Positions 1 through 64,000 of a stretch of 64,000 bases of DNA are shown here, in pieces. The DNA lies in NCBI RefSeq assembly GCF_004088395.1, contig NZ_CP035107.1:62001-126000 (forward strand), in the 5' to 3' direction. Position numbers and translations under genes: made by a program. Origin of the DNA: Ornithobacterium rhinotracheale. Its GTDB lineage: Bacteria > Bacteroidota > Bacteroidia > Flavobacteriales > Weeksellaceae. Below the pieces are notes generated by a model. It was not told the origin of the DNA. It ran no database searches and saw only the letters and a list, made by a program, of their open reading frames with translations. Within the stretch, counting starts at the first letter, position 1. Each line of letters opens with the position of its first letter.

Positions 1-151
1 TGATCAAGCCATTGAATTGGCTCACGAAATAGGGGCTCAGACAACCTATTTTACACACATCGGGCACGAAATGGGGTTTTACGAAGAGGTGGAAAAAATA
101 CTGCCACCTCATATGCATTTGGCTTATGATGGGCTGAAGATAAAAATTTAG
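1..151 (+). CDS. MBL-fold metallohydrolase (PhnP-like), C-terminal end only
   Basis: Only the last 49 codons are in the window, read in the frame that starts at base 2. The tail has a THIGHEMGFYEEVEK segment followed by HLAYDGLKIKI. This resembles the end of flavobacterial metallo-beta-lactamase-fold hydrolases related to PhnP (cyclic phosphodiesterases), where the late histidine helps bind metal. The metal-binding HxHxDH core lies outside the window, so activity cannot be judged. Its stop codon overlaps by 4 bases the stop codon of the convergent DUF3276 gene, with no terminator between them. Confidence 0.72.
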   Translation, partial: DQAIELAHEIGAQTTYFTHIGHEMGFYEEVEKILPPHMHLAYDGLKIKI

Positions 152-537
152 ATATCTTCAAATTTCAAATCAGTGAATTTATCTAAATCAGTTTCATTTT
201 CTTGTTTTTTCTCTGTAGGGAGGTGATTTTCTTCGTAAGAATGTTGATGTCTTTCAGAAATTACTTCGTCCCCTTTTTGGGCGATTACGAAATCTGCACA
301 TTCCTTTAAGTTTTCTTGAAAATTTTCAAAGTCTTCTTTGTACAAGTAAATCTTATGTTTTTTGAAATAAAATGAACCATCGGGGTTTGCATTTTTTTTG
401 CTTTCGGTGATAGTCAAGTAGTAATCGCCTGCTTTGGTTTCCCTCACATCGAAGAAGTAAGTTCTTCTGCCGGCTCTTAGTGTTTTAGAGAAGATTTCAT
501 CATTCTCATCGTTTCCGTAAAAACTATTCTCAGCCAT
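148..537 (-). CDS. DUF3276 family PUR-like nucleic-acid-binding protein
   Basis: This 129-residue protein resembles the small Bacteroidota DUF3276 family, which has a PUR-alpha-like fold (compare BpuR of Borrelia) and is thought to bind single-stranded DNA or RNA. Residues about 15-90 form the conserved part, with alternating beta-rich segments such as AGRRTYFFDVRETKAGDYYL and a helix near residues 68-85. The tail (about 95-129) is acidic and probably disordered. A promoter with a TACTTTTG -7 box lies 37 bases upstream. The gene stands alone between the convergent hydrolase gene and the terminator of the polysaccharide operon. The exact target nucleic acid is unknown. Confidence 0.82.
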   Translation of the reverse strand: MAENSFYGNDENDEIFSKTLRAGRRTYFFDVRETKAGDYYLTITESKKNANPDGSFYFKKHKIYLYKEDFENFQENLKECADFVIAQKGDEVISERHQHSYEENHLPTEKKQENETDLDKFTDLKFEDI

Positions 538-573
538 TTTATTATAATTCTATGAGTGTTAATGAGTTTAAGA

Positions 574-605
574 CAAAAGTAAAAAAAAACGCCATCATTT
601 CCAAC
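574..605 (-). promoter_or_regulatory. Bacteroidota promoter for the DUF3276 gene
   Basis: On the minus strand GTTG (602-605) is followed after 20 bases by TACTTTTG (574-581). This fits the Bacteroidota consensus TTTG-N19-21-TAnnTTTG with one mismatch in the -33 box. It would give a 5' untranslated region of about 30 bases. Confidence 0.55.
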
Positions 606-635
606 TATACAATCATTAAATTTTTGGCTAAAAAA

Positions 636-661
636 TAAATCCCACGCTATGAGTGGGATTT
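636..661 (-). terminator. Rho-independent terminator of the polysaccharide operon
   Basis: AAATCCCAC (637-645) pairs perfectly with GTGGGATTT (653-661) around a 7-base loop. On the minus strand the stem is followed by ATTTTTTAG. It lies 22 bases beyond the stop codon of ugd, the last gene of the 25-kb operon. Confidence 0.85.
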
Positions 662-683
662 AGAAATAAGTGTATTTTGTACA

Positions 684-1997
684 CTAAACACCGATTCCAT
701 AATAAGTGAACCCTTTTTCTTCTAGGAAATTTCTTTCATAAATGTTTCTCCCGTCAAAGATTAAAGGAGTGTTTAAATTTGTTAATATTTTATCCCAATC
801 TGGGAAGCGGAACTCGTTCCATTCTGTGATGAGTGCAATGGCATCTGCCCCTTGGGTGGTTTCGTAAACATTTTCGTGATAGGAAATGCGATTGCCAAGT
901 ATTTTTTGGGCTTCGTGTGTGGCCACGGGGTCTATAGCTTTAATTTTTGCGCCGTGTTTTAGTAGCTCATCTATGATATAAATGGCAGGCGCTTCGCGCA
1001 TATCGTCAGTATTGGGTTTAAAGGCAAGCCCCCACACAGCGATGGTTTTGCCTGATAAATCGTGATTAAAATGCGCTAATATCTTTTGTGCAAGGATTAA
1101 TTTTTGGCGATTATTTACCTCCTCTACGGCATCTAGAATTTGGAGCTCGTGCCCTAAATCTCGTGCCGTTTTAGCCAAAGCTTTGATGTCTTTTGGAAAG
1201 CAAGAGCCACCGTAACCCACGCCCGCGTATAGGAATTTTTTACCAATGCGGGGGTCTGCACCGATTCCCGCACGAATGTCGTTGATATTGGCGCCCACCT
1301 TGTCGCAGAGATTGGCAATATCATTCATAAAGCTGATGCGCGTAGCGAGCATTGCATTGGCGGTATATTTTGTCATCTCAGCGGAGGTGATACTCATATA
1401 AATTACACGGAACCCGTTTAGTAAGAATGGTTTGTAGATTTTTTCTAAAATCTTTTTAGCACGCTCATTTTCCACGCCTATAACGACACGGTCTGGGCTC
1501 ATAAAATCCTTGATGGCAGCCCCTTCTTTCAGGAATTCAGGGTTCGAGGCGACATCAAAGGTTAGGGCTAAATTTCGCTTATATAATTCACTTTGTACAC
1601 AGGATTTTACGATGTGTGAAGTCCCCACAGGCACCGTGCTTTTAGTTACCACCACGAGGTAATCGGTCATATGCTGCCCAATTTCAGAGGCAACGGCTTT
1701 TACATACTGCAAGTCTGCGCTGCCATCTTCCCCTGGGGGAGTGCCCACGGCGATAAACACAGCATCGCTCCCTTCTAAGCTTTCTTTTAGAGAGGTAGTG
1801 AAATTGAGCCTTTTTTGTTCATAATTACGGTGTACAATGTCTTTTAAGCCAGGTTCATAGATGGGTAAAATGCCTTTTTTTAGGTTTTCAATTTTGGTTT
1901 CATCTATGTCTACACAAGTTACTTGCATTCCCACATCTGCAAGGCAAGCACCAGTTACTAGGCCTACATAGCCAGTGCCGATAACTGCAATCTTCAT
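684..1997 (-). CDS. ugd: UDP-glucose 6-dehydrogenase
   Basis: The protein oxidises UDP-glucose twice with NAD to UDP-glucuronate in the cytoplasm. Its 437 residues show the N-terminal Rossmann motif GTGYVG (7-12), the catalytic-cysteine segment GYGGSCFPKD (Cys266) and the C-terminal UDP-binding domain with WGLAFKPNTDDMREAP. The length is usual for the single-domain-pair bacterial enzyme. It is the last gene of the polysaccharide operon, 56 bases after rfbA. A second, different nucleotide-sugar dehydrogenase of TviB type is encoded 15 kb upstream in the operon, so this copy is best assigned to UDP-glucose. Confidence 0.93.
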   Translation of the reverse strand: MKIAVIGTGYVGLVTGACLADVGMQVTCVDIDETKIENLKKGILPIYEPGLKDIVHRNYEQKRLNFTTSLKESLEGSDAVFIAVGTPPGEDGSADLQYVKAVASEIGQHMTDYLVVVTKSTVPVGTSHIVKSCVQSELYKRNLALTFDVASNPEFLKEGAAIKDFMSPDRVVIGVENERAKKILEKIYKPFLLNGFRVIYMSITSAEMTKYTANAMLATRISFMNDIANLCDKVGANINDIRAGIGADPRIGKKFLYAGVGYGGSCFPKDIKALAKTARDLGHELQILDAVEEVNNRQKLILAQKILAHFNHDLSGKTIAVWGLAFKPNTDDMREAPAIYIIDELLKHGAKIKAIDPVATHEAQKILGNRISYHENVYETTQGADAIALITEWNEFRFPDWDKILTNLNTPLIFDGRNIYERNFLEEKGFTYYGIGV

Positions 1998-2053
1998 ACG
2001 CGAAATTTTAAATTTTGGCTATGCAAGTTAAGGAAAAAAGGGGATTTAAAAAA

Positions 2054-2932
2054 TTATCTTTTTTCCAATAGGCTGAGCAGATATTGCCCATACGTGCTTT
2101 TTTCTAATTTTTTGGCATTGTCCATCAATTGATTTTCATTGATGAAGCCTAGTTTATAAGCAATTTCCTCAATGGCACCAATTTTAAGCCCAGTTCGGTT
2201 TTCCACGGCTTTTACAAATTCGGTAGCTTCTACCAGAGATTCGTGGGTGCCAGTGTCTAGCCACGCGAAGCCTCGGCTTAAAACTTCTAATTTTAATTTG
2301 TTATTTTTTAAGTAAGTCTCGTTTACGCTGGTGATTTCCAATTCTCCACGGGCTGAGGGCTTGGTGTTTTTGGCAATGTCAATGACGGAGTTTGGGTAGT
2401 AGTATAAGCCTACCACGGCATAATTTGATTTCGGATTTTTGGGTTTTTCTTCGATGTTTAAAACATTCCCATTTTCATCAAATTCAGCTACGCCATAGCG
2501 CTCGGGGTCTTTTACATTATAGCCAAAGATTACGGCTTTTTGCTCAGTTTTTACACATTCCACAGCCTTTTGTAATTTTTGAGAAAGCCCTGCGCCATAG
2601 AATATATTGTCGCCAAGGATTAGGCACACATCATCATTGCCTATGAATTTTTCACCAATGATGAAGGCCTGTGCTAAGCCATCGGGGGAGGGCTGTTCAG
2701 CATAGGATATTTTTAGCCCAATTTGTGCGCCGTCGCCCAGTAGCTTTTGGAAGTTAGGCAAATCGTGTGGCGTGGAGATGATTAAAATTTCTCGAATTCC
2801 CGAAAGCATTAACACCGAAAGCGGATAATAAATCATCGGTTTGTCATTTATCGGGAGCAATTGCTTAGAAACAGCCATTGTCAGTGGGTGGAGTCTTGTG
2901 CCTGAGCCTCCTGCTAAAATAATTCCTTTCAT
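2054..2932 (-). CDS. rfbA: Glucose-1-phosphate thymidylyltransferase
   Basis: This enzyme joins dTTP and glucose 1-phosphate to give dTDP-glucose, the first step to dTDP-rhamnose and related deoxysugars. The 292 residues begin with the nucleotidyltransferase signature [18 protein letters not shown], followed by [16 protein letters not shown]. The internal segments [10 protein letters not shown] and [14 protein letters not shown]-like region (about 160-175) are typical of RmlA. Length matches the family. It follows rfbC by 15 bases in the same operon. Confidence 0.95.
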
Positions 2933-2947
2933 ATCACCTGAATATTT

Positions 2948-3499
2948 TTATAGCTTATTTACGAAGTTTTTCCATGAATTAAGTACGCGGTCTTTTTCGG
3001 ATATAGCCGCTTTTTCTGGGGGAATTTTCCAATCAATATTTAAATCGCGGTCATTAAAAATTACGCCTGATTCTGAGGCTTTGTTATAATAATTATCACA
3101 TTTGTATTGAAAAATGGCATTCTCGGACAAAACGGAGAAGCCGTGCAGACAGCCGCGCGGGATAAATAGCTGAGTTTGATTTTCAGCGGAGAGTTCAATG
3201 CATATAATCTTGCCAAAGGTAGGGGAGTTTTTGCGTGCATCTACGGCGACATCTAACACCTTGCCTTGCAGTACGCGCACGAGCTTGGCTTGCGCATATT
3301 GCCCCAGCTGAATGTGTAGCCCGCGGATTACGCCTTGTGTGGAATAGGACTGATTGTCCTGCACGAATTGGGTGTTTAGCCCTGTTGCTTGGTTAAATTT
3401 TTCCTCGTTATAGCTTTCAAAAAAGTAGCCTCGCTCATCCCCAAAGATTTGTGGCTGTATAATGAAACAATCTTGGATTTCGGTAGTAGTTACAGTCAT
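2948..3499 (-). CDS. rfbC: dTDP-4-dehydrorhamnose 3,5-epimerase
   Basis: RmlC inverts C3 and C5 of dTDP-4-keto-6-deoxyglucose. The 183-residue cupin shows DERGYFFESY near the start, the catalytic histidine in RGLH (His62), and the active-site tyrosine in QYKC (Tyr132). It sits 14 bases after rfbB and 15 before rfbA. The usual fourth gene, rfbD, which would reduce the product to dTDP-L-rhamnose, is not in this window. Confidence 0.94.
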   Translation of the reverse strand: MTVTTTEIQDCFIIQPQIFGDERGYFFESYNEEKFNQATGLNTQFVQDNQSYSTQGVIRGLHIQLGQYAQAKLVRVLQGKVLDVAVDARKNSPTFGKIICIELSAENQTQLFIPRGCLHGFSVLSENAIFQYKCDNYYNKASESGVIFNDRDLNIDWKIPPEKAAISEKDRVLNSWKNFVNKL

Positions 3500-3513
3500 T
3501 TTTCCTTAGGGTT

Positions 3514-4563
3514 TTACTGATACATTTTTTGGTAATACTCTTGATACTCGCCGTTGATTACATTTTCCAGCCACGCGGAATTGTTTAAATACCAATCAAT
3601 GGTGTGCGATAAGCCCTCCTCAAAAGTTACACTGGGTTGCCAGCCTAATTCATCTTTGAGTTTAGTGGCATCAATGGCATAGCGCAAATCGTGCCCAGGG
3701 CGGTCTTTTACAAAGGTGATTAATTGCTCAGAAGTCCCCGCGGGGTTCCCTATTTTTTGGTCAATTTGCTTGCAAAGTTCTTTGACTAAATCAATGTTTT
3801 GCCATTCATTAAAGCCCCCAATATTGTAAGTCTTTTTATTCTCCGCTTGGTGAAAAATTACATCTATCGCGCGAGCGTGGTCTATGACAAAGAGCCAATC
3901 TCTCGTGTACTTGCCATCTCCATAGATGGGCAGCGGTTTTTTATTCAAAATATTGTGAATACATAGCGGAATCAGCTTTTCTGGAAATTGATTAGGTCCA
4001 TAGTTGTTAGAACAATTTGAAATTACAAAAGGAAGTTTGAAGGTCTCGCCATAAGCACGAACGAAATGATCGGAAGATGCCTTAGACGCTGCGTAAGGCG
4101 AATTAGGGTCGTAGGGCATAGTTTCTTTGAATAAGCCAGTCTCGCCCAAAGTGCCATAAACTTCGTCGGTGCTGATGTGGTAAAATCTTTTATCCTCAAA
4201 ATCGTTATTCCAAGCATTTTTAGCAGCGTTTAGCAAAGCCATAGTGCCTAAAATATTGGTGCGAGCAAAGGCTAAAGGATCTTTGATAGAGCGATCTACA
4301 TGAGATTCTGCTGCTAAGTGAATCACGGCATCAAATTGATATTGCTTAAAGAGTGCTGCAATGTATTCCTCGTGAGTAATGTCTCCCTTTAAGAAAGTGT
4401 AATTGGGTTGATTTTCAATATCTTTTAGGTTTTCGAGGTTGCCCGCATAAGTGAGTGAATCAAGATTAAAAATCTTGTAGTTAGGATATTTTTGCACAAA
4501 TAAACGGACAACATGCGAGCCGATAAACCCTGCTCCGCCTGTAATTAATATTGATTTTTTCAT
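3514..4563 (-). CDS. rfbB: dTDP-glucose 4,6-dehydratase
   Basis: This SDR enzyme converts dTDP-glucose to dTDP-4-keto-6-deoxyglucose using bound NAD. It has the GGAGFIGS nucleotide motif (9-16), the acid-base segment STDEVYG (131-137, with Thr132-Asp133-Glu134) and the YAASK couple (Tyr157, Lys161). At 349 residues it is full length. It lies 24 bases downstream of a glycosyltransferase gene and starts the rfbB-C-A group. Confidence 0.95.
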   Translation of the reverse strand: MKKSILITGGAGFIGSHVVRLFVQKYPNYKIFNLDSLTYAGNLENLKDIENQPNYTFLKGDITHEEYIAALFKQYQFDAVIHLAAESHVDRSIKDPLAFARTNILGTMALLNAAKNAWNNDFEDKRFYHISTDEVYGTLGETGLFKETMPYDPNSPYAASKASSDHFVRAYGETFKLPFVISNCSNNYGPNQFPEKLIPLCIHNILNKKPLPIYGDGKYTRDWLFVIDHARAIDVIFHQAENKKTYNIGGFNEWQNIDLVKELCKQIDQKIGNPAGTSEQLITFVKDRPGHDLRYAIDATKLKDELGWQPSVTFEEGLSHTIDWYLNNSAWLENVINGEYQEYYQKMYQ

Positions 4564-4587
4564 TACTTAGCGAAGATACTTAAAATT

Positions 4588-5760
4588 TTAATTCTGAAGG
4601 AAACCTTTTTCAGAAAGAATTTGCTCATATTTTTCGTGCAAACGCTCCCAAACATGCTGTTGGGTATACTTGGCAATGATGTTTTTGCGTGTATTGGCTT
4701 GCAAAATGGATAGCGCTGCACGGTTGTTTTGATAGTCGCGCATTGTTTTTGCTAGTGCGGCCGTGTCTTGTTTTGGAATTATGGTTCCGTTGATATTGTT
4801 TTCGATAATCTCATTGGATCCGCTAATGTCTGTTACGATGCAAGGCAATTCCATGGATTGTGCTTGGAGCACTACATTAGGGAAGCCTTCGCGGTAACTA
4901 GGGAATACAAAAGCATGGCTTAATGCTAAAAATGGACGAATATCTGATTGAAATCCCGTACGGATGATGTTTGGATTTTCGTTCATTTTTTGAATGGTTT
5001 CAGCGGGAAGAGGATCTAATTTGGGCTCTTCTTTTCCCACTAAAATTAATTTAGTTTTAGGGTTGTTAAGCTCAGTAAAAGCATTGATTAATTCAACGAT
5101 TCCTTTGTCTTTGATTAAACGCCCTACAAAACAAAACACAAAGTCGTCGTGCAAAATGTTATACTGCTTGCGAAGCGATTCAAGGCAGTCTTCACTGATT
5201 TGGTCTTTAGAGAAATAATTTGTGTCAATACCATTTACATTGCCATTGGCGATGATTTCGAGTGGCTTACTGGTAATTCCATAACGCTGCAAATCATGTT
5301 TAACGCCCTCGCCTTCTGGGAAAATATGGGTAGCGCAAGCGCAAAGGATTTTATCCATTAAAATTAAAATTTTTTGTAAAAAACCTGTGCGATAAGGGAA
5401 AATTAATCCCGTAAAAGTATGAATACGAATTGGAACGCCCGCTATTTTCCCCGCAACCATACTCAAAAGCCCTGCCTTTGGTGTGATAGAGTGTATAATG
5501 GTGGGCTTCTCTTTTTTCAGCAATCGGTACATTTTAATCAGAGAGACCAAATCTTTAAAGGGTGAAATTTGGCGTTGCATTTCCACTTGCATGGTTTTTA
5601 CGCCTTCTCGTTGATGTACCGCTTCTAAATTTTTACCTTTTCCAGAGACGGCCGTAACTTGGTAAAACTGATTGAGAAATTTAAGTTGCCCTCTCAGTAA
5701 TATATCAAGCGAAATCGGGACGGTAGCAGTCCTGAAAAGTTTAATTTGGGAGTGTTTCAT
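4588..5760 (-). CDS. Glycosyltransferase family 4
   Basis: This is a cytoplasmic GT-B retaining glycosyltransferase that adds one sugar to the lipid-linked repeat unit; donor and acceptor are not predictable. The C-terminal domain has FVGRLIKDKGIVELI and the family E-x7-E region FPSYREGFPNVVLQAQSM. I chose the methionine of MKHSQIKLFRT at 5760. The longer frame, from 5811, would start inside the preceding gene, and the shorter start leaves a normal 20-base overlap with it. The N-terminal segment GLLSMVAGKIAGVPIRIHTF resembles PglA/CapM-like transferases that act early in repeat assembly. The predicted protein is 390 residues. Confidence 0.85.
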   Translation of the reverse strand: MKHSQIKLFRTATVPISLDILLRGQLKFLNQFYQVTAVSGKGKNLEAVHQREGVKTMQVEMQRQISPFKDLVSLIKMYRLLKKEKPTIIHSITPKAGLLSMVAGKIAGVPIRIHTFTGLIFPYRTGFLQKILILMDKILCACATHIFPEGEGVKHDLQRYGITSKPLEIIANGNVNGIDTNYFSKDQISEDCLESLRKQYNILHDDFVFCFVGRLIKDKGIVELINAFTELNNPKTKLILVGKEEPKLDPLPAETIQKMNENPNIIRTGFQSDIRPFLALSHAFVFPSYREGFPNVVLQAQSMELPCIVTDISGSNEIIENNINGTIIPKQDTAALAKTMRDYQNNRAALSILQANTRKNIIAKYTQQHVWERLHEKYEQILSEKGFLQN

Positions 5761-6832
5761 ACAATTGGATATATTTATCAACCATACGATGAATGTCAAA
5801 TTCCTTTGCACGCGCTTGGCATTTTTGCACGGTTTCTTGGTATAGTGCGGGATTGTTTTCCAAAGATAGGATTTTTTTGGCTAAAGTTTGGGCATCTCCT
5901 TGCGGAAATAAAACGCCATAGCCCCCCACGATTTCTTTTAGCCCAGGAACTTCCGAGGCAATAAAGGGTTTGCCGCTCGCCATACCCTCAATGCTGGAAA
6001 GGGAAAGCCCCTCATATTTGGAGGAGAGAACGATATAGTCGGCGGATTTTAGATGCTCGTATACATTTGTTTTTCTTCCTAAAAAATATACACGATTTGA
6101 TAGCTTTTCAGATTTTGTAAAGTCTTCTAAATCTTGCCTTAACACGCCATCGCCTAGTAGTATTATTTTGAAATTTTCGGGTAGATAGTGCAGGGCTTTA
6201 ATCAAAGTTTTTTGGTCTTTTGGTTCGTGCATAGATGAGACTTGCATAATGACTTTATCCGTGGGCAGTAGGTTAGTCGCTATTTCTTCCTTTCTTAAAG
6301 CGGTGGCATTTATCACATTTTCAATGTTTACGCCGTTTTCTATAATGGGCAGATTTTCAATGTTTATGCCTGTGTGGTTTTTTATTATTTCCTGAACGCT
6401 AGGGGTGATGCATACGGTTTTATTATATTTTTTATAAACAAATTTTTCAATGGGTGTGAATAGTTTATTTCTAATTCTTCGGTTGGAGGTGCTATGTTCT
6501 GTAAAGATTAGTTTAGTTTTACTTCCATTAAGCAGATTAGCAAAAACTGCCCAGTACTGCGCAGGGAAGAGGTGCACATGCGCAATGTCGTAGTTTTTTA
6601 ATAATTTTTGGAGTTTAAAAATAAGTGCAGGATTATAGACAGAACCTTGGCTTAATCTAAAAATTTTTGAACAATTTTTAGCTTCCAAAGCCTTGGTGAA
6701 AGGGTAATCATTGTCTGTTAAGAGGGCAATATCCATGCTGATTCCACGCTCCACATACAACGGGATAGAGTCGAGTAGGAGTTTTTCTGCACCTCCCATG
6801 TTTAGGCTGTCTATAACTTGTAAAATCTTCAT
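5741..6832 (-). CDS. Glycosyltransferase family 4
   Basis: The 363-residue protein starts with MKILQVIDSLNMGGAEKLL, the usual N-terminal acceptor-side motif of GT4 enzymes, and carries the donor-binding E-x7-E motif in SSKYEGLSLSSIEGMASGKP. No signal peptide is seen, so it should work at the inner face of the membrane. It overlaps the next gene by 20 bases and the upstream GT2 gene by 1 base, so translation is probably coupled. The sugar transferred cannot be told from sequence. Confidence 0.85.
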   Translation of the reverse strand: MKILQVIDSLNMGGAEKLLLDSIPLYVERGISMDIALLTDNDYPFTKALEAKNCSKIFRLSQGSVYNPALIFKLQKLLKNYDIAHVHLFPAQYWAVFANLLNGSKTKLIFTEHSTSNRRIRNKLFTPIEKFVYKKYNKTVCITPSVQEIIKNHTGINIENLPIIENGVNIENVINATALRKEEIATNLLPTDKVIMQVSSMHEPKDQKTLIKALHYLPENFKIILLGDGVLRQDLEDFTKSEKLSNRVYFLGRKTNVYEHLKSADYIVLSSKYEGLSLSSIEGMASGKPFIASEVPGLKEIVGGYGVLFPQGDAQTLAKKILSLENNPALYQETVQKCQARAKEFDIHRMVDKYIQLYETLPN

Positions 6833-7707
6833 TATTTGTTTTTTCTACGATCGTTTAAATACATGGCAAATCCCAAAGGGAAACCTACGAGTGAATATAG
6901 GAAATTTACACGAGATAATTTATTTTTAAAGCCCCAATCTTTGTCATTAAAACTGAAACGCCAAAAATTGATAGTCGCTTTGATTTTTTCTTTCAATGGA
7001 ATATTGTAAGAAGCCAATTCGCTGTAATGAATCATAGAAGCTTTAGGCGAGTTCATTCGGATTTTTACAATTTTATCAGTTAGTCCACCAGGTAAATATT
7101 CAGTAACATAAAAACCATAGTTGTAAAAATCAATTTTATATTTCTGGGCAATTCTATTCCATATTAATGCTTCTGGACAGAATTTTTCACCTTCAATCTC
7201 AGGAAATGTATACTCTTGAAGTATATCTGTTTTAAATACTTCAACCAAGTCACCCGTAATGTTATGTTTGTATCGAATGTCTAGTGAGTTACTTGTGATT
7301 TTATCAAAGTTACCACGACCTACAATCTTTCCATCACTTGATATTCTTCGCGTTGCTACGGCTACAACAGACATATCATTTATTTTTTGGATATTCTCTT
7401 TTAGTTGCTCAATCGCTGTTGGCGTCAAGTGGTCGTCAGTGTCTAATATTAAAGTAAAATCACCTTTTGCTTTTTGAACACCAAAATTTAAAGCGGTATG
7501 TTTTCCCCCATTAGTTTTTTTGTAATAGGACAAATCAAAGCCATTAGGAGAAAAGGTTTTAATTAGTTCATCTGTATTATCAGTGCTACCGTCGTCTATC
7601 ACAATCCATTCAAAATCTTTAGATTCTTGATTTTGTAGAGAATCAAAGGCTCTTTTTAATAAATTAGCTCTATTATAGGTAGGAGTAATAATGCTTATTC
7701 TTGGCAT
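6832..7707 (-). CDS. Glycosyltransferase family 2
   Basis: A GT-A fold transferase of 291 residues. The start ISIITPTYNRANLLKRAFDS, the VIDDGSTDNT segment (about 36-45) and the metal-binding LDTDDH (about 91-96) are the standard GT2 motifs. The C-terminal 60 residues are hydrophobic and basic and may dock on the membrane. It is likely to be one of the inverting transferases of the repeat unit. It lies 3 bases after the polymerase gene in the operon. Confidence 0.87.
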   Translation of the reverse strand: MPRISIITPTYNRANLLKRAFDSLQNQESKDFEWIVIDDGSTDNTDELIKTFSPNGFDLSYYKKTNGGKHTALNFGVQKAKGDFTLILDTDDHLTPTAIEQLKENIQKINDMSVVAVATRRISSDGKIVGRGNFDKITSNSLDIRYKHNITGDLVEVFKTDILQEYTFPEIEGEKFCPEALIWNRIAQKYKIDFYNYGFYVTEYLPGGLTDKIVKIRMNSPKASMIHYSELASYNIPLKEKIKATINFWRFSFNDKDWGFKNKLSRVNFLYSLVGFPLGFAMYLNDRRKNK

Positions 7708-7710
7708 AAA

Positions 7711-8814
7711 TTAATCATTTAAAAAATTATAATTTTGGCGGTATTCCATTTCTTCAAATCGCCCATTTCTTTCGAAATCTTGGAAGATGCTTTTGTATGG
7801 CATTAAATCTCCGCCGTCCCACAAGATGAGTAGGCGAATGAAAACTGCGCTAAAATAGACTCCTATGCAAAGTTTAAAAAAGTTTCGTAATTTTATATCT
7901 TTAATCGCATTATACATATACGGAATGGCTAAAACCAAGAAGATAAAATAGTACCAAGTTAGTCTTAAAAACGAGGCATTAGTGAGGGTTGCCAAGGTGA
8001 AGAATACATAAAGCGCAAAACCGTTAAAAATAGCAATACCTTTTTTGGTTTGATAAAAGTAATTTCTAAAATTTAACCCTAAAATAAATAAAACTAAAGC
8101 TTCAATAAGATAAAAGATATTGACACCAGAATCACGCCCTACATAGGTTGAAGCTTTTTCTATCCCAGTACTCTCTATGGTACTTTCTTTTAATACATCC
8201 CCAAGAGGAGTGAACGATAGAAATAAAATAATAAAACCACCCAATACTAGTTGGTAATTATTGAATTTTCGGTTAGCAACTAAAATGTATGGCAAAAATA
8301 TGATTGAACTTTTATGAAATGTAAACGCAAGAGCAATAATTAATAAAGCATAAAAATATCTTTTATTAATTATCATGCTAATCGATAGCCAAATGATGGA
8401 CATTGCTAGCCCTTGTCTTAAATAGACAAATGAGTATATAAAAAACTTACAAAAATAAACGAAAAGAGAAATGCTGATATTTTCTGTGTTTTTTTTAATA
8501 ACATAAAAGTGCATGCTATACATGATGAGCGCAGAGGCGAAAAATAGGAACTCTCGTTTAGTGCTGACTTGTTGCAGAATGTAATAATAGGTTAAAAATC
8601 CTTTTTCAAAAGAGTTGTAAATATATAGTTGTTTGCCTTTTAATACTTCAAAAACTTCCGCATAAATGTATACATCATACCCCCCAATCATATCTCGTAA
8701 GCCAGTAATTAGCATTAGGCAAACCAAGAAGAAATAAACTAATGTTTTGTTTTTCATTGGGTTGCTCAGATATACCATAATGGCTAATGCAAATATGAGT
8801 AGGTATGGAATCAT
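7711..8814 (-). CDS. EpsG family polysaccharide polymerase (Wzy-like)
   Basis: The 367-residue protein is a multi-pass membrane protein with about ten hydrophobic segments. It has the EpsG pattern: GLRDMIGGYDVYIYAEVF near residues 42-59, LRQGLAMSI near 133, and a TFHKSSIIFLP segment near 165. Such proteins polymerise undecaprenyl-linked repeat units on the periplasmic side. It is the only polymerase candidate in the locus and overlaps the upstream glycosyltransferase gene by 4 bases. Polymerases of this type are specific to serotype, and the gene is markedly AT-rich, consistent with exchange between strains. Confidence 0.8.
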   Translation of the reverse strand: MIPYLLIFALAIMVYLSNPMKNKTLVYFFLVCLMLITGLRDMIGGYDVYIYAEVFEVLKGKQLYIYNSFEKGFLTYYYILQQVSTKREFLFFASALIMYSMHFYVIKKNTENISISLFVYFCKFFIYSFVYLRQGLAMSIIWLSISMIINKRYFYALLIIALAFTFHKSSIIFLPYILVANRKFNNYQLVLGGFIILFLSFTPLGDVLKESTIESTGIEKASTYVGRDSGVNIFYLIEALVLFILGLNFRNYFYQTKKGIAIFNGFALYVFFTLATLTNASFLRLTWYYFIFLVLAIPYMYNAIKDIKLRNFFKLCIGVYFSAVFIRLLILWDGGDLMPYKSIFQDFERNGRFEEMEYRQNYNFLND

Positions 8815-9962
8815 TTTTTTATCAATGTATCAATTAAATTTACAGAATCACAGTTTTCATATAATTGTTTTGATCCCGCTGTATATTCAGGGTAATTATT
8901 TTCAATTTTTTTGATGGCTTTTACAATATTTTCTACATTCCATTCATCAGTTGAAATTCCGGCTTGGTTATTTTCTAGTGCTTGTTTTAAGGCTGGTACA
9001 TCGTTTCCTATCATAGGTTTATTAAACATACTATATTCGTATATTTTATTTGGAGCACAATATAGCAAATTTAAACTTTCTTCTACATTTGAATTCTCGG
9101 ATGTGTTATATGTTAAAAATCCAATATAAGCCATTTTTGTCACAAGTAAGTGATATGGTGGCGGGATGAATGGTAAAAAGTATACATCTTTATCTTTGTA
9201 TTTCTGTTTCAAAAAATCCTTGTCAGTAGAATCTGCAGCCATAATACAGACAGCGTAGTCAGGCCCCAAATGATTTAAGGAATCGCATATGTAATCTATG
9301 CGTCTTTTCTCATTGTCTATGGCTCCTTGGTATAGTAATGTTTTTTTTTCTTTAAGCGTATCAATCAACTTTTCATCAACAAAATGTGATAAATCGTATG
9401 AGAGATTCTCTAAGGATAACAATGGCTTATTTGGAATGATATATGGTGTTTTCTTCAAACCAAAAACTGCCTGCGTTATTTTAGCCCTATTGTATTCACA
9501 ACAAACTACTCTCCAGGCTGATTTTACATTTTGTTTTAAATCTAAATTGGGAACTACCAATCTGTATTTCATTGGGACTTTGAAAAATGGCATTTCAAAT
9601 AAATATAGAATTGTTCTATAATTTTTAATAATAGAATTCATCCTCCATCCATTTTCGTTTCCAAACACCCAAACCACAGTATCATCGTCATAATTTCTTT
9701 TGATGAATTGTTCTACCTGAGATTTGTTTTTGAACATCGACTGAAATTTTTTTACTGGGTTCGTTTGAACTTTGTCAACAACAACCTCTTCATAATGAAT
9801 GTTCATTTTCTGCAGTTCTTCAATTAACTCTTTGGAACTACAATAGCCAAGCATTGTCACATGACAATTCAATTGAGCTAAAATTTTTAAAACACTTAGT
9901 ATCGGTGGATATCTTACAATATCATCATCCGATATCAAAATATGTTTGCTGTAATTAGCCAT
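8811..9962 (-). CDS. Putative GT-B glycosyltransferase
   Basis: The 383-residue soluble protein lacks strong family signatures in its N-terminal half. Its C-terminal half ends in a donor-domain-like pattern: LLYCAPNKIYEYSMFNKPM and IGNDVPALKQALENNQAG, as in GT4-like enzymes where a conserved glutamate contacts the nucleotide sugar. It overlaps wecB by 8 bases and the polymerase gene by 4, firmly inside the operon. I call it a glycosyltransferase from fold pattern and context; the sugar is unknown. Confidence 0.7.
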   Translation of the reverse strand: MANYSKHILISDDDIVRYPPILSVLKILAQLNCHVTMLGYCSSKELIEELQKMNIHYEEVVVDKVQTNPVKKFQSMFKNKSQVEQFIKRNYDDDTVVWVFGNENGWRMNSIIKNYRTILYLFEMPFFKVPMKYRLVVPNLDLKQNVKSAWRVVCCEYNRAKITQAVFGLKKTPYIIPNKPLLSLENLSYDLSHFVDEKLIDTLKEKKTLLYQGAIDNEKRRIDYICDSLNHLGPDYAVCIMAADSTDKDFLKQKYKDKDVYFLPFIPPPYHLLVTKMAYIGFLTYNTSENSNVEESLNLLYCAPNKIYEYSMFNKPMIGNDVPALKQALENNQAGISTDEWNVENIVKAIKKIENNYPEYTAGSKQLYENCDSVNLIDTLIKK

Positions 9963-11079
9963 TTTTATTTTTTAAAAAGTTGATAATTCTTTCAGAAGCT
10001 TTACCATCTCCGTAAGGATTTTGTATTGATTGAATACTTGCGTAATAAGCAGAGTCATCAAGTAATTGACTGCTGTTTGACATAATTTTATCAATATCAG
10101 TACCTACCAATTTTACGGTGCCAGCATCTACAGCCTCAGGTCTTTCAGTATTACCTCTCATAACTAGCACGGGTTTACCTAAACTTGGAGCCTCTTCTTG
10201 TATTCCTCCGCTATCAGTTAAAATAAAGTAGCTTTGATTCATTAACCAAACAAAAGAAGGGTAGGATAATGGTGAAACCAATTTAATATTTGAAATTCCA
10301 CGTAATAAATCATTTACTGTATTTAAAATATTTGGGTTCAAATGCACAGGATATACAATCTCTACATCATCTTTATACTTTTCAGCTATATTTTTTAATG
10401 CCTTGCAGATATCGATAATACCTTGTCCGTGATTCTCTCTTCTATGCCCTGTAACAAGAATTATTTTTTTATTTAGATTTAATTTTGACTTTAGTTCTTC
10501 AATTTCAGAGTTAGAATAATTTTTTAGAATCTCTCGCCCTTCAAATAAAGCATCAATTACTGTATTCCCTGTGACAATAATATTTTCATTCTTTACATTT
10601 TCTTTTATGAGATTCTCTTTTGAAAATTCTGTAGGAGCGAAATGATATGTTGAAATTCTACCCGTGATTTGTCGATTCAGTTCTTCAGGAAAAGGAGAAT
10701 TTATATTATGTGTTCTCAATCCCGCTTCTATATGGCATACTTTTGAGCCAGCATAAAATGCAGCTAATGCACCTGCCATAGATGTAGTTGTGTCACCGTG
10801 AACTAGAACATAATCTGGCTTGAATTCTTCAAGAATTGGCTTGAGCGATGTAATAATGTCCGCGGTTAGAGTATATAAGTTTTGATTTGGGCGCATTAAG
10901 TTTAAGTCATAATCAGGTGTAATACTAAAAAAGTCCAAAACTTGATCAAGCATTTCACGATGTTGAGCAGTAACACAAACTTTTGCATCAAATGCTGATT
11001 CATTATTTAATGCTTTAACTAGTGGTGCCATTTTGATGGCTTCTGGTCTAGTTCCGAATAGTGAGAGTATTTTTATCAT
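9955..11079 (-). CDS. wecB: UDP-N-acetylglucosamine 2-epimerase (non-hydrolysing)
   Basis: WecB interconverts UDP-GlcNAc and UDP-ManNAc. The 374 residues show LFGTRPEAIKMAPLVKAL (8-25), the catalytic segments VHGDTTTSM and CHIEAGLRTHN, PFPEELNRQ, and VTGHRRENHG. These motifs place it with the non-hydrolysing enzymes rather than with NeuC-type hydrolysing ones, so it supplies UDP-ManNAc for the repeat unit or for further oxidation. It overlaps the DUF1796 gene by 4 bases. No dedicated WecC is nearby, though the TviB-type dehydrogenase of this operon is related to WecC. Confidence 0.93.
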   Translation of the reverse strand: MIKILSLFGTRPEAIKMAPLVKALNNESAFDAKVCVTAQHREMLDQVLDFFSITPDYDLNLMRPNQNLYTLTADIITSLKPILEEFKPDYVLVHGDTTTSMAGALAAFYAGSKVCHIEAGLRTHNINSPFPEELNRQITGRISTYHFAPTEFSKENLIKENVKNENIIVTGNTVIDALFEGREILKNYSNSEIEELKSKLNLNKKIILVTGHRRENHGQGIIDICKALKNIAEKYKDDVEIVYPVHLNPNILNTVNDLLRGISNIKLVSPLSYPSFVWLMNQSYFILTDSGGIQEEAPSLGKPVLVMRGNTERPEAVDAGTVKLVGTDIDKIMSNSSQLLDDSAYYASIQSIQNPYGDGKASERIINFLKNKNG

Positions 11080-11810
11080 TTTATATATATTTTAGGTAGA
11101 GTTTCTTTAATGTTAAAACCTAGGTCTTTTAAAAGTTTTGGATAATATTTAGGGTTTCCCCATGTAGGATATTTACTCGTTTGTCGAATATATTTACAAA
11201 AATAAAAAACCGATTCTTTTTCTTTCACTAAATTTTCAAGTTTCTTTGCGAGATACCCTGTAAACTCTTTATTTTCATCATATCTTATGAAGGCACTCAA
11301 CTTATCATTTTGTTTTAAATGGTGATTCATAAATCTGATGATTCCATTAAAATAAATATCTGCTCTTTCGTAGGAATAAATTTTATTTGAAGGAACACCA
11401 TTAATAAAGTGTACTTGATTGTCATTAATTACTTTATAAAATCTTTTTATTCTCCTTCTAAAAGTTTCTCTCAGCTTTTCATTTTCTATAATTTTAGGAA
11501 AATGCATAAATGTGACTTCGGGATAAACTTTAGAAGTAACAATGTTTCTCTCGTTTAAAGTGAGTTCATCAATAAAATACTTAAAATTGTTATTAATATT
11601 TTCGCAAACAAAATTTATTGAATGAACAGTTCCACTACCCATATAATCAAATGGTAAACTAAAATCCCTTAAATGTAAAACTTCTATTACATGTGCAGTA
11701 TGGCAGTCACTGCCAATAGGTATAATTGTTTTTTCATAATTAAAGTTACGATCAATGTGCAGAAATTTTTTGCTCTTAGAAATAGGATTGTAAAATATAG
11801 GGATTCGCAT
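11076..11810 (-). CDS. DUF1796-like putative papain-like cysteine peptidase
   Basis: The 244-residue protein has the segment IIPIGSDCHTAHVIEVLHLR followed by SLPFDYMGSG (about residues 30-60). That arrangement (GS-x-C, then PFD) is the hallmark of the DUF1796 family, annotated as putative papain-like cysteine peptidases; Cys34 would be the nucleophile. A possible histidine partner is in FMHFPK near residue 103. No signal peptide is present, so it should be cytoplasmic. Members are often found in polysaccharide loci but their function is not established. Here it is locked in the operon by a 4-base overlap with wecB and 3 bases from a GT2 gene. Confidence 0.65.
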   Translation of the reverse strand: MRIPIFYNPISKSKKFLHIDRNFNYEKTIIPIGSDCHTAHVIEVLHLRDFSLPFDYMGSGTVHSINFVCENINNNFKYFIDELTLNERNIVTSKVYPEVTFMHFPKIIENEKLRETFRRRIKRFYKVINDNQVHFINGVPSNKIYSYERADIYFNGIIRFMNHHLKQNDKLSAFIRYDENKEFTGYLAKKLENLVKEKESVFYFCKYIRQTSKYPTWGNPKYYPKLLKDLGFNIKETLPKIYIK

Positions 11811-11813
11811 ATT

Positions 11814-12794
11814 TTATTTTCTCATTACAAGCTTATTAAGAATAAAAGAATTATTCATAAACAGCTTAGTTAAACTTTGAAACTTGGTCTTTAAAGGCCC
11901 TTTAATGGGATATAGTTTTTTTTCTTTCAAATCGTTGATGCATTTTTGTTTAAATTCCAATGATGTTGACTCAGGATTCTTGTGAAATTTCCAAAGTAAA
12001 TTCCAGACCATTGAGTTATAGTTTTTAGTGATAGCATTATTCAAATTTTTAGAATAGGATTTATTTTTATTTAGCTTAAATAAGTTGCTAATTACAACTT
12101 CATCAAATAAATATTTTTCGTATTTCTCTTGCGTTTTGGGCTTTGAAATTGACCCCAATCTCTGTAAGTAGTTGTATCCAATTAAATCAGAAAAAAAGAC
12201 TTTCTTAGCTTTTAAGAACATTCTCATGGAAAATTCCATATCTTGATGGGTTAATCCTAATGTGAAAAGTAAGTTTTGTTCGAGCAAAAAATCTCGTCTG
12301 AATAAGAAACAACACATAGATGATGGCGTATATCCATTAATTAGAGCATCTGGACCACTCATTATTCTATTAAATTCCAATGTATGGTTGATTTGTCCAC
12401 CTAAATCTTTTCCGTGTTCATCTACATTTCTAATTGCAAAAGATGTAGCGTCAATTTCATTATCAATAGAAAAATTCAATAATTTTATTACATTATCAAA
12501 ATCATTGTAATCATCTGCATCTAAAAATTGTAGATATTCACCCTTTGCCAAACCAATTCCTGTATTTCTTGCTCCAGATAATCCTTTGTTTTCTTGAGAG
12601 AAAACAAATACATTCGGTTTACTTGTTGAATATTCATTTAAAACATTAAGACTGTCGTCTGTTGAACCATCATTGATAAAAACGATTTCAAAATCTTGCT
12701 TAGGTAGTTTTTCAAATAAAGGTTCTAAGTTTTTAAATGTATCATTTAAAAAATCTTGACAATTATATACGGGGATGACAATTGAAAGTTTCAT
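11814..12794 (-). CDS. Glycosyltransferase family 2
   Basis: The 326 residues start with MKLSIVIPVYNCQDFLNDTF, then carry IVFINDGSTDDS (about 38-49) and the QFLDADDYNDF metal-binding segment (about 93). The SGARNTGIGLAKGEY block is typical of GT2 capsule and O-antigen transferases. The C-terminus is basic and hydrophobic. The gene overlaps the preceding gene by 32 bases, an unusually long overlap that suggests a recent gene boundary or a shifted start; the GT2 motif begins at residue 4, so this start is secure. Confidence 0.87.
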   Translation of the reverse strand: MKLSIVIPVYNCQDFLNDTFKNLEPLFEKLPKQDFEIVFINDGSTDDSLNVLNEYSTSKPNVFVFSQENKGLSGARNTGIGLAKGEYLQFLDADDYNDFDNVIKLLNFSIDNEIDATSFAIRNVDEHGKDLGGQINHTLEFNRIMSGPDALINGYTPSSMCCFLFRRDFLLEQNLLFTLGLTHQDMEFSMRMFLKAKKVFFSDLIGYNYLQRLGSISKPKTQEKYEKYLFDEVVISNLFKLNKNKSYSKNLNNAITKNYNSMVWNLLWKFHKNPESTSLEFKQKCINDLKEKKLYPIKGPLKTKFQSLTKLFMNNSFILNKLVMRK

Positions 12795-13923
12795 TAATGT
12801 TTAATTTTTTAGTAATGATTTCAAAGTTTGTTAGATTGTCATTTCTCGAATGAAGGTATTCGGATATGTATTTGTCATAAATGTGCTTTTTTATTTTAAA
12901 AGAGTCGGAGGTGATTTTTTCAATGTCATTATTTACATTTATGATTGGGGAGTCAAAATATTTAGCAATGTTATATGCTATTTTAGAATATTCATTCAAA
13001 TTTGTTTTGTTTTCTTTATTATAAAACTCATTCATAGTTAATAAAAATAGAGGTTTGTAATTAAGAATAGAGAAATTAAATGCTGTAGAAAAATGTGTCA
13101 TAACAGCTAATGCGTTTTTAGATAGTTCTGGAGTTTTGAATTTTATAATTTTTCTATTATTAAAATCGTATTCATTATAATCTGATTTGGGATGGGCTGA
13201 GATTATCACTTCCTTATTAAATTTTTTTTCCAATTGATTGAAAAATTTATTCATACATTCTAAGTAATGTTTTCTATCAATGTTTTTATATCCTCTTAGA
13301 GCAAAATCTGGATGTCCAACAAGAAATTGATCGATAAACAAAAAGTAATCTGTTGAAGTCTCGTATTTTTTTATTTTTAAATTTTTTTCATAATCTATGT
13401 GATTAATTATATTATCACTATCATTTCTTTTATTTGGTGCTGTAAATTTTATTAGATTTTTATTTGTAGAGGAATTTTTAAATTTTTCAAGGAATAATTT
13501 ATGCATTAAATCTCTGTAAAATTTAATTGGATTAATATAATATAAAATTTTTTGAAATAAACTTTTCTTATTTAACATAACTTCAAGAGATCCCACTAAA
13601 TAATTGATTCGATACGATTTAATAGATTGTTTGACTGCTGTTTCATAAATTATATAAGTTTTTTTATTTATCGGGATTTGAAGATCGCAATAAAAGTCTT
13701 GTTCACGGAGTAGAGCATTAACTACATCATCAATTGAATTAAAATATCTAACTTTATGATCAAAATAATCAACTTCATTAATATAGTTGCATCCAAAATA
13801 GTCACTTAACGACCAATATTCAAAATCACATCCTGCCATTAGAAATTTGTCTTGAAAAAATAAGTCGTTTACAACGGGTTTTTGGTAAGGGTCAATACAA
13901 ATTACAATTATTTTAACTTTCAT
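12763..13923 (-). CDS. Unassigned protein; candidate HP-motif (sialyl-like) transferase
   Basis: I do not recognise this 386-residue protein with certainty. It is very AT-rich and rich in Asn, Lys and Ile. Two features stand out: ISAHPKSD with His244-Pro245, and MTHFSTAFNF with Ser279-Thr280, in this order about 35 residues apart. Bacterial sialyltransferase families (GT38, GT52, GT80) share an HP motif and a Ser/Thr motif that bind CMP. The gene lies directly after a CMP-sugar synthetase gene, overlapping it by 11 bases. By inference it may transfer the CMP-activated sugar. The third family motif, D/E-D/E-G, was not found, so it may instead be another GT-B enzyme. Confidence 0.5.
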   Translation of the reverse strand: MKVKIIVICIDPYQKPVVNDLFFQDKFLMAGCDFEYWSLSDYFGCNYINEVDYFDHKVRYFNSIDDVVNALLREQDFYCDLQIPINKKTYIIYETAVKQSIKSYRINYLVGSLEVMLNKKSLFQKILYYINPIKFYRDLMHKLFLEKFKNSSTNKNLIKFTAPNKRNDSDNIINHIDYEKNLKIKKYETSTDYFLFIDQFLVGHPDFALRGYKNIDRKHYLECMNKFFNQLEKKFNKEVIISAHPKSDYNEYDFNNRKIIKFKTPELSKNALAVMTHFSTAFNFSILNYKPLFLLTMNEFYNKENKTNLNEYSKIAYNIAKYFDSPIINVNNDIEKITSDSFKIKKHIYDKYISEYLHSRNDNLTNFEIITKKLNINETFNCHPRI

Positions 13924-14587
13924 TTCTTAGTGTTTTTTTTAAAACAAATTCAGCAAAGTCAAAATCATATTGGTCATCAATATCTACATTGCCTAAATGC
14001 CCCTCAACAAATAAAGGATAAGATTCTTCGTTCATAATTATACCTTGGTCTATTAAATGTTTTTTTGTGATGTATAATAGTCCATTCTCGTAGTAGAGCG
14101 GTTCCATGTCTTGGCTTCTCATGCCAAATTCGTAGTTAAATGGGATAAATTTATCACCTTTAATTTTTCCTAATTTATGGGTATCTCTACTTACGGTAAA
14201 AAGGCTATTGTAGCTATTTGTTGTGTAAATTTTCATCGCTTCTTCAAGTAATTTTTTTGGTCTTAAAGGGTTAGTAGCTTGCAATAAGATAATGTTATCG
14301 TCCTTATCTAGGTTAAGAGTTGTAACTGCATGTTGCAAAACTTCAACGGTCGATGTGAAGTCTCCTGCTAATTCTGCTGGACGATCAATTATCCTAACGC
14401 TTGATTGCTTAGCCACCTCTTTTATATTATTACAATCGGTAGAAACTACAATATCATCTATAAAATCAAAAGTTTTAGCATAATCTATACTATGTGTCAG
14501 TAGTGGTTTTCCCCCCAACATTTTGATGTTTTTTTCAGGAAGTCTTTTTGAGCCACCTCTCGCTGGTATAACTACTATATTTTTCAT
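13913..14587 (-). CDS. Acylneuraminate cytidylyltransferase family protein (CMP-sugar synthetase)
   Basis: Members of this family couple CTP to a nonulosonic acid (sialic, legionaminic or pseudaminic) or a related ulosonate. The 224 residues begin VVIPARGGSKRLPEKNIKML, the CTP-binding signature, followed by VVSTDCNNI and LLQATNPLRP. The late segment EGHLGNVDIDDQYDFDFAE contains the conserved metal-binding aspartates. The acceptor sugar is not defined by sequence. No neuB or neuC homologue is in the window, so the sugar acid must be made by genes elsewhere. The adjacent downstream gene may encode the matching transferase. Confidence 0.85.
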   Translation of the reverse strand: MKNIVVIPARGGSKRLPEKNIKMLGGKPLLTHSIDYAKTFDFIDDIVVSTDCNNIKEVAKQSSVRIIDRPAELAGDFTSTVEVLQHAVTTLNLDKDDNIILLQATNPLRPKKLLEEAMKIYTTNSYNSLFTVSRDTHKLGKIKGDKFIPFNYEFGMRSQDMEPLYYENGLLYITKKHLIDQGIIMNEESYPLFVEGHLGNVDIDDQYDFDFAEFVLKKTLRNES

Positions 14588-14591
14588 AGAA

Positions 14592-16388
14592 TTAATTTTT
14601 TTGATTTAAATCTTGCAAATCTACCATTTGTTTGAATCTGCCATTTTGTTGGTAAAGCTCATGGTAGTTTCCTTTTTCAATGATATTTCCCTTATCCATC
14701 ACATAAATAGTATCAGCATGTTTTATGGTAGACAATCTATGTGCAATAATTACCATGGTGTATTTGCCTTGGAGTCTTTCAATATTTTCTTTGATGTAAT
14801 TTTCTGTTTCAGAGTCTAAAGCTGATGTCGCTTCATCCATGATAAGTAATTCAACATCCTTGTATAGCTCTCTTGCAATTGAAATTCTCTGTTTTTGTCC
14901 ACCAGACACCAAAACCCCATTACTTCCCAAAGGTGAGTCTTCCTTCTTGTCTAAATCATTCATGAAATTGGTAAGTGCAACAAGCTCTATACATTTCCAA
15001 AATCGTTCAATATTCTTAGGTGTTTTCTCGTCCCAAAATGTGACATTATTGAAAATAGTATCATCAAAAATAACGGGATCTTGTGTAATGTAGCCTACTT
15101 TTTTTCTAAATACATTTAGATGCTTTTCTTCCAATTTTTCTTGTCCCAAATAAATGTTTCCGCTATCTGGTTTCGTCAAACCACAGATTACATTGGCTAG
15201 CGTTGTTTTCCCTGCACCACTTTCTCCTACCAAGGCGATAGTTTCTTTCTCTTGGATTTGAAGAGAAATATCATTTAAAACATGTTTTTCGCCATAAGAT
15301 AAATCAATGTTTTTCAATGTTATTTCTTTGATTGTTTCAATTTTAGTGTTTTCTTGTTTAGTTTCACTATCTTTATCAAACTCAGAAAAAACTGTCATTA
15401 TAGCTTCATACCCCGCAGAATTGTTGATAAATAAATTTCCAAATCCTTGAGCTGAGGTTAAGTAAACTAAAGCTCTGTAGAAGTATACCAAACTGACCAT
15501 GATACTTACAAATGGAGTTTGTCTAAGACTCACTTGTATAAATATTACTGCAACGATAATCAATACGGTAACGGGTTCCCGTGCAGATTCTGCAATAGCA
15601 TTTAATTTCTGAATTCTAAATTCCAAGCCTTGTGTTTCTAGAATATTTTTTTCAACCTTTTTATCATATTTAGATATATAGTTCGTAGCCTTTAAATACT
15701 TGAAATTACTTAAAATTTGTATAATATAGCTATTAAAAGTGTTTCCTGTCAAAGTGAGTTTTCTCGCCGCTTGTTTTGTTGCCTTATTAATGTATTTGTA
15801 GACAAAGTTTGAAACAAGACCTCCTATTGCTACCAATATGGCAAATTGCCAATTAGATAGAAAAGCTAAAACAACATAAGTAATCAACATCACGCCACTT
15901 TGTATAGCTTGAAAGCAGAAGTTCATTGCTTGCACCATTCTCTCAACTTGAACAGTTAATGCATTTTGTATTTTGCCTGGATCATATTGCGTATAGCCGT
16001 TGTATGATACCTTTTTTAATTTACTAATTAATGTAAAACGCATCCGCTTGATGACAAATAATCTAATTCTAGCACTATAGATATATCTGAGAAATGTAAG
16101 TATTCCTTTTAAGATAAAAAGTACAATCATAACGATTAGTACATTCTCAAAGTTTAATTGTATACCAGCATTTTGTAAACTATCTATAAAATATTTTAAT
16201 TTCCCTAAGGAATCAAAATTATTATCTCCGCCACCCGTTACAGACAACAATGGTATAAACATGGCAATTCCTAAACCATCTAGCAGCCCCACAAACGCGT
16301 TCATTAAGATGAAAAGGTATAAATGTATCCCTACATGTTTTTTAATGTAGCCTAAAAATTCTAAGGAAAAGCTTTTAATTTTTATCAT
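14592..16388 (-). CDS. ABC exporter, PglK-like candidate flippase
   Basis: A fused half-transporter of 598 residues: six membrane helices (about 1-330) then an ATPase domain with Walker A GESGAGKTT, signature LVSGGQKQR, and Walker B ELLIMDEATSALD. The architecture and length match PglK and other ABC exporters that flip lipid-linked sugars. No Wzx-type flippase is encoded in the locus, while Wza, Wzc and an EpsG-like polymerase are, so this protein is the best candidate for moving the undecaprenyl-linked repeat across the inner membrane. This role is inference. It lies 4 bases after tviB and 4 before the CMP-sugar synthetase gene. Confidence 0.82.
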   Translation of the reverse strand: MIKIKSFSLEFLGYIKKHVGIHLYLFILMNAFVGLLDGLGIAMFIPLLSVTGGGDNNFDSLGKLKYFIDSLQNAGIQLNFENVLIVMIVLFILKGILTFLRYIYSARIRLFVIKRMRFTLISKLKKVSYNGYTQYDPGKIQNALTVQVERMVQAMNFCFQAIQSGVMLITYVVLAFLSNWQFAILVAIGGLVSNFVYKYINKATKQAARKLTLTGNTFNSYIIQILSNFKYLKATNYISKYDKKVEKNILETQGLEFRIQKLNAIAESAREPVTVLIIVAVIFIQVSLRQTPFVSIMVSLVYFYRALVYLTSAQGFGNLFINNSAGYEAIMTVFSEFDKDSETKQENTKIETIKEITLKNIDLSYGEKHVLNDISLQIQEKETIALVGESGAGKTTLANVICGLTKPDSGNIYLGQEKLEEKHLNVFRKKVGYITQDPVIFDDTIFNNVTFWDEKTPKNIERFWKCIELVALTNFMNDLDKKEDSPLGSNGVLVSGGQKQRISIARELYKDVELLIMDEATSALDSETENYIKENIERLQGKYTMVIIAHRLSTIKHADTIYVMDKGNIIEKGNYHELYQQNGRFKQMVDLQDLNQKN

Positions 16389-16392
16389 ACCA

Positions 16393-17688
16393 CTAAAGTC
16401 TACCGTCTATTTCTTCTTTGTCTAAGAATCCTTTAACATCAAAAATAACTGAATTTTCTTTAGACAAGTTTTTAATGTCAATTTCTTTGAATTGTTTATG
16501 AGATACTCCCAGAATTACTGCATCAAATTTCTCGTTTGGTAAATCAGATTCACAATCTACGCCATACTCATGTTTTATTTCATCAGCAGATGCCCAAGGA
16601 TCATAAGTAGTAACTTCTACGCCAAAATCATTTAAGCTAGTAACAACATCAATAATTTTTGTATTTCTAATATCTGGACAATTTTCTTTAAATGTAAAGC
16701 CGAGCACCAAAACTTTAGAACCATTGATTTTGATGTCTTTTTTTATCATTAATTTGACAATTTTTTCCGCTACATATTTACCCATTGAATCATTGATTCT
16801 CCTACCAGCAAGAATTACTTCTGGATGATACCCGAATTCTTCTGCTTTTTGAGCTAAATAATAAGGGTCTACACCTATACAATGCCCACCAACTAATCCT
16901 GGTTTAAATGGTAAAAAGTTCCATTTTGTTCCAGCAGCTTCTAATACAGATAGGGTATCTATTTTCATCAAAGAAAAAATCTTTGAGAGCTCGTTGACAA
17001 AAGCTATATTGATATCTCTTTGTGTGTTTTCAATGACTTTGGCAGCTTCTGCCACTTTGATTGATGAAGCTAGGTGAGTTCCTGCAGTAATAACAGAACT
17101 ATAAAGTCCATCTACAATTTTACCAATTTCAGCATTTGAGCCTGATGTAACTTTTAATATTTTTTCAACGGTATGCTCTTTATCTCCAGGATTGATTCTC
17201 TCTGGTGAATATCCAACGAAGAAATCCGCATTAAATTTTAATCCAGATGTTCTTTCTAATATAGGAACACAATCATCTTCTGTACAACCTGGATACACAG
17301 TAGACTCATAAACAACAATGTCATTTTTATCTAATACTTTTCCTACGGTTTCACTTGCCTTTATAAGTGGCGCTAAGACAGGTCTATTGTTTTTGTCTAC
17401 AGGGGTTGGTACCGTTACGATATAGACATTTGCATTTTTGATGTCTTTAAGATCAGCAGAGCAAAATAATCCATTTTCACCATTTTCAATTGGCGATTCA
17501 TTTTTTAGAACACTTTTTAAAAGAGTTTCATTCACTTCCAAAGTGTCATCTATTCCATTATTCAATTTTTTTACTCTATTTTGATCAATGTCAAACCCGA
17601 CAACAGGATACTTAGTAGCAAATAATCTGGCTAAAGGAAGCCCTACATACCCTAGGCCTATGATTGCTATTTTTAAATCTTTATTCAT
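16393..17688 (-). CDS. tviB: UDP-N-acetylglucosamine 6-dehydrogenase (TviB/VipA type)
   Basis: A nucleotide-sugar dehydrogenase of 431 residues with IIGLGYVGLPLA (9-20), the segment VESTVYPG-like YESTVYPGCTEDDCVP, and the catalytic-cysteine motif GLVGGHCIGVDPYY. The stretch AGTKWNFLPFKPG and VIENTQRDINIA are characteristic of the TviB/WbpO group, which oxidise UDP-GlcNAc or UDP-GalNAc to the uronate. Its partner tviC follows upstream by 7 bases, the same pairing as in the Vi antigen locus. Together they would give UDP-N-acetylgalactosaminuronate. Confidence 0.88.
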   Translation of the reverse strand: MNKDLKIAIIGLGYVGLPLARLFATKYPVVGFDIDQNRVKKLNNGIDDTLEVNETLLKSVLKNESPIENGENGLFCSADLKDIKNANVYIVTVPTPVDKNNRPVLAPLIKASETVGKVLDKNDIVVYESTVYPGCTEDDCVPILERTSGLKFNADFFVGYSPERINPGDKEHTVEKILKVTSGSNAEIGKIVDGLYSSVITAGTHLASSIKVAEAAKVIENTQRDINIAFVNELSKIFSLMKIDTLSVLEAAGTKWNFLPFKPGLVGGHCIGVDPYYLAQKAEEFGYHPEVILAGRRINDSMGKYVAEKIVKLMIKKDIKINGSKVLVLGFTFKENCPDIRNTKIIDVVTSLNDFGVEVTTYDPWASADEIKHEYGVDCESDLPNEKFDAVILGVSHKQFKEIDIKNLSKENSVIFDVKGFLDKEEIDGRL

Positions 17689-17695
17689 AATTTTA

Positions 17696-18664
17696 TTATT
17701 TTAAGTTTTTCCAATACCATTTGGTGGCTATTTTCAATCCTTCTTTCAAAGAGTATTTGGGATTATAATTTAAAAGTTTTTTTGCTTTGTCAACGCTAGC
17801 TAGTGAATGTGGAATATCTCCTAATCTTTCAGAACCGTGGATGACTTCAATGTTTTTTATTTCATTATCAAATTCTGAAAGATTCTCTTTTAATTGTTCT
17901 ATAAGCTCGTTCAGTGTTGTGTTCTCACCATATGCAGTATTGTATACTTGATTAATAGCTTCTGGATTAGTTGTCTCCATTGCTAAATGATTCATCTGAA
18001 TTACATTATCAATGTATGTGAAGTCTCGACTAAATTGACCATCTCCATTTACAGTAGGTGATTCGTGATTTAAAAATTTCTTTACAAACAAAGGGATAAC
18101 TGCTGCATATGTACTTTCTGTATCTTGTCTTCGTCCGAAAACATTGAAATATCTCAGCCCAATACATTCGATTCCATATGTCCTTGAAAAAACATCAGCA
18201 TACAATTCGTCTACATATTTAGTAATTGCGTAGGGTGATAAAGGTCTGCCAATTTTATCTTCAACTTTCGGTAGCGTTTTAGAATCACCATATGTTGATG
18301 AGCTCGCAGCATAAACGAATCTTTTAATCTTGTTATCCCTTGCCGCCACCAACATATTCAAAAAACCAGATATATTAACATCATTTGTTGTAATCGGATC
18401 TTTAATTGACCTAGGAACAGAGCCTAAAGCTGCTTGATGTAAGACGTAGTCCATCCCTTCTGTACTATTTATGCAAGTTTCGAAATCACGGATATCTCCT
18501 TCAATTAGTTCGTAGGATTTGTTCAATAGAAATGGTTCAATATTTTCTCTTTTTCCTGTAGAAAAGTTGTCTAGACATCTTACAAAATATCCCTCATTTA
18601 AAAAATATTCTGTTAGGTTTGACCCAATGAACCCTGCGCCTCCAGTTATTAATATTTTTTTCAT
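17696..18664 (-). CDS. tviC: UDP-N-acetylglucosamine 4-epimerase (TviC/WbpP type)
   Basis: An extended SDR of 322 residues with GGAGFIGSNL (8-17), the group-specific segment HQAALGSVPRSIKDP, AASSSTYGDS, and the catalytic YAITK couple followed by YFNVFGRRQD. These match WbpP and TviC, which prefer N-acetylated substrates, more closely than GalE. It overlaps wzc by 4 bases and precedes tviB by 7. The pair indicates that the polymer contains HexNAcA, probably GalNAcA. Confidence 0.88.
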   Translation of the reverse strand: MKKILITGGAGFIGSNLTEYFLNEGYFVRCLDNFSTGKRENIEPFLLNKSYELIEGDIRDFETCINSTEGMDYVLHQAALGSVPRSIKDPITTNDVNISGFLNMLVAARDNKIKRFVYAASSSTYGDSKTLPKVEDKIGRPLSPYAITKYVDELYADVFSRTYGIECIGLRYFNVFGRRQDTESTYAAVIPLFVKKFLNHESPTVNGDGQFSRDFTYIDNVIQMNHLAMETTNPEAINQVYNTAYGENTTLNELIEQLKENLSEFDNEIKNIEVIHGSERLGDIPHSLASVDKAKKLLNYNPKYSLKEGLKIATKWYWKNLK

Positions 18665-21015
18665 TTTTTTGTTATTTTACTAAGTAATTTCTTATACCAG
18701 CTTTTTTTCTTTTTACTATGGTAGCCGTAGCCATACCCATAGTTGTAGCCATATCCATAGCCGGAATTTCTAGAATTCACATCATTTAGCACAAAAGAGG
18801 CGTGCTTAATTTTATGGTCTTCCACTGCTTTTAGTGGGTGTTCTAGCAACTGCTTGTCCGTAAAGCCTGAGCGCACTACAATCATACAAACATCTGCATA
18901 ATGGCTGATGTGGTAAGTGTCGGATACTAGCAACAATGGTGCCGAATCTATGATTATAAAATCAAATTCTTGTTTTAAATCTTGGATTAATTCCCCTAAA
19001 CGCTCACTCATAATTAATTCAGTTGGGTTGGGGGGAATGGCTCCCGATAAAATCATCGCCGTTTTATTATCATAAGATGATTTTATTAAAATATCGCCGA
19101 TGCTCACATTTTTATCATATAAATATTCCGTGAGCCCTATATTTTTTCTAGAACCGTGGAAATACCGCTGTAACTGAGGGTTTCGAATATCTGCCCCTAT
19201 GATTACGGTTTTTTTATCTTTTAGCTGACTTAAAATGTGTGCTAAGTTTATGGAAACAAATGTTTTCCCCTCGCCCTTGATGGTGGAGGTAACAAGAATT
19301 GTTTTCCCCTCATTATTGGTGCTAGCCCCCAACATAAATTGCAGGTTGGTACGCAGCACACGGAATGATTCTGCTAGGCTTGAAAGGTCTTCCGTTACCA
19401 CATCGTTTGCCTCCTCTTTTTTGAGCGATGGCAGCTCGCCCAAAATAGGGTAGTCGCCCACCAGTCGGCTAAGCTCTTTTCGTCCCTTAATCTTAGTATC
19501 CAGCAGGGTGCTTAGGTATACCAGCCCGATGGGGATTAGTAGCCCCAGCAGGAGAGCGCCTAGGTAGTAAGTAGAGAAGTTTAAATTTATGGGGCCAGAA
19601 CTTTCCGGCGCATCAATTAATTTAGCCTTATCAGCAGATGTCGCAAGAGCTATGGCATTTTCCTCTCTCTTTTGCAAGAGTAGCAAATACAGATTTTCCT
19701 TAATGCTTTGCTGCCTGTTGATAGAGCGTAGAATCCTTTCCTGTGCAGGGAATCGGTTAAACGCTGTTTGGTATTTTTTAAGCTTATTATTAATTAAATC
19801 TTTTTGTGTTTTCAGCAAATTAGCCTCTTTCTGAATAGAGCTGATAATGGCATCTTTCAATTGATGAAGCTGTTCGGTTTTGCCTTTGATTACAGGGTTG
19901 AGGTCGGTTCCAGCTTGCTTTTGAACATTGCGTTCAATCACGATTTTATTATACTCTGAAACATAAGAAGAAAGCTCCGCATTTTGAGACAAAATATTGC
20001 TTGGTAATATTTCATCAATTGGGGCATTTCTTATTTGATTTTTATAGATATTAGTAAACTCCTCTTTGGTGTTTAAGTCTAGAAGCTCCTTGCTTAAAGC
20101 CTTCATTTCCGTTAGGCTTTCGCTAGCGCCCGAGATGGGGTCTACAATTTGGTTATCTTCCTTAAAGTTTTCAATTTCGCCCTCTACGCCTCCTAGCTCA
20201 TCGTTGATGATTTTAATTCTTTCGTTTACAAAAGCGGCGGTTTTTCGAGCCTCCATATTTTTATCATCTACGGCATCCTCGTTAAAGACCTCAATTAAGT
20301 TCAGTATAATGTCCTTAGCCTTTTCGGGTTCAGAATTCGTCATTGAGAGAATAATGGCTGATTGATAATTCTGAAAACGATTAGCATCAATTCGCCCTCT
20401 CAATCGGTCGGTAACGGTTTGTGCATCAGAGATGTTCATTTGCATCTCTCCGGTGCCGATTTTAGCCGATTTCTTTTTAAAAGTAATGCTCCCAAAGTCG
20501 AAAATAATAGGCAGGTCGTATGCATATTTGCCCACTTTACCTCCTTGCGTGAGGTAGACATTCTTGTCATCATAGGTGAGCGCAAAGTTTTCAGAGAAGC
20601 GAGCGATGCTATCTTTGGGCTGAACGATGATTTTTAAGGGCGATTCCTTGCCATACACTTCTGTTTCAAGTACTTTTCCCTTTCTTGTGAGGGTGGTGTA
20701 GAGGTTTAAGTTTTCGATTACTTTTTTTAATAATCTTTTAGAGCGGAGAGATAGCAGCTCATTATCAATCCCTTCGGAGCGCATTCCGTTTACTTCTTGA
20801 ATTGCCGATAGGGCGCCACCTTGTCCGCCGTTATTATTGCCTGTTTTTATCAATACAGTGGCATAAGTGCTGTATTCTGGCACGATGTACCGTGTGTATA
20901 ATTTAACCCCAACTACGGCCAAAATCGCGCAAATGGCATAAATGTACCAATAGCGCAGATACGGGGCGATGATTTCCTTAATTTCTAAACTGTTATCTTT
21001 TTGATTCTCAGTCAT
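18661..21015 (-). CDS. wzc: Polysaccharide co-polymerase with bacterial tyrosine kinase domain (Wzc)
   Basis: This inner-membrane protein controls chain length and export together with Wza, cycling through oligomer assembly by autophosphorylation. The 784 residues contain a first membrane helix (about 22-40), a long periplasmic region with coiled coils, a second helix (about 478-498), and a cytoplasmic BY-kinase with Walker A STIKGEGKT (577-585), Walker A' GADIRNP (607-613) and Walker B FIIIDSAP (686-693). The C-terminal tail has seven tyrosines alternating mainly with glycine (752-766), the autophosphorylation cluster, then a lysine-rich end. It follows wza by 2 bases. No partner phosphatase (Wzb) is in the window. 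Confidence 0.93.
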   Translation of the reverse strand: MTENQKDNSLEIKEIIAPYLRYWYIYAICAILAVVGVKLYTRYIVPEYSTYATVLIKTGNNNGGQGGALSAIQEVNGMRSEGIDNELLSLRSKRLLKKVIENLNLYTTLTRKGKVLETEVYGKESPLKIIVQPKDSIARFSENFALTYDDKNVYLTQGGKVGKYAYDLPIIFDFGSITFKKKSAKIGTGEMQMNISDAQTVTDRLRGRIDANRFQNYQSAIILSMTNSEPEKAKDIILNLIEVFNEDAVDDKNMEARKTAAFVNERIKIINDELGGVEGEIENFKEDNQIVDPISGASESLTEMKALSKELLDLNTKEEFTNIYKNQIRNAPIDEILPSNILSQNAELSSYVSEYNKIVIERNVQKQAGTDLNPVIKGKTEQLHQLKDAIISSIQKEANLLKTQKDLINNKLKKYQTAFNRFPAQERILRSINRQQSIKENLYLLLLQKREENAIALATSADKAKLIDAPESSGPINLNFSTYYLGALLLGLLIPIGLVYLSTLLDTKIKGRKELSRLVGDYPILGELPSLKKEEANDVVTEDLSSLAESFRVLRTNLQFMLGASTNNEGKTILVTSTIKGEGKTFVSINLAHILSQLKDKKTVIIGADIRNPQLQRYFHGSRKNIGLTEYLYDKNVSIGDILIKSSYDNKTAMILSGAIPPNPTELIMSERLGELIQDLKQEFDFIIIDSAPLLLVSDTYHISHYADVCMIVVRSGFTDKQLLEHPLKAVEDHKIKHASFVLNDVNSRNSGYGYGYNYGYGYGYHSKKKKSWYKKLLSKITKK
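18718..18762 (-). repeat. Short tandem repeat coding the Gly-Tyr tail of Wzc
   Basis: An imperfect 6-base repeat (ggctay on the minus strand) encodes the alternating Gly-Tyr tail. Repeat gains or losses of one unit would add or remove a Gly-Tyr pair without shifting frame, so the number of phosphorylatable tyrosines could vary between strains. Confidence 0.6.
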
Positions 21016-21017
21016 AA

Positions 21018-21779
21018 TTATTTAATAAAAAGTGCGTAAATGGTTACTCCCAAGGAAAGAATCGTAGAAATAGCCGCAAATGGCGTATTGTTAAAGCTTA
21101 AAGTGCTAGCTTTGCTAGGCTTAATGTAAATAATGTCGTTTTGCTTTACATAAAAATATGGCTCATTAAAGAGGTTCGCATCTTTTAGATTAACGGTATA
21201 CTTTGTGCGTTTATTATTTTCCGTTCTCACTAGCAATAGATTATCGATATCCGAAGTTTTTTTGAGGTCGCCACTTTCGGCCAAAACTTCTAGGATATTA
21301 GCATTTTCATTTTTAATATTCACCACGCGTCCGCCAGAATCTCCTAAAACGACTACCCTGAAATTATTCACTTTTAGATTTACCACAGGATTTTTCAAAT
21401 AGCGGCTAAATTGCGCCGTTAATTCCGCAATAGCCTCAGTTCTAGTTTTGCCTAAAAGGTGAATTTTTCCAATCTGCGGGAAGTTTATATTCCCCTCGCT
21501 GTCAATGGTATAGGTGGTGATTCCTTGTAAATTTGATGTATTACTGCCTGAGGTGGAGGAGCTTAAATTTAAAGTGAATGGAGCTAATAGCTCTTTGTCG
21601 TCCACAGACACATTGATGCTCAAATCATCGCCAGCTTGTAGTTGATACTCATTTATCCCAGTTAAGCCAGCTTGATTTAGATTTACTTGATCAATATTTT
21701 GAAAATATAAAACATCTCGTTGTGTTCTACAAGATTGCAGTAGCACTAAGGCTAAAAGGAAATAGGCTATTTTTTTCAT
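21018..21779 (-). CDS. wza: Polysaccharide export outer-membrane lipoprotein (Wza)
   Basis: The 253 residues begin with a lipoprotein signal, MKKIAYFLLALVLLQSC, with Cys17 as the acylated residue. The polysaccharide-export domain follows: YQLQAGDDLSINVSV (about 46-60), YTIDSEGNINFPQIGKIHL (about 91-109) and TEAIAELTAQFSRYL, then an SLBB-like segment VVVLGDSGG. The C-terminal hydrophobic stretch (about 232-251) may cross the outer membrane. It forms the outer-membrane channel and works with the adjacent Wzc. Confidence 0.92.
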   Translation of the reverse strand: MKKIAYFLLALVLLQSCRTQRDVLYFQNIDQVNLNQAGLTGINEYQLQAGDDLSINVSVDDKELLAPFTLNLSSSTSGSNTSNLQGITTYTIDSEGNINFPQIGKIHLLGKTRTEAIAELTAQFSRYLKNPVVNLKVNNFRVVVLGDSGGRVVNIKNENANILEVLAESGDLKKTSDIDNLLLVRTENNKRTKYTVNLKDANLFNEPYFYVKQNDIIYIKPSKASTLSFNNTPFAAISTILSLGVTIYALFIK

Positions 21780-21781
21780 AA

Positions 21782-23722
21782 TTATTTATTGTCCAAAAAT
21801 TCAAATTGAGAGTTTTTACTTTTGTACTCAGGAACGATTTCTTTAATCAATTTTACGATCTCAACTCTTCCTGAAACCAAAGCTCTTCTTGCGATATGGG
21901 TGACTTGCTTTTCTATGATTTCATATGGCACGCGTTCATCTTTTGAACGCATAATTTTCTCATGGTGAGTTGGGAGCGTAGTGGTTTTATCGCTTAAAAG
22001 CTCTTCGTATAATTTTTCACCAGGTCTTAGCCCAGTCACTTTGATTTCAATGTCTTTGCCGGGTGTTAAGCCGCTCAATTGAATCATTTTTCTTGCTAAA
22101 TCTATGATTTTCACAGGTTCCCCCATGTCGAATACATAAATTTCTCCACCTTGCCCCATAACACCAGCTTGCAATACAAGTTCGCAAGCTTCAGGTATTG
22201 TCATAAAGAAGCGTGTAATTTCTTCGTGCGTTACCGTTACGGGGCCACCTTCTTCAATTTGTTTTCTAAACAATGGGATTACGGAGCCATTGGACCCCAA
22301 AACATTCCCAAAACGAGTTGTAATGAATTTAGTAGTATTCCCTGGAAGCTCTTGTAATGATTGAACATAAAGCTCTGCCACGCGTTTAGACGCTCCCATT
22401 ACATTGGTTGGGTTTACGGCTTTGTCAGTCGAAATCATTACAAAACGATTGACTTTGTATTTGCTAGCTAAATCAGCTAAAACTCTTGATCCCCAAATAT
22501 TTACATTAATGGCTTCAATAGGGTTGTCTTCAATTACAGGTACATGTTTGTAAGCAGCAGCGTGATAAACCATTGAAATGTTATTTTCCTTGAATATTTT
22601 TTCAATGCGGTGCTTGTTGCTCACATCGGCTAAGTAAAATAGGTAGTCAATGTGCGGGAATTTTTCTTGCATTTCAAGCTTAATGTCGTTAAGTGGTGTT
22701 TCCGCTTGATCTACAACTATTACTTTGCTTGGATGATAAGAGGATACTTTCCTAATTATTTCACTCCCAATTGATCCAGCCCCCCCCGTTACTAGAACAA
22801 CTTTTCCTAAATGTCGCCTACTGATTTCGCTATTTTCAATTTTGATTTCTTTACGATAGAGTAGATCTTCAATCTGTAAGGTTTTAATATTTGGTGCAAT
22901 TTTAGCATTTTGTTCACCTTTTTCTTGCTCTAAAAGTTTAACGGGAAGATGATAAATCCTTATTTTTTGTTTAATTAAATCCTCCATAATTGGCTGAAAT
23001 TCCTCAGCTTTAATATTATCTTCGGAAAAAATAATCCCTTTTAGATTATTCTTTTCTTTCAGTTTGGAAATTTGATCAAAAGAGTATATTCTTTTACCTA
23101 AAATTCTACCTTTTCCCACGCCTGGGTTTTCTTCTATGAACCCTAATAAATTAAATTTGCTGTCTGGGTTTTCTGTTACAGCACTACCGAATCCCACGGC
23201 CTGTGAGCCTGTTCCGTAAATCACAATATTGCGCGTTTCTGGCATGTCTCTGAATCTTATGAATAAGGCAAAAGCAAGCTTAACATAAAATCTGAAAAGC
23301 GAAAGCGTAAGAAATAATGTGAGAATGAAAAATATTAAGCAAAAATCAAAGTATAATTCGCTACCCATTTTCCATTTCCATAGTTTGCCAATGATAAATA
23401 GGGCTATTAATGAAGCAAAAGTTGAAAGTGAAATTTTGGTAATATCTCTGATTGATGAGTGGCGCACAACTCCATAGGACACACGAAAAACGATGAGAGA
23501 CAAAACCGAAACGCTAAACATCACAAGAAAACTTGTATGATTACTTACTTCTCCAAAGGTTGGTACCCCCCAAGCACTCATTAAGTAATGAGTTACTAAT
23601 AGAGAAAATAGCACTATCCCCGTATCAATAGTGAATATCACCCAGCGTGGCAAATGTTTAATATTGCTTAACTTTTCAGCTAAGTTTGCAAAAAATCCGA
23701 TTTTTCTTCTCTTGTTTTCCAT
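21782..23722 (-). CDS. pglF: Membrane UDP-GlcNAc 4,6-dehydratase (PglF/WbpM/CapD type)
   Basis: A large SDR with four N-terminal membrane helices (about residues 27-145), a CoA-binding-like Rossmann domain (about 163-260), and the catalytic SDR domain with GGAGSIGSEI (313-322), STDKAVNPTN (431-440) and MGASKR (442-447). Such enzymes convert UDP-GlcNAc to UDP-4-keto-6-deoxy-GlcNAc. I chose the start MENKRRKIGF at 23722, whose ATG overlaps the stop of the aminotransferase gene as TAATG; a start 8 codons earlier lies inside that gene. With the two upstream genes it makes up the bacillosamine pathway. Final length is 646 residues. Confidence 0.9.
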   Translation of the reverse strand: MENKRRKIGFFANLAEKLSNIKHLPRWVIFTIDTGIVLFSLLVTHYLMSAWGVPTFGEVSNHTSFLVMFSVSVLSLIVFRVSYGVVRHSSIRDITKISLSTFASLIALFIIGKLWKWKMGSELYFDFCLIFFILTLFLTLSLFRFYVKLAFALFIRFRDMPETRNIVIYGTGSQAVGFGSAVTENPDSKFNLLGFIEENPGVGKGRILGKRIYSFDQISKLKEKNNLKGIIFSEDNIKAEEFQPIMEDLIKQKIRIYHLPVKLLEQEKGEQNAKIAPNIKTLQIEDLLYRKEIKIENSEISRRHLGKVVLVTGGAGSIGSEIIRKVSSYHPSKVIVVDQAETPLNDIKLEMQEKFPHIDYLFYLADVSNKHRIEKIFKENNISMVYHAAAYKHVPVIEDNPIEAINVNIWGSRVLADLASKYKVNRFVMISTDKAVNPTNVMGASKRVAELYVQSLQELPGNTTKFITTRFGNVLGSNGSVIPLFRKQIEEGGPVTVTHEEITRFFMTIPEACELVLQAGVMGQGGEIYVFDMGEPVKIIDLARKMIQLSGLTPGKDIEIKVTGLRPGEKLYEELLSDKTTTLPTHHEKIMRSKDERVPYEIIEKQVTHIARRALVSGRVEIVKLIKEIVPEYKSKNSQFEFLDNK

Positions 23723-24846
23723 TACTTTAGGGCGTGCAATATACAACTTTTTATTCTATCTCTATCCTCATCGGTTAAGTTGGAGCCAGAGGGCAAACAT
23801 AATCCTCTGTTAAATGCATCTTCGGATACTTTTCCTCCAAAATACATAGTGTTACTAAAGACGGGTTGCATGTGCATAGGCTTCCACAGCGGCCTAGATT
23901 CAATATTTTCTTCTGCTAGTGCAAGTCTTAGTTTTTCTCTGTGCTCGTAATCTTTTAGCAAAATTACAGAAAGCCAATGATTTGAAAATAGGGTTTTGTT
24001 ACTTTCAGTTAATAATTGAATGTCTTTGAAGTTTTTGAAAAGCTCTTGGTAAAATGCGTGCATGGCTCTACGCTGATTGACTCTTTCTGCCAAGACTTCC
24101 ATTTGTCCTCTACCGATGCCTGCACAAATATTGCTTAAGCGGTAATTATAACCAATTTGTGAGTGCTGGTAGTGAGGGGCGTCATCTCTCGCCTGAGTGG
24201 CTAGAAATACCGCTTTTTGTTTGATGGCTTCATCTTTGCAAACAAGCGCTCCTCCTCCAGAGGTGGTAATGATTTTATTGCCATTAAAACTTAAAATGGA
24301 AATATCTCCTAAAGTGCCACAATTTTCGCCATAGTAAGTGCTGCCTAAAGCTTCGGCGGCATCTTCTAAGATAGGGATTTCGTATTTATCAGCAATTGAA
24401 CGAATCTCTCGGTGTTTATATGGCATACCGTATAAGTGTACGGCAACGATGGCTTTAGGCTTCGATCCATTTTTTATTCTGTTTTGGATAGCCTCTTCAA
24501 GTGCTTTGGGGCAAATGTTTAGCGTTTCAGCTTCGCTGTCTACAAAGACAGGTTTTGCACCTAAGTATTTAATTGGATTAGCCGATGCAGCAAAAGTCAT
24601 ACTTTGACAAATTACTTCATCCCCAGCTTCTACACCCAATAAAATTAACCCCAAATGCAAGGCAGCTGTTCCTGCACTAAGCCCTGCAACATGCACTTTT
24701 CCTCCGAAGAAGTTTCTTAAATCTTCTTCAAAGCCATTCACATTAGGCCCTAATGGTGCGACCCAATTTTGCTCAAAAGCTTCATTAATGTATTTCTGTT
24801 CATTTCCACCCATATGAGGTGATGATAGCCAAATTTTAGGTTTCAT
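23722..24846 (-). CDS. pglE: UDP-4-amino sugar aminotransferase (PglE type, DegT family)
   Basis: The PLP-dependent enzyme would aminate the 4-keto sugar made by the downstream dehydratase. The 374 residues show IWLSSPHMGGNEQKYINEAF at the start, the PLP-phosphate segment GLSAGTAALHLGL, EDAAEALGS, and FNGNKIITTSGGGA with the Schiff-base Lys191. This last motif is close to that of PglE of Campylobacter. It overlaps the acetyltransferase gene by 4 bases. The product would be UDP-4-amino-4,6-dideoxy-GlcNAc. Confidence 0.9.
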   Translation of the reverse strand: MKPKIWLSSPHMGGNEQKYINEAFEQNWVAPLGPNVNGFEEDLRNFFGGKVHVAGLSAGTAALHLGLILLGVEAGDEVICQSMTFAASANPIKYLGAKPVFVDSEAETLNICPKALEEAIQNRIKNGSKPKAIVAVHLYGMPYKHREIRSIADKYEIPILEDAAEALGSTYYGENCGTLGDISILSFNGNKIITTSGGGALVCKDEAIKQKAVFLATQARDDAPHYQHSQIGYNYRLSNICAGIGRGQMEVLAERVNQRRAMHAFYQELFKNFKDIQLLTESNKTLFSNHWLSVILLKDYEHREKLRLALAEENIESRPLWKPMHMQPVFSNTMYFGGKVSEDAFNRGLCLPSGSNLTDEDRDRIKSCILHALK

Positions 24847-25439
24847 ATGTTTTTAATTTTAATTATTCTTCCAGGATTTCCGACAACTACACTGTTGTCT
24901 GGGATGTCTTTTATGATGACGCTCCCTGCGCCGATGGTTACATTCTTGCCAATTTTTATTCCTTGGATAATGCAAGCTCCAATGCCTATGTGAGTGCATT
25001 CCCCTACTGTTACATTGCCGGCTAACGCTACATTGGGCGATATGTGGACAAAGTCTTCTATTAAGCAATCGTGGTCTATGCTACAATTTGTATTTAATAT
25101 GCAGTGGTTTCCAATTTGCGTTGAATGGTTTACCACGACTCCAGGCATAATCGCATTTCCTTTTCCCATTTTAGTTTTTCGGGAAATGAAAGAGAACGGG
25201 TGAATGGCGTTTACATAGTTATGAAACTTAGTAGCGACATTTTTTCTAATTTGATTGTTGCCTATGGCAATAATTATCTCCTCATCAGAATCCTTTTCAG
25301 ATGGTAAATTGAGAGGGAGGTTGCAGAAATTTTCAGCAGAAGGATTGTCATCTAGAAATTTTTCCACAGAAAACTCTCCAGAGGATTGTAAAATATCAAG
25401 TATTGCTTTTCCGTGTCCGCTTGCACCAAATATAACCAT
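24843..25439 (-). CDS. pglD: UDP-4-amino-sugar N-acetyltransferase (PglD/NeuD type)
   Basis: A left-handed beta-helix acetyltransferase of 198 residues. It starts with a small Rossmann-like domain (MVIFGASGHGKAILDIL) and continues with hexapeptide repeats from about residue 88. The NCSIDHDCLI segment places His123 where PglD has its general-base histidine. With acetyl-CoA it would complete UDP-N,N'-diacetylbacillosamine. It lies 9 bases after the PglC-like transferase gene. NeuD-like sialic acid O-acetyltransferases share this fold, but the flanking genes favour PglD. Confidence 0.86.
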   Translation of the reverse strand: MVIFGASGHGKAILDILQSSGEFSVEKFLDDNPSAENFCNLPLNLPSEKDSDEEIIIAIGNNQIRKNVATKFHNYVNAIHPFSFISRKTKMGKGNAIMPGVVVNHSTQIGNHCILNTNCSIDHDCLIEDFVHISPNVALAGNVTVGECTHIGIGACIIQGIKIGKNVTIGAGSVIIKDIPDNSVVVGNPGRIIKIKNI

Positions 25440-25448
25440 GTCTTTTTC

Positions 25449-26054
25449 TTAATTAGAGCCGTCAAATTTATAAGTTGTAGCCTGCCCCTCTTTGTTTATT
25501 CCTTCTGACTTAAATACTTTTTTTATTGTTAAAAATAGTATTCTAGCGTCTAAAGTTAGGCTTAAATTTTTAACATACCAAACATCGTGCCTAAACTTTT
25601 CCTCCCAAGAAATTGCATTTCGCCCATTCACCTGAGCCCACCCAGTGATTCCAGGACGGACAGAGTGTCTTTTTTTCTGTTCTTCGTTATAGAGAGGTAG
25701 GTATTCTGGAAGGAGGGGGCGAGGCCCGATTAAACTCATGTCGCCTTTTAGTACATTAATGAGCTGAGGAATTTCATCTAACGAAGTTTTTCTCACGAAT
25801 TTTCCTACAGAAGTCAAACGATCCGCATCAGGCAGGAGATTCCCTTTCGCATCTTTTTTGTCATTCATCGTTTTGAACTTTACAATCGAAAAGATTTTTT
25901 CATTCAGTCCAGGTCTTCTTTGAAAGAAGAATGGGCTCCCATGATTAGCTATGGAGAGAAATATTATGCAAACTAGTAATACTGGACTTAGAATAATAAG
26001 CCCTAAAAGACTTGCGATGAAATCTATGCATCGTTTAAAGAAATGTTTATACAT
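25449..26054 (-). CDS. pglC: Initiating sugar phosphotransferase (PglC-like monotopic PGT)
   Basis: This enzyme transfers a sugar 1-phosphate from a UDP-sugar to undecaprenyl phosphate, starting repeat-unit synthesis. The 201 residues are the small monotopic type: a re-entrant hydrophobic helix (about 9-34), basic FQRRPGLN, the catalytic dyad in SLDEIPQL (Asp93-Glu94, the same positions as in PglC), then [14 protein letters not shown] and [15 protein letters not shown]. As the first gene after the promoter and adjacent to the three bacillosamine enzymes, its likely substrate is UDP-diacetylbacillosamine. Confidence 0.92.
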
Positions 26055-26090
26055 TTTTTAATACTTAAATTTTAGCCAAAAAATACTTTG

Positions 26091-26122
26091 CAAATTTCTA
26101 TCATTTCGGATTAAGTTTCAAT
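26091..26122 (-). promoter_or_regulatory. Probable promoter of the polysaccharide operon
   Basis: On the minus strand ATTG (26119-26122) is followed after 20 bases by GAAATTTG (26091-26098), which differs from TAnnTTTG at one position. The predicted leader to the pglC start is about 30 bases. The rest of the 263-base divergent gap to hflX shows no clear antiterminator site. Confidence 0.5.
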
Positions 26123-26177
26123 TTTTTAAGTGTTTTTTTATGTTAAAATTCTGGCGCTTAAACTTTATACGCTCAGA

Positions 26178-26209
26178 TTTGCAGGAATGAGCTTTAATTC
26201 ATACCTTTG
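26178..26209 (+). promoter_or_regulatory. Promoter of hflX-folK
   Basis: TTTG (26178-26181), a 20-base spacer and TACCTTTG (26202-26209) match the Bacteroidota consensus fully. The leader to the hflX start codon would be about 100 bases and is AT-rich without an obvious structure. Confidence 0.75.
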
Positions 26210-26317
26210 GGTTTTGTTAGAAAAATAGCTAAAAATTTAAATTTTAATAATTTAGAAAATCCATTTTTTAAATAATTTAAGTGGTTTTTTTAATCTTAGA
26301 TTTTTTGAAAATTAATT

Positions 26318-27523
26318 ATGTTAGAAAAAAAAGAGGCGCGCTATGAGCGTGTAATTTTAGTAGGAGTTATTACTCAAAACCAAAGCGAAGAAAAGCTGAG
26401 CGAATATATGGATGAGCTTGCGTTTCTAGCCTATACCGCTGGAGCGGAAACCGTGGCTCGATTTACGCAAAAACTGCAACAGCCGGATTCTAAATATTTT
26501 GTAGGGAGTGGAAAGTTAGAGGAGATTAAGGAATTTGTAGAAGAAAACGATATTGATACCGTAGTTTTTGATGATGAGCTTTCACCTTCTCAGCTTAAAA
26601 ATATTGAGCGTGTTTTAGATCGCAAAATCATTGATAGAACAAATTTGATTTTAGACATATTTGCTCAAAGAGCCGAAACCTCATACGCCCGCACCCAAGT
26701 GGAGCTTGCACAATATGAATATATATTACCAAGGCTCACCCGAATGTGGACACACTTGGAGCGCCAGCGAGGTGGAATTGGGCTACGCGGCCCTGGGGAA
26801 ACGCAGATTCAGACGGATAGGAGAATCATTCGCGATAGAATTGCGCTACTCAAAAAGAAGCTTGAAACCATAGATAAGCAAATGGCCACTCAGCGAAAAA
26901 ATCGCGGATCACTCATTCGCGTAGCGCTCGTGGGGTATACCAATGTGGGGAAATCTACTTTAATGAATTTAATTAGCAAGTCTAATGTATTTGCCGAGGA
27001 CAAGCTATTTGCTACCCTAGACACCACGGTGCGAAAGGTGGTGATTGGGAATTTGCCGTTCTTGCTTAGCGACACCGTGGGCTTCATCAGAAAACTGCCA
27101 ACCCAGTTGGTGGAATCCTTTAAATCTACCTTAGACGAGGTGCGCGAGGCAGATTTGATTCTGCATGTGGTGGATATTTCGCACGAGAGTTTTGAGGACC
27201 ATATCCGTTCAGTGAATGAGATTTTAAAAGAGATAGACGTGGTGGATAAGCCTACGCTAATGGTCTTTAATAAAATAGATAAATTCCGATTTATTCCCAA
27301 GGCAGAAGATGATTTAAGCCAGCCTACGCGAGAAAATATAAGCCTCGATGAATGGGAGAAAATGTGGGTGGCAAAATCAGAATTCCCTACATTATTTATT
27401 TCAGCTAAAAAGAAAAAGAATATCGTTGCCTTTAAGAAAACGCTCTATGAGGAGGTGAAGAAAATCCATACACAGCGCTACCCATACAATAATTTCCTGT
27501 TTCAGTATTATGATGAAGAGTGA
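26318..27523 (+). CDS. hflX: Ribosome-associated GTPase HflX
   Basis: HflX binds the 50S subunit and splits stalled or heat-damaged ribosomes. The 401 residues show the N-terminal HflX domain with KYFVGSGKLEEI (59-70), the linker motif GGIGLRGPGETQ (152-163), a coiled region, then the G domain with P-loop GYTNVGKST (206-214), DTVGFIRKLP and NKID. The length is usual. It is first in a two-gene unit; folK overlaps its 3' end by 14 bases. Confidence 0.95.
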   Translation: MLEKKEARYERVILVGVITQNQSEEKLSEYMDELAFLAYTAGAETVARFTQKLQQPDSKYFVGSGKLEEIKEFVEENDIDTVVFDDELSPSQLKNIERVLDRKIIDRTNLILDIFAQRAETSYARTQVELAQYEYILPRLTRMWTHLERQRGGIGLRGPGETQIQTDRRIIRDRIALLKKKLETIDKQMATQRKNRGSLIRVALVGYTNVGKSTLMNLISKSNVFAEDKLFATLDTTVRKVVIGNLPFLLSDTVGFIRKLPTQLVESFKSTLDEVREADLILHVVDISHESFEDHIRSVNEILKEIDVVDKPTLMVFNKIDKFRFIPKAEDDLSQPTRENISLDEWEKMWVAKSEFPTLFISAKKKKNIVAFKKTLYEEVKKIHTQRYPYNNFLFQYYDEE

Positions 27524-27917
27524 GGTAACGCTCCTTTTAGGGAGCAATTTGGGCGACCGCGCACGGAATTTAGCACAAGCCAAAGCGCATTTGTCCGAAA
27601 TTGGAACCATCAAAGCGGAAACGCCTATAATGGAGACGCAGCCCGTAGGCTTCACCGCAGAGCAAGATTTTCTGAACCAAGTATTGTATTTCAGCACGCC
27701 ACTCTCGCCAATTTCGCTATTGAAGTCCATTAAGAGCATTGAGAAAAAAATGGGTAGAATTTACACTAAGCCGCTTGCTGGCGAAAAATATGTTTCTAGA
27801 ATTATAGATATAGATATTTTGTTTTATGAGGAAGTGAAATTTTTCTCCAAAGTGTTGAAAGTACCCCATCATCAGGTAGAATCAAGGGATTTCGTGCGTG
27901 AATTGTTGGGGAAATAG
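27510..27917 (+). CDS. folK: 2-amino-4-hydroxy-6-hydroxymethyldihydropteridine diphosphokinase
   Basis: HPPK pyrophosphorylates the pterin precursor of folate. The 135 residues start with the LLLGSNLGDRARNL substrate loop and contain QPVGFTAEQDFLNQV and IIDIDILFYEE, the metal- and ATP-binding aspartates. At 135 residues it is shorter than the about 160-residue E. coli enzyme, mostly by a short C-terminus (VPHHQVESRDFVRELL), which is common in this phylum. Two adjacent ATG codons start it inside hflX. Confidence 0.9.
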   Translation: MMKSEVTLLLGSNLGDRARNLAQAKAHLSEIGTIKAETPIMETQPVGFTAEQDFLNQVLYFSTPLSPISLLKSIKSIEKKMGRIYTKPLAGEKYVSRIIDIDILFYEEVKFFSKVLKVPHHQVESRDFVRELLGK

Positions 27918-27958
27918 TGCCTTAATATGATAAAAAATAGAATTTAACACAAAAAATA

Positions 27959-27989
27959 TTTGTTTAAGAATTTAGATGTCTTAAATTTG
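27959..27989 (+). promoter_or_regulatory. Promoter of the ompA-like gene
   Basis: TTTG (27959-27962), 19 bases, then TAAATTTG (27982-27989): a full match to the Bacteroidota consensus, 37 bases before the start codon. A strong promoter fits an abundant porin. Confidence 0.8.
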
Positions 27990-28026
27990 CCACGGAATAA
28001 AACTGATGAATAAATAAATTAAACTT

Positions 28027-29505
28027 ATGAAGTATTTAAAACTATTTACATTATCTTCGTTAGCTCTTTGTGCTTTCCCATTGATGGCGCAAGAGGCAAC
28101 TGAGGTAGTAGTGTTGGAGGAGGCAGCTCCTCAGGAGACTTATCAAAGTAAGTTCTACGGGCAAAACCGTGATTATGTGAAATTCACTTCTGACCAGAAG
28201 AAATTCAACGATTGGAGCATCGCCGTTTATGGAGGTGTGCCATTCATTCAAGGAGCAGACTTAAATACAGCTGTCTCAAACCACGGAATTAAGTGGGGGT
28301 ATGATGTACAAGCCGTATTGACAAAGCAAATTACGCACGCATTTGGTCTAGGTTTGCAATTTAACTATGGTAAAACTAAGCAACAAGCATTCGTCGGGGG
28401 TGATGAGTTCCAAGGACATACAGATTACTGGATGTGGTCATTGCAAGGGGATATCAATTTCAGTAACTTATTTAGAAGAGTTGATAACAAATCTCGCTAT
28501 GCTTGGGCATTACACGGGTACGGAGGAATCGGTACTTTGCAATATGATTCTTACATCAACAAAAATGGTGGGCCAGATTTCCAAACAGCAGAAGTTGCAG
28601 GTTCAGGTTCTATCTACATCAATGGTGGTGGTGGTTTAAGATATAAAGTAAGTCAAAGACTTGATATCGAAGCTAAGGCTATGTACTACTTCACTGGTGA
28701 TGAGGAGTTTGATGGCTCTACTCAAGGCGAAAAACAATACGATAATCCAAAATTCCAAGATGGAACATCAATTGCCGATATCGCTCACTTAGAGGAAGGT
28801 AAAGATGATGGATTGTTTACATTCAGCGTGGGTGCTTTATTTAAGTTAGGAAAACACCATGAGCACCTATCATGGGCAGACCCATTAGCAGATATTTATC
28901 CAGGCCCTTCACCTGAAGAGTTACAATCTATGTTGGTAGTTTGTGCGCAAGGTGATAACGATGATGATGGCGTTTGTGATGATTGGGACCGCGAGCTAAA
29001 TACTCCACAAGGTGCTAGAGTAGATGGTGCAGGCCGTGCATTAGATACTGATTTAGATGGTGTAATCGACTTGTATGACAAGTGCGTTACATTGCCTGGC
29101 CCAGCAGATAATGATGGTTGTCCGTTACACAAAGATGTTGAAGCTGCAATCAACTTAGCAATTTCTAACTTAGAGTTTGCATTGGATTCAGATGTAATTT
29201 CTCCATCTTACTACCCATTACTCGACAAAGCAGCAGAGTACTTGAAGTATTACAAAGATGATGTTTACAATGTAGTAGGGCATACAGATACAAGAGCTTC
29301 TGAGGCTTATAACATGAACTTGTCAAGAAGAAGAGCACAAGCCGTTAAAGATTACTTAGTTCAAAAACACGGAGTTCCAGCAGGACAATTAAATGTTGTA
29401 GCAATGGGTGAGAAAGATTTGAGATTCCCTCAATGTAAACCAGCTACTAAATGTCCAGAGTGGATGAACCACGCAAACAGACGAGTAGTTTTCGTAAAAC
29501 AATAA
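28027..29505 (+). CDS. OmpA family outer-membrane protein with thrombospondin type 3 repeats
   Basis: A 492-residue porin-like protein linking outer membrane and peptidoglycan. A signal peptide ends near residue 21 (CAFPLMAQ). Residues about 58-290 form the beta-barrel region, with aromatic alternating strands. Acidic calcium-binding repeats follow (DNDDDGVCDDWD, DTDLDGVIDLYD; about 320-355), joined by a cysteine in each. The C-terminal OmpA domain (about 375-492) carries NVVGHTDTRASEAYN and LSRRRAQAVKDYL, which bind diaminopimelate. It has its own promoter and terminator, a single-gene unit, and its regular codon use suggests high expression. Confidence 0.93.
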   Translation: MKYLKLFTLSSLALCAFPLMAQEATEVVVLEEAAPQETYQSKFYGQNRDYVKFTSDQKKFNDWSIAVYGGVPFIQGADLNTAVSNHGIKWGYDVQAVLTKQITHAFGLGLQFNYGKTKQQAFVGGDEFQGHTDYWMWSLQGDINFSNLFRRVDNKSRYAWALHGYGGIGTLQYDSYINKNGGPDFQTAEVAGSGSIYINGGGGLRYKVSQRLDIEAKAMYYFTGDEEFDGSTQGEKQYDNPKFQDGTSIADIAHLEEGKDDGLFTFSVGALFKLGKHHEHLSWADPLADIYPGPSPEELQSMLVVCAQGDNDDDGVCDDWDRELNTPQGARVDGAGRALDTDLDGVIDLYDKCVTLPGPADNDGCPLHKDVEAAINLAISNLEFALDSDVISPSYYPLLDKAAEYLKYYKDDVYNVVGHTDTRASEAYNMNLSRRRAQAVKDYLVQKHGVPAGQLNVVAMGEKDLRFPQCKPATKCPEWMNHANRRVVFVKQ

Positions 29506-29531
29506 TCATTGTAACTTACATAACTTTTATT

Positions 29532-29568
29532 AGCATAAAAGGTCGCCTTATTGGCGACCTTTTATGCT
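29532..29568 (+). terminator. Strong rho-independent terminator
   Basis: A perfect 16-base-pair stem, 29532-29547 with 29553-29568, around a TTATT loop and followed by a short T-run. It closes the ompA-like transcript 26 bases after the stop codon. The A-rich 5' side also allows some activity in the reverse direction. Confidence 0.92.
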
Positions 29569-29655
29569 TTTTGAAAATTTGACATTTCTAAATTAAACGC
29601 TAAAACTCTATTCTAAGAGTTTTATTTTAATTAATTTTGCTAGCTAAATCGAAGT

Positions 29656-31401
29656 ATGAAAGAGCTTTTAAGTTTAAATAAATATTTATACAAATACCGT
29701 GGCCGCTTATTCCTTGGGACATTGTTCATCATAGGGCTAAACTTCTTTATGGTATATAAAATCAGATATGTGGGCAAGGCGGTAAACTTCATCAAAGCCT
29801 CTCTAAATAGTGGCGAAACCGAGCAGATCAGCCAATTGTGGTACTATGGTGCGTTGATTATTTTATTGCCTTTGGTTGCGGTGCTTCTCCAATTTTTGAT
29901 GCGTCAAACCATCATTGTGGCATCTCGCCATATGGAGTATGATTTGAAAAATGTTATTTATGAGCATTATCAAGAGCTAGATACAGCATTTTATAAAAAT
30001 AACCGAATCGGCGACTTAATGAACCGCATAAGCGAAGATGTGGGCTATGTTCGTATGTATCTAGGGCCAGGGATTATGTACCCCATCAATTTGCTCGCAA
30101 TGTCAGTTATTCTCGTGGTTGAGATGCTTTCAATTGATAAAACAATGACCTTTTTCACGCTCCTGCCCTTGCCATTTTTATCAGTTCTAGTCTACTTTCT
30201 GAGTAGTAAAATCAACAGAAAAAGCCGCGAATTACAAGCCGAGCAGTCTAATTTATCAGCCTTTGTGCAAGATATGTTTTCGGGCATTAGAGTTATAAAA
30301 TCATTTAGCAAAGAAAAAAGCGTTAAGGCGAAATATGTCCAAAATGTCAAAAAATACAAGTATAAAGCCATAGAATTAGCCAATATTGATGCATTTTTTT
30401 CGCCCCTCGTGGTAGTGATTATCGGCGTGAGCCAAATCGTGATTTTATATGTAGGCGGTATGCGCTACATCAATGGGCAAATCCACGAAATTGGGACACT
30501 AGCGCAGTTTTTTATGTACTTAAATATGCTCATTTGGCCATTCACCTCGCTGGGTTGGGTCTCGATGGTGGTGCAGCGCGCATCAAGCTCTATGAAGCGC
30601 ATCAACGAGTTTTTAAACACTGATCCGATGGTGAAAAATACAGGTGTAATTAAGGCTAAAATTCAAGGGAAAATCAGCTTTGAAAGAGTGAATTTTACTT
30701 ATGAAAATACGGGGATTCAGGCTTTGAAGAATGTGAGCTTTGAGGTGCCAGCGGGTGAAACGCTTGCAATCTTAGGAAAAACAGGCTCGGGCAAAACTAC
30801 CATTGCCGAGCTAATCTCTCGCCTCTATGACCCTACGAGTGGCGTGGTGAAAATTGATGATAGAGACTTGAAAATGTATGATTTATTCGCGTTGAGAGAC
30901 CAAATCGGGGTGGTGCCACAAGAGGCCTTTTTATTCTCTACAAGTTTGAGGGAAAATTTAAATTTTGGCGCCGACCAAGATAGCTTAGAGTTGGCACAAG
31001 AGTATGCCCAAAAAGCTGATTTGCACGAGAATATAGCGTGCTTTAGAGAGGGGTATGATACAGTAGTGGGAGAGCGTGGCGTTACGCTCTCGGGCGGACA
31101 AAAGCAACGCCTCTCAATTTCTAGGGCGCTGATTAAAAAGCCGAAAATTCTTATTTTTGATGATAGCCTCTCGGCAGTGGATACCGAGACGGAAACCAAG
31201 ATTTTAAATAATATTAAACAAGAATCCGAGGGCAAGACTACGATTATCATCACGCACCGAGTTTCTTCGGCTAAGCATGCACACCAAATCATCGTCTTGG
31301 ATAGTGGAGAAATCATTGAGCGCGGAACGCACCAAGATTTAATGGATTTAGGCGGAATTTATAGCGAAATGTACACGCAGCAGACTCAGATGCAGGAGTA
31401 G
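29656..31401 (+). CDS. ABC transporter, fused permease and ATPase (MdlB/MsbA-like)
   Basis: The 581-residue half-transporter has six membrane helices (about 15-320) and an ATPase domain with Walker A GKTGSGKTT, signature TLSGGQKQRLS and Walker B LIFDDSLSAVD. In the last motif the catalytic glutamate that normally follows the aspartate is an aspartate (FDDS), as in the degenerate half of heterodimeric exporters such as MdlA/LmrC types. It may therefore need a partner subunit. A TAATTTTG box lies at 29632-29639, just upstream, with no clear -33 element. Substrate unknown. Confidence 0.88.
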   Translation: MKELLSLNKYLYKYRGRLFLGTLFIIGLNFFMVYKIRYVGKAVNFIKASLNSGETEQISQLWYYGALIILLPLVAVLLQFLMRQTIIVASRHMEYDLKNVIYEHYQELDTAFYKNNRIGDLMNRISEDVGYVRMYLGPGIMYPINLLAMSVILVVEMLSIDKTMTFFTLLPLPFLSVLVYFLSSKINRKSRELQAEQSNLSAFVQDMFSGIRVIKSFSKEKSVKAKYVQNVKKYKYKAIELANIDAFFSPLVVVIIGVSQIVILYVGGMRYINGQIHEIGTLAQFFMYLNMLIWPFTSLGWVSMVVQRASSSMKRINEFLNTDPMVKNTGVIKAKIQGKISFERVNFTYENTGIQALKNVSFEVPAGETLAILGKTGSGKTTIAELISRLYDPTSGVVKIDDRDLKMYDLFALRDQIGVVPQEAFLFSTSLRENLNFGADQDSLELAQEYAQKADLHENIACFREGYDTVVGERGVTLSGGQKQRLSISRALIKKPKILIFDDSLSAVDTETETKILNNIKQESEGKTTIIITHRVSSAKHAHQIIVLDSGEIIERGTHQDLMDLGGIYSEMYTQQTQMQE

Positions 31402-31479
31402 CCGTAAGCCGTAGTGCAGAAAACTGAATAAAAAACCGTATATTTGTACCTCAAAAATGCTAGCCTAATTCTAAATTAA

Positions 31480-34059
31480 ATGATGGATTTAACCCCCCAA
31501 AACAAAAATGGAGAATCGACCAAGAAGGTCTCGGGAATGTTCAGAGAATGGTTTTTGGACTATTCCTCTTATGTGATTTTATCACGAGCCATTCCCTCTA
31601 TTTATGATGGGCTTAAGCCCGTGCAGCGTCGTATTTTGCACTCTATGCGCGAGATGGAAGATGGCCGATACAACAAGGTGGCAAACATTGTGGGGAATAC
31701 AATGAAATATCACCCGCACGGAGACTCCTCAATCGGTGGTGCGCTGGTGCAAATGGGGCAAAAGAATTTGCTCATTGATAAGCAAGGAAACTGGGGGAAT
31801 ATCTTTACAGGAGATGTGGCGGCAGCCTCCCGTTACATCGAGGCGAGGCTCACGAAGTTTGCGCTAGAAGTAGTTTTTAACCCTAAAACCACCGAGTGGC
31901 AAAACTCCTACGATGGCCGAAATAAAGAGCCCGTGAATTTGCCTATAAAATTCCCATTACTATTGGCGCAGGGCGTGGAGGGTATTGCGGTGGGGCTTTC
32001 GACACAGATTTTGCCTCATAATTTTAATGAATTAATCGATGCCTCAATTAAGCATTTAAAGGGTAAAAAGTTTGAGCTATTCCCAGATTTCCAAACGGGC
32101 GGTATGATTGATGTCTCAGACTATAATGATGGCGAGCGCGGCGGACGCGTTAGAATCCGAGCGAAAATTACGCAGGAAGATAAATCTACGCTTAAAATCT
32201 CTGAAATCCCTTATGGGCAGACTACCTCTTCCGTGATTTCAAGCATATTAAGTGCCAACGAGAAAGGAAAGATTAAAATCCGAAAGGTGGAGGATAATAC
32301 GGCTGAGAAGGTAGAGATTTTAGTGCATTTGAACAACAATGTTTCGCCAGACAAAATGATTGATGCGCTGTATGCCTTCACCAGTTGCGAAGTCTCGCTC
32401 TCGCCAAATGCTTGTGTGATTGTAGATAAGCGCCCAGAGTTTCTCTCAGTCTCAGAGATTTTAAAAATTAATACCGAAAACACCCTTCAGCTACTTAAGC
32501 GCGAGTTAGAAATTGAGCTAGATGAATTGGAGTATAAGTGGCACTTCTCTTCCTTGGAGCGAATTTTTATTGAAAATAGAATTTATCACGACATTGAGGA
32601 GGAAGAGACTTGGGAAGGCGTAATCCGAGCCATTGATGAGGGGCTAAAACCGCACATCGCTCACCTGCGCCGCCCAGTTACCGAAGAGGATATTATAAAA
32701 CTCACCGAAATTCGCATTAAGCGCATTTCCAAATTCGATTTAGATAAAGCACAGCAATATATAGACTCCTTGGAGGAGCAAATCGTCGCCGTTAAGAATC
32801 ATTTAGAGCATTTAATAGCGTATGCAATAGATTATTTTAAGCGCCTCAAAGAAAGATATGGGAAAGATAAGCCCCGTCTCACTGAAATTCGCCCATTTGA
32901 GGATATAGATGCTACCAAGGTTGCCGCCGCGAATGTGCGCCTATATGGCAACTTTGCAGAGGGCTTCATTGGCACGGGGAGTGCTATGCGCAAAGATGAG
33001 TTTCTGTTTGAGTGTTCAGACCTTGACGACATCATCACCTTCCGCCGAAATGGTAGTATGATGATTACTAAGGTGGACGATAAAACATTCGTGGGGAAAG
33101 ATATCATCCACTGCGCCGTTTGGAAGAAGAAAGACAAGCGCACGATTTACAATGTCATTTATCGTATGGGCAAAACAGGTCCTTATTACCAAAAAAGATT
33201 CTCGGTAACTAGCATCATTCGCGACAAAGAATACCCCATTGCTAGCGACCTTGAAGGCTCGCAAATTTTATACTTTTCGGCCAATCCCAATGGAGAGGCA
33301 GAAGTGGTGCAAGTATTGCTAAATCAGAGAGCAAGGCTTAAAAAATTAAAATTTGAGATAGATTTTGCCGATTTAGCCGTGCGCAGTATGCTCGCAAAGG
33401 GAAATTTAGTTTCTAAACAGCCCATTAAGAAAATAGAGCTTAAAGAGCACGGCGTGTCCACTTTGGCACCGAGAAAAATTTGGTTTGACGAGGCAGTGAA
33501 GAGGCTCAATGTCGAAGGGCGTGGAAAATACCTTGGTGCATTCCGTGGGGAGGATAAGATTCTAACAATCAATGAGGAGGGCGTGGCGCAGCTCACAAAT
33601 TTCGACCTAGCCAATCATTACGAAGATAAGCTCCTATTTATAGAAAAATGGATTCCCGAAAAGCCCATTTCCTGCATTTACTACGATAGCGAGCGCGAGC
33701 GTTATTATGTGAAACGCTTTGTGCTAGAAGATAGCTTAAAAGAGCAACCATTCTATTTCTTAGAAGACAATAAATCTTTCATAGAATTTATTTCTGTGGA
33801 TAGAATCCCGCAGATTGAGATTGTTTTCAAAAAAGTAAACGGCAACGAGCGCGAGCCAGAAATTGTGAATTTGGAGGAATTTATCGCCGTAAAAGGAATT
33901 ACTGCGATGGGCAACCAGCTCACAACCTATGATGTTAAGAAAATTGTGCCGCTTGAGCCAATTCCGTACCAAGAGCCAGAGGAGGAGACGCAAGAAGATA
34001 CCGAGGAAGAAGAGGATTCCTTTGATTCAGAGCCAAAGCAGGCCTCACTTTTTGATTAA
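31480..34059 (+). CDS. parC: DNA topoisomerase IV subunit A
   Basis: The 859-residue type IIA topoisomerase subunit cuts and rejoins DNA to unlink daughter chromosomes. It carries the KYHPHGDSS segment (76-84) and catalytic tyrosine in AAASRYIEARLT (Tyr119), then LLAQGVEGIAVGLST and a long coiled-coil gate. Motifs QGNWGNIFTGD and the divergent C-terminal domain identify the Bacteroidota ParC group rather than GyrA. The tail (about 825-859) is strongly acidic. parE is not adjacent. A TATATTTG box lies at 31439-31446. Residue 87 is Gly where related sequences known to me have Asp (see findings). Confidence 0.9.
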   Translation: MMDLTPQNKNGESTKKVSGMFREWFLDYSSYVILSRAIPSIYDGLKPVQRRILHSMREMEDGRYNKVANIVGNTMKYHPHGDSSIGGALVQMGQKNLLIDKQGNWGNIFTGDVAAASRYIEARLTKFALEVVFNPKTTEWQNSYDGRNKEPVNLPIKFPLLLAQGVEGIAVGLSTQILPHNFNELIDASIKHLKGKKFELFPDFQTGGMIDVSDYNDGERGGRVRIRAKITQEDKSTLKISEIPYGQTTSSVISSILSANEKGKIKIRKVEDNTAEKVEILVHLNNNVSPDKMIDALYAFTSCEVSLSPNACVIVDKRPEFLSVSEILKINTENTLQLLKRELEIELDELEYKWHFSSLERIFIENRIYHDIEEEETWEGVIRAIDEGLKPHIAHLRRPVTEEDIIKLTEIRIKRISKFDLDKAQQYIDSLEEQIVAVKNHLEHLIAYAIDYFKRLKERYGKDKPRLTEIRPFEDIDATKVAAANVRLYGNFAEGFIGTGSAMRKDEFLFECSDLDDIITFRRNGSMMITKVDDKTFVGKDIIHCAVWKKKDKRTIYNVIYRMGKTGPYYQKRFSVTSIIRDKEYPIASDLEGSQILYFSANPNGEAEVVQVLLNQRARLKKLKFEIDFADLAVRSMLAKGNLVSKQPIKKIELKEHGVSTLAPRKIWFDEAVKRLNVEGRGKYLGAFRGEDKILTINEEGVAQLTNFDLANHYEDKLLFIEKWIPEKPISCIYYDSERERYYVKRFVLEDSLKEQPFYFLEDNKSFIEFISVDRIPQIEIVFKKVNGNEREPEIVNLEEFIAVKGITAMGNQLTTYDVKKIVPLEPIPYQEPEEETQEDTEEEEDSFDSEPKQASLFD

Positions 34060-34074
34060 GAAGAGTAGAGTTTG

Positions 34075-34647
34075 ATGGCGGAAAATATAACTTATATCGT
34101 AATAGGAATTACGGTTTTCATCAGTTGGCAAGCTTGGGAGCGCCCCGAGCTATTTAATCGCTTGAAATTCCAAATGGCTGCCATTTTAGAGCAGAAGCAG
34201 TATAGCCGTATTCTCACCTCAGGCTTTGTTCATGCAGATGGTATGCATTTGATTTTTAATATGTTTACGCTGTATGTCTTTATGCCTCAGGTGTTGTATA
34301 TGTTCAGTGTGAGAGATACGCTTTTTATATACATTTTAGCCATATTAAGCGGGAATTTGCTCACCATTTTAGTCCATCGCAAAGAGCGCTGGTACACGGC
34401 GGTGGGTGCCTCTGGGGGCGTTGCGGGAATTGTGTTTGCGGGCATAGTGCTATTTCCGCAGAAGCCCTTGCAGATTGTCTTTTTCCCATTTGTTAAATTT
34501 CCTGCGTGGCTATTTGGGGTGATTTATTTAGCTTATTCCGCATTTGGAATGAAAAGAAATTTAGGCAATCTAGGGCACGCAGCCCACATAGGAGGTAGCT
34601 TGGTGGGGATTGTGATGGGGCTTTATCTAAAAGCGCAAATCGTTTAG
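34075..34647 (+). CDS. Rhomboid family intramembrane serine protease
   Basis: An integral membrane protease of 190 residues with about six hydrophobic segments. The nucleophile is in VGASGGVAGIVF (Ser near residue 113) and the catalytic histidine in GHAAHIGGSLVG (near residue 173). HADGMHLIFNMFTLYVF is the conserved first-loop motif. I use the ATG at 34075; a TTG directly before it is also possible. It follows parC by 15 bases and probably shares its transcript. Substrates are unknown. Confidence 0.88.
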   Translation: MAENITYIVIGITVFISWQAWERPELFNRLKFQMAAILEQKQYSRILTSGFVHADGMHLIFNMFTLYVFMPQVLYMFSVRDTLFIYILAILSGNLLTILVHRKERWYTAVGASGGVAGIVFAGIVLFPQKPLQIVFFPFVKFPAWLFGVIYLAYSAFGMKRNLGNLGHAAHIGGSLVGIVMGLYLKAQIV

Positions 34648-34875
34648 TCCTTTAAAATTTTAGTAAAAATATATTGTTGAAAACTTCAAATGTGGTTTTT
34701 CAAATAATTGATATTTAGCGTTTTTGACTTTAAGTTAAAAGCGTTTTTTTATCTAGAAATAAATCTGAGAAAATTAATAGAAACTTTTGCATTTATAATA
34801 GCATGATATTTAGGTAGAAATATTAATTTTGCAGAGAGAAAATAATTAACATCAAAAATACTGTATAATAGAAGC

Positions 34876-35901
34876 ATGGGCTTATTCAATTTCTTTACAA
34901 AAGATATCGCAATAGACTTAGGTACTGCAAATACCTTAATCATTCATAATAATAAAGTAGTAGTAGATCATCCGTCCATTGTAGCCATCGATCGCCAATC
35001 AGGGAAATTAATCGCCGTGGGGCACGAGGCTAAAAGAATGCAAGGGAAAACACATGATGACATCAAGATCGTGCGTCCTTTGAAAGATGGGGTAATCGCT
35101 GATTTTGAGGCGTCTGAGAAAATGATTAGAGAATTTATCTCTATGATTCCAGGCTTAAAAGGTGGAATGTTTGCACCAGCACTTAGAATGGTAATCTGTA
35201 TCCCTTCGGGCATCACGCAAGTGGAGCGTAGAGCGGTAAAAGATTCGGCTTTGCATGTAAATGCCAAGGATATACGCCTTATTTATGAGCCTATGGCAGC
35301 CGCTATTGGAGTAGGGATAGATATTCAGCAACCAGAAGGAAACATGATTATCGATATAGGAGGTGGTACCACAGAAATCGCGGTGATTTCGCTGGGAGGT
35401 ATCGTGGTAGACCAATCGGTGAAAATTGCAGGAGATATCTTTACTAATGATATAGCTTACCATTTAAGAACGCACCACAACCTATATGTGGGAGAGCGTA
35501 CTGCGGAAAGAATCAAAATCGAAATCGGTTCGGCCTTAGAAGAATTAGAGCACGAGCCAGATGATATCTATGTGCAAGGTCGAGACTTGATTACAGGTAA
35601 GCCTAAAGAAGTAGTGGTGAACTATAAAGAAGTAGCACGAGCTTTGGACAACTCCATTTCTCGTATCGAGGATGCTGTGATGGAAACTTTGTCCAAGACA
35701 CCACCAGAGTTGGCGGCAGATATTCACAACACGGGAGTTTATATGGCGGGCGGAGGCTCAATGCTTCGCGGGCTAGATCAGCGAATTTCTAAAAAAACAG
35801 GGTTACCAGTATTCTTAGCAGAAGATCCTTTGCGCGCTGTAGTGAAAGGAACAGGTATCGCTTTGAAAAATATGGATAAATTCACTTTCTTAGAGCGATA
35901 G
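34876..35901 (+). CDS. mreB: Rod-shape-determining actin homologue MreB
   Basis: MreB filaments guide lateral wall synthesis. The 341 residues start MGLFNFFTKDIAIDLGTANT with the phosphate-1 motif, then MIIDIGGGTTEIAVISLGG (phosphate 2) and MAGGGSMLRGLD (adenosine motif). The length is usual. The 228-base gap upstream is AT-rich, has a TAATTTTG box at 34824-34831 and no other feature that I can support. It leads the cluster mreB-mreC-mreD-mrdA-rodA, all on one strand with short gaps or overlaps. Confidence 0.96.
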   Translation: MGLFNFFTKDIAIDLGTANTLIIHNNKVVVDHPSIVAIDRQSGKLIAVGHEAKRMQGKTHDDIKIVRPLKDGVIADFEASEKMIREFISMIPGLKGGMFAPALRMVICIPSGITQVERRAVKDSALHVNAKDIRLIYEPMAAAIGVGIDIQQPEGNMIIDIGGGTTEIAVISLGGIVVDQSVKIAGDIFTNDIAYHLRTHHNLYVGERTAERIKIEIGSALEELEHEPDDIYVQGRDLITGKPKEVVVNYKEVARALDNSISRIEDAVMETLSKTPPELAADIHNTGVYMAGGGSMLRGLDQRISKKTGLPVFLAEDPLRAVVKGTGIALKNMDKFTFLER

Positions 35902-35922
35902 ATATATAGAGTTCTCGTCGGA

Positions 35923-36765
35923 ATGCAGTTTTTAGTCAATCTACTCTCAAAAATAGGTGTTTTTGTGCTCTTTCTCCTGCTGGAGGGAGTGGCAGTGTTT
36001 CTTATGTTTACACAGAGCGGATACCACAAAGGGGCAATAGGAGAGAAAATGATGAGCGTAGATGGCTATGTTTCAGGAAAAATAGCAAAAGTTTCGCATT
36101 TCTTTGATTTGCCAGAGGAAAACGAAGCCCTAGCACAAGAAAACGCTTTGTTGAGACAGTCTCTCAAAAATTTACAATCTAGCCCTACACAGGGGGTAAG
36201 CCTAAAGGATTCTACGCTATTGCGTCCGTTTAAATACCTTCCTGCGCAGGTGGTGGATTATTCTTTAAGAAAGAGAGATAATTATTTCTTGATTAACAAA
36301 GGCGCGGAAGATGGCATAAAAGAAGACATGGCAGTGCTTTCGCCCGATGGGCTTGTAGGCGTAGTGTTTTCAACCTCTAAGCACTATGCATCGGTATTGT
36401 CTATCCTGCATTCCAAGACCAATATCAAGGCTAAAGTAAAAAACTTAGATTATTTTGGGATTATTCAATGGCCAGGCGAAGATCACAGGATCCTTCAGCT
36501 CACAGAAATTCCCAAATATTTGAATGTAAAGGAGGGAGACACCGTCGTTACCGCAGGAGCATCTGCAGTGTATCCAGAAGGAGAGCTCATCGGTAGAGTT
36601 TCAAAACTAAGCCCCAATCCACAAACGGGAGATTACAATATAGAGGTTACTACATTCAACGATTTAGCCAGAGTTAAAAATGTATATGTAGTAGAGGATT
36701 TAGAAAGACCAGATATTCAACAAGCAAAAGCTAAAGAAGAGGAGTTAGCCAATGGTACAGAGTAG
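35923..36765 (+). CDS. mreC: Rod-shape-determining protein MreC
   Basis: An inner-membrane protein of 280 residues that links MreB to the wall synthases. It has one membrane helix (about 9-28), a coiled coil (about 62-87, EENEALAQENALLRQSL) and a periplasmic double beta-barrel with NYFLINKGAEDGIKEDMAV and GDTVVTAGASAVYPEG. It starts 21 bases after mreB and its 3' end overlaps mreD by 14 bases. Confidence 0.93.
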   Translation: MQFLVNLLSKIGVFVLFLLLEGVAVFLMFTQSGYHKGAIGEKMMSVDGYVSGKIAKVSHFFDLPEENEALAQENALLRQSLKNLQSSPTQGVSLKDSTLLRPFKYLPAQVVDYSLRKRDNYFLINKGAEDGIKEDMAVLSPDGLVGVVFSTSKHYASVLSILHSKTNIKAKVKNLDYFGIIQWPGEDHRILQLTEIPKYLNVKEGDTVVTAGASAVYPEGELIGRVSKLSPNPQTGDYNIEVTTFNDLARVKNVYVVEDLERPDIQQAKAKEEELANGTE

Positions 36766-37270
36766 TTTAGCCAATGTAGGGAAAATGATATTTTTCATAC
36801 TGCTGCAAGTCCTAATTTTTAATAATATAAATTTTTGGGGCTATGCCAATCCTTACATTTATATATTGTTTATATTAACGCTTCCTTCTAGCACCAATCG
36901 CTATGCCCTCTTGCTCTATGCCTTTGCCATAGGTTTTGCCATAGATGTTTTTGAGCATACAGGCGGTGTGAATGCCTTTGCTACGGTTTTGGTAGCCTAT
37001 CTCAGAAATCCATTGATTAATCTTTTATCCAATCAAAATGTAGACGAACTGGGAACCTCCAAATTTGCTAATTTCTCCTTTTTGCAATGGAGCGTTTACA
37101 TCGTTGTGCTGATATTGATTCAGCATTTAAGCATTGATTTAATTGAAAGTTTGCAGTGGCATAATTTCTGGCTAATTGTAGAGCGTAGCCTTATCGGAAC
37201 CTTAATAAGCATAATACTTTCGGCAATTTATATTTTATCTTTTCCTCCTAAAAGACAGAGCGAAATATAA
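36752..37270 (+). CDS. mreD: Rod-shape-determining protein MreD
   Basis: A hydrophobic protein of 172 residues with five or six membrane segments; MreD is recognised mainly by size, hydrophobicity and position. It contains YANPYIYILFILTLP and FAIGFAIDVFEHTGGVNAFA, a pattern common in Bacteroidota MreD. It overlaps mreC by 14 bases and its stop codon directly abuts the mrdA start. Confidence 0.88.
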   Translation: MVQSSLANVGKMIFFILLQVLIFNNINFWGYANPYIYILFILTLPSSTNRYALLLYAFAIGFAIDVFEHTGGVNAFATVLVAYLRNPLINLLSNQNVDELGTSKFANFSFLQWSVYIVVLILIQHLSIDLIESLQWHNFWLIVERSLIGTLISIILSAIYILSFPPKRQSEI

Positions 37271-39169
37271 ATGAAAAGAACAGCCCTTTTTTATTTTTTA
37301 ATCATAGCAATCAGCCTCAGCTTCATAGCACGCTTGGCATATCTTCAGCTTTTTACCGATCGCTATATTCTCAATGCATTCAACACCTCGATCAAAAGAG
37401 AAATTATTTATCCCAAAAGAGGAGACATTCTTGATCGGAATGGGAAATTACTCGTAACCAATAGCTGGGATTATGAGTTACAAATTACCCCTCTCTTGCT
37501 AGAAAAGGGATTTGACACGATTCAGTTTTGTAAACTGATAGGAATCTCCCGAGAAGAATTTGACCAAAAAATGGCTGAAATCAAAGCCATCAAAGGATAC
37601 ACCAAAGTAGGAACTTTTACATTTATCAAAGGAATTAATCGAGAGGATTTTACACGCTTTCAGGAGCAAATGTATAAGTATCCCGCCATTGATGTGGTGC
37701 AAAAGCCTAAACGAGAATACCGCGTTTCGGGCGGAGGAAATGTTTTGGGCTACATTCAAGAGGTGAGCCCTAGTTACATTAAAAAAGACTCTTCTTATTA
37801 CGACCCAGGGGATTTGGCAGGAATGTCTGGCGTAGAGAAGTCTTATGAAAAAGTATTGAGAGGAAAAAAAGGCTTCAAATATTTAAAAAAAGATATTCGC
37901 CTGCGCACCATTGGAGCATATGAAAATGGCGATAAAGATGTTCAAGTAGAAAACGGAAAGGTGCTCAATCTAAGTATAGATTATGACCTGCAAGAATACG
38001 CAGAGTCTTTGTTGCAAAACAAGCGAGGTGCTGTAGTAGCCATAGAGCCCAAAACAGGCGAAATTTTAGCCTTGGCATCGTCTCCTTCTATCGACCCGAG
38101 ACGCTATAATGTGCCTGGGGAAATCTCAAGAATGATGCGAGATTCCATCAACAAAATCATGTATGATAGAGCATTGCAAGCAGCCTATCCGCCAGGTTCG
38201 CCTTTCAAAATCCTGACAGGGCTTTCTGCCTTTCAGCTAGGCGTGGCAGATTCTGCCAAAGTATATACCTGTCATCACGGTTTTTATTATGGTAGATCCC
38301 ACATGAATTGCCATTGCGGTAGAGGAGCTTTAAAAATAGAAACCGCCATAGAGCGTTCGTGTAACTCCTATTTCTCCAAGGCTTGGATAGATATTCTTAA
38401 AAAAGACTCCATTAATATAGAACACAGTATTGATGACTGGGCAGATATTATGCACAGCTTTGGATTAGGTAAATTCCTCGGTACCGACATGCCAGTGGGG
38501 AGCAAAGGGAATATACCTACTTCAAAATACTATAACCGATTTTTGGGTAAAGGCAAATGGAATCCGTATAGCGTTGTTTCCAACGGGATTGGGCAGGGCG
38601 AAATTCTTTTAACCCCAATTCAAATGGCGAATTTTGCCGCTGCGGTAGCGAATAAAGGCTATTATTATACGCCACATATCGTCAAAAAAATAGACGGCGA
38701 GCCATTGCACGACACGCTTTATACCAAGAAACATTATGTAAAAGTAGATCCTAAACTTTTCCCTCCCTTCCTAAAGGGCATGGAATATGTGTTTAGCCGA
38801 GCAGGAACGGCAAGAGCATATTATTCTAAAAGATTTACCCAAGCTGGGAAAACAGGAACTTCCCAAGTTTCACAAGGCCCCGACCACTCGCTATTCACAA
38901 TTATAGCTCCCGTGGATAATCCTAAAATCGTGGTTGCCGTAGTGGTGGAAAACGGAGTTTGGGGTGCCCGTTGGGCGGCACCAATTGCGAGTTTGGTGGC
39001 AGAGAAATACCTCTTTGGCGAAGTAGAGAAAGGAAGTAGAAAATCCTTAGAAAATAGAATGATAAAAGGAGATTTAACTCCTACTTATCGTAAGATGGAA
39101 ATAGATCGCCTAAAAAGATTGGGCTGGTATGTAGAACCTCCAAAAGTAGATAGCCTTGCAGTCAAGTAG
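37271..39169 (+). CDS. mrdA: Penicillin-binding protein 2 (elongasome transpeptidase)
   Basis: The class B transpeptidase of the elongasome, 632 residues. One membrane helix (about 5-25) is followed by the PBP dimerisation domain (KRGDILDRNGKLLVTNSWDY) and the transpeptidase domain: active-site serine in PPGSPFK, SCN in ERSCNSYF, and QAGKTGTSQ. The SxxK here reads SPFK. It works with RodA, encoded by the next gene, which overlaps its end by 14 bases. Confidence 0.95.
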   Translation: MKRTALFYFLIIAISLSFIARLAYLQLFTDRYILNAFNTSIKREIIYPKRGDILDRNGKLLVTNSWDYELQITPLLLEKGFDTIQFCKLIGISREEFDQKMAEIKAIKGYTKVGTFTFIKGINREDFTRFQEQMYKYPAIDVVQKPKREYRVSGGGNVLGYIQEVSPSYIKKDSSYYDPGDLAGMSGVEKSYEKVLRGKKGFKYLKKDIRLRTIGAYENGDKDVQVENGKVLNLSIDYDLQEYAESLLQNKRGAVVAIEPKTGEILALASSPSIDPRRYNVPGEISRMMRDSINKIMYDRALQAAYPPGSPFKILTGLSAFQLGVADSAKVYTCHHGFYYGRSHMNCHCGRGALKIETAIERSCNSYFSKAWIDILKKDSINIEHSIDDWADIMHSFGLGKFLGTDMPVGSKGNIPTSKYYNRFLGKGKWNPYSVVSNGIGQGEILLTPIQMANFAAAVANKGYYYTPHIVKKIDGEPLHDTLYTKKHYVKVDPKLFPPFLKGMEYVFSRAGTARAYYSKRFTQAGKTGTSQVSQGPDHSLFTIIAPVDNPKIVVAVVVENGVWGARWAAPIASLVAEKYLFGEVEKGSRKSLENRMIKGDLTPTYRKMEIDRLKRLGWYVEPPKVDSLAVK

Positions 39170-40679
39170 ATTTTATAACGGAATAGATTGGCCAGTGATT
39201 TTGATGGTGCTGGTAATTATGGCATTTGGTGTGGCAAACATTTATAGTGTAGACCCAGACTATGGTGTCAAGCAAATCGTGCGTATAGGATTAGGTTTTG
39301 GAATGATTTTCTTTTTTATGATTATCACCTCCTTTACCAAAAACTTTTTTGATATTTATGCTTTCCTCTTTTACATAGCAGGCGTGCTATCACTTGTGGG
39401 TGTGCTCTTTGTGGGAAAAGAAATCAACGGGGCAAAAGCGTGGTATTCCATTGGGGGCGTGGGGATTCAGCCCGTGGAGCTGATGAAAATTGCCACGGGA
39501 TTGATGATTGCACACATACTCAACATACCGTCTAATGATATACGCGAGCCCAAAACTTTTTTAATGTGTATGGGCTTTATCGCCATTCCTGCCGTGCTGA
39601 TTTTATTGCAGCCAGATGTGGGGTCGTTATTCGTATTTGGATCCTTTTTCTTAGCCATGTATCGCGAGGGCATGTCTCCATTTTTCTTATTAATCCCGAT
39701 TGGGTTAGGCGGAGTTTTCTTAATGTCCGTTGTATGGGATAGCAGCTTGCTCATCGCAGGAATAGGATTTTTATTTTGGCTGATTATTACACTTTTCACA
39801 CTGTTTTCTGGGCGAAACAAACTTTCATTTCGAGGCATGTATGCACTGATGGGCTTGTATTTTGGCTTAGGCTTATTTTTTATACTAAATACGATTTTCA
39901 CTAAATTCTTTTTGCAAGACTTAGGCATAGAAAGCATTATTTCAAGAAAAACCGAAATCATGGTAAATATTTCGTCTCTACTCATGGCAATTATTTGCTT
40001 TATCACTTGTTTGGGGATTTATTTAAGCAATCGTGATTATGATACAGGAATTTCGCAATTTGTGAAAATCAAAGCCAGCCATACGCGTCAATTCTTGTCA
40101 TTTGCTTTATTAGTAATTTTCTCTATGGGAATTGTGATGGCCATTAGCTTTAATGCAGGCAAAATTCTTGAAAAATTACCAAAACACCAGCGCGAGCGAA
40201 TTATGGTACTTTTTGAGGGCGAAGGCAAGTATCGAGATACTTCGGGGTATAACTTATTGTATTCCAAAACGGCGATAGGCTCAGGCGAATTGTGGGGCAC
40301 GGGCTGGAACAAAGGAACCATTACCGATGGGCGTTTCGTGCCCGAGCAGTGGACCGATTATATTTTCTGCACCGTGGGCGAGGAGTGGGGCTTTGTGGGT
40401 AGCTCCGCCTTGGTATTGCTCTATGCATGCCTTATTGCACGATTGTATTATCTCGCCGAATCCCAAAAAACCACTTTTGCACGATTTTTTGGTTACAGTG
40501 TTGCTTCCATTTTGTTGTTGCACTTTTTCATCAACATCGGAATGGTAATCGGATTGTTTCCTACGGTGGGAATCCCGTTGCCGTTTTTAAGCTATGGCGG
40601 TAGCTCGCTATGGGGATTTATGTTTATGCTTTTTATATTTTTAAAATTAAATTACGAGAACAATCAGACTTTAATTTAA
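39156..40679 (+). CDS. rodA: SEDS peptidoglycan glycosyltransferase RodA
   Basis: RodA polymerises lipid II in complex with PBP2. The 507 residues have about ten membrane helices, a large insertion in the middle (about 200-330) that makes it longer than the about 370-residue E. coli protein, and the C-terminal conserved LFPTVGIPLPFLSYGGSSL. The start is a TTG at 39156; it gives MQSSRFYNGIDWPVI before the first helix, while the next ATG would remove part of that helix. Translation is probably coupled to mrdA. Confidence 0.93.
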   Translation: MQSSRFYNGIDWPVILMVLVIMAFGVANIYSVDPDYGVKQIVRIGLGFGMIFFFMIITSFTKNFFDIYAFLFYIAGVLSLVGVLFVGKEINGAKAWYSIGGVGIQPVELMKIATGLMIAHILNIPSNDIREPKTFLMCMGFIAIPAVLILLQPDVGSLFVFGSFFLAMYREGMSPFFLLIPIGLGGVFLMSVVWDSSLLIAGIGFLFWLIITLFTLFSGRNKLSFRGMYALMGLYFGLGLFFILNTIFTKFFLQDLGIESIISRKTEIMVNISSLLMAIICFITCLGIYLSNRDYDTGISQFVKIKASHTRQFLSFALLVIFSMGIVMAISFNAGKILEKLPKHQRERIMVLFEGEGKYRDTSGYNLLYSKTAIGSGELWGTGWNKGTITDGRFVPEQWTDYIFCTVGEEWGFVGSSALVLLYACLIARLYYLAESQKTTFARFFGYSVASILLLHFFINIGMVIGLFPTVGIPLPFLSYGGSSLWGFMFMLFIFLKLNYENNQTLI

Positions 40680-40690
40680 CAAAGAAATCT

Positions 40691-40722
40691 TTTGCACAAA
40701 AAGACAAAGCACATTATCTTTA
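40691..40722 (+). promoter_or_regulatory. Promoter of the polyprenyl synthase operon
   Basis: TTTG (40691-40694), 20 bases, then TATCTTTA (40715-40722), one mismatch from TAnnTTTG. It lies 21 bases before the start codon and would separate the isoprenoid operon from the rodA transcript. Confidence 0.65.
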
Positions 40723-40743
40723 TCACACTTAAAATTTTTAATC

Positions 40744-41715
40744 ATGACAAAAATAGCCCAATACCAAGAATTAATTCAGCAAGCTTTAACGCAAAATTCA
40801 CTGATTAAGCAACCCGAAGCATTGTACGAGCCTATGGAATATATCTTGCAATTGGGAGGAAAGCGTTTGCGTCCTACCCTTTGTTTAATGGGCTGCGAAT
40901 TGTTTGGTGGCGATATAAACGAGGCTTTAAAGCCAAGTTTAGCCATGGAATATTTTCACAACTTTACCTTGATGCACGACGACATTATGGACGATGCGCC
41001 GATTCGTAGAGGAAAAGCCACTGTGCATGAGAAATACGATATCAACACGGCATTGCTTTCGGGAGATGCTCTTATGATTAAATCCTACCAATTATTTAAT
41101 GATTTAAAACCCGAAGTTTTCAAAAAAGTGGTAACGCACTTTAGCCAAATGGCCATTGAACTTTGCGAAGGTCAGCAATACGATATGAATTTTGAAAACC
41201 AAAAAGAAGTTTCTTTTGCCGAATATGAAAAAATGATTACTGGTAAAACGGGTGTGCTCACAGCCTGCGCACTCAAAGTGGGGGCAATGATTGCGGGAGC
41301 GTCTGAGGAAGATGCCAATCATTTGTATGACTTTGGAAAATATCTTGGCATTGCCTTTCAGTTAAAAGATGATTTGCTCGATGTTTTTGGCGATAACGAT
41401 GCCTTTGGAAAACAACACGCGGGCGATATTTTTGAAAACAAAAAAACGATTCTTTACATCAAAGCTTTGGAAAAAGCCGACGAGCGCCAGCGTGATGAAT
41501 TGGAATATTGGTACGAAATCAAAACCGAAAATATCGATAAAATTTACGCCGTAGAAAAAATATTTAAAGTGCTAAATATCGATTTGGAAGTGGGCGATAT
41601 GATTAACGAATACACGTGCAAAGCCATTGAGTCGCTCAATGCCATTCAAGGAAATGTAAATACAAAAGAAGATTTGGCACAATTTGCACAAAAATTAATT
41701 GGGCGTACTTTTTAA
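40744..41715 (+). CDS. Polyprenyl diphosphate synthase
   Basis: A trans-isoprenyl diphosphate synthase of 323 residues that extends allylic diphosphates with IPP. It has the first aspartate-rich motif HDDIMDDAPIRRG (about 79-91) and the second FQLKDDLLDVFGD (about 207-219), plus LGGKRLRPTLCLMG. The residues before the first DDxxD are FTLMHDD; chain length is therefore not certain (farnesyl, geranylgeranyl or longer). In this phylum such a gene supplies menaquinone or undecaprenyl precursors. First gene of a four-gene unit. Confidence 0.88.
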   Translation: MTKIAQYQELIQQALTQNSLIKQPEALYEPMEYILQLGGKRLRPTLCLMGCELFGGDINEALKPSLAMEYFHNFTLMHDDIMDDAPIRRGKATVHEKYDINTALLSGDALMIKSYQLFNDLKPEVFKKVVTHFSQMAIELCEGQQYDMNFENQKEVSFAEYEKMITGKTGVLTACALKVGAMIAGASEEDANHLYDFGKYLGIAFQLKDDLLDVFGDNDAFGKQHAGDIFENKKTILYIKALEKADERQRDELEYWYEIKTENIDKIYAVEKIFKVLNIDLEVGDMINEYTCKAIESLNAIQGNVNTKEDLAQFAQKLIGRTF

Positions 41716-41724
41716 TCTTTCACT

Positions 41725-42720
41725 ATGGAATTTAGTACCAAAATAAAAATAGAAAATCCAGATTTCAATATTCAGCATCAGGAGCCGCTATTTTCTATGG
41801 GTTCTTGCTTTGCCGAAAATATTTATAATAAATTATCTGAGTTTAAATTTCCTGCGATGTGCAATCCGTTTGGGACATTGTTTCATCCGCTGGCGATAGA
41901 AAACGCTTTGATGCGTATTTATTCGCAACAATTTTACACGCCAAAGGAGATTTTTCATTACAACGATTTATTCTTTAGCTGGGATCATAGCACTAAATTT
42001 TCGACCAACAAAGTAGATGATACGCTTGAGAAAATCAATCAAAATATAGAACAAGCACATTTGTTTACCAATCATGCGCAAGTCTTTATTTTTACTTTGG
42101 GCACAGCTTGGGCTTATCATTTAAAAAAAGGCAATTTCTTTGTGGCTAATTGCCATAAAATACCCCAATCTCAGTTTGATAAAATTTTGCTTACCCCAAC
42201 GCAGGTCATTCAATCGTTGAGAAACATCATTGCACTTTGCAAGGACATTAACCCAGAGGCTAAAGTGATTTTTACCATCAGTCCTGTGCGCCACGCCAAA
42301 GATGGTTTTAGAGAAAATAATTTAAGCAAGGGCACGCTACATTTAGCCATAAATCATGTTTTAAGCGATGAAACGCCTGGTGTGTATTATTTTCCTTCGT
42401 ATGAAATTGTGCTCGATGAATTGCGCGATTATCGTTTTTATGACAGGGATATGTTGCACCCTAATCAATTGGCGGTAGAATACATTTGGGAACGATTTGC
42501 CGATACTTTCTTTAGCCAAAAAACACAAGAGCTTAACAAAGAAGTGGGCAAAATCAACGCAGCGGTGGCACATCGCCCAATGAACCCGTATGCGATAGAA
42601 CATCGTAAATTTTTGTACGACACGCTTAAAAACATCGACCAGCTGGCACTTTCGTTTCCGCCAGATACCTTTAAACAAGAAATAGATAAAATAAAATACC
42701 AAATTCAGCATGTATATTGA
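41725..42720 (+). CDS. GSCFA domain protein
   Basis: A 331-residue protein with the name-giving motif SMGSCFAENIYNKL (about 25-38) and the following FPAMCNPFGTLFHPL. Later blocks TLGTAWAY, TISPVRHAKDGF and DMLHPNQLAVEYIWERF resemble SGNH-hydrolase blocks, with the first Ser in GSCFA and the DxxH near residue 247 as possible catalytic residues. No signal peptide is seen. The function of the family is unknown. It starts 9 bases after the polyprenyl synthase gene and overlaps tatD by 11. Confidence 0.88.
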   Translation: MEFSTKIKIENPDFNIQHQEPLFSMGSCFAENIYNKLSEFKFPAMCNPFGTLFHPLAIENALMRIYSQQFYTPKEIFHYNDLFFSWDHSTKFSTNKVDDTLEKINQNIEQAHLFTNHAQVFIFTLGTAWAYHLKKGNFFVANCHKIPQSQFDKILLTPTQVIQSLRNIIALCKDINPEAKVIFTISPVRHAKDGFRENNLSKGTLHLAINHVLSDETPGVYYFPSYEIVLDELRDYRFYDRDMLHPNQLAVEYIWERFADTFFSQKTQELNKEVGKINAAVAHRPMNPYAIEHRKFLYDTLKNIDQLALSFPPDTFKQEIDKIKYQIQHVY

Positions 42721-43483
42721 TTCTCACACCCATTTATATTCCGAAGCATTTGAAAACGATGTAGACCAAGTGGTGGAACAAGCCATTTCGCAAGGCGTGG
42801 AAAGATTTTTCTTGCCCGCGGTGGATTCCAATACGCACGAGGCTATGTTGTCGCTAGAGGAGCGATATCCCAAGCAAATGTATAGTATGATGGGGCTGCA
42901 CCCCGTGGATGTGAAACCAGAATCGTATAAGCAAGAATTGACAACCGTAGAGGAGTATTTGGCAAAGAGAGCATTTGCTGCTGTGGGCGAAATCGGGATA
43001 GATTTGTATTGGGAACAAAGCACGCTGGGCATTCAGCAAGAGGCTTTTGCACATCAAATTCATTTAGCCAAAAAATATAATCTCCCGATTGTGATTCATT
43101 GTCGTGAGGCTTTTGATGAGGTGTTCGAAGTTCTGGAGCAGAATAAGGACGAAAAATTATTCGGGATTTTCCATTGTTTTACGGGGACTTTAGACCAAGC
43201 AGAAAAAGCGATTTCCTATGGTTTGAAGTTGGGAATTGGTGGTGTTGTTACTTTTAAAAATGGCAAAATCGACCAATTTTTAAATCAAATTCCATTGGAG
43301 CATATCGTGCTCGAAACCGATTCGCCGTATTTGGCACCTACGCCACATCGAGGCAAACGAAACGAGAGTAAATACATTCCGCTGATTGCGCAAAAATTGG
43401 TGGATGTGTACGGCGTGAGTTTAAAAGAAATCGAAGAAACTACGACTAAAAATTCGTTGGAAATATTTAATTTATATAAATAA
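42710..43483 (+). CDS. tatD: TatD family metal-dependent hydrolase
   Basis: A TIM-barrel amidohydrolase of 257 residues, of the TatD deoxyribonuclease family. The metal ligands are seen in YIDSHTHLY (2-10), VGEIGIDLYW, IVIHCREAFD, IFHCFTGT and LETDSPYLAP. The HCF-GT block and the DSP aspartate are in their usual places. It is translated from an ATG inside the end of the GSCFA gene. Confidence 0.93.
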   Translation: MYIDSHTHLYSEAFENDVDQVVEQAISQGVERFFLPAVDSNTHEAMLSLEERYPKQMYSMMGLHPVDVKPESYKQELTTVEEYLAKRAFAAVGEIGIDLYWEQSTLGIQQEAFAHQIHLAKKYNLPIVIHCREAFDEVFEVLEQNKDEKLFGIFHCFTGTLDQAEKAISYGLKLGIGGVVTFKNGKIDQFLNQIPLEHIVLETDSPYLAPTPHRGKRNESKYIPLIAQKLVDVYGVSLKEIEETTTKNSLEIFNLYK

Positions 43484-44128
43484 ATGTTCAAAAAACTGAT
43501 TTTTCCTATTGGGCTGATTTGCTTGGCGGTGTTGTGTATTCCGTTCTATACCAACTACCAAGCGTCGCCTTATGTGAAAAATAAAGTAAGCGAACTCTCG
43601 CCACGAACTTTTGCCATTGTGCTTGGTGCTGGACTTAAAAATGGCGGAAAACCAGGATATTATCTTCGCAATCGTTTGGACGATGCGGTAAAGCTATACC
43701 AAGCGGGAAAAATCCAAAAAATCCTAATTTCTGGAGATAATAGCTCCGAGAATCATGATGAAATCTCGGCAATGAACAATTATTTGCTCCAAAAAGGAAT
43801 CCCGCAAAATATCATTTTTGGTGATTATGCAGGATTTGATACTTACTCGAGTATGGAGCGTGCCGATAAAATTTTTGATGTAAGAGATGCCATCATCGTA
43901 ACGCAAGATTTTCATTTAAAGCGTTCGGTGTATATTGCCCGAGAAAAAGGCATCAACGCAGAAGGTTTTGCAAGCAAAGTGCTACGAAACGAGATGAAAT
44001 ATTTTCCAAGAGAATGGGGTGCTAGCATAAAAGCCTTTTTTGATTGTTTAATCAATCGCACGCCTAAATTCTACGGCGAAAAAGTAGACACTACACAAGG
44101 TTCCAACATCGAAATTGAGCAGTTGTAA
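43484..44128 (+). CDS. DUF218/SanA-like membrane protein
   Basis: A 214-residue protein with one N-terminal membrane helix (about 4-22) and a DUF218 domain: IVLGAGLKNGGKPGYYL, RLDDAVKLYQAGKIQKILISG (shown in part) and VTQDFHLKRSVYIAREKG. E. coli SanA, YdcF and ElyC belong here and affect envelope barrier function. The start codon directly follows the tatD stop. It ends 2 bases from the stop of the convergent tolC-like gene. Confidence 0.83.
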   Translation: MFKKLIFPIGLICLAVLCIPFYTNYQASPYVKNKVSELSPRTFAIVLGAGLKNGGKPGYYLRNRLDDAVKLYQAGKIQKILISGDNSSENHDEISAMNNYLLQKGIPQNIIFGDYAGFDTYSSMERADKIFDVRDAIIVTQDFHLKRSVYIAREKGINAEGFASKVLRNEMKYFPREWGASIKAFFDCLINRTPKFYGEKVDTTQGSNIEIEQL

Positions 44129-44130
44129 CT

Positions 44131-45489
44131 CTACAACACCTCCCAATCTGTGTTAAATTGATTCACGGCAGATAAGTAGTCGTACACGCTTTGCAAGTAC
44201 TCGGTTTGTGCCTGCTGGTACAGATATTTGGTTTGTGCCAAATCATTTGAAAGCAAACGCCCTGCATTGTAAAGTTTGAGTTTGTTTTCGTAGAGTGCTT
44301 TGGCTAAATTTATATTTTCACGCTTTTTCTCAAGAATGGTCTTTTTAGCATTCATTTCTTGCTGAGCGGTAGTCAAATTTTCAATACGGTTTTGCGAGTC
44401 AAGTAGCAATTGTTTTTCCAATTGTTGAGCTTGCCAATTCAGTTCTTCTAGTTTTTTGCTTGTAGCATAAGCCTCAGAGATAGGTACATTTAGCCCGAGA
44501 GCTATATAGCTATTGCCGCGCCAATGTTTGTTTTCAAAAATGTTTAAATTTTCGCTGTAATGATTGGTGCCAAGAAAAGCATTGAGCGACAAACGAGGCA
44601 AATAATCGGCTTTGGTTTTCTTTACATCAGATCGTACAATTTCTTGATTTAATTGATTTTTCTGAATACTTAAACGAGAAGTTTCCTCCTTTTGTGCAAC
44701 AAGTCCATTGTTTTGAATGGTAGCATTTTGCATTAAATCTTCCAAAGAATCGGTTAAATTCAGATTTTCTACACCACTATTTTCCGCCAAAACACCCATG
44801 CTTGCCAGTAGTTTTAATTTAGCTTTATTTAAAATATTTTGCGCCTGTATGGCTTGTGCCTCGGCGTTGTTTACTTGCATTTTAGCCGAATTTTTATCGT
44901 AATCGGTTGCGTGCCCCGCTTTAAATCGGGCTAAGGTAATTCGCAAATTTTCATTTTCCTGTGTTATGTTTTCTTGCGCGAGCTCCCATTGTTTTTGTGC
45001 AATGGCTGTTTCAATATAGTTTTGCGCAATATTCCCTTTCAGCTTTATGCTTTCAATCTGATTATCGATTTCAGATAGTTTTTCCTTTTTCTCTGCTTTG
45101 TAAATCAAGTTTTTAGTCGTAGGGTCAAACAGTGGATATTCCATTTTTACGCCCGCCGTAAGTGCCCAAGGTGTAGCAAATTTCATATAATCGATTTCGC
45201 CTTCTTTGGCTTGCGGGTTAAAGGCTTTGGCTGGCACAGGCGTCGCAGGGATTATCAAATTACGCTGAAAATTAGCACTCCCCGTGATGGTAGGAATACG
45301 CCCTGTGCGAGCGCTGGCTGTTTGCGCTTTGGCAATTTCGAGATTTACTTGGTTTAAATGCTGTTGTGCATTGTTTTCGAGCCCGATGGTTTGCGCCTCG
45401 GTTAAACTTAAATTTTGAGGGATTTTTTGTCCAAAAGCGGTGAAACTTAGTCCAAGAATCCAGAGAAATATAGAGCGAAATGTATTCAT
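44131..45489 (-). CDS. TolC family outer-membrane efflux protein
   Basis: The 452 residues begin with a signal peptide (to about residue 20, SFTAFGQ) and continue as the two repeated long-helix halves of TolC proteins, rich in Ala, Gln, Asn and Glu, with LNQVNLEIAKAQTASARTGR and, in the second half, NINLAKALYENKLKLYNAGR. It would form the outer-membrane duct for the ABC/adaptor pair encoded just upstream on the same strand, 17 bases away. Confidence 0.9.
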   Translation of the reverse strand: MNTFRSIFLWILGLSFTAFGQKIPQNLSLTEAQTIGLENNAQQHLNQVNLEIAKAQTASARTGRIPTITGSANFQRNLIIPATPVPAKAFNPQAKEGEIDYMKFATPWALTAGVKMEYPLFDPTTKNLIYKAEKKEKLSEIDNQIESIKLKGNIAQNYIETAIAQKQWELAQENITQENENLRITLARFKAGHATDYDKNSAKMQVNNAEAQAIQAQNILNKAKLKLLASMGVLAENSGVENLNLTDSLEDLMQNATIQNNGLVAQKEETSRLSIQKNQLNQEIVRSDVKKTKADYLPRLSLNAFLGTNHYSENLNIFENKHWRGNSYIALGLNVPISEAYATSKKLEELNWQAQQLEKQLLLDSQNRIENLTTAQQEMNAKKTILEKKRENINLAKALYENKLKLYNAGRLLSNDLAQTKYLYQQAQTEYLQSVYDYLSAVNQFNTDWEVL

Positions 45490-45506
45490 TTTTTAGGGTT
45501 TTAAAT

Positions 45507-46643
45507 TTATCTAAAAACCGATGCGGGTTCTAATTTTTTAATTTTTTGTAGCGCAAAGAGCGAACCGCCGATGCAAATAAAAAGCGTCATCGCGAGCAGT
45601 TCCAAAAGCATTATCGGTGTAATCACAAGAATAAGTCCCGAAGATGCCATGCCCCATTTCATTAAATATAAAAGAATCACAGCGATTAAAAATCCAATGA
45701 AGGCATAAATAATGGCTTGGCAGATGATTAATTTGCTCACATATCGGTTATTGGCCCCGATGGCTTTAAGCGTTCCGTAATCTTTAATCCTGTCAAAAGC
45801 AGAGGAGTAGAGCAATAGCCCAATGATGAAAAATCCACTGATAACGGCAAATCCAATCAAAGAGCCAAAGCTGATTCCCATGCTCGATTCTTTTAAAATC
45901 ACACTTACCGAAGATTCTTGCAAATCGGTAGCTTTCCAAGCTTTGACATGCGAAAAATGGCTGTTGATGGCGTTAACAAGGCTATCGGTTACGGTGCCAG
46001 CATTGGGCTGCACGAGCACTGCACTTATGTTTTGCGATGGCGAGTCAGAGAAATAGCGAGCATTTTCTAAACTCGTGAACATAAACGAGGTACCAAAGCC
46101 TTGCGCGCTTTTGGTTTCTAGATTAATGATGGCTTGCTTGCCGTTGATTTCGAGCATTTCGCCCAATTGAACGGGTTTTTTATAATTTTTTTTATCAAAA
46201 TAATCTGCCGAAACACTCCCGCTTTGCATCAAATCGTGCAAATTTCCTTTTACAATTAAATGTTGGGGTGGCCCAAGGATAAAGGCGGGCGCAGAACTAC
46301 CGAGCAAAGTGACGGGTGCCACATTGCCTGCTGCAAATTTGGCTTCGGCATTGATGACCAAAATCGGATAGGTCTCTTGCACCCCTGGGATGCTCTTGAG
46401 CTCATTGACTAGCGAGTAATTAATTGTGTTGAGTGCATTGGCATTATTCACACGGCGATCCACCACCCAGATTTTGGCGATTTGTGTGTTTGAATTTCGC
46501 ACAATTCCGCTCATGAGCCCACTCAAGTAGCCCAGCGTGCCCAATTGCTGACCAATCAAAAACACCGAAATCACAATTCCCGTGATGATTCCGATACTTT
46601 TGGCTCGGTCAAATCGAATGAATTTATAGGCCGTTTTAAACAT
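45507..46643 (-). CDS. ABC transporter permease (DevC/MacB type)
   Basis: A 378-residue FtsX-like permease with four membrane helices: one at about 18-38 and three near the C-terminus (about 262-372), separated by a large periplasmic domain. SAFDRIKDYGTLKAIGANN is the conserved cytoplasmic loop. Together with the adaptor and ATPase genes it matches the DevBCA arrangement. The ATG overlaps the adaptor gene stop by 1 base. Confidence 0.87.
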   Translation of the reverse strand: MFKTAYKFIRFDRAKSIGIITGIVISVFLIGQQLGTLGYLSGLMSGIVRNSNTQIAKIWVVDRRVNNANALNTINYSLVNELKSIPGVQETYPILVINAEAKFAAGNVAPVTLLGSSAPAFILGPPQHLIVKGNLHDLMQSGSVSADYFDKKNYKKPVQLGEMLEINGKQAIINLETKSAQGFGTSFMFTSLENARYFSDSPSQNISAVLVQPNAGTVTDSLVNAINSHFSHVKAWKATDLQESSVSVILKESSMGISFGSLIGFAVISGFFIIGLLLYSSAFDRIKDYGTLKAIGANNRYVSKLIICQAIIYAFIGFLIAVILLYLMKWGMASSGLILVITPIMLLELLAMTLFICIGGSLFALQKIKKLEPASVFR

Positions 46644-47599
46644 TAATTTTTAATTTTAATCAAACAATTTACCTTTGAGCCAATCAAAACACCTTTGGCG
46701 TTGTTTTCGATTAAGATTTTTACTTTTCTCACGCGCGTATCGGTGCGGTCGTTTTGTTGATTGGTAAATAAGGTTTTTTCGCCTAAAAAATTATCTGCTT
46801 GAATCACTTTTCCAGTGGCTAAAACCTCAGGGTAGCCAATGCGTTCAATGCTCACGGGTTGTCCTATTTTTACACGATTGGCAAATAGTTCGTCTACTTC
46901 TGCCTGAGCGATTAAATCCCCATTAGGGATAAGCTCTGCATATTGCCCATTGGGCGTCACGGCGTCTCCTACTTGAATGTTGAGCGACTTTAAAGTGCCA
47001 CTTTCTGGAGCCTTTAAATAAAGGGTGTTTATCGAATTTTGACTTTGCTGTAATTGAACTTTTAGCTCGGCTAATTGTTTCTGGCTCACCGCAATATTCT
47101 TTTTGTTTTGAGCTAAAGCTGCCTTTTGCAACGCCAATTGATTGGCTTGATTGGTTACATTTTGTTGCGTTTCGGCACCTTCTGCCAGCAGTTTTTGGCT
47201 TGTGGCTAAATTTTGCTCTTGGTCTTTAATATTAATTAAATATTGCTGATTGTTATTGATATTGGCTTGAATTTGCGCTTCTTGTGTAGCGATTTTGGTT
47301 TTAATCTCTTGTTCGTTCAATTGTGCGTTTTGTGTAGAAAGCACTGCGATGATTTGTCCCTTTTCCACTTGGTCTCCTTCTGCCACGCGAAGCTCTTGGA
47401 CTATGCCTCCAACTTCGGACGCGATATTGGAAATTCCATCTTTAGGTAGAATTTCGCCCGTTGCTTGCACCTGAGAAATCTCGGTAGGCACAGTAGGTGG
47501 CGGGGGTGGCGTGTTGTCTTCTTTCTTTTGGCAAGCGGTAAAAATCATTAAGCTTGAAAAGAAAATCAGAAAAAATCGATTTTTGGTATTTTTTTTCAT
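46643..47599 (-). CDS. Periplasmic adaptor (HlyD/DevB type), probable lipoprotein
   Basis: The adaptor links the permease to the TolC-like channel. From the chosen start at 47599 it has 318 residues with a lipoprotein signal ending in SLMIFTAC. After the cysteine comes a Pro-rich spacer, then half-lipoyl segments (GGIVQELRVAEGDQVEKGQI), a coiled-coil hairpin rich in Gln (about 90-190), and the barrel domain with APESGTLKSLNIQVGDAVTP. A frame starting 30 codons earlier exists but runs into the ATPase gene and would hide the signal sequence, so I reject it. Confidence 0.87.
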   Translation of the reverse strand: MKKNTKNRFFLIFFSSLMIFTACQKKEDNTPPPPPTVPTEISQVQATGEILPKDGISNIASEVGGIVQELRVAEGDQVEKGQIIAVLSTQNAQLNEQEIKTKIATQEAQIQANINNNQQYLINIKDQEQNLATSQKLLAEGAETQQNVTNQANQLALQKAALAQNKKNIAVSQKQLAELKVQLQQSQNSINTLYLKAPESGTLKSLNIQVGDAVTPNGQYAELIPNGDLIAQAEVDELFANRVKIGQPVSIERIGYPEVLATGKVIQADNFLGEKTLFTNQQNDRTDTRVRKVKILIENNAKGVLIGSKVNCLIKIKN

Positions 47600-47618
47600 T
47601 GTCGGGAATTTTTTAGGT

Positions 47619-48311
47619 TTAAAAATCTTCGGCTTCGGGATCGTAATCATACGCACGCCCGTCTGACACGAAAATCGTGCGGTCGGCAAATTTCTTGAGT
47701 CGGTGATCGTGTGTTACGATAATCACCGCTTTGCCTTCTTTGGATAATTCTTTAAGCTCTTCCATCACCACGCCGATACTTTTGGCGTCGAGCGAGGCGG
47801 TGGGTTCATCACATAATATAATAGAAGGATTGGTTACCAATGCACGCGCAATGGCAACTCGCTGCTGTTGCCCCCCGCTTAAATTCTTAGGGAGCGAGAA
47901 CATTCTTTCGGCTATGCCTAATTTGGTGAGTGCTTCGGTTGCTTTTTCGCGAGCCGTTTTTTTATCCATTTTCATCAAAAGCAGAGGTTGCATCACATTT
48001 TCCAAAGCATTTAATGGCTGAATAAGGTTGAAACTTTGAAATACAAAGCCGATTTTGTGCAATCGAATTTCGGAGAGTTTGTCTTCTTTTAAATTATTGA
48101 CTTGCTGTCCGTCCAAATAAATATTGCCGTAGCTGGGGTAAATCACACAGCCAATCATAGAGAGCAAGGTGGTTTTTCCAGAGCCCGAGGGGCCAAGAAT
48201 AAGCGTGAGCTCACCTTTGTTGATTTCTAAATTCGTAGGCTGCAAAGCAACGATTGTGGTATCGCCACTTTTGTATTCTTTGCCTGCTTTTTCTAATTTG
48301 GCTACAATCAT
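47619..48311 (-). CDS. ABC transporter ATP-binding protein (DevA/LolD type)
   Basis: The ATPase, 230 residues, has Walker A GPSGSGKTT (38-46), Q-loop FVFQSFNLIQPLNALEN, signature LSGGQQQRVAIARAL and Walker B IILCDEPTASLD. It is the first gene of the unit ATPase-adaptor-permease-TolC. A minus-strand TATCTTTG box at 48330-48337 lies 18 bases upstream and probably is the -7 element; no -33 box is at the usual distance. Confidence 0.92.
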   Translation of the reverse strand: MIVAKLEKAGKEYKSGDTTIVALQPTNLEINKGELTLILGPSGSGKTTLLSMIGCVIYPSYGNIYLDGQQVNNLKEDKLSEIRLHKIGFVFQSFNLIQPLNALENVMQPLLLMKMDKKTAREKATEALTKLGIAERMFSLPKNLSGGQQQRVAIARALVTNPSIILCDEPTASLDAKSIGVVMEELKELSKEGKAVIIVTHDHRLKKFADRTIFVSDGRAYDYDPEAEDF

Positions 48312-48341
48312 GTGAGATAGTGTTTGTTACAAAGATAGCGT

Positions 48342-48614
48342 ATGTTTTTTGAAATAGAGCTTAGCAAAGGAGGAAAAGCAAGCATTTTGTGTAACGGCTA
48401 TTATGGAATGCAGGCTGCCATCAACCTGCTTCAGAAGTTGAATGCGTTAGAATTTGCTTCATTGTCTAATGAGATAAACATTAATGCAGGAGGGAAACCT
48501 ATCTTTGCCAATGCACAAATTCAGAAAATCAAGGAAGGAAACAGCCCAGATTTGTGTCCTGATAATGATTTGGCACAAAGTGTATGTCGTCAAACTAAAA
48601 TTTATCGTAGCTAA
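48342..48614 (+). CDS. Hypothetical small protein
   Basis: I do not recognise this 90-residue protein. It has no signal peptide or membrane helix, four cysteines, and a run with NGYYGMQAAINLLQKL that suggests a short helix. Codon use looks like that of a real gene. It is divergent from the ATPase gene and its start lies 4 bases from that gene's putative -7 box. No terminator with a T-run follows on its own strand. It could be a remnant of a larger gene. Confidence 0.42.
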   Translation: MFFEIELSKGGKASILCNGYYGMQAAINLLQKLNALEFASLSNEININAGGKPIFANAQIQKIKEGNSPDLCPDNDLAQSVCRQTKIYRS

Positions 48615-48639
48615 TGTAACCCGTAGTGCATTATAAAAA

Positions 48640-48666
48640 AAGGCTGCCTTATTTTGAGACAGCCTT
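48640..48666 (-). terminator. Terminator of bipA
   Basis: AAGGCTG (48640-48646) pairs with CAGCCTT (48660-48666), with two more pairs after one mismatch. On the minus strand it is followed by TTTTTTATAA, so it ends the bipA transcript, 27 bases past the stop. Confidence 0.78.
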
Positions 48667-48692
48667 CTGTAAAATTAAACTTTAAATCGAAA

Positions 48693-50513
48693 TTATTTTC
48701 CAGTATTAAAAGCAGGGTTTGCTGCTCTTTTTCTATCGCTTTCGGTAAGGAGTATTTTTCTAATTCTCAATGAATTTGGCGTTACCTCCACATATTCATC
48801 TTTTTGGATATATTCCAAAGCTTCTTCCAGCGAGAATTTTTTAGCTGGAGCGATTTTCGCTTTATCATCAGCCCCTGCCGAACGAATGTTGGTCAGTTTT
48901 TTAGTTTTAGTAATGTTTACCACCATATCATCGGCACGCGTGTTTTCGCCGATTACTTGGCCTTCGTAAATTTTCTCGCCTGGCTCTACAAAGAAAGTGC
49001 CTCTGTCCTGCAATTTATCTAGGGAGTAAGGGATGGCTTCGCCTGTTTCCATAGAAATCAATGAGCCATTTTGGCGTTCTGGAATATCGCCTTTCATAGG
49101 CTGATATTCTTTAAAGCGGTGTGCCATAATTGCCTCGCCTGCGGTGGCGGTGAGGAGTTGATTTCTAAGGCCTATGATGCCACGAGACGGAATCAAAAAC
49201 TCACAAATCATTCTTTCTCCTTTGCTTTCCATTGAAAGAAGTTCTCCTTTTCTCAAGGTTACAAATTCTACGGCTTTCCCCGAAACTTCTTCTGGCAAGT
49301 CGATAGTGAGCTCCTCCACAGGCTCGCATTTCACACCATCGATTTCTCTGATGATTACTTGGGGCTGCCCGATTTGTAATTCGTAGCCCTCTCTTCTCAT
49401 TGTTTCAATTAGGACGGAAAGGTGCATTACGCCACGGCCATAGACGATGAATTTATCGGCAGAATCTGTCTGCTCTACGCGCATAGCGAGGTTTTTCTCT
49501 AATTCTTTTTCTAATCTTTCCTTAATGTGGCGGGAGGTTACATACTTTCCTTCTTTCCCGAAGAATGGTGAATCGTTGATGGTGAAAAGCATGCTCATTG
49601 TAGGCTCATCGATGGCGATGGTTTCAAGTCCTTCAGGATTTTCAAAATCTGCGATGGTGTCGCCAATTTCAAATCCATCAAGCCCTACCACGGCACAGAT
49701 GTCGCCTGCCTGCACTTCTTCTACTTTGGCTCGCCCTAAGCCAGTGAAGGTGTGGAGTTCTTTGATTTTAGATTTCACCAATCGGCCATCTCTTTTAACC
49801 AAGGTTACATTCATTCCCTCTCTTAGTATGCCGCGAGATAGTCGCCCGATGGCAATACGCCCTGTGAAGGTGGAGAAATCTAGCGAAGTGATGAGCATTT
49901 GCGGTGTGCCGGTGAGGTCTACTTTTGGGGCGGGTATATGCTCCACTACGGCATCAAGGAGTGGTTCTATGCTGTTGGTGGGCTTGGTATAATCCTCGCT
50001 CATCCAGTTTTGTTTTGCAGAGCCGTACACGGTAGGGAAATCGAGCTGCCATTCTTCGGCACCAAGCTCAAACATTAAGTCAAAAACTTTTTCGTGGACT
50101 TCCTCTGGGGTGCAGTTTTCCTTATCTACTTTGTTTACCACCACGATGGGTTTAAGCTTCATATCAATGGCTTTTTGCAGCACAAAGCGAGTCTGTGGCA
50201 TAGGGCCTTCAAAGGCGTCTACTAGGAGCAAAACGCCATCAGCCATATTAAGCACGCGTTCCACCTCTCCACCAAAATCGGCGTGGCCAGGAGTGTCTAT
50301 AATGTTGATTTTAGTCCCTTTATAGTTTACAGAAACATTCTTAGAAACGATGGTAATCCCTCTTTCTCGTTCCAAGTCGTTGTTGTCTAAAATCAGTTCG
50401 CCTGTTTCTTGATTGTCTCTAAAAATGGCGCAGTGGTGCATTATTTTGTCTACCAGCGTAGTTTTTCCGTGGTCTACGTGTGCAATAATTGCGATATTTC
50501 GTATATTTTGCAT
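48693..50513 (-). CDS. bipA: Translational GTPase BipA/TypA
   Basis: BipA is an EF-G-like GTPase that assists ribosome assembly and stress adaptation. From the start at 50513 it has 606 residues: G domain with [17 protein letters not shown] (4-20), [11 protein letters not shown] and [19 protein letters not shown], then beta-barrel and EF-G-like domains, and the BipA-specific C-terminal part [20 protein letters not shown] rejected a start 7 codons earlier because [10 protein letters not shown] is the conserved N-terminus. A minus-strand TACTTTTG box at 50532-50539 lies just upstream. Confidence 0.95.
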
Positions 50514-50687
50514 AATTAAATTTTGACGGCGCAAAAGTAAACTTTTTATATTAAGATAAAGGTATAATTATAAATTAAATTTGGGCAAAGTGGCTTTTTT
50601 AAGCTTAAAATCTGAAAGTAATCGGGGGCTACAATGGAGAATTTCTCTTACCTTTGTGGCAAACTTTTAGACAAAGAAATTTTAAAT

Positions 50688-52516
50688 ATGAAGAAGATTT
50701 GTGCAATTTTACTATTCTCGTGGAGCCTTGCCCTGTGGGCGCAATCGCCGTGGCAGCAAAAAGCTGATTACAAGATGGACATTAAGCTAAATACAGAAAA
50801 ACACCAATACGATGGCAAAATGGAGGTGAAGTACATCAACAATTCACCCGATACGCTGCGAGCTGTGTATTTTCATTTGTATTATAATGCGTTTCAGCCA
50901 GGGAGCTTAATGGCAGATCGTTTGGAAAACATTGCCGATCCAGATAGGAGAATGCTTAAAAATATCGGCACCGAAGATAGCCCTAATTGGGTGAGCGGCA
51001 TCTCTCAATTAAAGGAAAATGAGATTGGCTTTCAAAAGATAAAGAGCATTACGGAAAATGGCAAAAACCTTGATTTTACCACTTATGGGACTATCTTAAA
51101 AGTTCACCTAAAAAATCCCATTTTGCCCAAAAGCTCTCAAAGCCTAAACCTTGAATGGACAGCGCAAATCCCCAAAATCATACGCAGAGGGGGCGCCAAT
51201 CCTCCGAGGGCATCGATTATACTATGACGCAGTGGTACCCCAAATTTGCTATGTACGACCAAAATGGCTGGAACCTGCAAGAGTACATCGGGCGCGAGTT
51301 TTATGCCCCATTTGCCAACTTTGATGTAAAAATCACCCTGCCCTCTGAGTACACAGTAGGCGCCTCTGGCACGCTAATAAATGAAAAAGAAGTGCTAAGC
51401 CCCACCGCTCAAAAATATAAAACTTGGCACTACGCCATCAATGATATTCACGACTTTATGTGGGCGGCAGACCCCTCGTATACAATTGTAAAGCAGAAAT
51501 TAAATAATGCCCCCACCGTTTACTATTTTTATAGTGAAGATTTAGCGCCAGAATATTTAAAAAATTGGGAAAAAGCACAACACTATGTACCAGGCTTCTT
51601 TGCCTTTATGAACGAACGCTTTGGCCAATACCCGTGGGATACCTACACCATCATTCAGGCGGGCGACGGCGGTATGGAATACGGCGCTGCAACTGCCATC
51701 ACAGGGCAGCGCTCACTGGAAAGCCTTGTGGGCGTGATTTTCCACGAGGGGGCGCACTCTTGGTTTCAGCACTTATTTGGAATTAATGAGACAGAGCAAG
51801 AGTGGTTCGATGAGGGATTTACTAGCTATGCAGAAACTTTAGCTTTCAAAAAAGTATTTGATAAAGGAAACCCAGACGGAGTAGGAGTAACGCAAGATGC
51901 CTATGCGGGCTATTACAATTTGGTGCGATCTGGCATGCAAGAGCCGCTTAGCACTTTGGCAGATTACTACGATACCAATTATGCTTATGGAATTTCTGCT
52001 TATTACAAAGGACAAGTGTTTGTAGCGCAATTGGGCTATGTCATCGGGGAAGAAAACCTTAGAAAAACATTTAAAGAATTTTATCGCCGTTGGAACTTGG
52101 ATCACCCATCGTACAAAGATTTTGTAAAAACGGCCGAAGACCTCTCGGGCATTAACCTTAAATGGTACAGCAATATGATGGTGAACACCATTCGCGTGAT
52201 AGATTACGCCGTGGCAGCCGAGGGCAAAGAGGTGAAATTAATCAATAAATCAAATTTTGCCATGCCGCTAGATGTTTTAGTCACTTATACAGATGGTTCG
52301 CAAGAATTATTTTACATTCCGCTGAACGCTATGCGCGGCGCCAAGCCCTTTGAAAAAGAATATTACCCTAAGGCTACATTCACTCAATTAAAGGACTGGA
52401 ACTGGACAAAGCCCACTTACCATTTCACGGCTGAAAAAGAAATTCAAAAAGTAGAAATCGACCCCACTCAACGCTTAGCTGATGTGGATTGGGCCGACAA
52501 TACTTGGACTAAATAA
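50688..52516 (+). pseudogene. M1 family aminopeptidase, interrupted by a one-base frameshift
   Basis: Two overlapping frames together encode one M1 zinc aminopeptidase of about 608 residues. The first (from 50688, signal peptide ending in SLALWAQS) runs to a stop at 51227. The second contains the active site GGMEYGAATAITG and HEGAHSWFQHLF (zinc ligands at 51743-51757) with NETEQEWFDEGF. The break is in a run of five G at 51189-51193; one more G would join RRGG to RQSSEGIDYTMTQWYPK, the normal family sequence. I chose 50688 over an earlier ATG because the signal peptide starts there and a TACCTTTG box (50649-50656) lies upstream. It may be a true mutation, slippage site or assembly error. Confidence 0.85.
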
Positions 52517-52531
52517 TTTAACCCCAAGCAA

Positions 52532-53290
52532 ATGCTTTTAGCTGTAAATATCGGAAACTCCAACATTCGTTTCGGCATTGAAAACGAGGGCAAAATCACC
52601 GCCTCGTGGACAATTAATACCAAGCCCTATAAAACGACTGATGAGATTTTTTTGCTCATCAAAAGTTCGTATAAATTATACCGAATTAAAGCCAAAAACA
52701 TCACCGGAATAGTCATTGGCTCCGTAGTGCCTCACCAAACTCGCCTCGTGGCAAAGGCCCTAGAACGCATACACCACATTGCCCCCACCATTGTAGATAG
52801 GAACACCCCCTCGCCCGTGGTGCACCACTCCAATCAAATGGGAACAGACCTCTATGCCAATGCCGTGGCGGCGCACGCACTATACCAAGGCAAAAAAATT
52901 GTGGTGGATTTCGGGACAGCCCTCACCCTCACGGGGATAGATGAAAAAGGAGAACTGCTCGGCGTCATCATTGCGCCTGGCGTCATCACCTCACTCAATG
53001 CCTTAGTAGGCAACACCGCCCAGCTCCCAGATATTGAACTCTCCGAACCCAAATCAGTGCTTGGGAGAGATACAGAAACCTGTATGCAGAGCGGAATGGT
53101 GTATGGCTATGTTGCCATGGTCGAAGGCTTAATCAATAGAATCAATGCCAGCATCGGCGATGATACAACTGTGATTTCCACAGGTGGTTTAGGACATATT
53201 TATCAGCCCTTAACCCAAAAAATAAACATAGACGATAAATTGCATACGCTAAAAGGTTTGTGCATTTTGTATGAATTCAATCAAAAATAG
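52532..53290 (+). CDS. coaX: Type III pantothenate kinase
   Basis: CoaX phosphorylates pantothenate, the first step to coenzyme A, in the ASKHA fold. The 252 residues show MLLAVNIGNSNIRFGI at the start, the catalytic aspartate in MGTDLYANAVAAHAL, DFGTALTLT and GVIIAPGVITSLNAL. The first motif reads NIGNSN where DVGNTN is usual, so the first aspartate is Asn. It starts 15 bases after the broken M1 peptidase gene and ends before a strong terminator. Confidence 0.9.
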   Translation: MLLAVNIGNSNIRFGIENEGKITASWTINTKPYKTTDEIFLLIKSSYKLYRIKAKNITGIVIGSVVPHQTRLVAKALERIHHIAPTIVDRNTPSPVVHHSNQMGTDLYANAVAAHALYQGKKIVVDFGTALTLTGIDEKGELLGVIIAPGVITSLNALVGNTAQLPDIELSEPKSVLGRDTETCMQSGMVYGYVAMVEGLINRINASIGDDTTVISTGGLGHIYQPLTQKINIDDKLHTLKGLCILYEFNQK

Positions 53291-53306
53291 AATTTTTTAT
53301 AATTTT

Positions 53307-53335
53307 AAAAGGGCACCGAATCTTGGTGCCCTTTT
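53307..53335 (+). terminator. Rho-independent terminator after coaX
   Basis: AAAAGGGCACC (53307-53317) pairs perfectly with GGTGCCCTTTT (53325-53335) around a 7-base loop. The right arm runs into a T-run. The A-rich left arm means it can also serve the convergent HMG-CoA reductase gene, which stops 10 bases away. Confidence 0.9.
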
Positions 53336-53344
53336 TTCAATCTA

Positions 53345-54661
53345 TTATTTTTCAGTTCTAATCTTATTAAATAAATCAACCACAGCACTATGCGAGAGCG
53401 TTTGGTCTTTAAAGTGCTCGGTAATGGTGGTGCGTTCCTTTGGCGTTGCACCCAATTGGTTTAAAATGTTTTGCAAATGCATTTTCATATGCCCTTTTTG
53501 GATACCCGTTGTTACCAGCGAGCGCAAGGCAGCAAAATTCTGAGCCAATCCCGCACAGGCTACAATGCGCATTAATTGTTTGGCGGTAGGCTTTTTAAGC
53601 AATTCCAACGCCCATTTTACCAAAGGGTGAAGCGAAGTGAGCCCTCCCACGGTGCCTAAGGCAATCGGTAAATCTATCCAAAAACGGAATTTTCCGTCCT
53701 TTACTTCGCAATGGCTTAGGCTACTGTATTTTCCGTTGTGCGAGGCGTAGGCATGTGCACAAGCTTCTACGGCTCTAAAGTCGTTTCCCGTAGCGATGAC
53801 CACGGCGTCTACACCATTCATTATGCCCTTGTTATGCGTGGTGGCGCGATAAGGCTCAATCTCGGCAATGCGCACCGCACGATTGAATTTTTCTACAAAT
53901 TCGGTGGCATAAATGTCCTTTTCGGCCATTTGCTCCACGGGGCATTCCACCTCGGCACGCACCATGCATTCAGGCGTATAGTTGGACAAAATCGACATTA
54001 CGATTTGCAAAGAATCCTTTTCTTGGTCAGAAAATTTATCGCTGTTTTGCACCGATTGTTCCAGCGTTTGTGCAAACTGTTCCAAACACGAATTGATGAA
54101 ATTGGCACCCATAGAATCTTTGGTGTTAAAACTTGCCTTTAATTGATAATAATTTGGCAAATCAGCCGTTTTGTCAATCAATTCGAGCGAAAGGATTCCA
54201 CCACCTCGTTTTTCCATATTTTTGGTAATATTAGCGGTATCTATGCGGAGTTTTTTCTCTAAGCTTTCATTAAATAGCGCCTGCAAATGAGAGAAATCTC
54301 CTTCAAACATAAAATGGACATGTCCCAATTTTTTTACGCCCAAAATCTGAGTTTTAAAGCCCCCTCGCTCGCCCCAGAATTTAGCCGCTTTGGACGCTGC
54401 CGCCACTACCGAACTTTCCTCCACAGCCATCGGGAGTGTGTATTCCTCGCCATCAATGATGAAATTGGGCGCTACGCCAAAGGGCAAATAATAATTGGTG
54501 AGCGTGTTTTCAGAAAATTCATCGTGGAGCTTTTGCAGGCTAGCATTGGGGTTTTGGTATTGGGCTAAGATTTCTTGCGCCTCGTGGGGTTGGGCAAAAT
54601 AATTCTCAGTGAGCCATTTAATTTTTTCGTCTTTATTTAGTTTGGAAAAACCTTTAATCAT
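53345..54661 (-). CDS. Hydroxymethylglutaryl-CoA reductase, class II type
   Basis: This enzyme reduces HMG-CoA to mevalonate. From the start at 54661 it has 438 residues with the catalytic glutamate in MAVEESSVVAAASKAA (about 78-93), DSMGANFINSCLEQ (the DAMGAN motif), ALGTVGGLTSLHP and the late GHMKMH histidine. Class II enzymes are called degradative but serve biosynthesis in bacteria with a mevalonate pathway. I rejected an upstream start 14 codons earlier because it runs into the preceding gene. Last gene of the unit beginning with tsaE. Confidence 0.92.
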   Translation of the reverse strand: MIKGFSKLNKDEKIKWLTENYFAQPHEAQEILAQYQNPNASLQKLHDEFSENTLTNYYLPFGVAPNFIIDGEEYTLPMAVEESSVVAAASKAAKFWGERGGFKTQILGVKKLGHVHFMFEGDFSHLQALFNESLEKKLRIDTANITKNMEKRGGGILSLELIDKTADLPNYYQLKASFNTKDSMGANFINSCLEQFAQTLEQSVQNSDKFSDQEKDSLQIVMSILSNYTPECMVRAEVECPVEQMAEKDIYATEFVEKFNRAVRIAEIEPYRATTHNKGIMNGVDAVVIATGNDFRAVEACAHAYASHNGKYSSLSHCEVKDGKFRFWIDLPIALGTVGGLTSLHPLVKWALELLKKPTAKQLMRIVACAGLAQNFAALRSLVTTGIQKGHMKMHLQNILNQLGATPKERTTITEHFKDQTLSHSAVVDLFNKIRTEK

Positions 54662-54677
54662 CTCGTTTCTTTTTAAG

Positions 54678-55070
54678 CTATTTTTTATTTTCAAAACTCT
54701 CAATCAGCACCTCATCTTTACATTTTTTAAAAATGATTTCCAAGTTTTTTTCTTGGTCTTGGTAATTCAAGAGGTAGACACCGCAGGGCGCTTGCCGTGG
54801 GGCACTTCGGTCGAAATCAATGATTCCGTTTTTTAATATTTTTTGATTAAAGAAAGCTGTATCTATCCCGAGTGCTTGCATTTGCTCTTGTGCTTGTGAG
54901 CTGTATTCTTTAGGCAAAAAAGCCACTTCGCTCAGCACTCGCCCATTGGGCAGATAATTGGAAATATAGTTTCGGCACGAATTCCTTTTGCCAAACATTA
55001 AAATCACTACAAAAATCCCTAGCAATATTCCTAGCCCGTAGAACTTAAATCTTCTCTGCAAATCGCTCAT
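54678..55070 (-). CDS. DUF4258-like membrane-anchored protein
   Basis: A 130-residue protein with one N-terminal membrane helix (about 10-27) and a small soluble domain ending IIFKKCKDEVLIESFENKK. The pattern KFYGLGILLGIFVVILMFG followed by a short C-terminal domain resembles flavobacterial proteins listed under DUF4258. Function unknown. It stands between ald and HMG-CoA reductase, with gaps of 13 and 16 bases, so it is co-transcribed with them. Confidence 0.65.
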   Translation of the reverse strand: MSDLQRRFKFYGLGILLGIFVVILMFGKRNSCRNYISNYLPNGRVLSEVAFLPKEYSSQAQEQMQALGIDTAFFNQKILKNGIIDFDRSAPRQAPCGVYLLNYQDQEKNLEIIFKKCKDEVLIESFENKK

Positions 55071-55083
55071 ACTTAGCTTTGTT

Positions 55084-56283
55084 TTAAAAGATAAATAGAC
55101 TTAGATTAGTGTACGGAAAATCAAACCGCTTGGCAATTTCTGGATGTGTGTGTCGCCCTTTGAATAAGTAAATGGCACTTTGCACCCCGCGTTGTTGCGA
55201 AATCAATTTTTCAAAACCGCCGTCTTTGGCAATTTTAATTAAATATTCAATAAAGAAATTACTCAGAGCCTTGCTCGTGGTGCGTGCGTAGCGAGAGGCG
55301 ATGTTTGCCACGCCGTAGTGCACGACATCGTATTTGGTAAAAGTAGGCGACTCGTGCGTGGTGAGTTCCATGGAGTCAAAACAGCTGCCATTGCCCATGT
55401 TGGATTCGATGATGACGGCACCCGCTTTCATTTGGCTAACTAATTCTTCTGGGACGATGCTCGGCGTTCTTTTGTCGCATTCTATCGCACCGATGGCGAC
55501 ATCGCAGCGCATCAGAGCTTTACGGATTTCTTTTGGATCAAGCGTGCTAGTGGGAATGCGCTGATTCAAATCAATTTGCAATTGTCTTAAATTGGTGATT
55601 GCAGAATCAAAAATACGCACACTAGCACCCAATCCCGTAGCGGCACGAGCGGCGTATTCTGCAATGGAACCCGAACCGAAAATCACAATTTCAGTAGGTC
55701 TCACGCCTGCAATTCCACCAAGCATAGTGCCGTTGCCGTTGTTCGGTGTGGCGAGCAATTCGCCCGCAAGCAAAACAGCGGTGGTGCCTGTGATTTCAGA
55801 AAGTAGTCGTTTTACAGGGAAAGTGCCGTGCTCGTCTTGCAAAAATTCAGCACCTATGGCTGTGATTTTTTTAGCAGCGAGTTTTTCAAAATATCTTTTT
55901 TGGAGTGTATTGGGCATTACGCTAGAAATCAAAATACTCTGTGGTTGCATAAACCCGATTTCCTTTTCGGTAGGTGGAATAATTTTAATCACCACAGGTT
56001 GTGCAAAAACTTTCTTGCTGTCGTAAGCAATCTCTGCGCCCGCCTCAGAATATTGATTGTCGGTGAAATTAGCACCTTCGCCTGCCCCTGTTTCCACCAA
56101 AATGTGATGTCCGTTTTTGACTAAAACTTCCACGGCATCTGGCGTGAGTGCCACGCAGCGTTCTTGGAAATGTGATTCTTTAGGAATCCCGATTTGCAAT
56201 TTGCCCTTTTGAGTAGAAACGGCAAGCATTTCTTCCTTTGGCATTAAATCTTCTTTAGAAAAAGGTGTGTATATTTTTCCCAT
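55084..56283 (-). CDS. ald: Alanine dehydrogenase
   Basis: The enzyme interconverts L-alanine and pyruvate with NAD. The 399 residues have the N-terminal IGIPKESHFQERCVALTPDA, the pyruvate-binding PPTEKEI region and the Rossmann motif VIFGSGSIAEYAARAA (about 200-215). The C-terminal extension (about 330-399) with RYARTTSKALSNFFIEYL is typical of the flavobacterial form, which is longer than the Bacillus enzyme. NAD motif and length favour alanine dehydrogenase over transhydrogenase. Its ATG overlaps the tsaE stop by 1 base. Confidence 0.87.
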   Translation of the reverse strand: MGKIYTPFSKEDLMPKEEMLAVSTQKGKLQIGIPKESHFQERCVALTPDAVEVLVKNGHHILVETGAGEGANFTDNQYSEAGAEIAYDSKKVFAQPVVIKIIPPTEKEIGFMQPQSILISSVMPNTLQKRYFEKLAAKKITAIGAEFLQDEHGTFPVKRLLSEITGTTAVLLAGELLATPNNGNGTMLGGIAGVRPTEIVIFGSGSIAEYAARAATGLGASVRIFDSAITNLRQLQIDLNQRIPTSTLDPKEIRKALMRCDVAIGAIECDKRTPSIVPEELVSQMKAGAVIIESNMGNGSCFDSMELTTHESPTFTKYDVVHYGVANIASRYARTTSKALSNFFIEYLIKIAKDGGFEKLISQQRGVQSAIYLFKGRHTHPEIAKRFDFPYTNLSLFIF

Positions 56284-56690
56284 TATGTAAAGCTTATGTG
56301 GCGTTCGCCATCGTGGTTTTCAATATTGATACTGTGGTGATTTTCGGGCAAAAGGTTTTCGATTTTTTCTGGCCATTCCACAAAACAAAAATCACCCGAA
56401 TAAGCGTATTCCTCCCAGCCCATATCATAGGCTTCTTCTTCGGAATTGATGCGATAGAAATCAAAATGATACACGGTTCCTTTTTCGGTTTCGTATTCGT
56501 TTACCAGTGCATAAGTAGGGCTGCTCGCCTCATCTTCTGATTGCATAGCTTGCAACATCGCAGTGATGAGCGTTGTTTTTCCTACGCCCATTTCTCCACG
56601 AAACAAAACCACAGGTTTGTTTAGCTCAGCCACGATTGCCTGCGCAATTTGTGGTAAATCATTTTCTGTTTTGGCAATGAAAGTTTGCAT
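56283..56690 (-). CDS. tsaE: tRNA threonylcarbamoyladenosine ATPase TsaE
   Basis: TsaE is the small ATPase that, with TsaB and TsaD, makes t6A37 of ANN-decoding tRNAs. The 135 residues contain Walker A FRGEMGVGKTTLI (34-46) and the FDFYRI and WPEKIENLLP segments (about 74-113). It is the first gene of the minus-strand unit with ald, the DUF4258-like gene and HMG-CoA reductase. A minus-strand TATTTTTG box lies at 56710-56717. Confidence 0.92.
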   Translation of the reverse strand: MQTFIAKTENDLPQIAQAIVAELNKPVVLFRGEMGVGKTTLITAMLQAMQSEDEASSPTYALVNEYETEKGTVYHFDFYRINSEEEAYDMGWEEYAYSGDFCFVEWPEKIENLLPENHHSINIENHDGERHISFT

Positions 56691-56771
56691 ATTTCAATTT
56701 CTAATCCAACAAAAATAAGGATTGTAATTTATAAGTTTGTATTTTTACCTAAAATTTAATACTAAAAACTT

Positions 56772-57167
56772 ATGGCTTTCAAAGATTTTTTTGAATATGA
56801 GATAAAAAAACTCATCGATTTGCTACAAATGTTGCTCACGCACGACAATTTGGAATTAAAAGATTTGCTCGGTACTGAAGATTTGCAGGAAAGATTGCAG
56901 CATTTTCAAACAGCTTTTGCTGAAAATCACGAAATGCAAGAACGCTTTTTGTCCTCTCGCGAAGTGGAACAAAATCATCTAGAATTTGCCAAAGAATGCT
57001 TTAGATTAGCCATTTTGCTTAAAGAAAAAAATCCGAATTTGGCACATTTTTACGCCACACTCGGGCAAAAGATTGAAAATATCGGATTAACTATTTTTAG
57101 TTTCACGACTGATTTTAGCCTTCAAAATGAAATCCGTGAACTAAAAAAACAATGGAAAAATAGCTAA
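56772..57167 (+). CDS. Hypothetical helical protein
   Basis: I do not recognise this 131-residue protein. It is predicted to be all helical, with several Leu-rich amphipathic segments (LIDLLQMLLTH, FAKECFRLAILLKEK) and no signal peptide. It starts about 30 bases after a TAAGTTTG box (56732-56739) and ends 13 bases from the convergent rimK gene. It is probably real, given its length and clean boundaries. Confidence 0.6.
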   Translation: MAFKDFFEYEIKKLIDLLQMLLTHDNLELKDLLGTEDLQERLQHFQTAFAENHEMQERFLSSREVEQNHLEFAKECFRLAILLKEKNPNLAHFYATLGQKIENIGLTIFSFTTDFSLQNEIRELKKQWKNS

Positions 57168-57179
57168 AAAATGAATTTT

Positions 57180-58094
57180 TTAACCATTATTTCTATCAAT
57201 TTTCAATGATTTTCGGCTGACGCCCCATTCGGTATATTTTATCATTTCCTCGGCAATGTTTATATCGGTAGCGGCCTCAATCCCCTCTAGTCCTGGGGAG
57301 GAATTAACTTCCAAGATGAGCGGGCCTCTGCGTGAGCGAATTAAATCCACTCCTGCAATTTTAAGCCCCATGGTTTTACATGCTTTAATGGCTATTTTCT
57401 CTTCTTGAGGACTTAAATGGGCAGGAGTCCCCATGCCGCCACGATGAATATTTGAACGGAAATCGCCTGTTTTCCCCTCGCGGCGCATACAAGCCACTAC
57501 GCGATCATTAATTACAAAAACGCGCAAATCTACACCCTTGGCTTCTTTTATAAATTCTTGCACCACAAATTTAGCGCCCAAACTCTGCAAAGCCTCTATG
57601 GTGCTCACGGCAGACATTTTAGAGTCCAAAAGCATTACGCCCAAACCTTGAGTGCCTTCAAGCACTTTTACTACGACAGGAGCCCCGCCCATGTAGTCTA
57701 CGATTTGCTCGACATTCCACTGGTTTTCTGGGGAGAAATGCAGCGTTTTGGGGAAATCAATTCCTTCGCGAGAAAGAAGTTGCATACTGCGGAGTTTATC
57801 GCGCGAGCGGAGTAGAGCATTGCTGTGCAAGGTGGTAAAAATGTTCATCATTTCATATTGGCGAATCACCGCCGCACCATATTGCGTAAAGGTTGTCCCT
57901 ATTCTGGGGATAATGGCATCTACTTGCCCAATGTCATCGCCCTCTACTAGAATCTGTGGCGAATTTTTTTGCATTAAAAGTTTGCAATTCAACGGATCAA
58001 TCATTTCGATATCATGACCTCTCTCTTCGGCTTCCTCTATAAGCCTCGCTGTGGAATAAATATACTCGCTTCGCGATAAAATAACTAGCTTCAT
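57180..58094 (-). CDS. rimK: RimK-like ATP-grasp glutamate ligase
   Basis: An ATP-grasp ligase of 304 residues, of the family that adds glutamates to ribosomal protein S6 or makes polyglutamate. It shows MKLVILSRSEYIYSTARLI, the ATP-binding VVKVLEGTQGLGVML (about 140-154), MRREGKTGDFRSNIHRGG, and the metal-binding ILEVNSSPGLEGIE. The catalytic set is complete. It has its own promoter at 58103-58135 and no operon partner. Target in this organism is not known. Confidence 0.9.
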   Translation of the reverse strand: MKLVILSRSEYIYSTARLIEEAEERGHDIEMIDPLNCKLLMQKNSPQILVEGDDIGQVDAIIPRIGTTFTQYGAAVIRQYEMMNIFTTLHSNALLRSRDKLRSMQLLSREGIDFPKTLHFSPENQWNVEQIVDYMGGAPVVVKVLEGTQGLGVMLLDSKMSAVSTIEALQSLGAKFVVQEFIKEAKGVDLRVFVINDRVVACMRREGKTGDFRSNIHRGGMGTPAHLSPQEEKIAIKACKTMGLKIAGVDLIRSRRGPLILEVNSSPGLEGIEAATDINIAEEMIKYTEWGVSRKSLKIDRNNG

Positions 58095-58102
58095 TCGGAT
58101 TG

Positions 58103-58135
58103 CAAAGTAAGGGAATTTTTATGCATTTGGACAAA
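58103..58135 (-). promoter_or_regulatory. Probable promoter of rimK
   Basis: On the minus strand TTTG (58132-58135), 21 bases, then TTACTTTG (58103-58110). The -7 box differs from TAnnTTTG at its second base. It is only 8 bases before the ATG, so the leader would be very short or absent. Confidence 0.5.
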
Positions 58136-58191
58136 AAAACTTAAATTTCTACGCTAAAATTTTTTCGCTAGATAAAAAAATATAAAATTTT

Positions 58192-58223
58192 ATTGATAAA
58201 CTGAATTTTATTCTTTACTTTTA
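58192..58223 (+). promoter_or_regulatory. Promoter of the small membrane protein gene
   Basis: ATTG (58192-58195), 20 bases, then TACTTTTA (58216-58223). Each box differs from consensus at one base. It lies 20 bases before the ATG at 58244. Confidence 0.55.
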
Positions 58224-58243
58224 CGCCCATAAATCATAGTATT

Positions 58244-58453
58244 ATGGGACAATTCTTAGGATTTTTATTCTTTTTAACGATGGCAATGTGTGGTTTTTGG
58301 TGTTTAACTTTTTTGGTAAGCATCGTGCCGTATTGGTTAACTTATGGCGTTGCTGAGCGTTTTGGAAAAATCAATAAAAATAGCGACCCAGACGAAGTGC
58401 GTAGAAAATTGCTTTCTGAGCAATCTGGGGTAGAAGTTTTATATAAAAAATAA
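58244..58453 (+). CDS. Hypothetical small membrane protein
   Basis: A 69-residue protein with one long or two short hydrophobic segments (about 4-35; FLFFLTMAMCGFWCLTF and VSIVPYWLTYGV) and a charged C-terminal tail with DPDEVRRKLLSEQ. Similar small inner-membrane proteins are common in flavobacteria, but I cannot name a family. It is preceded by a promoter and followed by the hairpin at 58476-58526. Confidence 0.65.
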   Translation: MGQFLGFLFFLTMAMCGFWCLTFLVSIVPYWLTYGVAERFGKINKNSDPDEVRRKLLSEQSGVEVLYKK

Positions 58454-58475
58454 GACCAATCGTTTTATACATTTA

Positions 58476-58526
58476 AAAAAATCTCATACATTGCATACTA
58501 TAAAATTGTAGTGTATGAGATTTTTT
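58476..58526 (+). terminator. Hairpin with T-run that contains a start codon
   Basis: The arms 58476-58490 and 58512-58526 are a perfect 15-base inverted repeat around a 21-base loop; inner bases ACTA (58497-58500) and TAGT (58508-58511) extend it. The right arm ends in six T, so it looks like a rho-independent terminator for the small membrane gene. The ATG of the next gene (58515-58517) is inside the right arm. It may act both as terminator and as a lid on translation initiation. Confidence 0.72.
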
Positions 58527-58919
58527 GTGTCCTTATTATTCAGTTTTTTTCTTTTGAGTTGTGCTACACAACCCGTAGCAAATCATAAAGAGCTTAAGAT
58601 AGAGCCCAACGACGAAGGCGAGTATGACATTGAGGTACTAGACTCTGGTTATGATACTTTTTTAGCCACCAAGGCTTTTCCTGAAAGTTACTTTACCGAA
58701 TCGTATTTAAAACAGCGAAATTTAGTTTTAGTCAATAATTGGAATGCACGCCATAGCCAGCCACGCGTGTACAATCCTAATATTTACGAAGTGTATATTG
58801 ACTATAATCCGCAGATTAATTATGGGCTAAATTTTGAATGGAAGCTGTTTAACTTCTTCATGTTTGTAGAGTGGCAAACGGGCGAGCGCATCGATGGTTT
58901 GGAGCCAAGATTTAGATAA
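58515..58919 (+). CDS. DUF6146-like lipoprotein
   Basis: A 134-residue lipoprotein with signal MRFFVSLLFSFFLLSC (lipid cysteine 16). The mature domain has YDIEVLDSGYDTFLATKAFP, ESYLKQRNLVLVNNWNARH and NPQINYGLNFEWKLFNFFMF, which resembles flavobacterial proteins listed as DUF6146. Function unknown. No later start would keep the lipoprotein signal, so the ATG at 58515 is firm although it lies within the hairpin. Confidence 0.75.
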   Translation: MRFFVSLLFSFFLLSCATQPVANHKELKIEPNDEGEYDIEVLDSGYDTFLATKAFPESYFTESYLKQRNLVLVNNWNARHSQPRVYNPNIYEVYIDYNPQINYGLNFEWKLFNFFMFVEWQTGERIDGLEPRFR

Positions 58920-58966
58920 AAAACTTTTCAATTAAAAATCGTTGAGAAAATAATATCTTTGCAGCC

Positions 58967-60067
58967 ATGATTCAGAGCGAAACTTTACAGGATTTAGAAC
59001 AACGCGTGCAAAATCTGCACACCTATTTGGAAATAGAGAAAAAGAAAATCGAAATTTTAAATGACGAGGAAAAAGCCGCTTCGCCCGAGTTTTGGGACGA
59101 TCCTAAGTCGGCACAAAATCATTTAAAACAATTGCAGTCCAAAAAGAATTGGGTAAACGATTATCAAGCCATTGAGCAAGCTACCAACGACTTGAAGGTT
59201 TTGTATGAATTTTACAAAGAATTGGGCGAAGGTTCTGAAGAAGAAATCGATGCGCAATACGCCAAGGCACTCGAAAAATTAGAAAAAATCGAATTTAGAA
59301 ATATGCTTTCTGAGGAAGGCGACGATATGAGTGCTGTGCTACAAATCACAGCAGGTGCGGGCGGAACAGAAAGTTGCGACTGGGCAAGTATGCTAATGCG
59401 TATGTATCTAATGTGGGCAGAAAAAAACGGCTACAAAGTAAAAGAGCTGAACTACCAAGATGGCGATGTGGCGGGCGTAAAAACAGTAACGCTCGAAATA
59501 GAAGGAGAATATGCCTTCGGCTACCTAAAAGGAGAAAATGGTGTGCACCGTTTGGTGAGGATTTCCCCGTTTGATTCCAATGCCAAACGCCACACAAGTT
59601 TCGTATCGGTGTATGTGTATCCGCTTGTAGATGACACAATTGAAATCGACATCAACCCAAACGATGTGGAAATGCAAACTTCTCGCTCTGGTGGAGCTGG
59701 TGGACAAAATGTAAACAAAGTAGAAACCAAAGTGCAATTAACCCACAAGCCTACGGGAATTGTGGTAGTGTGCCAAGTGGAACGCTCTCAGCTTGCCAAC
59801 CGTGAGCGCGCTATGCAAATGCTTAAATCTGAATTATACAAAATTGAGCTAGAAAAAAGAATGGAAGCCCGCAATGAAATTGAGGCTAATAAGAAAAGCA
59901 TCGAATGGGGGAGCCAAATCCGAAATTATGTGATGCACCCCTACAAACTGGTGAAAGATGTGCGCACTGCCGAAGAAACCTCTGATGTAGATAGCGTGAT
60001 GAACGGAAACATTGACGATTTCTTGAAGTCTTACTTAATGTTTATGGGACAAAAAGACACAGAATAG
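58967..60067 (+). CDS. prfB: Peptide chain release factor 2
   Basis: RF2 ends translation at UGA and UAA. The 366 residues have the SPF codon-recognition tripeptide in RISPFDSN, the GGQ motif in [16 protein letters not shown] and the RF-typical [16 protein letters not shown]. It reads through in a single frame: the region matching the programmed frameshift of E. coli prfB (near residue 25) has no in-frame stop. A TATCTTTG box (58954-58961) ends 5 bases before the ATG. Confidence 0.95.
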
Positions 60068-60090
60068 AATAATAACTGAAATATTTAAAT

Positions 60091-60128
60091 AACAAAGGAC
60101 CGGTTCATCAATGAGTCGGTCCTTTGTT
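60091..60128 (+). terminator. Rho-independent terminator after prfB
   Basis: AACAAAGGACCG (60091-60102) pairs perfectly with CGGTCCTTTGTT (60117-60128) around a 14-base loop. It lies between the convergent prfB and norB genes; the T-rich 3' side fits prfB best. Confidence 0.82.
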
Positions 60129-60151
60129 TCTATTTTAAGTTTAAAATTTTA

Positions 60152-62395
60152 CTATCTCTTATCGGTAAGAGACCAGCCGGTTTTTAAACCAATGATAAAA
60201 ATAACTAAGAGTAACTCTCCTGAGGCTAACATAATGTCTCCAGGAACTCTTAACCATCTTAGTGTCTGCATTGTATCACTTTGCATAAATTCTGCTGAAC
60301 GGGCATACCAATAGCCGTCTTGTATTGACGCGATAGATTGTAAAATACCCATAGGCAAGATACTTATTGTAACCATAACGAACAAGCCAATATTGATTAG
60401 CCAAAAAGACCATCCTAACAATTTGTTGTTCCAATTTCTTTCAGGATAAAGCCCTCTCAGAACAAACATCATAAGACCAATTCCTAGAATTCCATAAACT
60501 CCGAATAAGGCTGCGTGCCCGTGGACTGCAGTGGTATTTAATCCTTGTAAATAGTACAATGCGATAGGAGGATTAATAGCAAAACCAAAAATTCCAGCAC
60601 CTAAGAAGTTCCAAAAACACATTGCAATAAAGCAGTAAATTGGCCATTTATAAGCTTGGATCCATTTTGTAGTTTTACTGAGTTGATAGTTCTGATAAGC
60701 TTCAATACCTATTAATACCAAAGGAACAATTTCTAAAGCACTAAAGGTTGCTCCTAAAGCTAATACTGCGGTAGGGGTTGCACTAAAATATAGGTGGTGA
60801 AAAGTTCCGAGAATACCTCCAGCAAGGAATATTATTGTAGAAAATAATACAGCAACTGTAGCAGATTTTAATCTTAATAAACCTAATCGGGTAAAAAGGA
60901 AAGCAGCGACTACTGTAGCAAAAACCTCAAAGAAGCCTTCAACCCATAAGTGGACAACCCACCATCTCCAATATTCAGCAACTGCCATATGTGCTTGTCT
61001 TCCATACATTAGACCAGCTCCGTAAAAAAGAGCAATAGCTACAGCAGAGAGAGTAAATAGGATAATCAAATGTCTGTCTCCTCCTTTTCTTTTAATTGCA
61101 GGGAGTAAAGCTCTAACCATTAAAAATAACCATAGGAATAGTCCTATAAATAGGAGTATTTGCCAAACTCTACCTAACTCTACATATTCATAGCCTTGAT
61201 GTCCAAATAGGAAGTTGTCTACTAATCCCAATTTTTGCATAACTCCAAACCATTGCCCTGCTAATGATCCCAAAACAATAAAAAGTAAAGCTCCAAACAA
61301 AATATTAACACCTAGTGCTTGGTATTTTGGCTCGTGTTTTGAAACTGCAGGAGCAATATAAAGCCCTGTAGCTAACCAAGAGGTAGCTATCCATAAAATA
61401 GCGAGTTGAACATGCCAGCTTCTAGACACGGATTGTGGTAAATATTCATCTAGAGGAAATCCATAAAAGGCATTCCCTTCAACTCCATAATGTGCCGTAA
61501 TTACTCCAGCTAGCATTTGAACTATGATCAGTAAAGAGACCACCCATATATATTTCAAGGTTGCTTTCATTGAAGGAGTGGGTTTCATATTCCTTAGAGG
61601 ATCTTCTATAGGTAAATCTTCATTAATCTCTTCATCTTTATTTTTTGTATGGTAAAAAACTAATATAGCAACACCTACTAAAAGTAGTAGAACGCTGAAA
61701 CCTGACCACATATGGATAGAAGTTGGAGGTTCGTTTCCTATAAGTGGCTCATGTGGCCAATTATTGGTATATGTTATTCGTTCACCGGGTCTATTAGTAC
61801 TACAAACCCAAGTACTCCAAGCAAAAAATGCATTCATTTTTTGCATTCTTTCAGGATCTTTAATGGTGTTTTTAGGAATTGCGTAATGCTCTCTTAGTTC
61901 ATTCATAGCAACTCCATCCATGAATAAATTTTCATAGTAAGAAGCTAACTCTTTTTGTGCCTTAGCTCTTTCTACGCTTATTACAATCTCATTTTTATCA
62001 GGATTAAAGGTGTTTTCTCTAATTTCTTTTTTGAGTAATACTTTGTATTTAGCTTGTTCATCTTCCGTTAAAGAATTATAATCCTTACCATCTTTTTCAG
62101 CTAAGGAATTCAAAAGAATTACAGATTCTCTATGTAAATAATCTGCGGTCCAATCAGGAGCAATATAAGCTCCATGCCCCCAAATACTACCAACAGTTTG
62201 TCCTCCTATTGATTGCCAAACATTTTGTCCATCTCTAATATCTTGTCCCGTAGCTAAAACTTCGCCTTCTACACTTACGATTTTATCTGGAATGGGAGGA
62301 ACTTCACGATAAATCTCTATTCCATAAAAAATCAATACGGCAAATGAGCAAATGATGACTGCAGCTAGCCATCTCCAAAGATTTTTAGGTGTCAT
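60152..62395 (-). CDS. norB: Quinol-dependent nitric oxide reductase (qNOR)
   Basis: A single-chain qNOR that reduces two NO to N2O with quinol electrons. The 747 residues have an N-terminal helix (about 10-30), a periplasmic cytochrome-c-like domain without a CxxCH haem motif (about 35-220), then about twelve helices of a haem-copper-type core: VEGFFEVFATVVAAF, FHHLYFSATPTAVLALG and TTAVHGHAALFGVYG with the haem b, b3 and FeB histidines and the FeB glutamate. It follows the ric gene by 10 bases. It probably detoxifies host or environmental NO rather than completing denitrification, since no other denitrification genes are here. Confidence 0.94.
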   Translation of the reverse strand: MTPKNLWRWLAAVIICSFAVLIFYGIEIYREVPPIPDKIVSVEGEVLATGQDIRDGQNVWQSIGGQTVGSIWGHGAYIAPDWTADYLHRESVILLNSLAEKDGKDYNSLTEDEQAKYKVLLKKEIRENTFNPDKNEIVISVERAKAQKELASYYENLFMDGVAMNELREHYAIPKNTIKDPERMQKMNAFFAWSTWVCSTNRPGERITYTNNWPHEPLIGNEPPTSIHMWSGFSVLLLLVGVAILVFYHTKNKDEEINEDLPIEDPLRNMKPTPSMKATLKYIWVVSLLIIVQMLAGVITAHYGVEGNAFYGFPLDEYLPQSVSRSWHVQLAILWIATSWLATGLYIAPAVSKHEPKYQALGVNILFGALLFIVLGSLAGQWFGVMQKLGLVDNFLFGHQGYEYVELGRVWQILLFIGLFLWLFLMVRALLPAIKRKGGDRHLIILFTLSAVAIALFYGAGLMYGRQAHMAVAEYWRWWVVHLWVEGFFEVFATVVAAFLFTRLGLLRLKSATVAVLFSTIIFLAGGILGTFHHLYFSATPTAVLALGATFSALEIVPLVLIGIEAYQNYQLSKTTKWIQAYKWPIYCFIAMCFWNFLGAGIFGFAINPPIALYYLQGLNTTAVHGHAALFGVYGILGIGLMMFVLRGLYPERNWNNKLLGWSFWLINIGLFVMVTISILPMGILQSIASIQDGYWYARSAEFMQSDTMQTLRWLRVPGDIMLASGELLLVIFIIGLKTGWSLTDKR

Positions 62396-62405
62396 AATTT
62401 AAAGA

Positions 62406-63128
62406 TTAATTTCTTAATTTATTTTCTAATTTAATGGCTGAGGGAAACAGAATATTATTTTCTAAATGAATGTGCTTATGCAAATCCTCTTCAAACTCCT
62501 GTAGCATAGCAAAAGTTACTTTATAAGTACTGCAAGCATCGGCTGGTGGCGTATATTGATCTGTCAAGGTAGCAATTTTAGCCATGATCTCGCCTGCATT
62601 TTCGTGGTCTTGTTTCATCATAGCAATTGGGTTTTCTACCGTACCGAAATGTGAATGTGGCATTTCTTCCCCGCTTCTTTCTACAGCCACCATTTGACGA
62701 ATGAATGGGAATAGCACTTGCTCCTCTTTCATAAAATGTTCTGCCAACTCTTGAGTAATCAGTTTAAACTCTTGGTCAATTTCAAGCAATTCAGGATGAC
62801 GCTCACCGTGCACGCGACAGAGTTTGTTTAGGAATTGTAATAAAACAGGTACTCGATCTTCCACATAGCGGTGATGTGTTTTCTCGATATAATCTGCCAA
62901 TAAATCGAGCGGAAAGCTTTTGAAATCAATTCCTTCTGCATTTTTCTGTTTAGCCTTAGCTAAATCTTCTAAAATTTGCTCATAATTCAGATTTTTTTGC
63001 TCACAAACTTCTTGCAGAGCCCGCCCGCCACGGCAGCAGAAATCGATTTTATATTTTTTGAACACTGCAGCTGTTCTAAAATCTTCAGCTACAAATTCTC
63101 CGATGGTTTTTGGGTTTAAATTTTCCAT
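62406..63128 (-). CDS. ric: Iron-sulfur cluster repair di-iron protein (RIC/ScdA)
   Basis: RIC repairs iron-sulfur clusters damaged by NO or oxidants. The 240 residues have the ScdA N-terminal domain with KYKIDFCCRGGRALQE (about 26-41, the CC pair) and a hemerythrin-like domain with iron ligands in KTHHRYVEDRVP, HGERHPEL, HFMKEEQVLFPF, MKQDHENAG and HKHIHLENNILFP. It is the first gene of the ric-norB unit, and both are NO-stress genes. A TAAATTTG box on the minus strand (63188-63195) is inside the inverted repeat described below. Confidence 0.94.
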   Translation of the reverse strand: MENLNPKTIGEFVAEDFRTAAVFKKYKIDFCCRGGRALQEVCEQKNLNYEQILEDLAKAKQKNAEGIDFKSFPLDLLADYIEKTHHRYVEDRVPVLLQFLNKLCRVHGERHPELLEIDQEFKLITQELAEHFMKEEQVLFPFIRQMVAVERSGEEMPHSHFGTVENPIAMMKQDHENAGEIMAKIATLTDQYTPPADACSTYKVTFAMLQEFEEDLHKHIHLENNILFPSAIKLENKLRN

Positions 63129-63186
63129 ATAAATATATTTTTTAGTATTTAATTGAAGGACAAATTTACAATAAAATTTAAAAAAG

Positions 63187-63244
63187 ACAAATTTATCCGA
63201 AAAACAAAATCGTTAAATTTTTTAATCATGTCAGATAAATTTGT
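63187..63244. promoter_or_regulatory. Divergent promoter region with operator-like inverted repeat
   Basis: ACAAATTTATC (63187-63197) is repeated in inverted form as GATAAATTTGT (63234-63244); with one mismatch the repeat extends to 14 bases each side. Each arm contains a TAAATTTG -7 box reading outward, toward ric on the minus strand and toward the lipoprotein gene on the plus strand. A second inverted pair, TCCGAAA (63196-63202) and TTTCGGA (63247-63253), overlaps. This could be a shared binding site of an NO-responsive regulator, or only the two promoters. Confidence 0.6.
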
Positions 63245-63276
63245 AATTTCGGAAAGTCTTTAAAAATAGTTAAGAA

Positions 63277-63693
63277 ATGAAAAATAAAATTCTTCTACTT
63301 TTAATGTTCCTGTTTGCGTTTTCGGCATGTGAGCAATTTGGAGACAATGAGTTGCATGTCCTGAAGGGGAGGTTAATCGATACCAAGGGGCAAGCGGTGC
63401 CAAATGCTAAATTGAAGATGCTAGCCTTTAGAGAAGGTGTTGTGATTGCCAAAGGATTGAGCGATGAGCAAGGTTATTTCAATATTGTTTATCCTAGTAC
63501 AGAGGTGGTTAATTTTTCTGGATTATATTAGAATCCAGAGCTGACGGTAGAGGGATTTTCTTTTGTGGAGATGCACGACAATAAGCCCTATAAATATCAA
63601 TGGCATGAAATTCCAGAGTCGAAAAATGAAAAAGGGAATTTCAGTTATGTGATTAATTTAAAGGATTTAAAAGTGGAGAGAAATGAGAAATAA
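63277..63693 (+). pseudogene. Lipoprotein with carboxypeptidase-regulatory-like domain, broken by an internal TAG
   Basis: The reading frame starts with a lipoprotein signal (MKNKILLLLMFLFAFSAC) and a CarboxypepD_reg-like beta-domain, KGRLIDTKGQAVPNAKLK (about residues 30-47) and LSDEQGYFNIVYPS. A TAG at 63529-63531 (codon 85) interrupts it, after which the same frame stays open for 53 codons (NPELTVEGFSFVEMHDN...) to a TAA at 63691. Reading through would give 138 residues, a normal domain length. A single base change from CAG or TAT would explain it. Confidence 0.72.
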
Positions 63694-64000
63694 AATTTTA
63701 TGTTTTAGCTTTTTATTATTGATCGGGGCTACTTGCAAGGCACAGTTTTATTGGCTTTCTACCAATTCTTTTAAAATAAATGCCCTAGGAGGCTATGGGC
63801 AATTTGTGGGAGGGAATGCTTTTTCCCAGACTTACGAAGGATTGGGCTCTTGGGGGCTAGAAGCAGAGATGGAAATGCCTTTTTGGGAAAAACTTTCCAT
63901 AGGAGTTCTCTACCATAAATCCTACACTTCTCCCAAAACGGGCAAGTTTTTTGGCAACTTTTCCAGTGCCAGATTGCACTCAGTTGGGGTTTTTGCGTCC
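63683..64000 (+). CDS. Outer-membrane beta-barrel protein, 5' part only
   Basis: About 106 codons are in the window. The start MRNKILCFSFLLLIGATCKA is a signal peptide, and the following region, with alternating hydrophobic and Gly-rich segments such as INALGGYGQFVGG and LSIGVLYHKSYTS, resembles the first strands of an outer-membrane beta-barrel. It overlaps the broken lipoprotein frame by 11 bases and probably shares its promoter, so the two were likely one functional unit. Confidence 0.65.
   Translation, partial: MRNKILCFSFLLLIGATCKAQFYWLSTNSFKINALGGYGQFVGGNAFSQTYEGLGSWGLEAEMEMPFWEKLSIGVLYHKSYTSPKTGKFFGNFSSARLHSVGVFAS

Follow-up and report, generated by a model that had tools for sequence, protein, structure and literature searches.

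A terminator-like hairpin that contains the start codon of a DUF6146 lipoprotein gene may also carry the promoter of that gene

Hairpins that sequester a start codon are familiar from RNA thermometers and translational riboswitches. In E. coli, the frd terminator is shared with the 5' region of ampC, where it serves as an attenuator (PMC6045580), and in Flavobacterium johnsoniae translation falls when the start-codon region is structured (PMC6847099). For F. psychrophilum, PMC9723704 gives TAnnTTGY, at -12 to -5 of mapped transcription starts, as a second promoter motif, confirmed by mutagenesis at remFG-sprCDBF. A search for overlapping promoters and terminators returned one paper, on synthetic constructs judging by its abstract, and no mention of DUF6146 was found in a literature search. 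Annotation usually treats terminators, promoters and start codons as distinct elements; at the locus described here they apparently occupy one 50-base stretch under joint selection.

The window (the whole stretch of 64,000 nucleotides of Ornithobacterium rhinotracheale DNA that was analyzed) contains a hairpin between a gene for a predicted 69-aa membrane protein and a DUF6146 lipoprotein gene (Table 1). The first-pass annotation had noted a perfect 15-base-pair stem, a start codon within it and a T-run coding for Phe-Phe of the signal peptide, and all three were confirmed. The segments AAAAAATCTCATACA and TGTATGAGATTTTTT form 15 perfect Watson-Crick pairs, and the stem reaches 20 pairs around an 11-nt loop once G-U and inner pairs are counted. 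Folding of 58460-58540 gave -25 kcal/mol, as compared to a mean of -8.1 (sd 2.4) for 200 dinucleotide shuffles, none of which equaled it (z = -7.1); the stem energy was predicted at -23 to -27 kcal/mol. The ATG (58515-58517) lies within the right arm, codons 1-4 of the DUF6146 gene are part of the stem, and the TTTTTT that closes the right arm (58521-58526) encodes Phe-Phe of the signal peptide MRFFVSLLFSFFLLSC. This T-run doubles as the outer end of the stem, a feature shared with other A-run/T-run terminators of the genome.

Table 1. Features at the locus and at a further gene start with a similar arrangement.
Feature	Position	Strand	Remarks
Probable promoter of the 69-aa gene	58193..58223	+	TTG, 20-nt spacer, TACTTTTA (TAnnTTTA -7 box)
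Upstream gene, 69-aa predicted membrane protein	58244..58453	+	ORF; homologues in 59/60 family genomes
Probable terminator hairpin, AAAAAATCTCATACATTGCATACTATAAAATTGTAGTGTATGAGATTTTTT	58476..58526	+	left arm 58476-58495, loop 58496-58506, right arm 58507-58526 closing in T6
Proposed -7 box TACATTGC (TAnnTTGY) of the DUF6146 gene	58487..58494	+	left arm; conserved in six genomes
Predicted transcription start of the DUF6146 gene	58499..58500	+	in loop; inferred from box position
DUF6146 lipoprotein gene	58515..58919	+	ATG in right arm of hairpin
HTTM-type gene start	L146 (reverse strand), L147 (reverse strand), L148		terminator-like hairpin with loop box

The region from -40 to +30 of the DUF6146 start was the most structured among 637 sampled gene starts (-24.1 vs a median of -4.9). 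In modeled read-through RNA, each base of the AUG was paired with a probability of at least 0.99 in all six genomes that have the arrangement. The Rfam search returned sub-threshold chance matches, none near a gathering score, and thus no known riboswitch or structured RNA. A scan for E. coli-type promoters and terminators missed the hairpin and is uninformative here. The 13-base beginning of the left arm occurs at four places in the genome with no sign of a repeat family, and the loop motif TAAAATTG of the window genome (G000) is absent from two congeners (G001 and G002).

The product of the downstream gene is a DUF6146 protein (Pfam E-value 8.8e-32). By sequence comparison its start at 58515 is sound, because of the Pfam match, the N-terminal MRFF kept in two congeners (MRIL in the sister genus) and an in-frame TAG just before the ATG in the window genome. 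An alternative start, GTG at 58527, was rejected; it is ATA in G001 and would cost the signal peptide its basic residue. In G001 and G002 (L002, L003) the hairpin holds an additional in-frame ATG, 9 nt before the DUF6146 ATG (ATGCAGTGTATGAGA, MQCMRFF), which is absent in the window genome, where the in-frame TAG stands. The next gene is prfB, with its own TATCTTTG box before its start. Upstream, the TAnnTTTA box of the 69-aa gene lies 28 nt before its ATG. The 69-aa protein matched no Pfam or NCBIfam model despite its presence in nearly all genomes of the family.

The position and form of the hairpin are those of an intrinsic terminator. It begins 22 nt past the co-directional stop codon of the 69-aa ORF, and the median distance for gene-following terminator-like hairpins was 21.5 nt (first 424 kb of the sample); a stem-loop of 20 pairs (-23 kcal/mol) is joined to a T6 run. 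A further genus that lacks DUF6146 (L067, L069, L070) has ordinary terminators behind the same 69-aa gene, so the simplest reading is that the hairpin terminates this gene, and taken alone this half of our proposal is very probably right. Among 310 terminator-like hairpins in 824 kb of the window genome, sampled as 20-kb stretches, 152 follow a gene, and the hairpin at 58476-58526 alone has the following start codon deep in its stem. Two other hairpins that abut start codons (L042:8691-8736 and L113:6436-6465) were set aside as probably mis-called starts, with a likelier Met downstream.

The first-pass annotation had named compensatory changes in relatives as a check, and loss of the stem in relatives as counting against it; the changes were found and the stem is conserved. 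Two congeners, G001 and G002, keep the hairpin. The third (G003) has no DUF6146 gene; there the small gene lies elsewhere and is followed by a different hairpin. In all three genomes of a second genus (G021, G067, G083) the small gene is followed, after a similar gap, by a hairpin with the DUF6146 ATG in its right arm, and its sequence differs (e.g. GAATTCTCGTAACTTGTAGAAAATATAAGTTATGAGAATTC with a T-run). In the six-genome alignment 97.4% of pair cells were standard, vs 38-56% when the partner was slid by 1-3 columns. Between the two genera, both partners differ at five pairs, of which two fall in codons 3 and 4, two immediately precede the ATG and one is close to the loop; at four further pairs one side changed with pairing kept. 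The covariation score exceeded the shuffles (0/500 as high), while the bare pair count was not supported by shuffling. All double changes fall on one branch, with only two independent lineages compared, so they argue strongly for pairing but say little about the number of independent events. Because the arrangement recurs on a stem of another sequence, with pairs kept by compensatory changes and G-U rescues, the pairing looks to be under selection.

The left arm contains a candidate promoter box, TACATTGC in G000, G001 and G002 and TAACTTGT in the second genus (G021, G067, G083), all of which fit TAnnTTGY. The TA, TTG and Y are constant over the six genomes, and both n positions differ between the genera. 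With its start 22-28 bases ahead of the ATG, the box would place the transcription start in or at the loop and give a leader of 10-16 nt (15-16 nt and AU-rich in the window genome). The start region of this predicted RNA had -3.4 kcal/mol, ordinary for the genome (rank 176 of 637), and its AUG would still be partly paired through weak local structure.

Neither form of the box is the main sigma-A motif TAnnTTTG, which was enriched in the 45 bases before starts in the window genome (86 vs 7.8), with a weaker enrichment of TAnnTTTA (58 vs 27.6). TAnnTTGC was weakly enriched, with about 7 independent others vs 2.5 expected, and its enrichment in this genome is partly inflated by transposon copies and by the DUF6146 gene itself. 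Its enrichment was clean in the sister genus (9 vs 1.8), and TAnnTTGT, the form found in the sister genus, was not enriched. TAnnTTGY arose by chance in about 2-3% of shuffles of the hairpin stretch, and no clear -33 element was seen before the left-arm box. Since the TA of the box is paired with positions -1 and +1, the stem itself could account for some of the conservation of the box. In other genera, TAnnTTT[GA] occurred at -13 to -33 in 33 of the 41 DUF6146 loci listed, many of them close relatives and not mutually independent; it was mostly TAACTTTA at -23, often right behind the terminator of the upstream gene. In genus g21 (L016, L098, L100) the DUF6146 box is only 13 nt away from the ATG, so the mRNA is predicted to be almost leaderless. 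Near-identical MSNLEASYN... genes at L055:7622, L059:10775, L116:9687 and L119:2408, probably an insertion sequence, have TAAATTGC 32 nt before the start.

The reading that we favor, and consider reasonably probable from the sequence, is that the hairpin terminates the upstream gene and blocks translation of read-through RNA, with the DUF6146 promoter nested inside it. Polymerase arriving from the 69-aa gene would make both arms, and most transcripts would end in the T-run at about 58526. In those that read through, the lipoprotein AUG would be locked in the 20-pair stem and hardly translated. The lipoprotein gene would be transcribed from its own promoter, through the -7 box in the left arm, and this RNA would begin in the loop with a usable AUG. 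Lacking the left arm, it could not form the hairpin and would not be terminated. The same DNA would thus be a terminator for one message and the promoter and translation start for the next. What the sequences show is the hairpin with its position and rarity, its conservation through compensatory changes, and the conserved box; from these features we infer termination itself, transcription driven by the box, the exact start site and the low translation of read-through RNA. The order terminator-promoter-ATG may have been compressed until the terminator wrapped both promoter and ATG.

The first-pass annotation had proposed that termination and start-codon occlusion combine into a switch, for example a temperature-sensitive or protein-opened lid. 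The position, the T-run and the cross-genus compensatory pairing speak for termination and occlusion. The switch fared worse, since the conserved TAnnTTGY box predicts a leader without the left arm, an outcome which that annotation had itself named as contrary to it. In such a switch the lipoprotein gene would have no promoter of its own, its expression would depend entirely on read-through from the 69-aa gene, and the hairpin would be opened by heat, protein or ligand. The strong conserved hairpin over the AUG and the good promoter of the 69-aa gene would suit it, but besides the left-arm box there are independent promoter boxes before DUF6146 in other genera, and no alternative fold, sensor domain or Rfam match was found. 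An RNA thermometer calls for a marginally stable stem over the start site that melts within the physiological range, and the 20 pairs predicted here, at -23 to -27 kcal/mol, are probably too stable for simple melting; the thermosensor and the protein-opened lid found no support, and we judge a read-through switch quite unlikely. Hardly less doubtful is an attenuator of the ampC type, in which a promoter at TACATTTA (58468-58475) would give an RNA with the whole hairpin at its 5' end and the shared terminator would attenuate the gene. TAnnTTTA is a box type in use, and E. coli frd/ampC is a precedent (PMC6045580). However, TACATTTA is confined to the window genus and absent from the second genus, it lies 47 nt before the ATG, beyond most boxes, and the AUG would stay buried. 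The conserved left-arm box, for its part, predicts a transcript that begins past the left arm.

The overlap could also be plain crowding, produced by compaction, with weak read-through expression of the lipoprotein gene and selection for termination only. A short intergenic distance and the fact that terminators are the norm behind the 69-aa gene would be expected from it; the overlap, however, is kept in two genera, the compensatory changes extend to codons 3 and 4 and to the bases preceding the ATG, and there was no second such case in 824 kb, which leaves crowding unlikely. Least credible of all, and in our view very improbable, is that a regulator of the lipoprotein gene uses the inverted repeat as a DNA operator, with no RNA structure. 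A long inverted repeat over a predicted promoter would look like this, but four columns keep G-U pairs, which a DNA palindrome would show as mismatches and which indicate RNA; moreover, the T-run and the distance to the upstream stop codon fit a terminator, and the arm sequence differs between genera.

Beyond DUF6146, a further instance of the nested arrangement was found in the second genus, before a gene for an HTTM-type membrane protein. The preceding hairpin carries TACTTTTG or TACATTTG in its apical loop, a perfect TAnnTTTG sigma-A box, and the ATG comes right behind the T-run. In G021 this hairpin lies 21 nt past the previous gene; G021, G083 and G067 all retain the box and, with compensatory changes, the stem. 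Over four genomes, boxes were nested in 5/54 terminators near the next start vs 4/185 far from one (Fisher P = 0.03), and in the same test without the DUF6146 locus P = 0.18. Because the count is not significant without that locus, recurrence is claimed for this one further conserved case, with no general rule. That the family recurrently places the -7 box of a downstream gene high in the terminator of the gene before it is therefore put forward tentatively, as a possibility somewhat short of even. A nested box at ribD (L118) was not kept in two congeners and was rejected. In G067, a hairpin on the reverse strand of L164 (14702-14734, 0-based, reverse strand) is a further candidate; it lies 34 nt past a gene and has TAATTTGC at the apex, and an ATG follows the stem by 6 nt. 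The window genome has two HTTM-type homologues, possibly broken genes (G000:C1:855087-856413 and G000:C1:243144-244499), one matching in two pieces and the other with one TAA inside.

A nested promoter would explain how a gene's start codon can persist inside a strong terminator. If the proposal is true, the annotation rule for Bacteroidota would be to inspect the upper half of a terminator for a -7 box. The locus would also be a compact natural insulator design, with two genes insulated within about 50 bases and the arrangement kept by compensatory change.

As in RNA thermometers and translational riboswitches, the AUG here lies inside a stem of the longer RNA; unlike them, the locus has no sensor or alternative fold that was found, a very stable stem and a predicted transcript that is free of the hairpin. 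The box resembles the SM5 promoters of F. psychrophilum in its TAnnTTGY sequence and in a spacing that would place the start in the loop. In the excerpted text of PMC9723704 those promoters are not described as lying in terminators, and the box in the window genome is a candidate promoter. At Burkholderia pseudomallei nlpD1/penA, too, an upstream terminator acts on the next gene and a nearby promoter permits its expression, but the penA promoter is created by mutation and sits ahead of the terminator (PMC6045580), whereas the box proposed here is in the stem and conserved over two genera. The likeness to E. coli frd/ampC is that the terminator of the upstream unit is shared with the 5' region of the downstream gene, whose promoter lies before the terminator's end. 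The ampC promoter is in the last frd gene, so that the hairpin falls in the ampC leader and attenuates ampC (PMC6045580). Here, in contrast, it is the left arm that holds the proposed box; a transcript begun in the loop would escape, and the stem includes the start codon itself.
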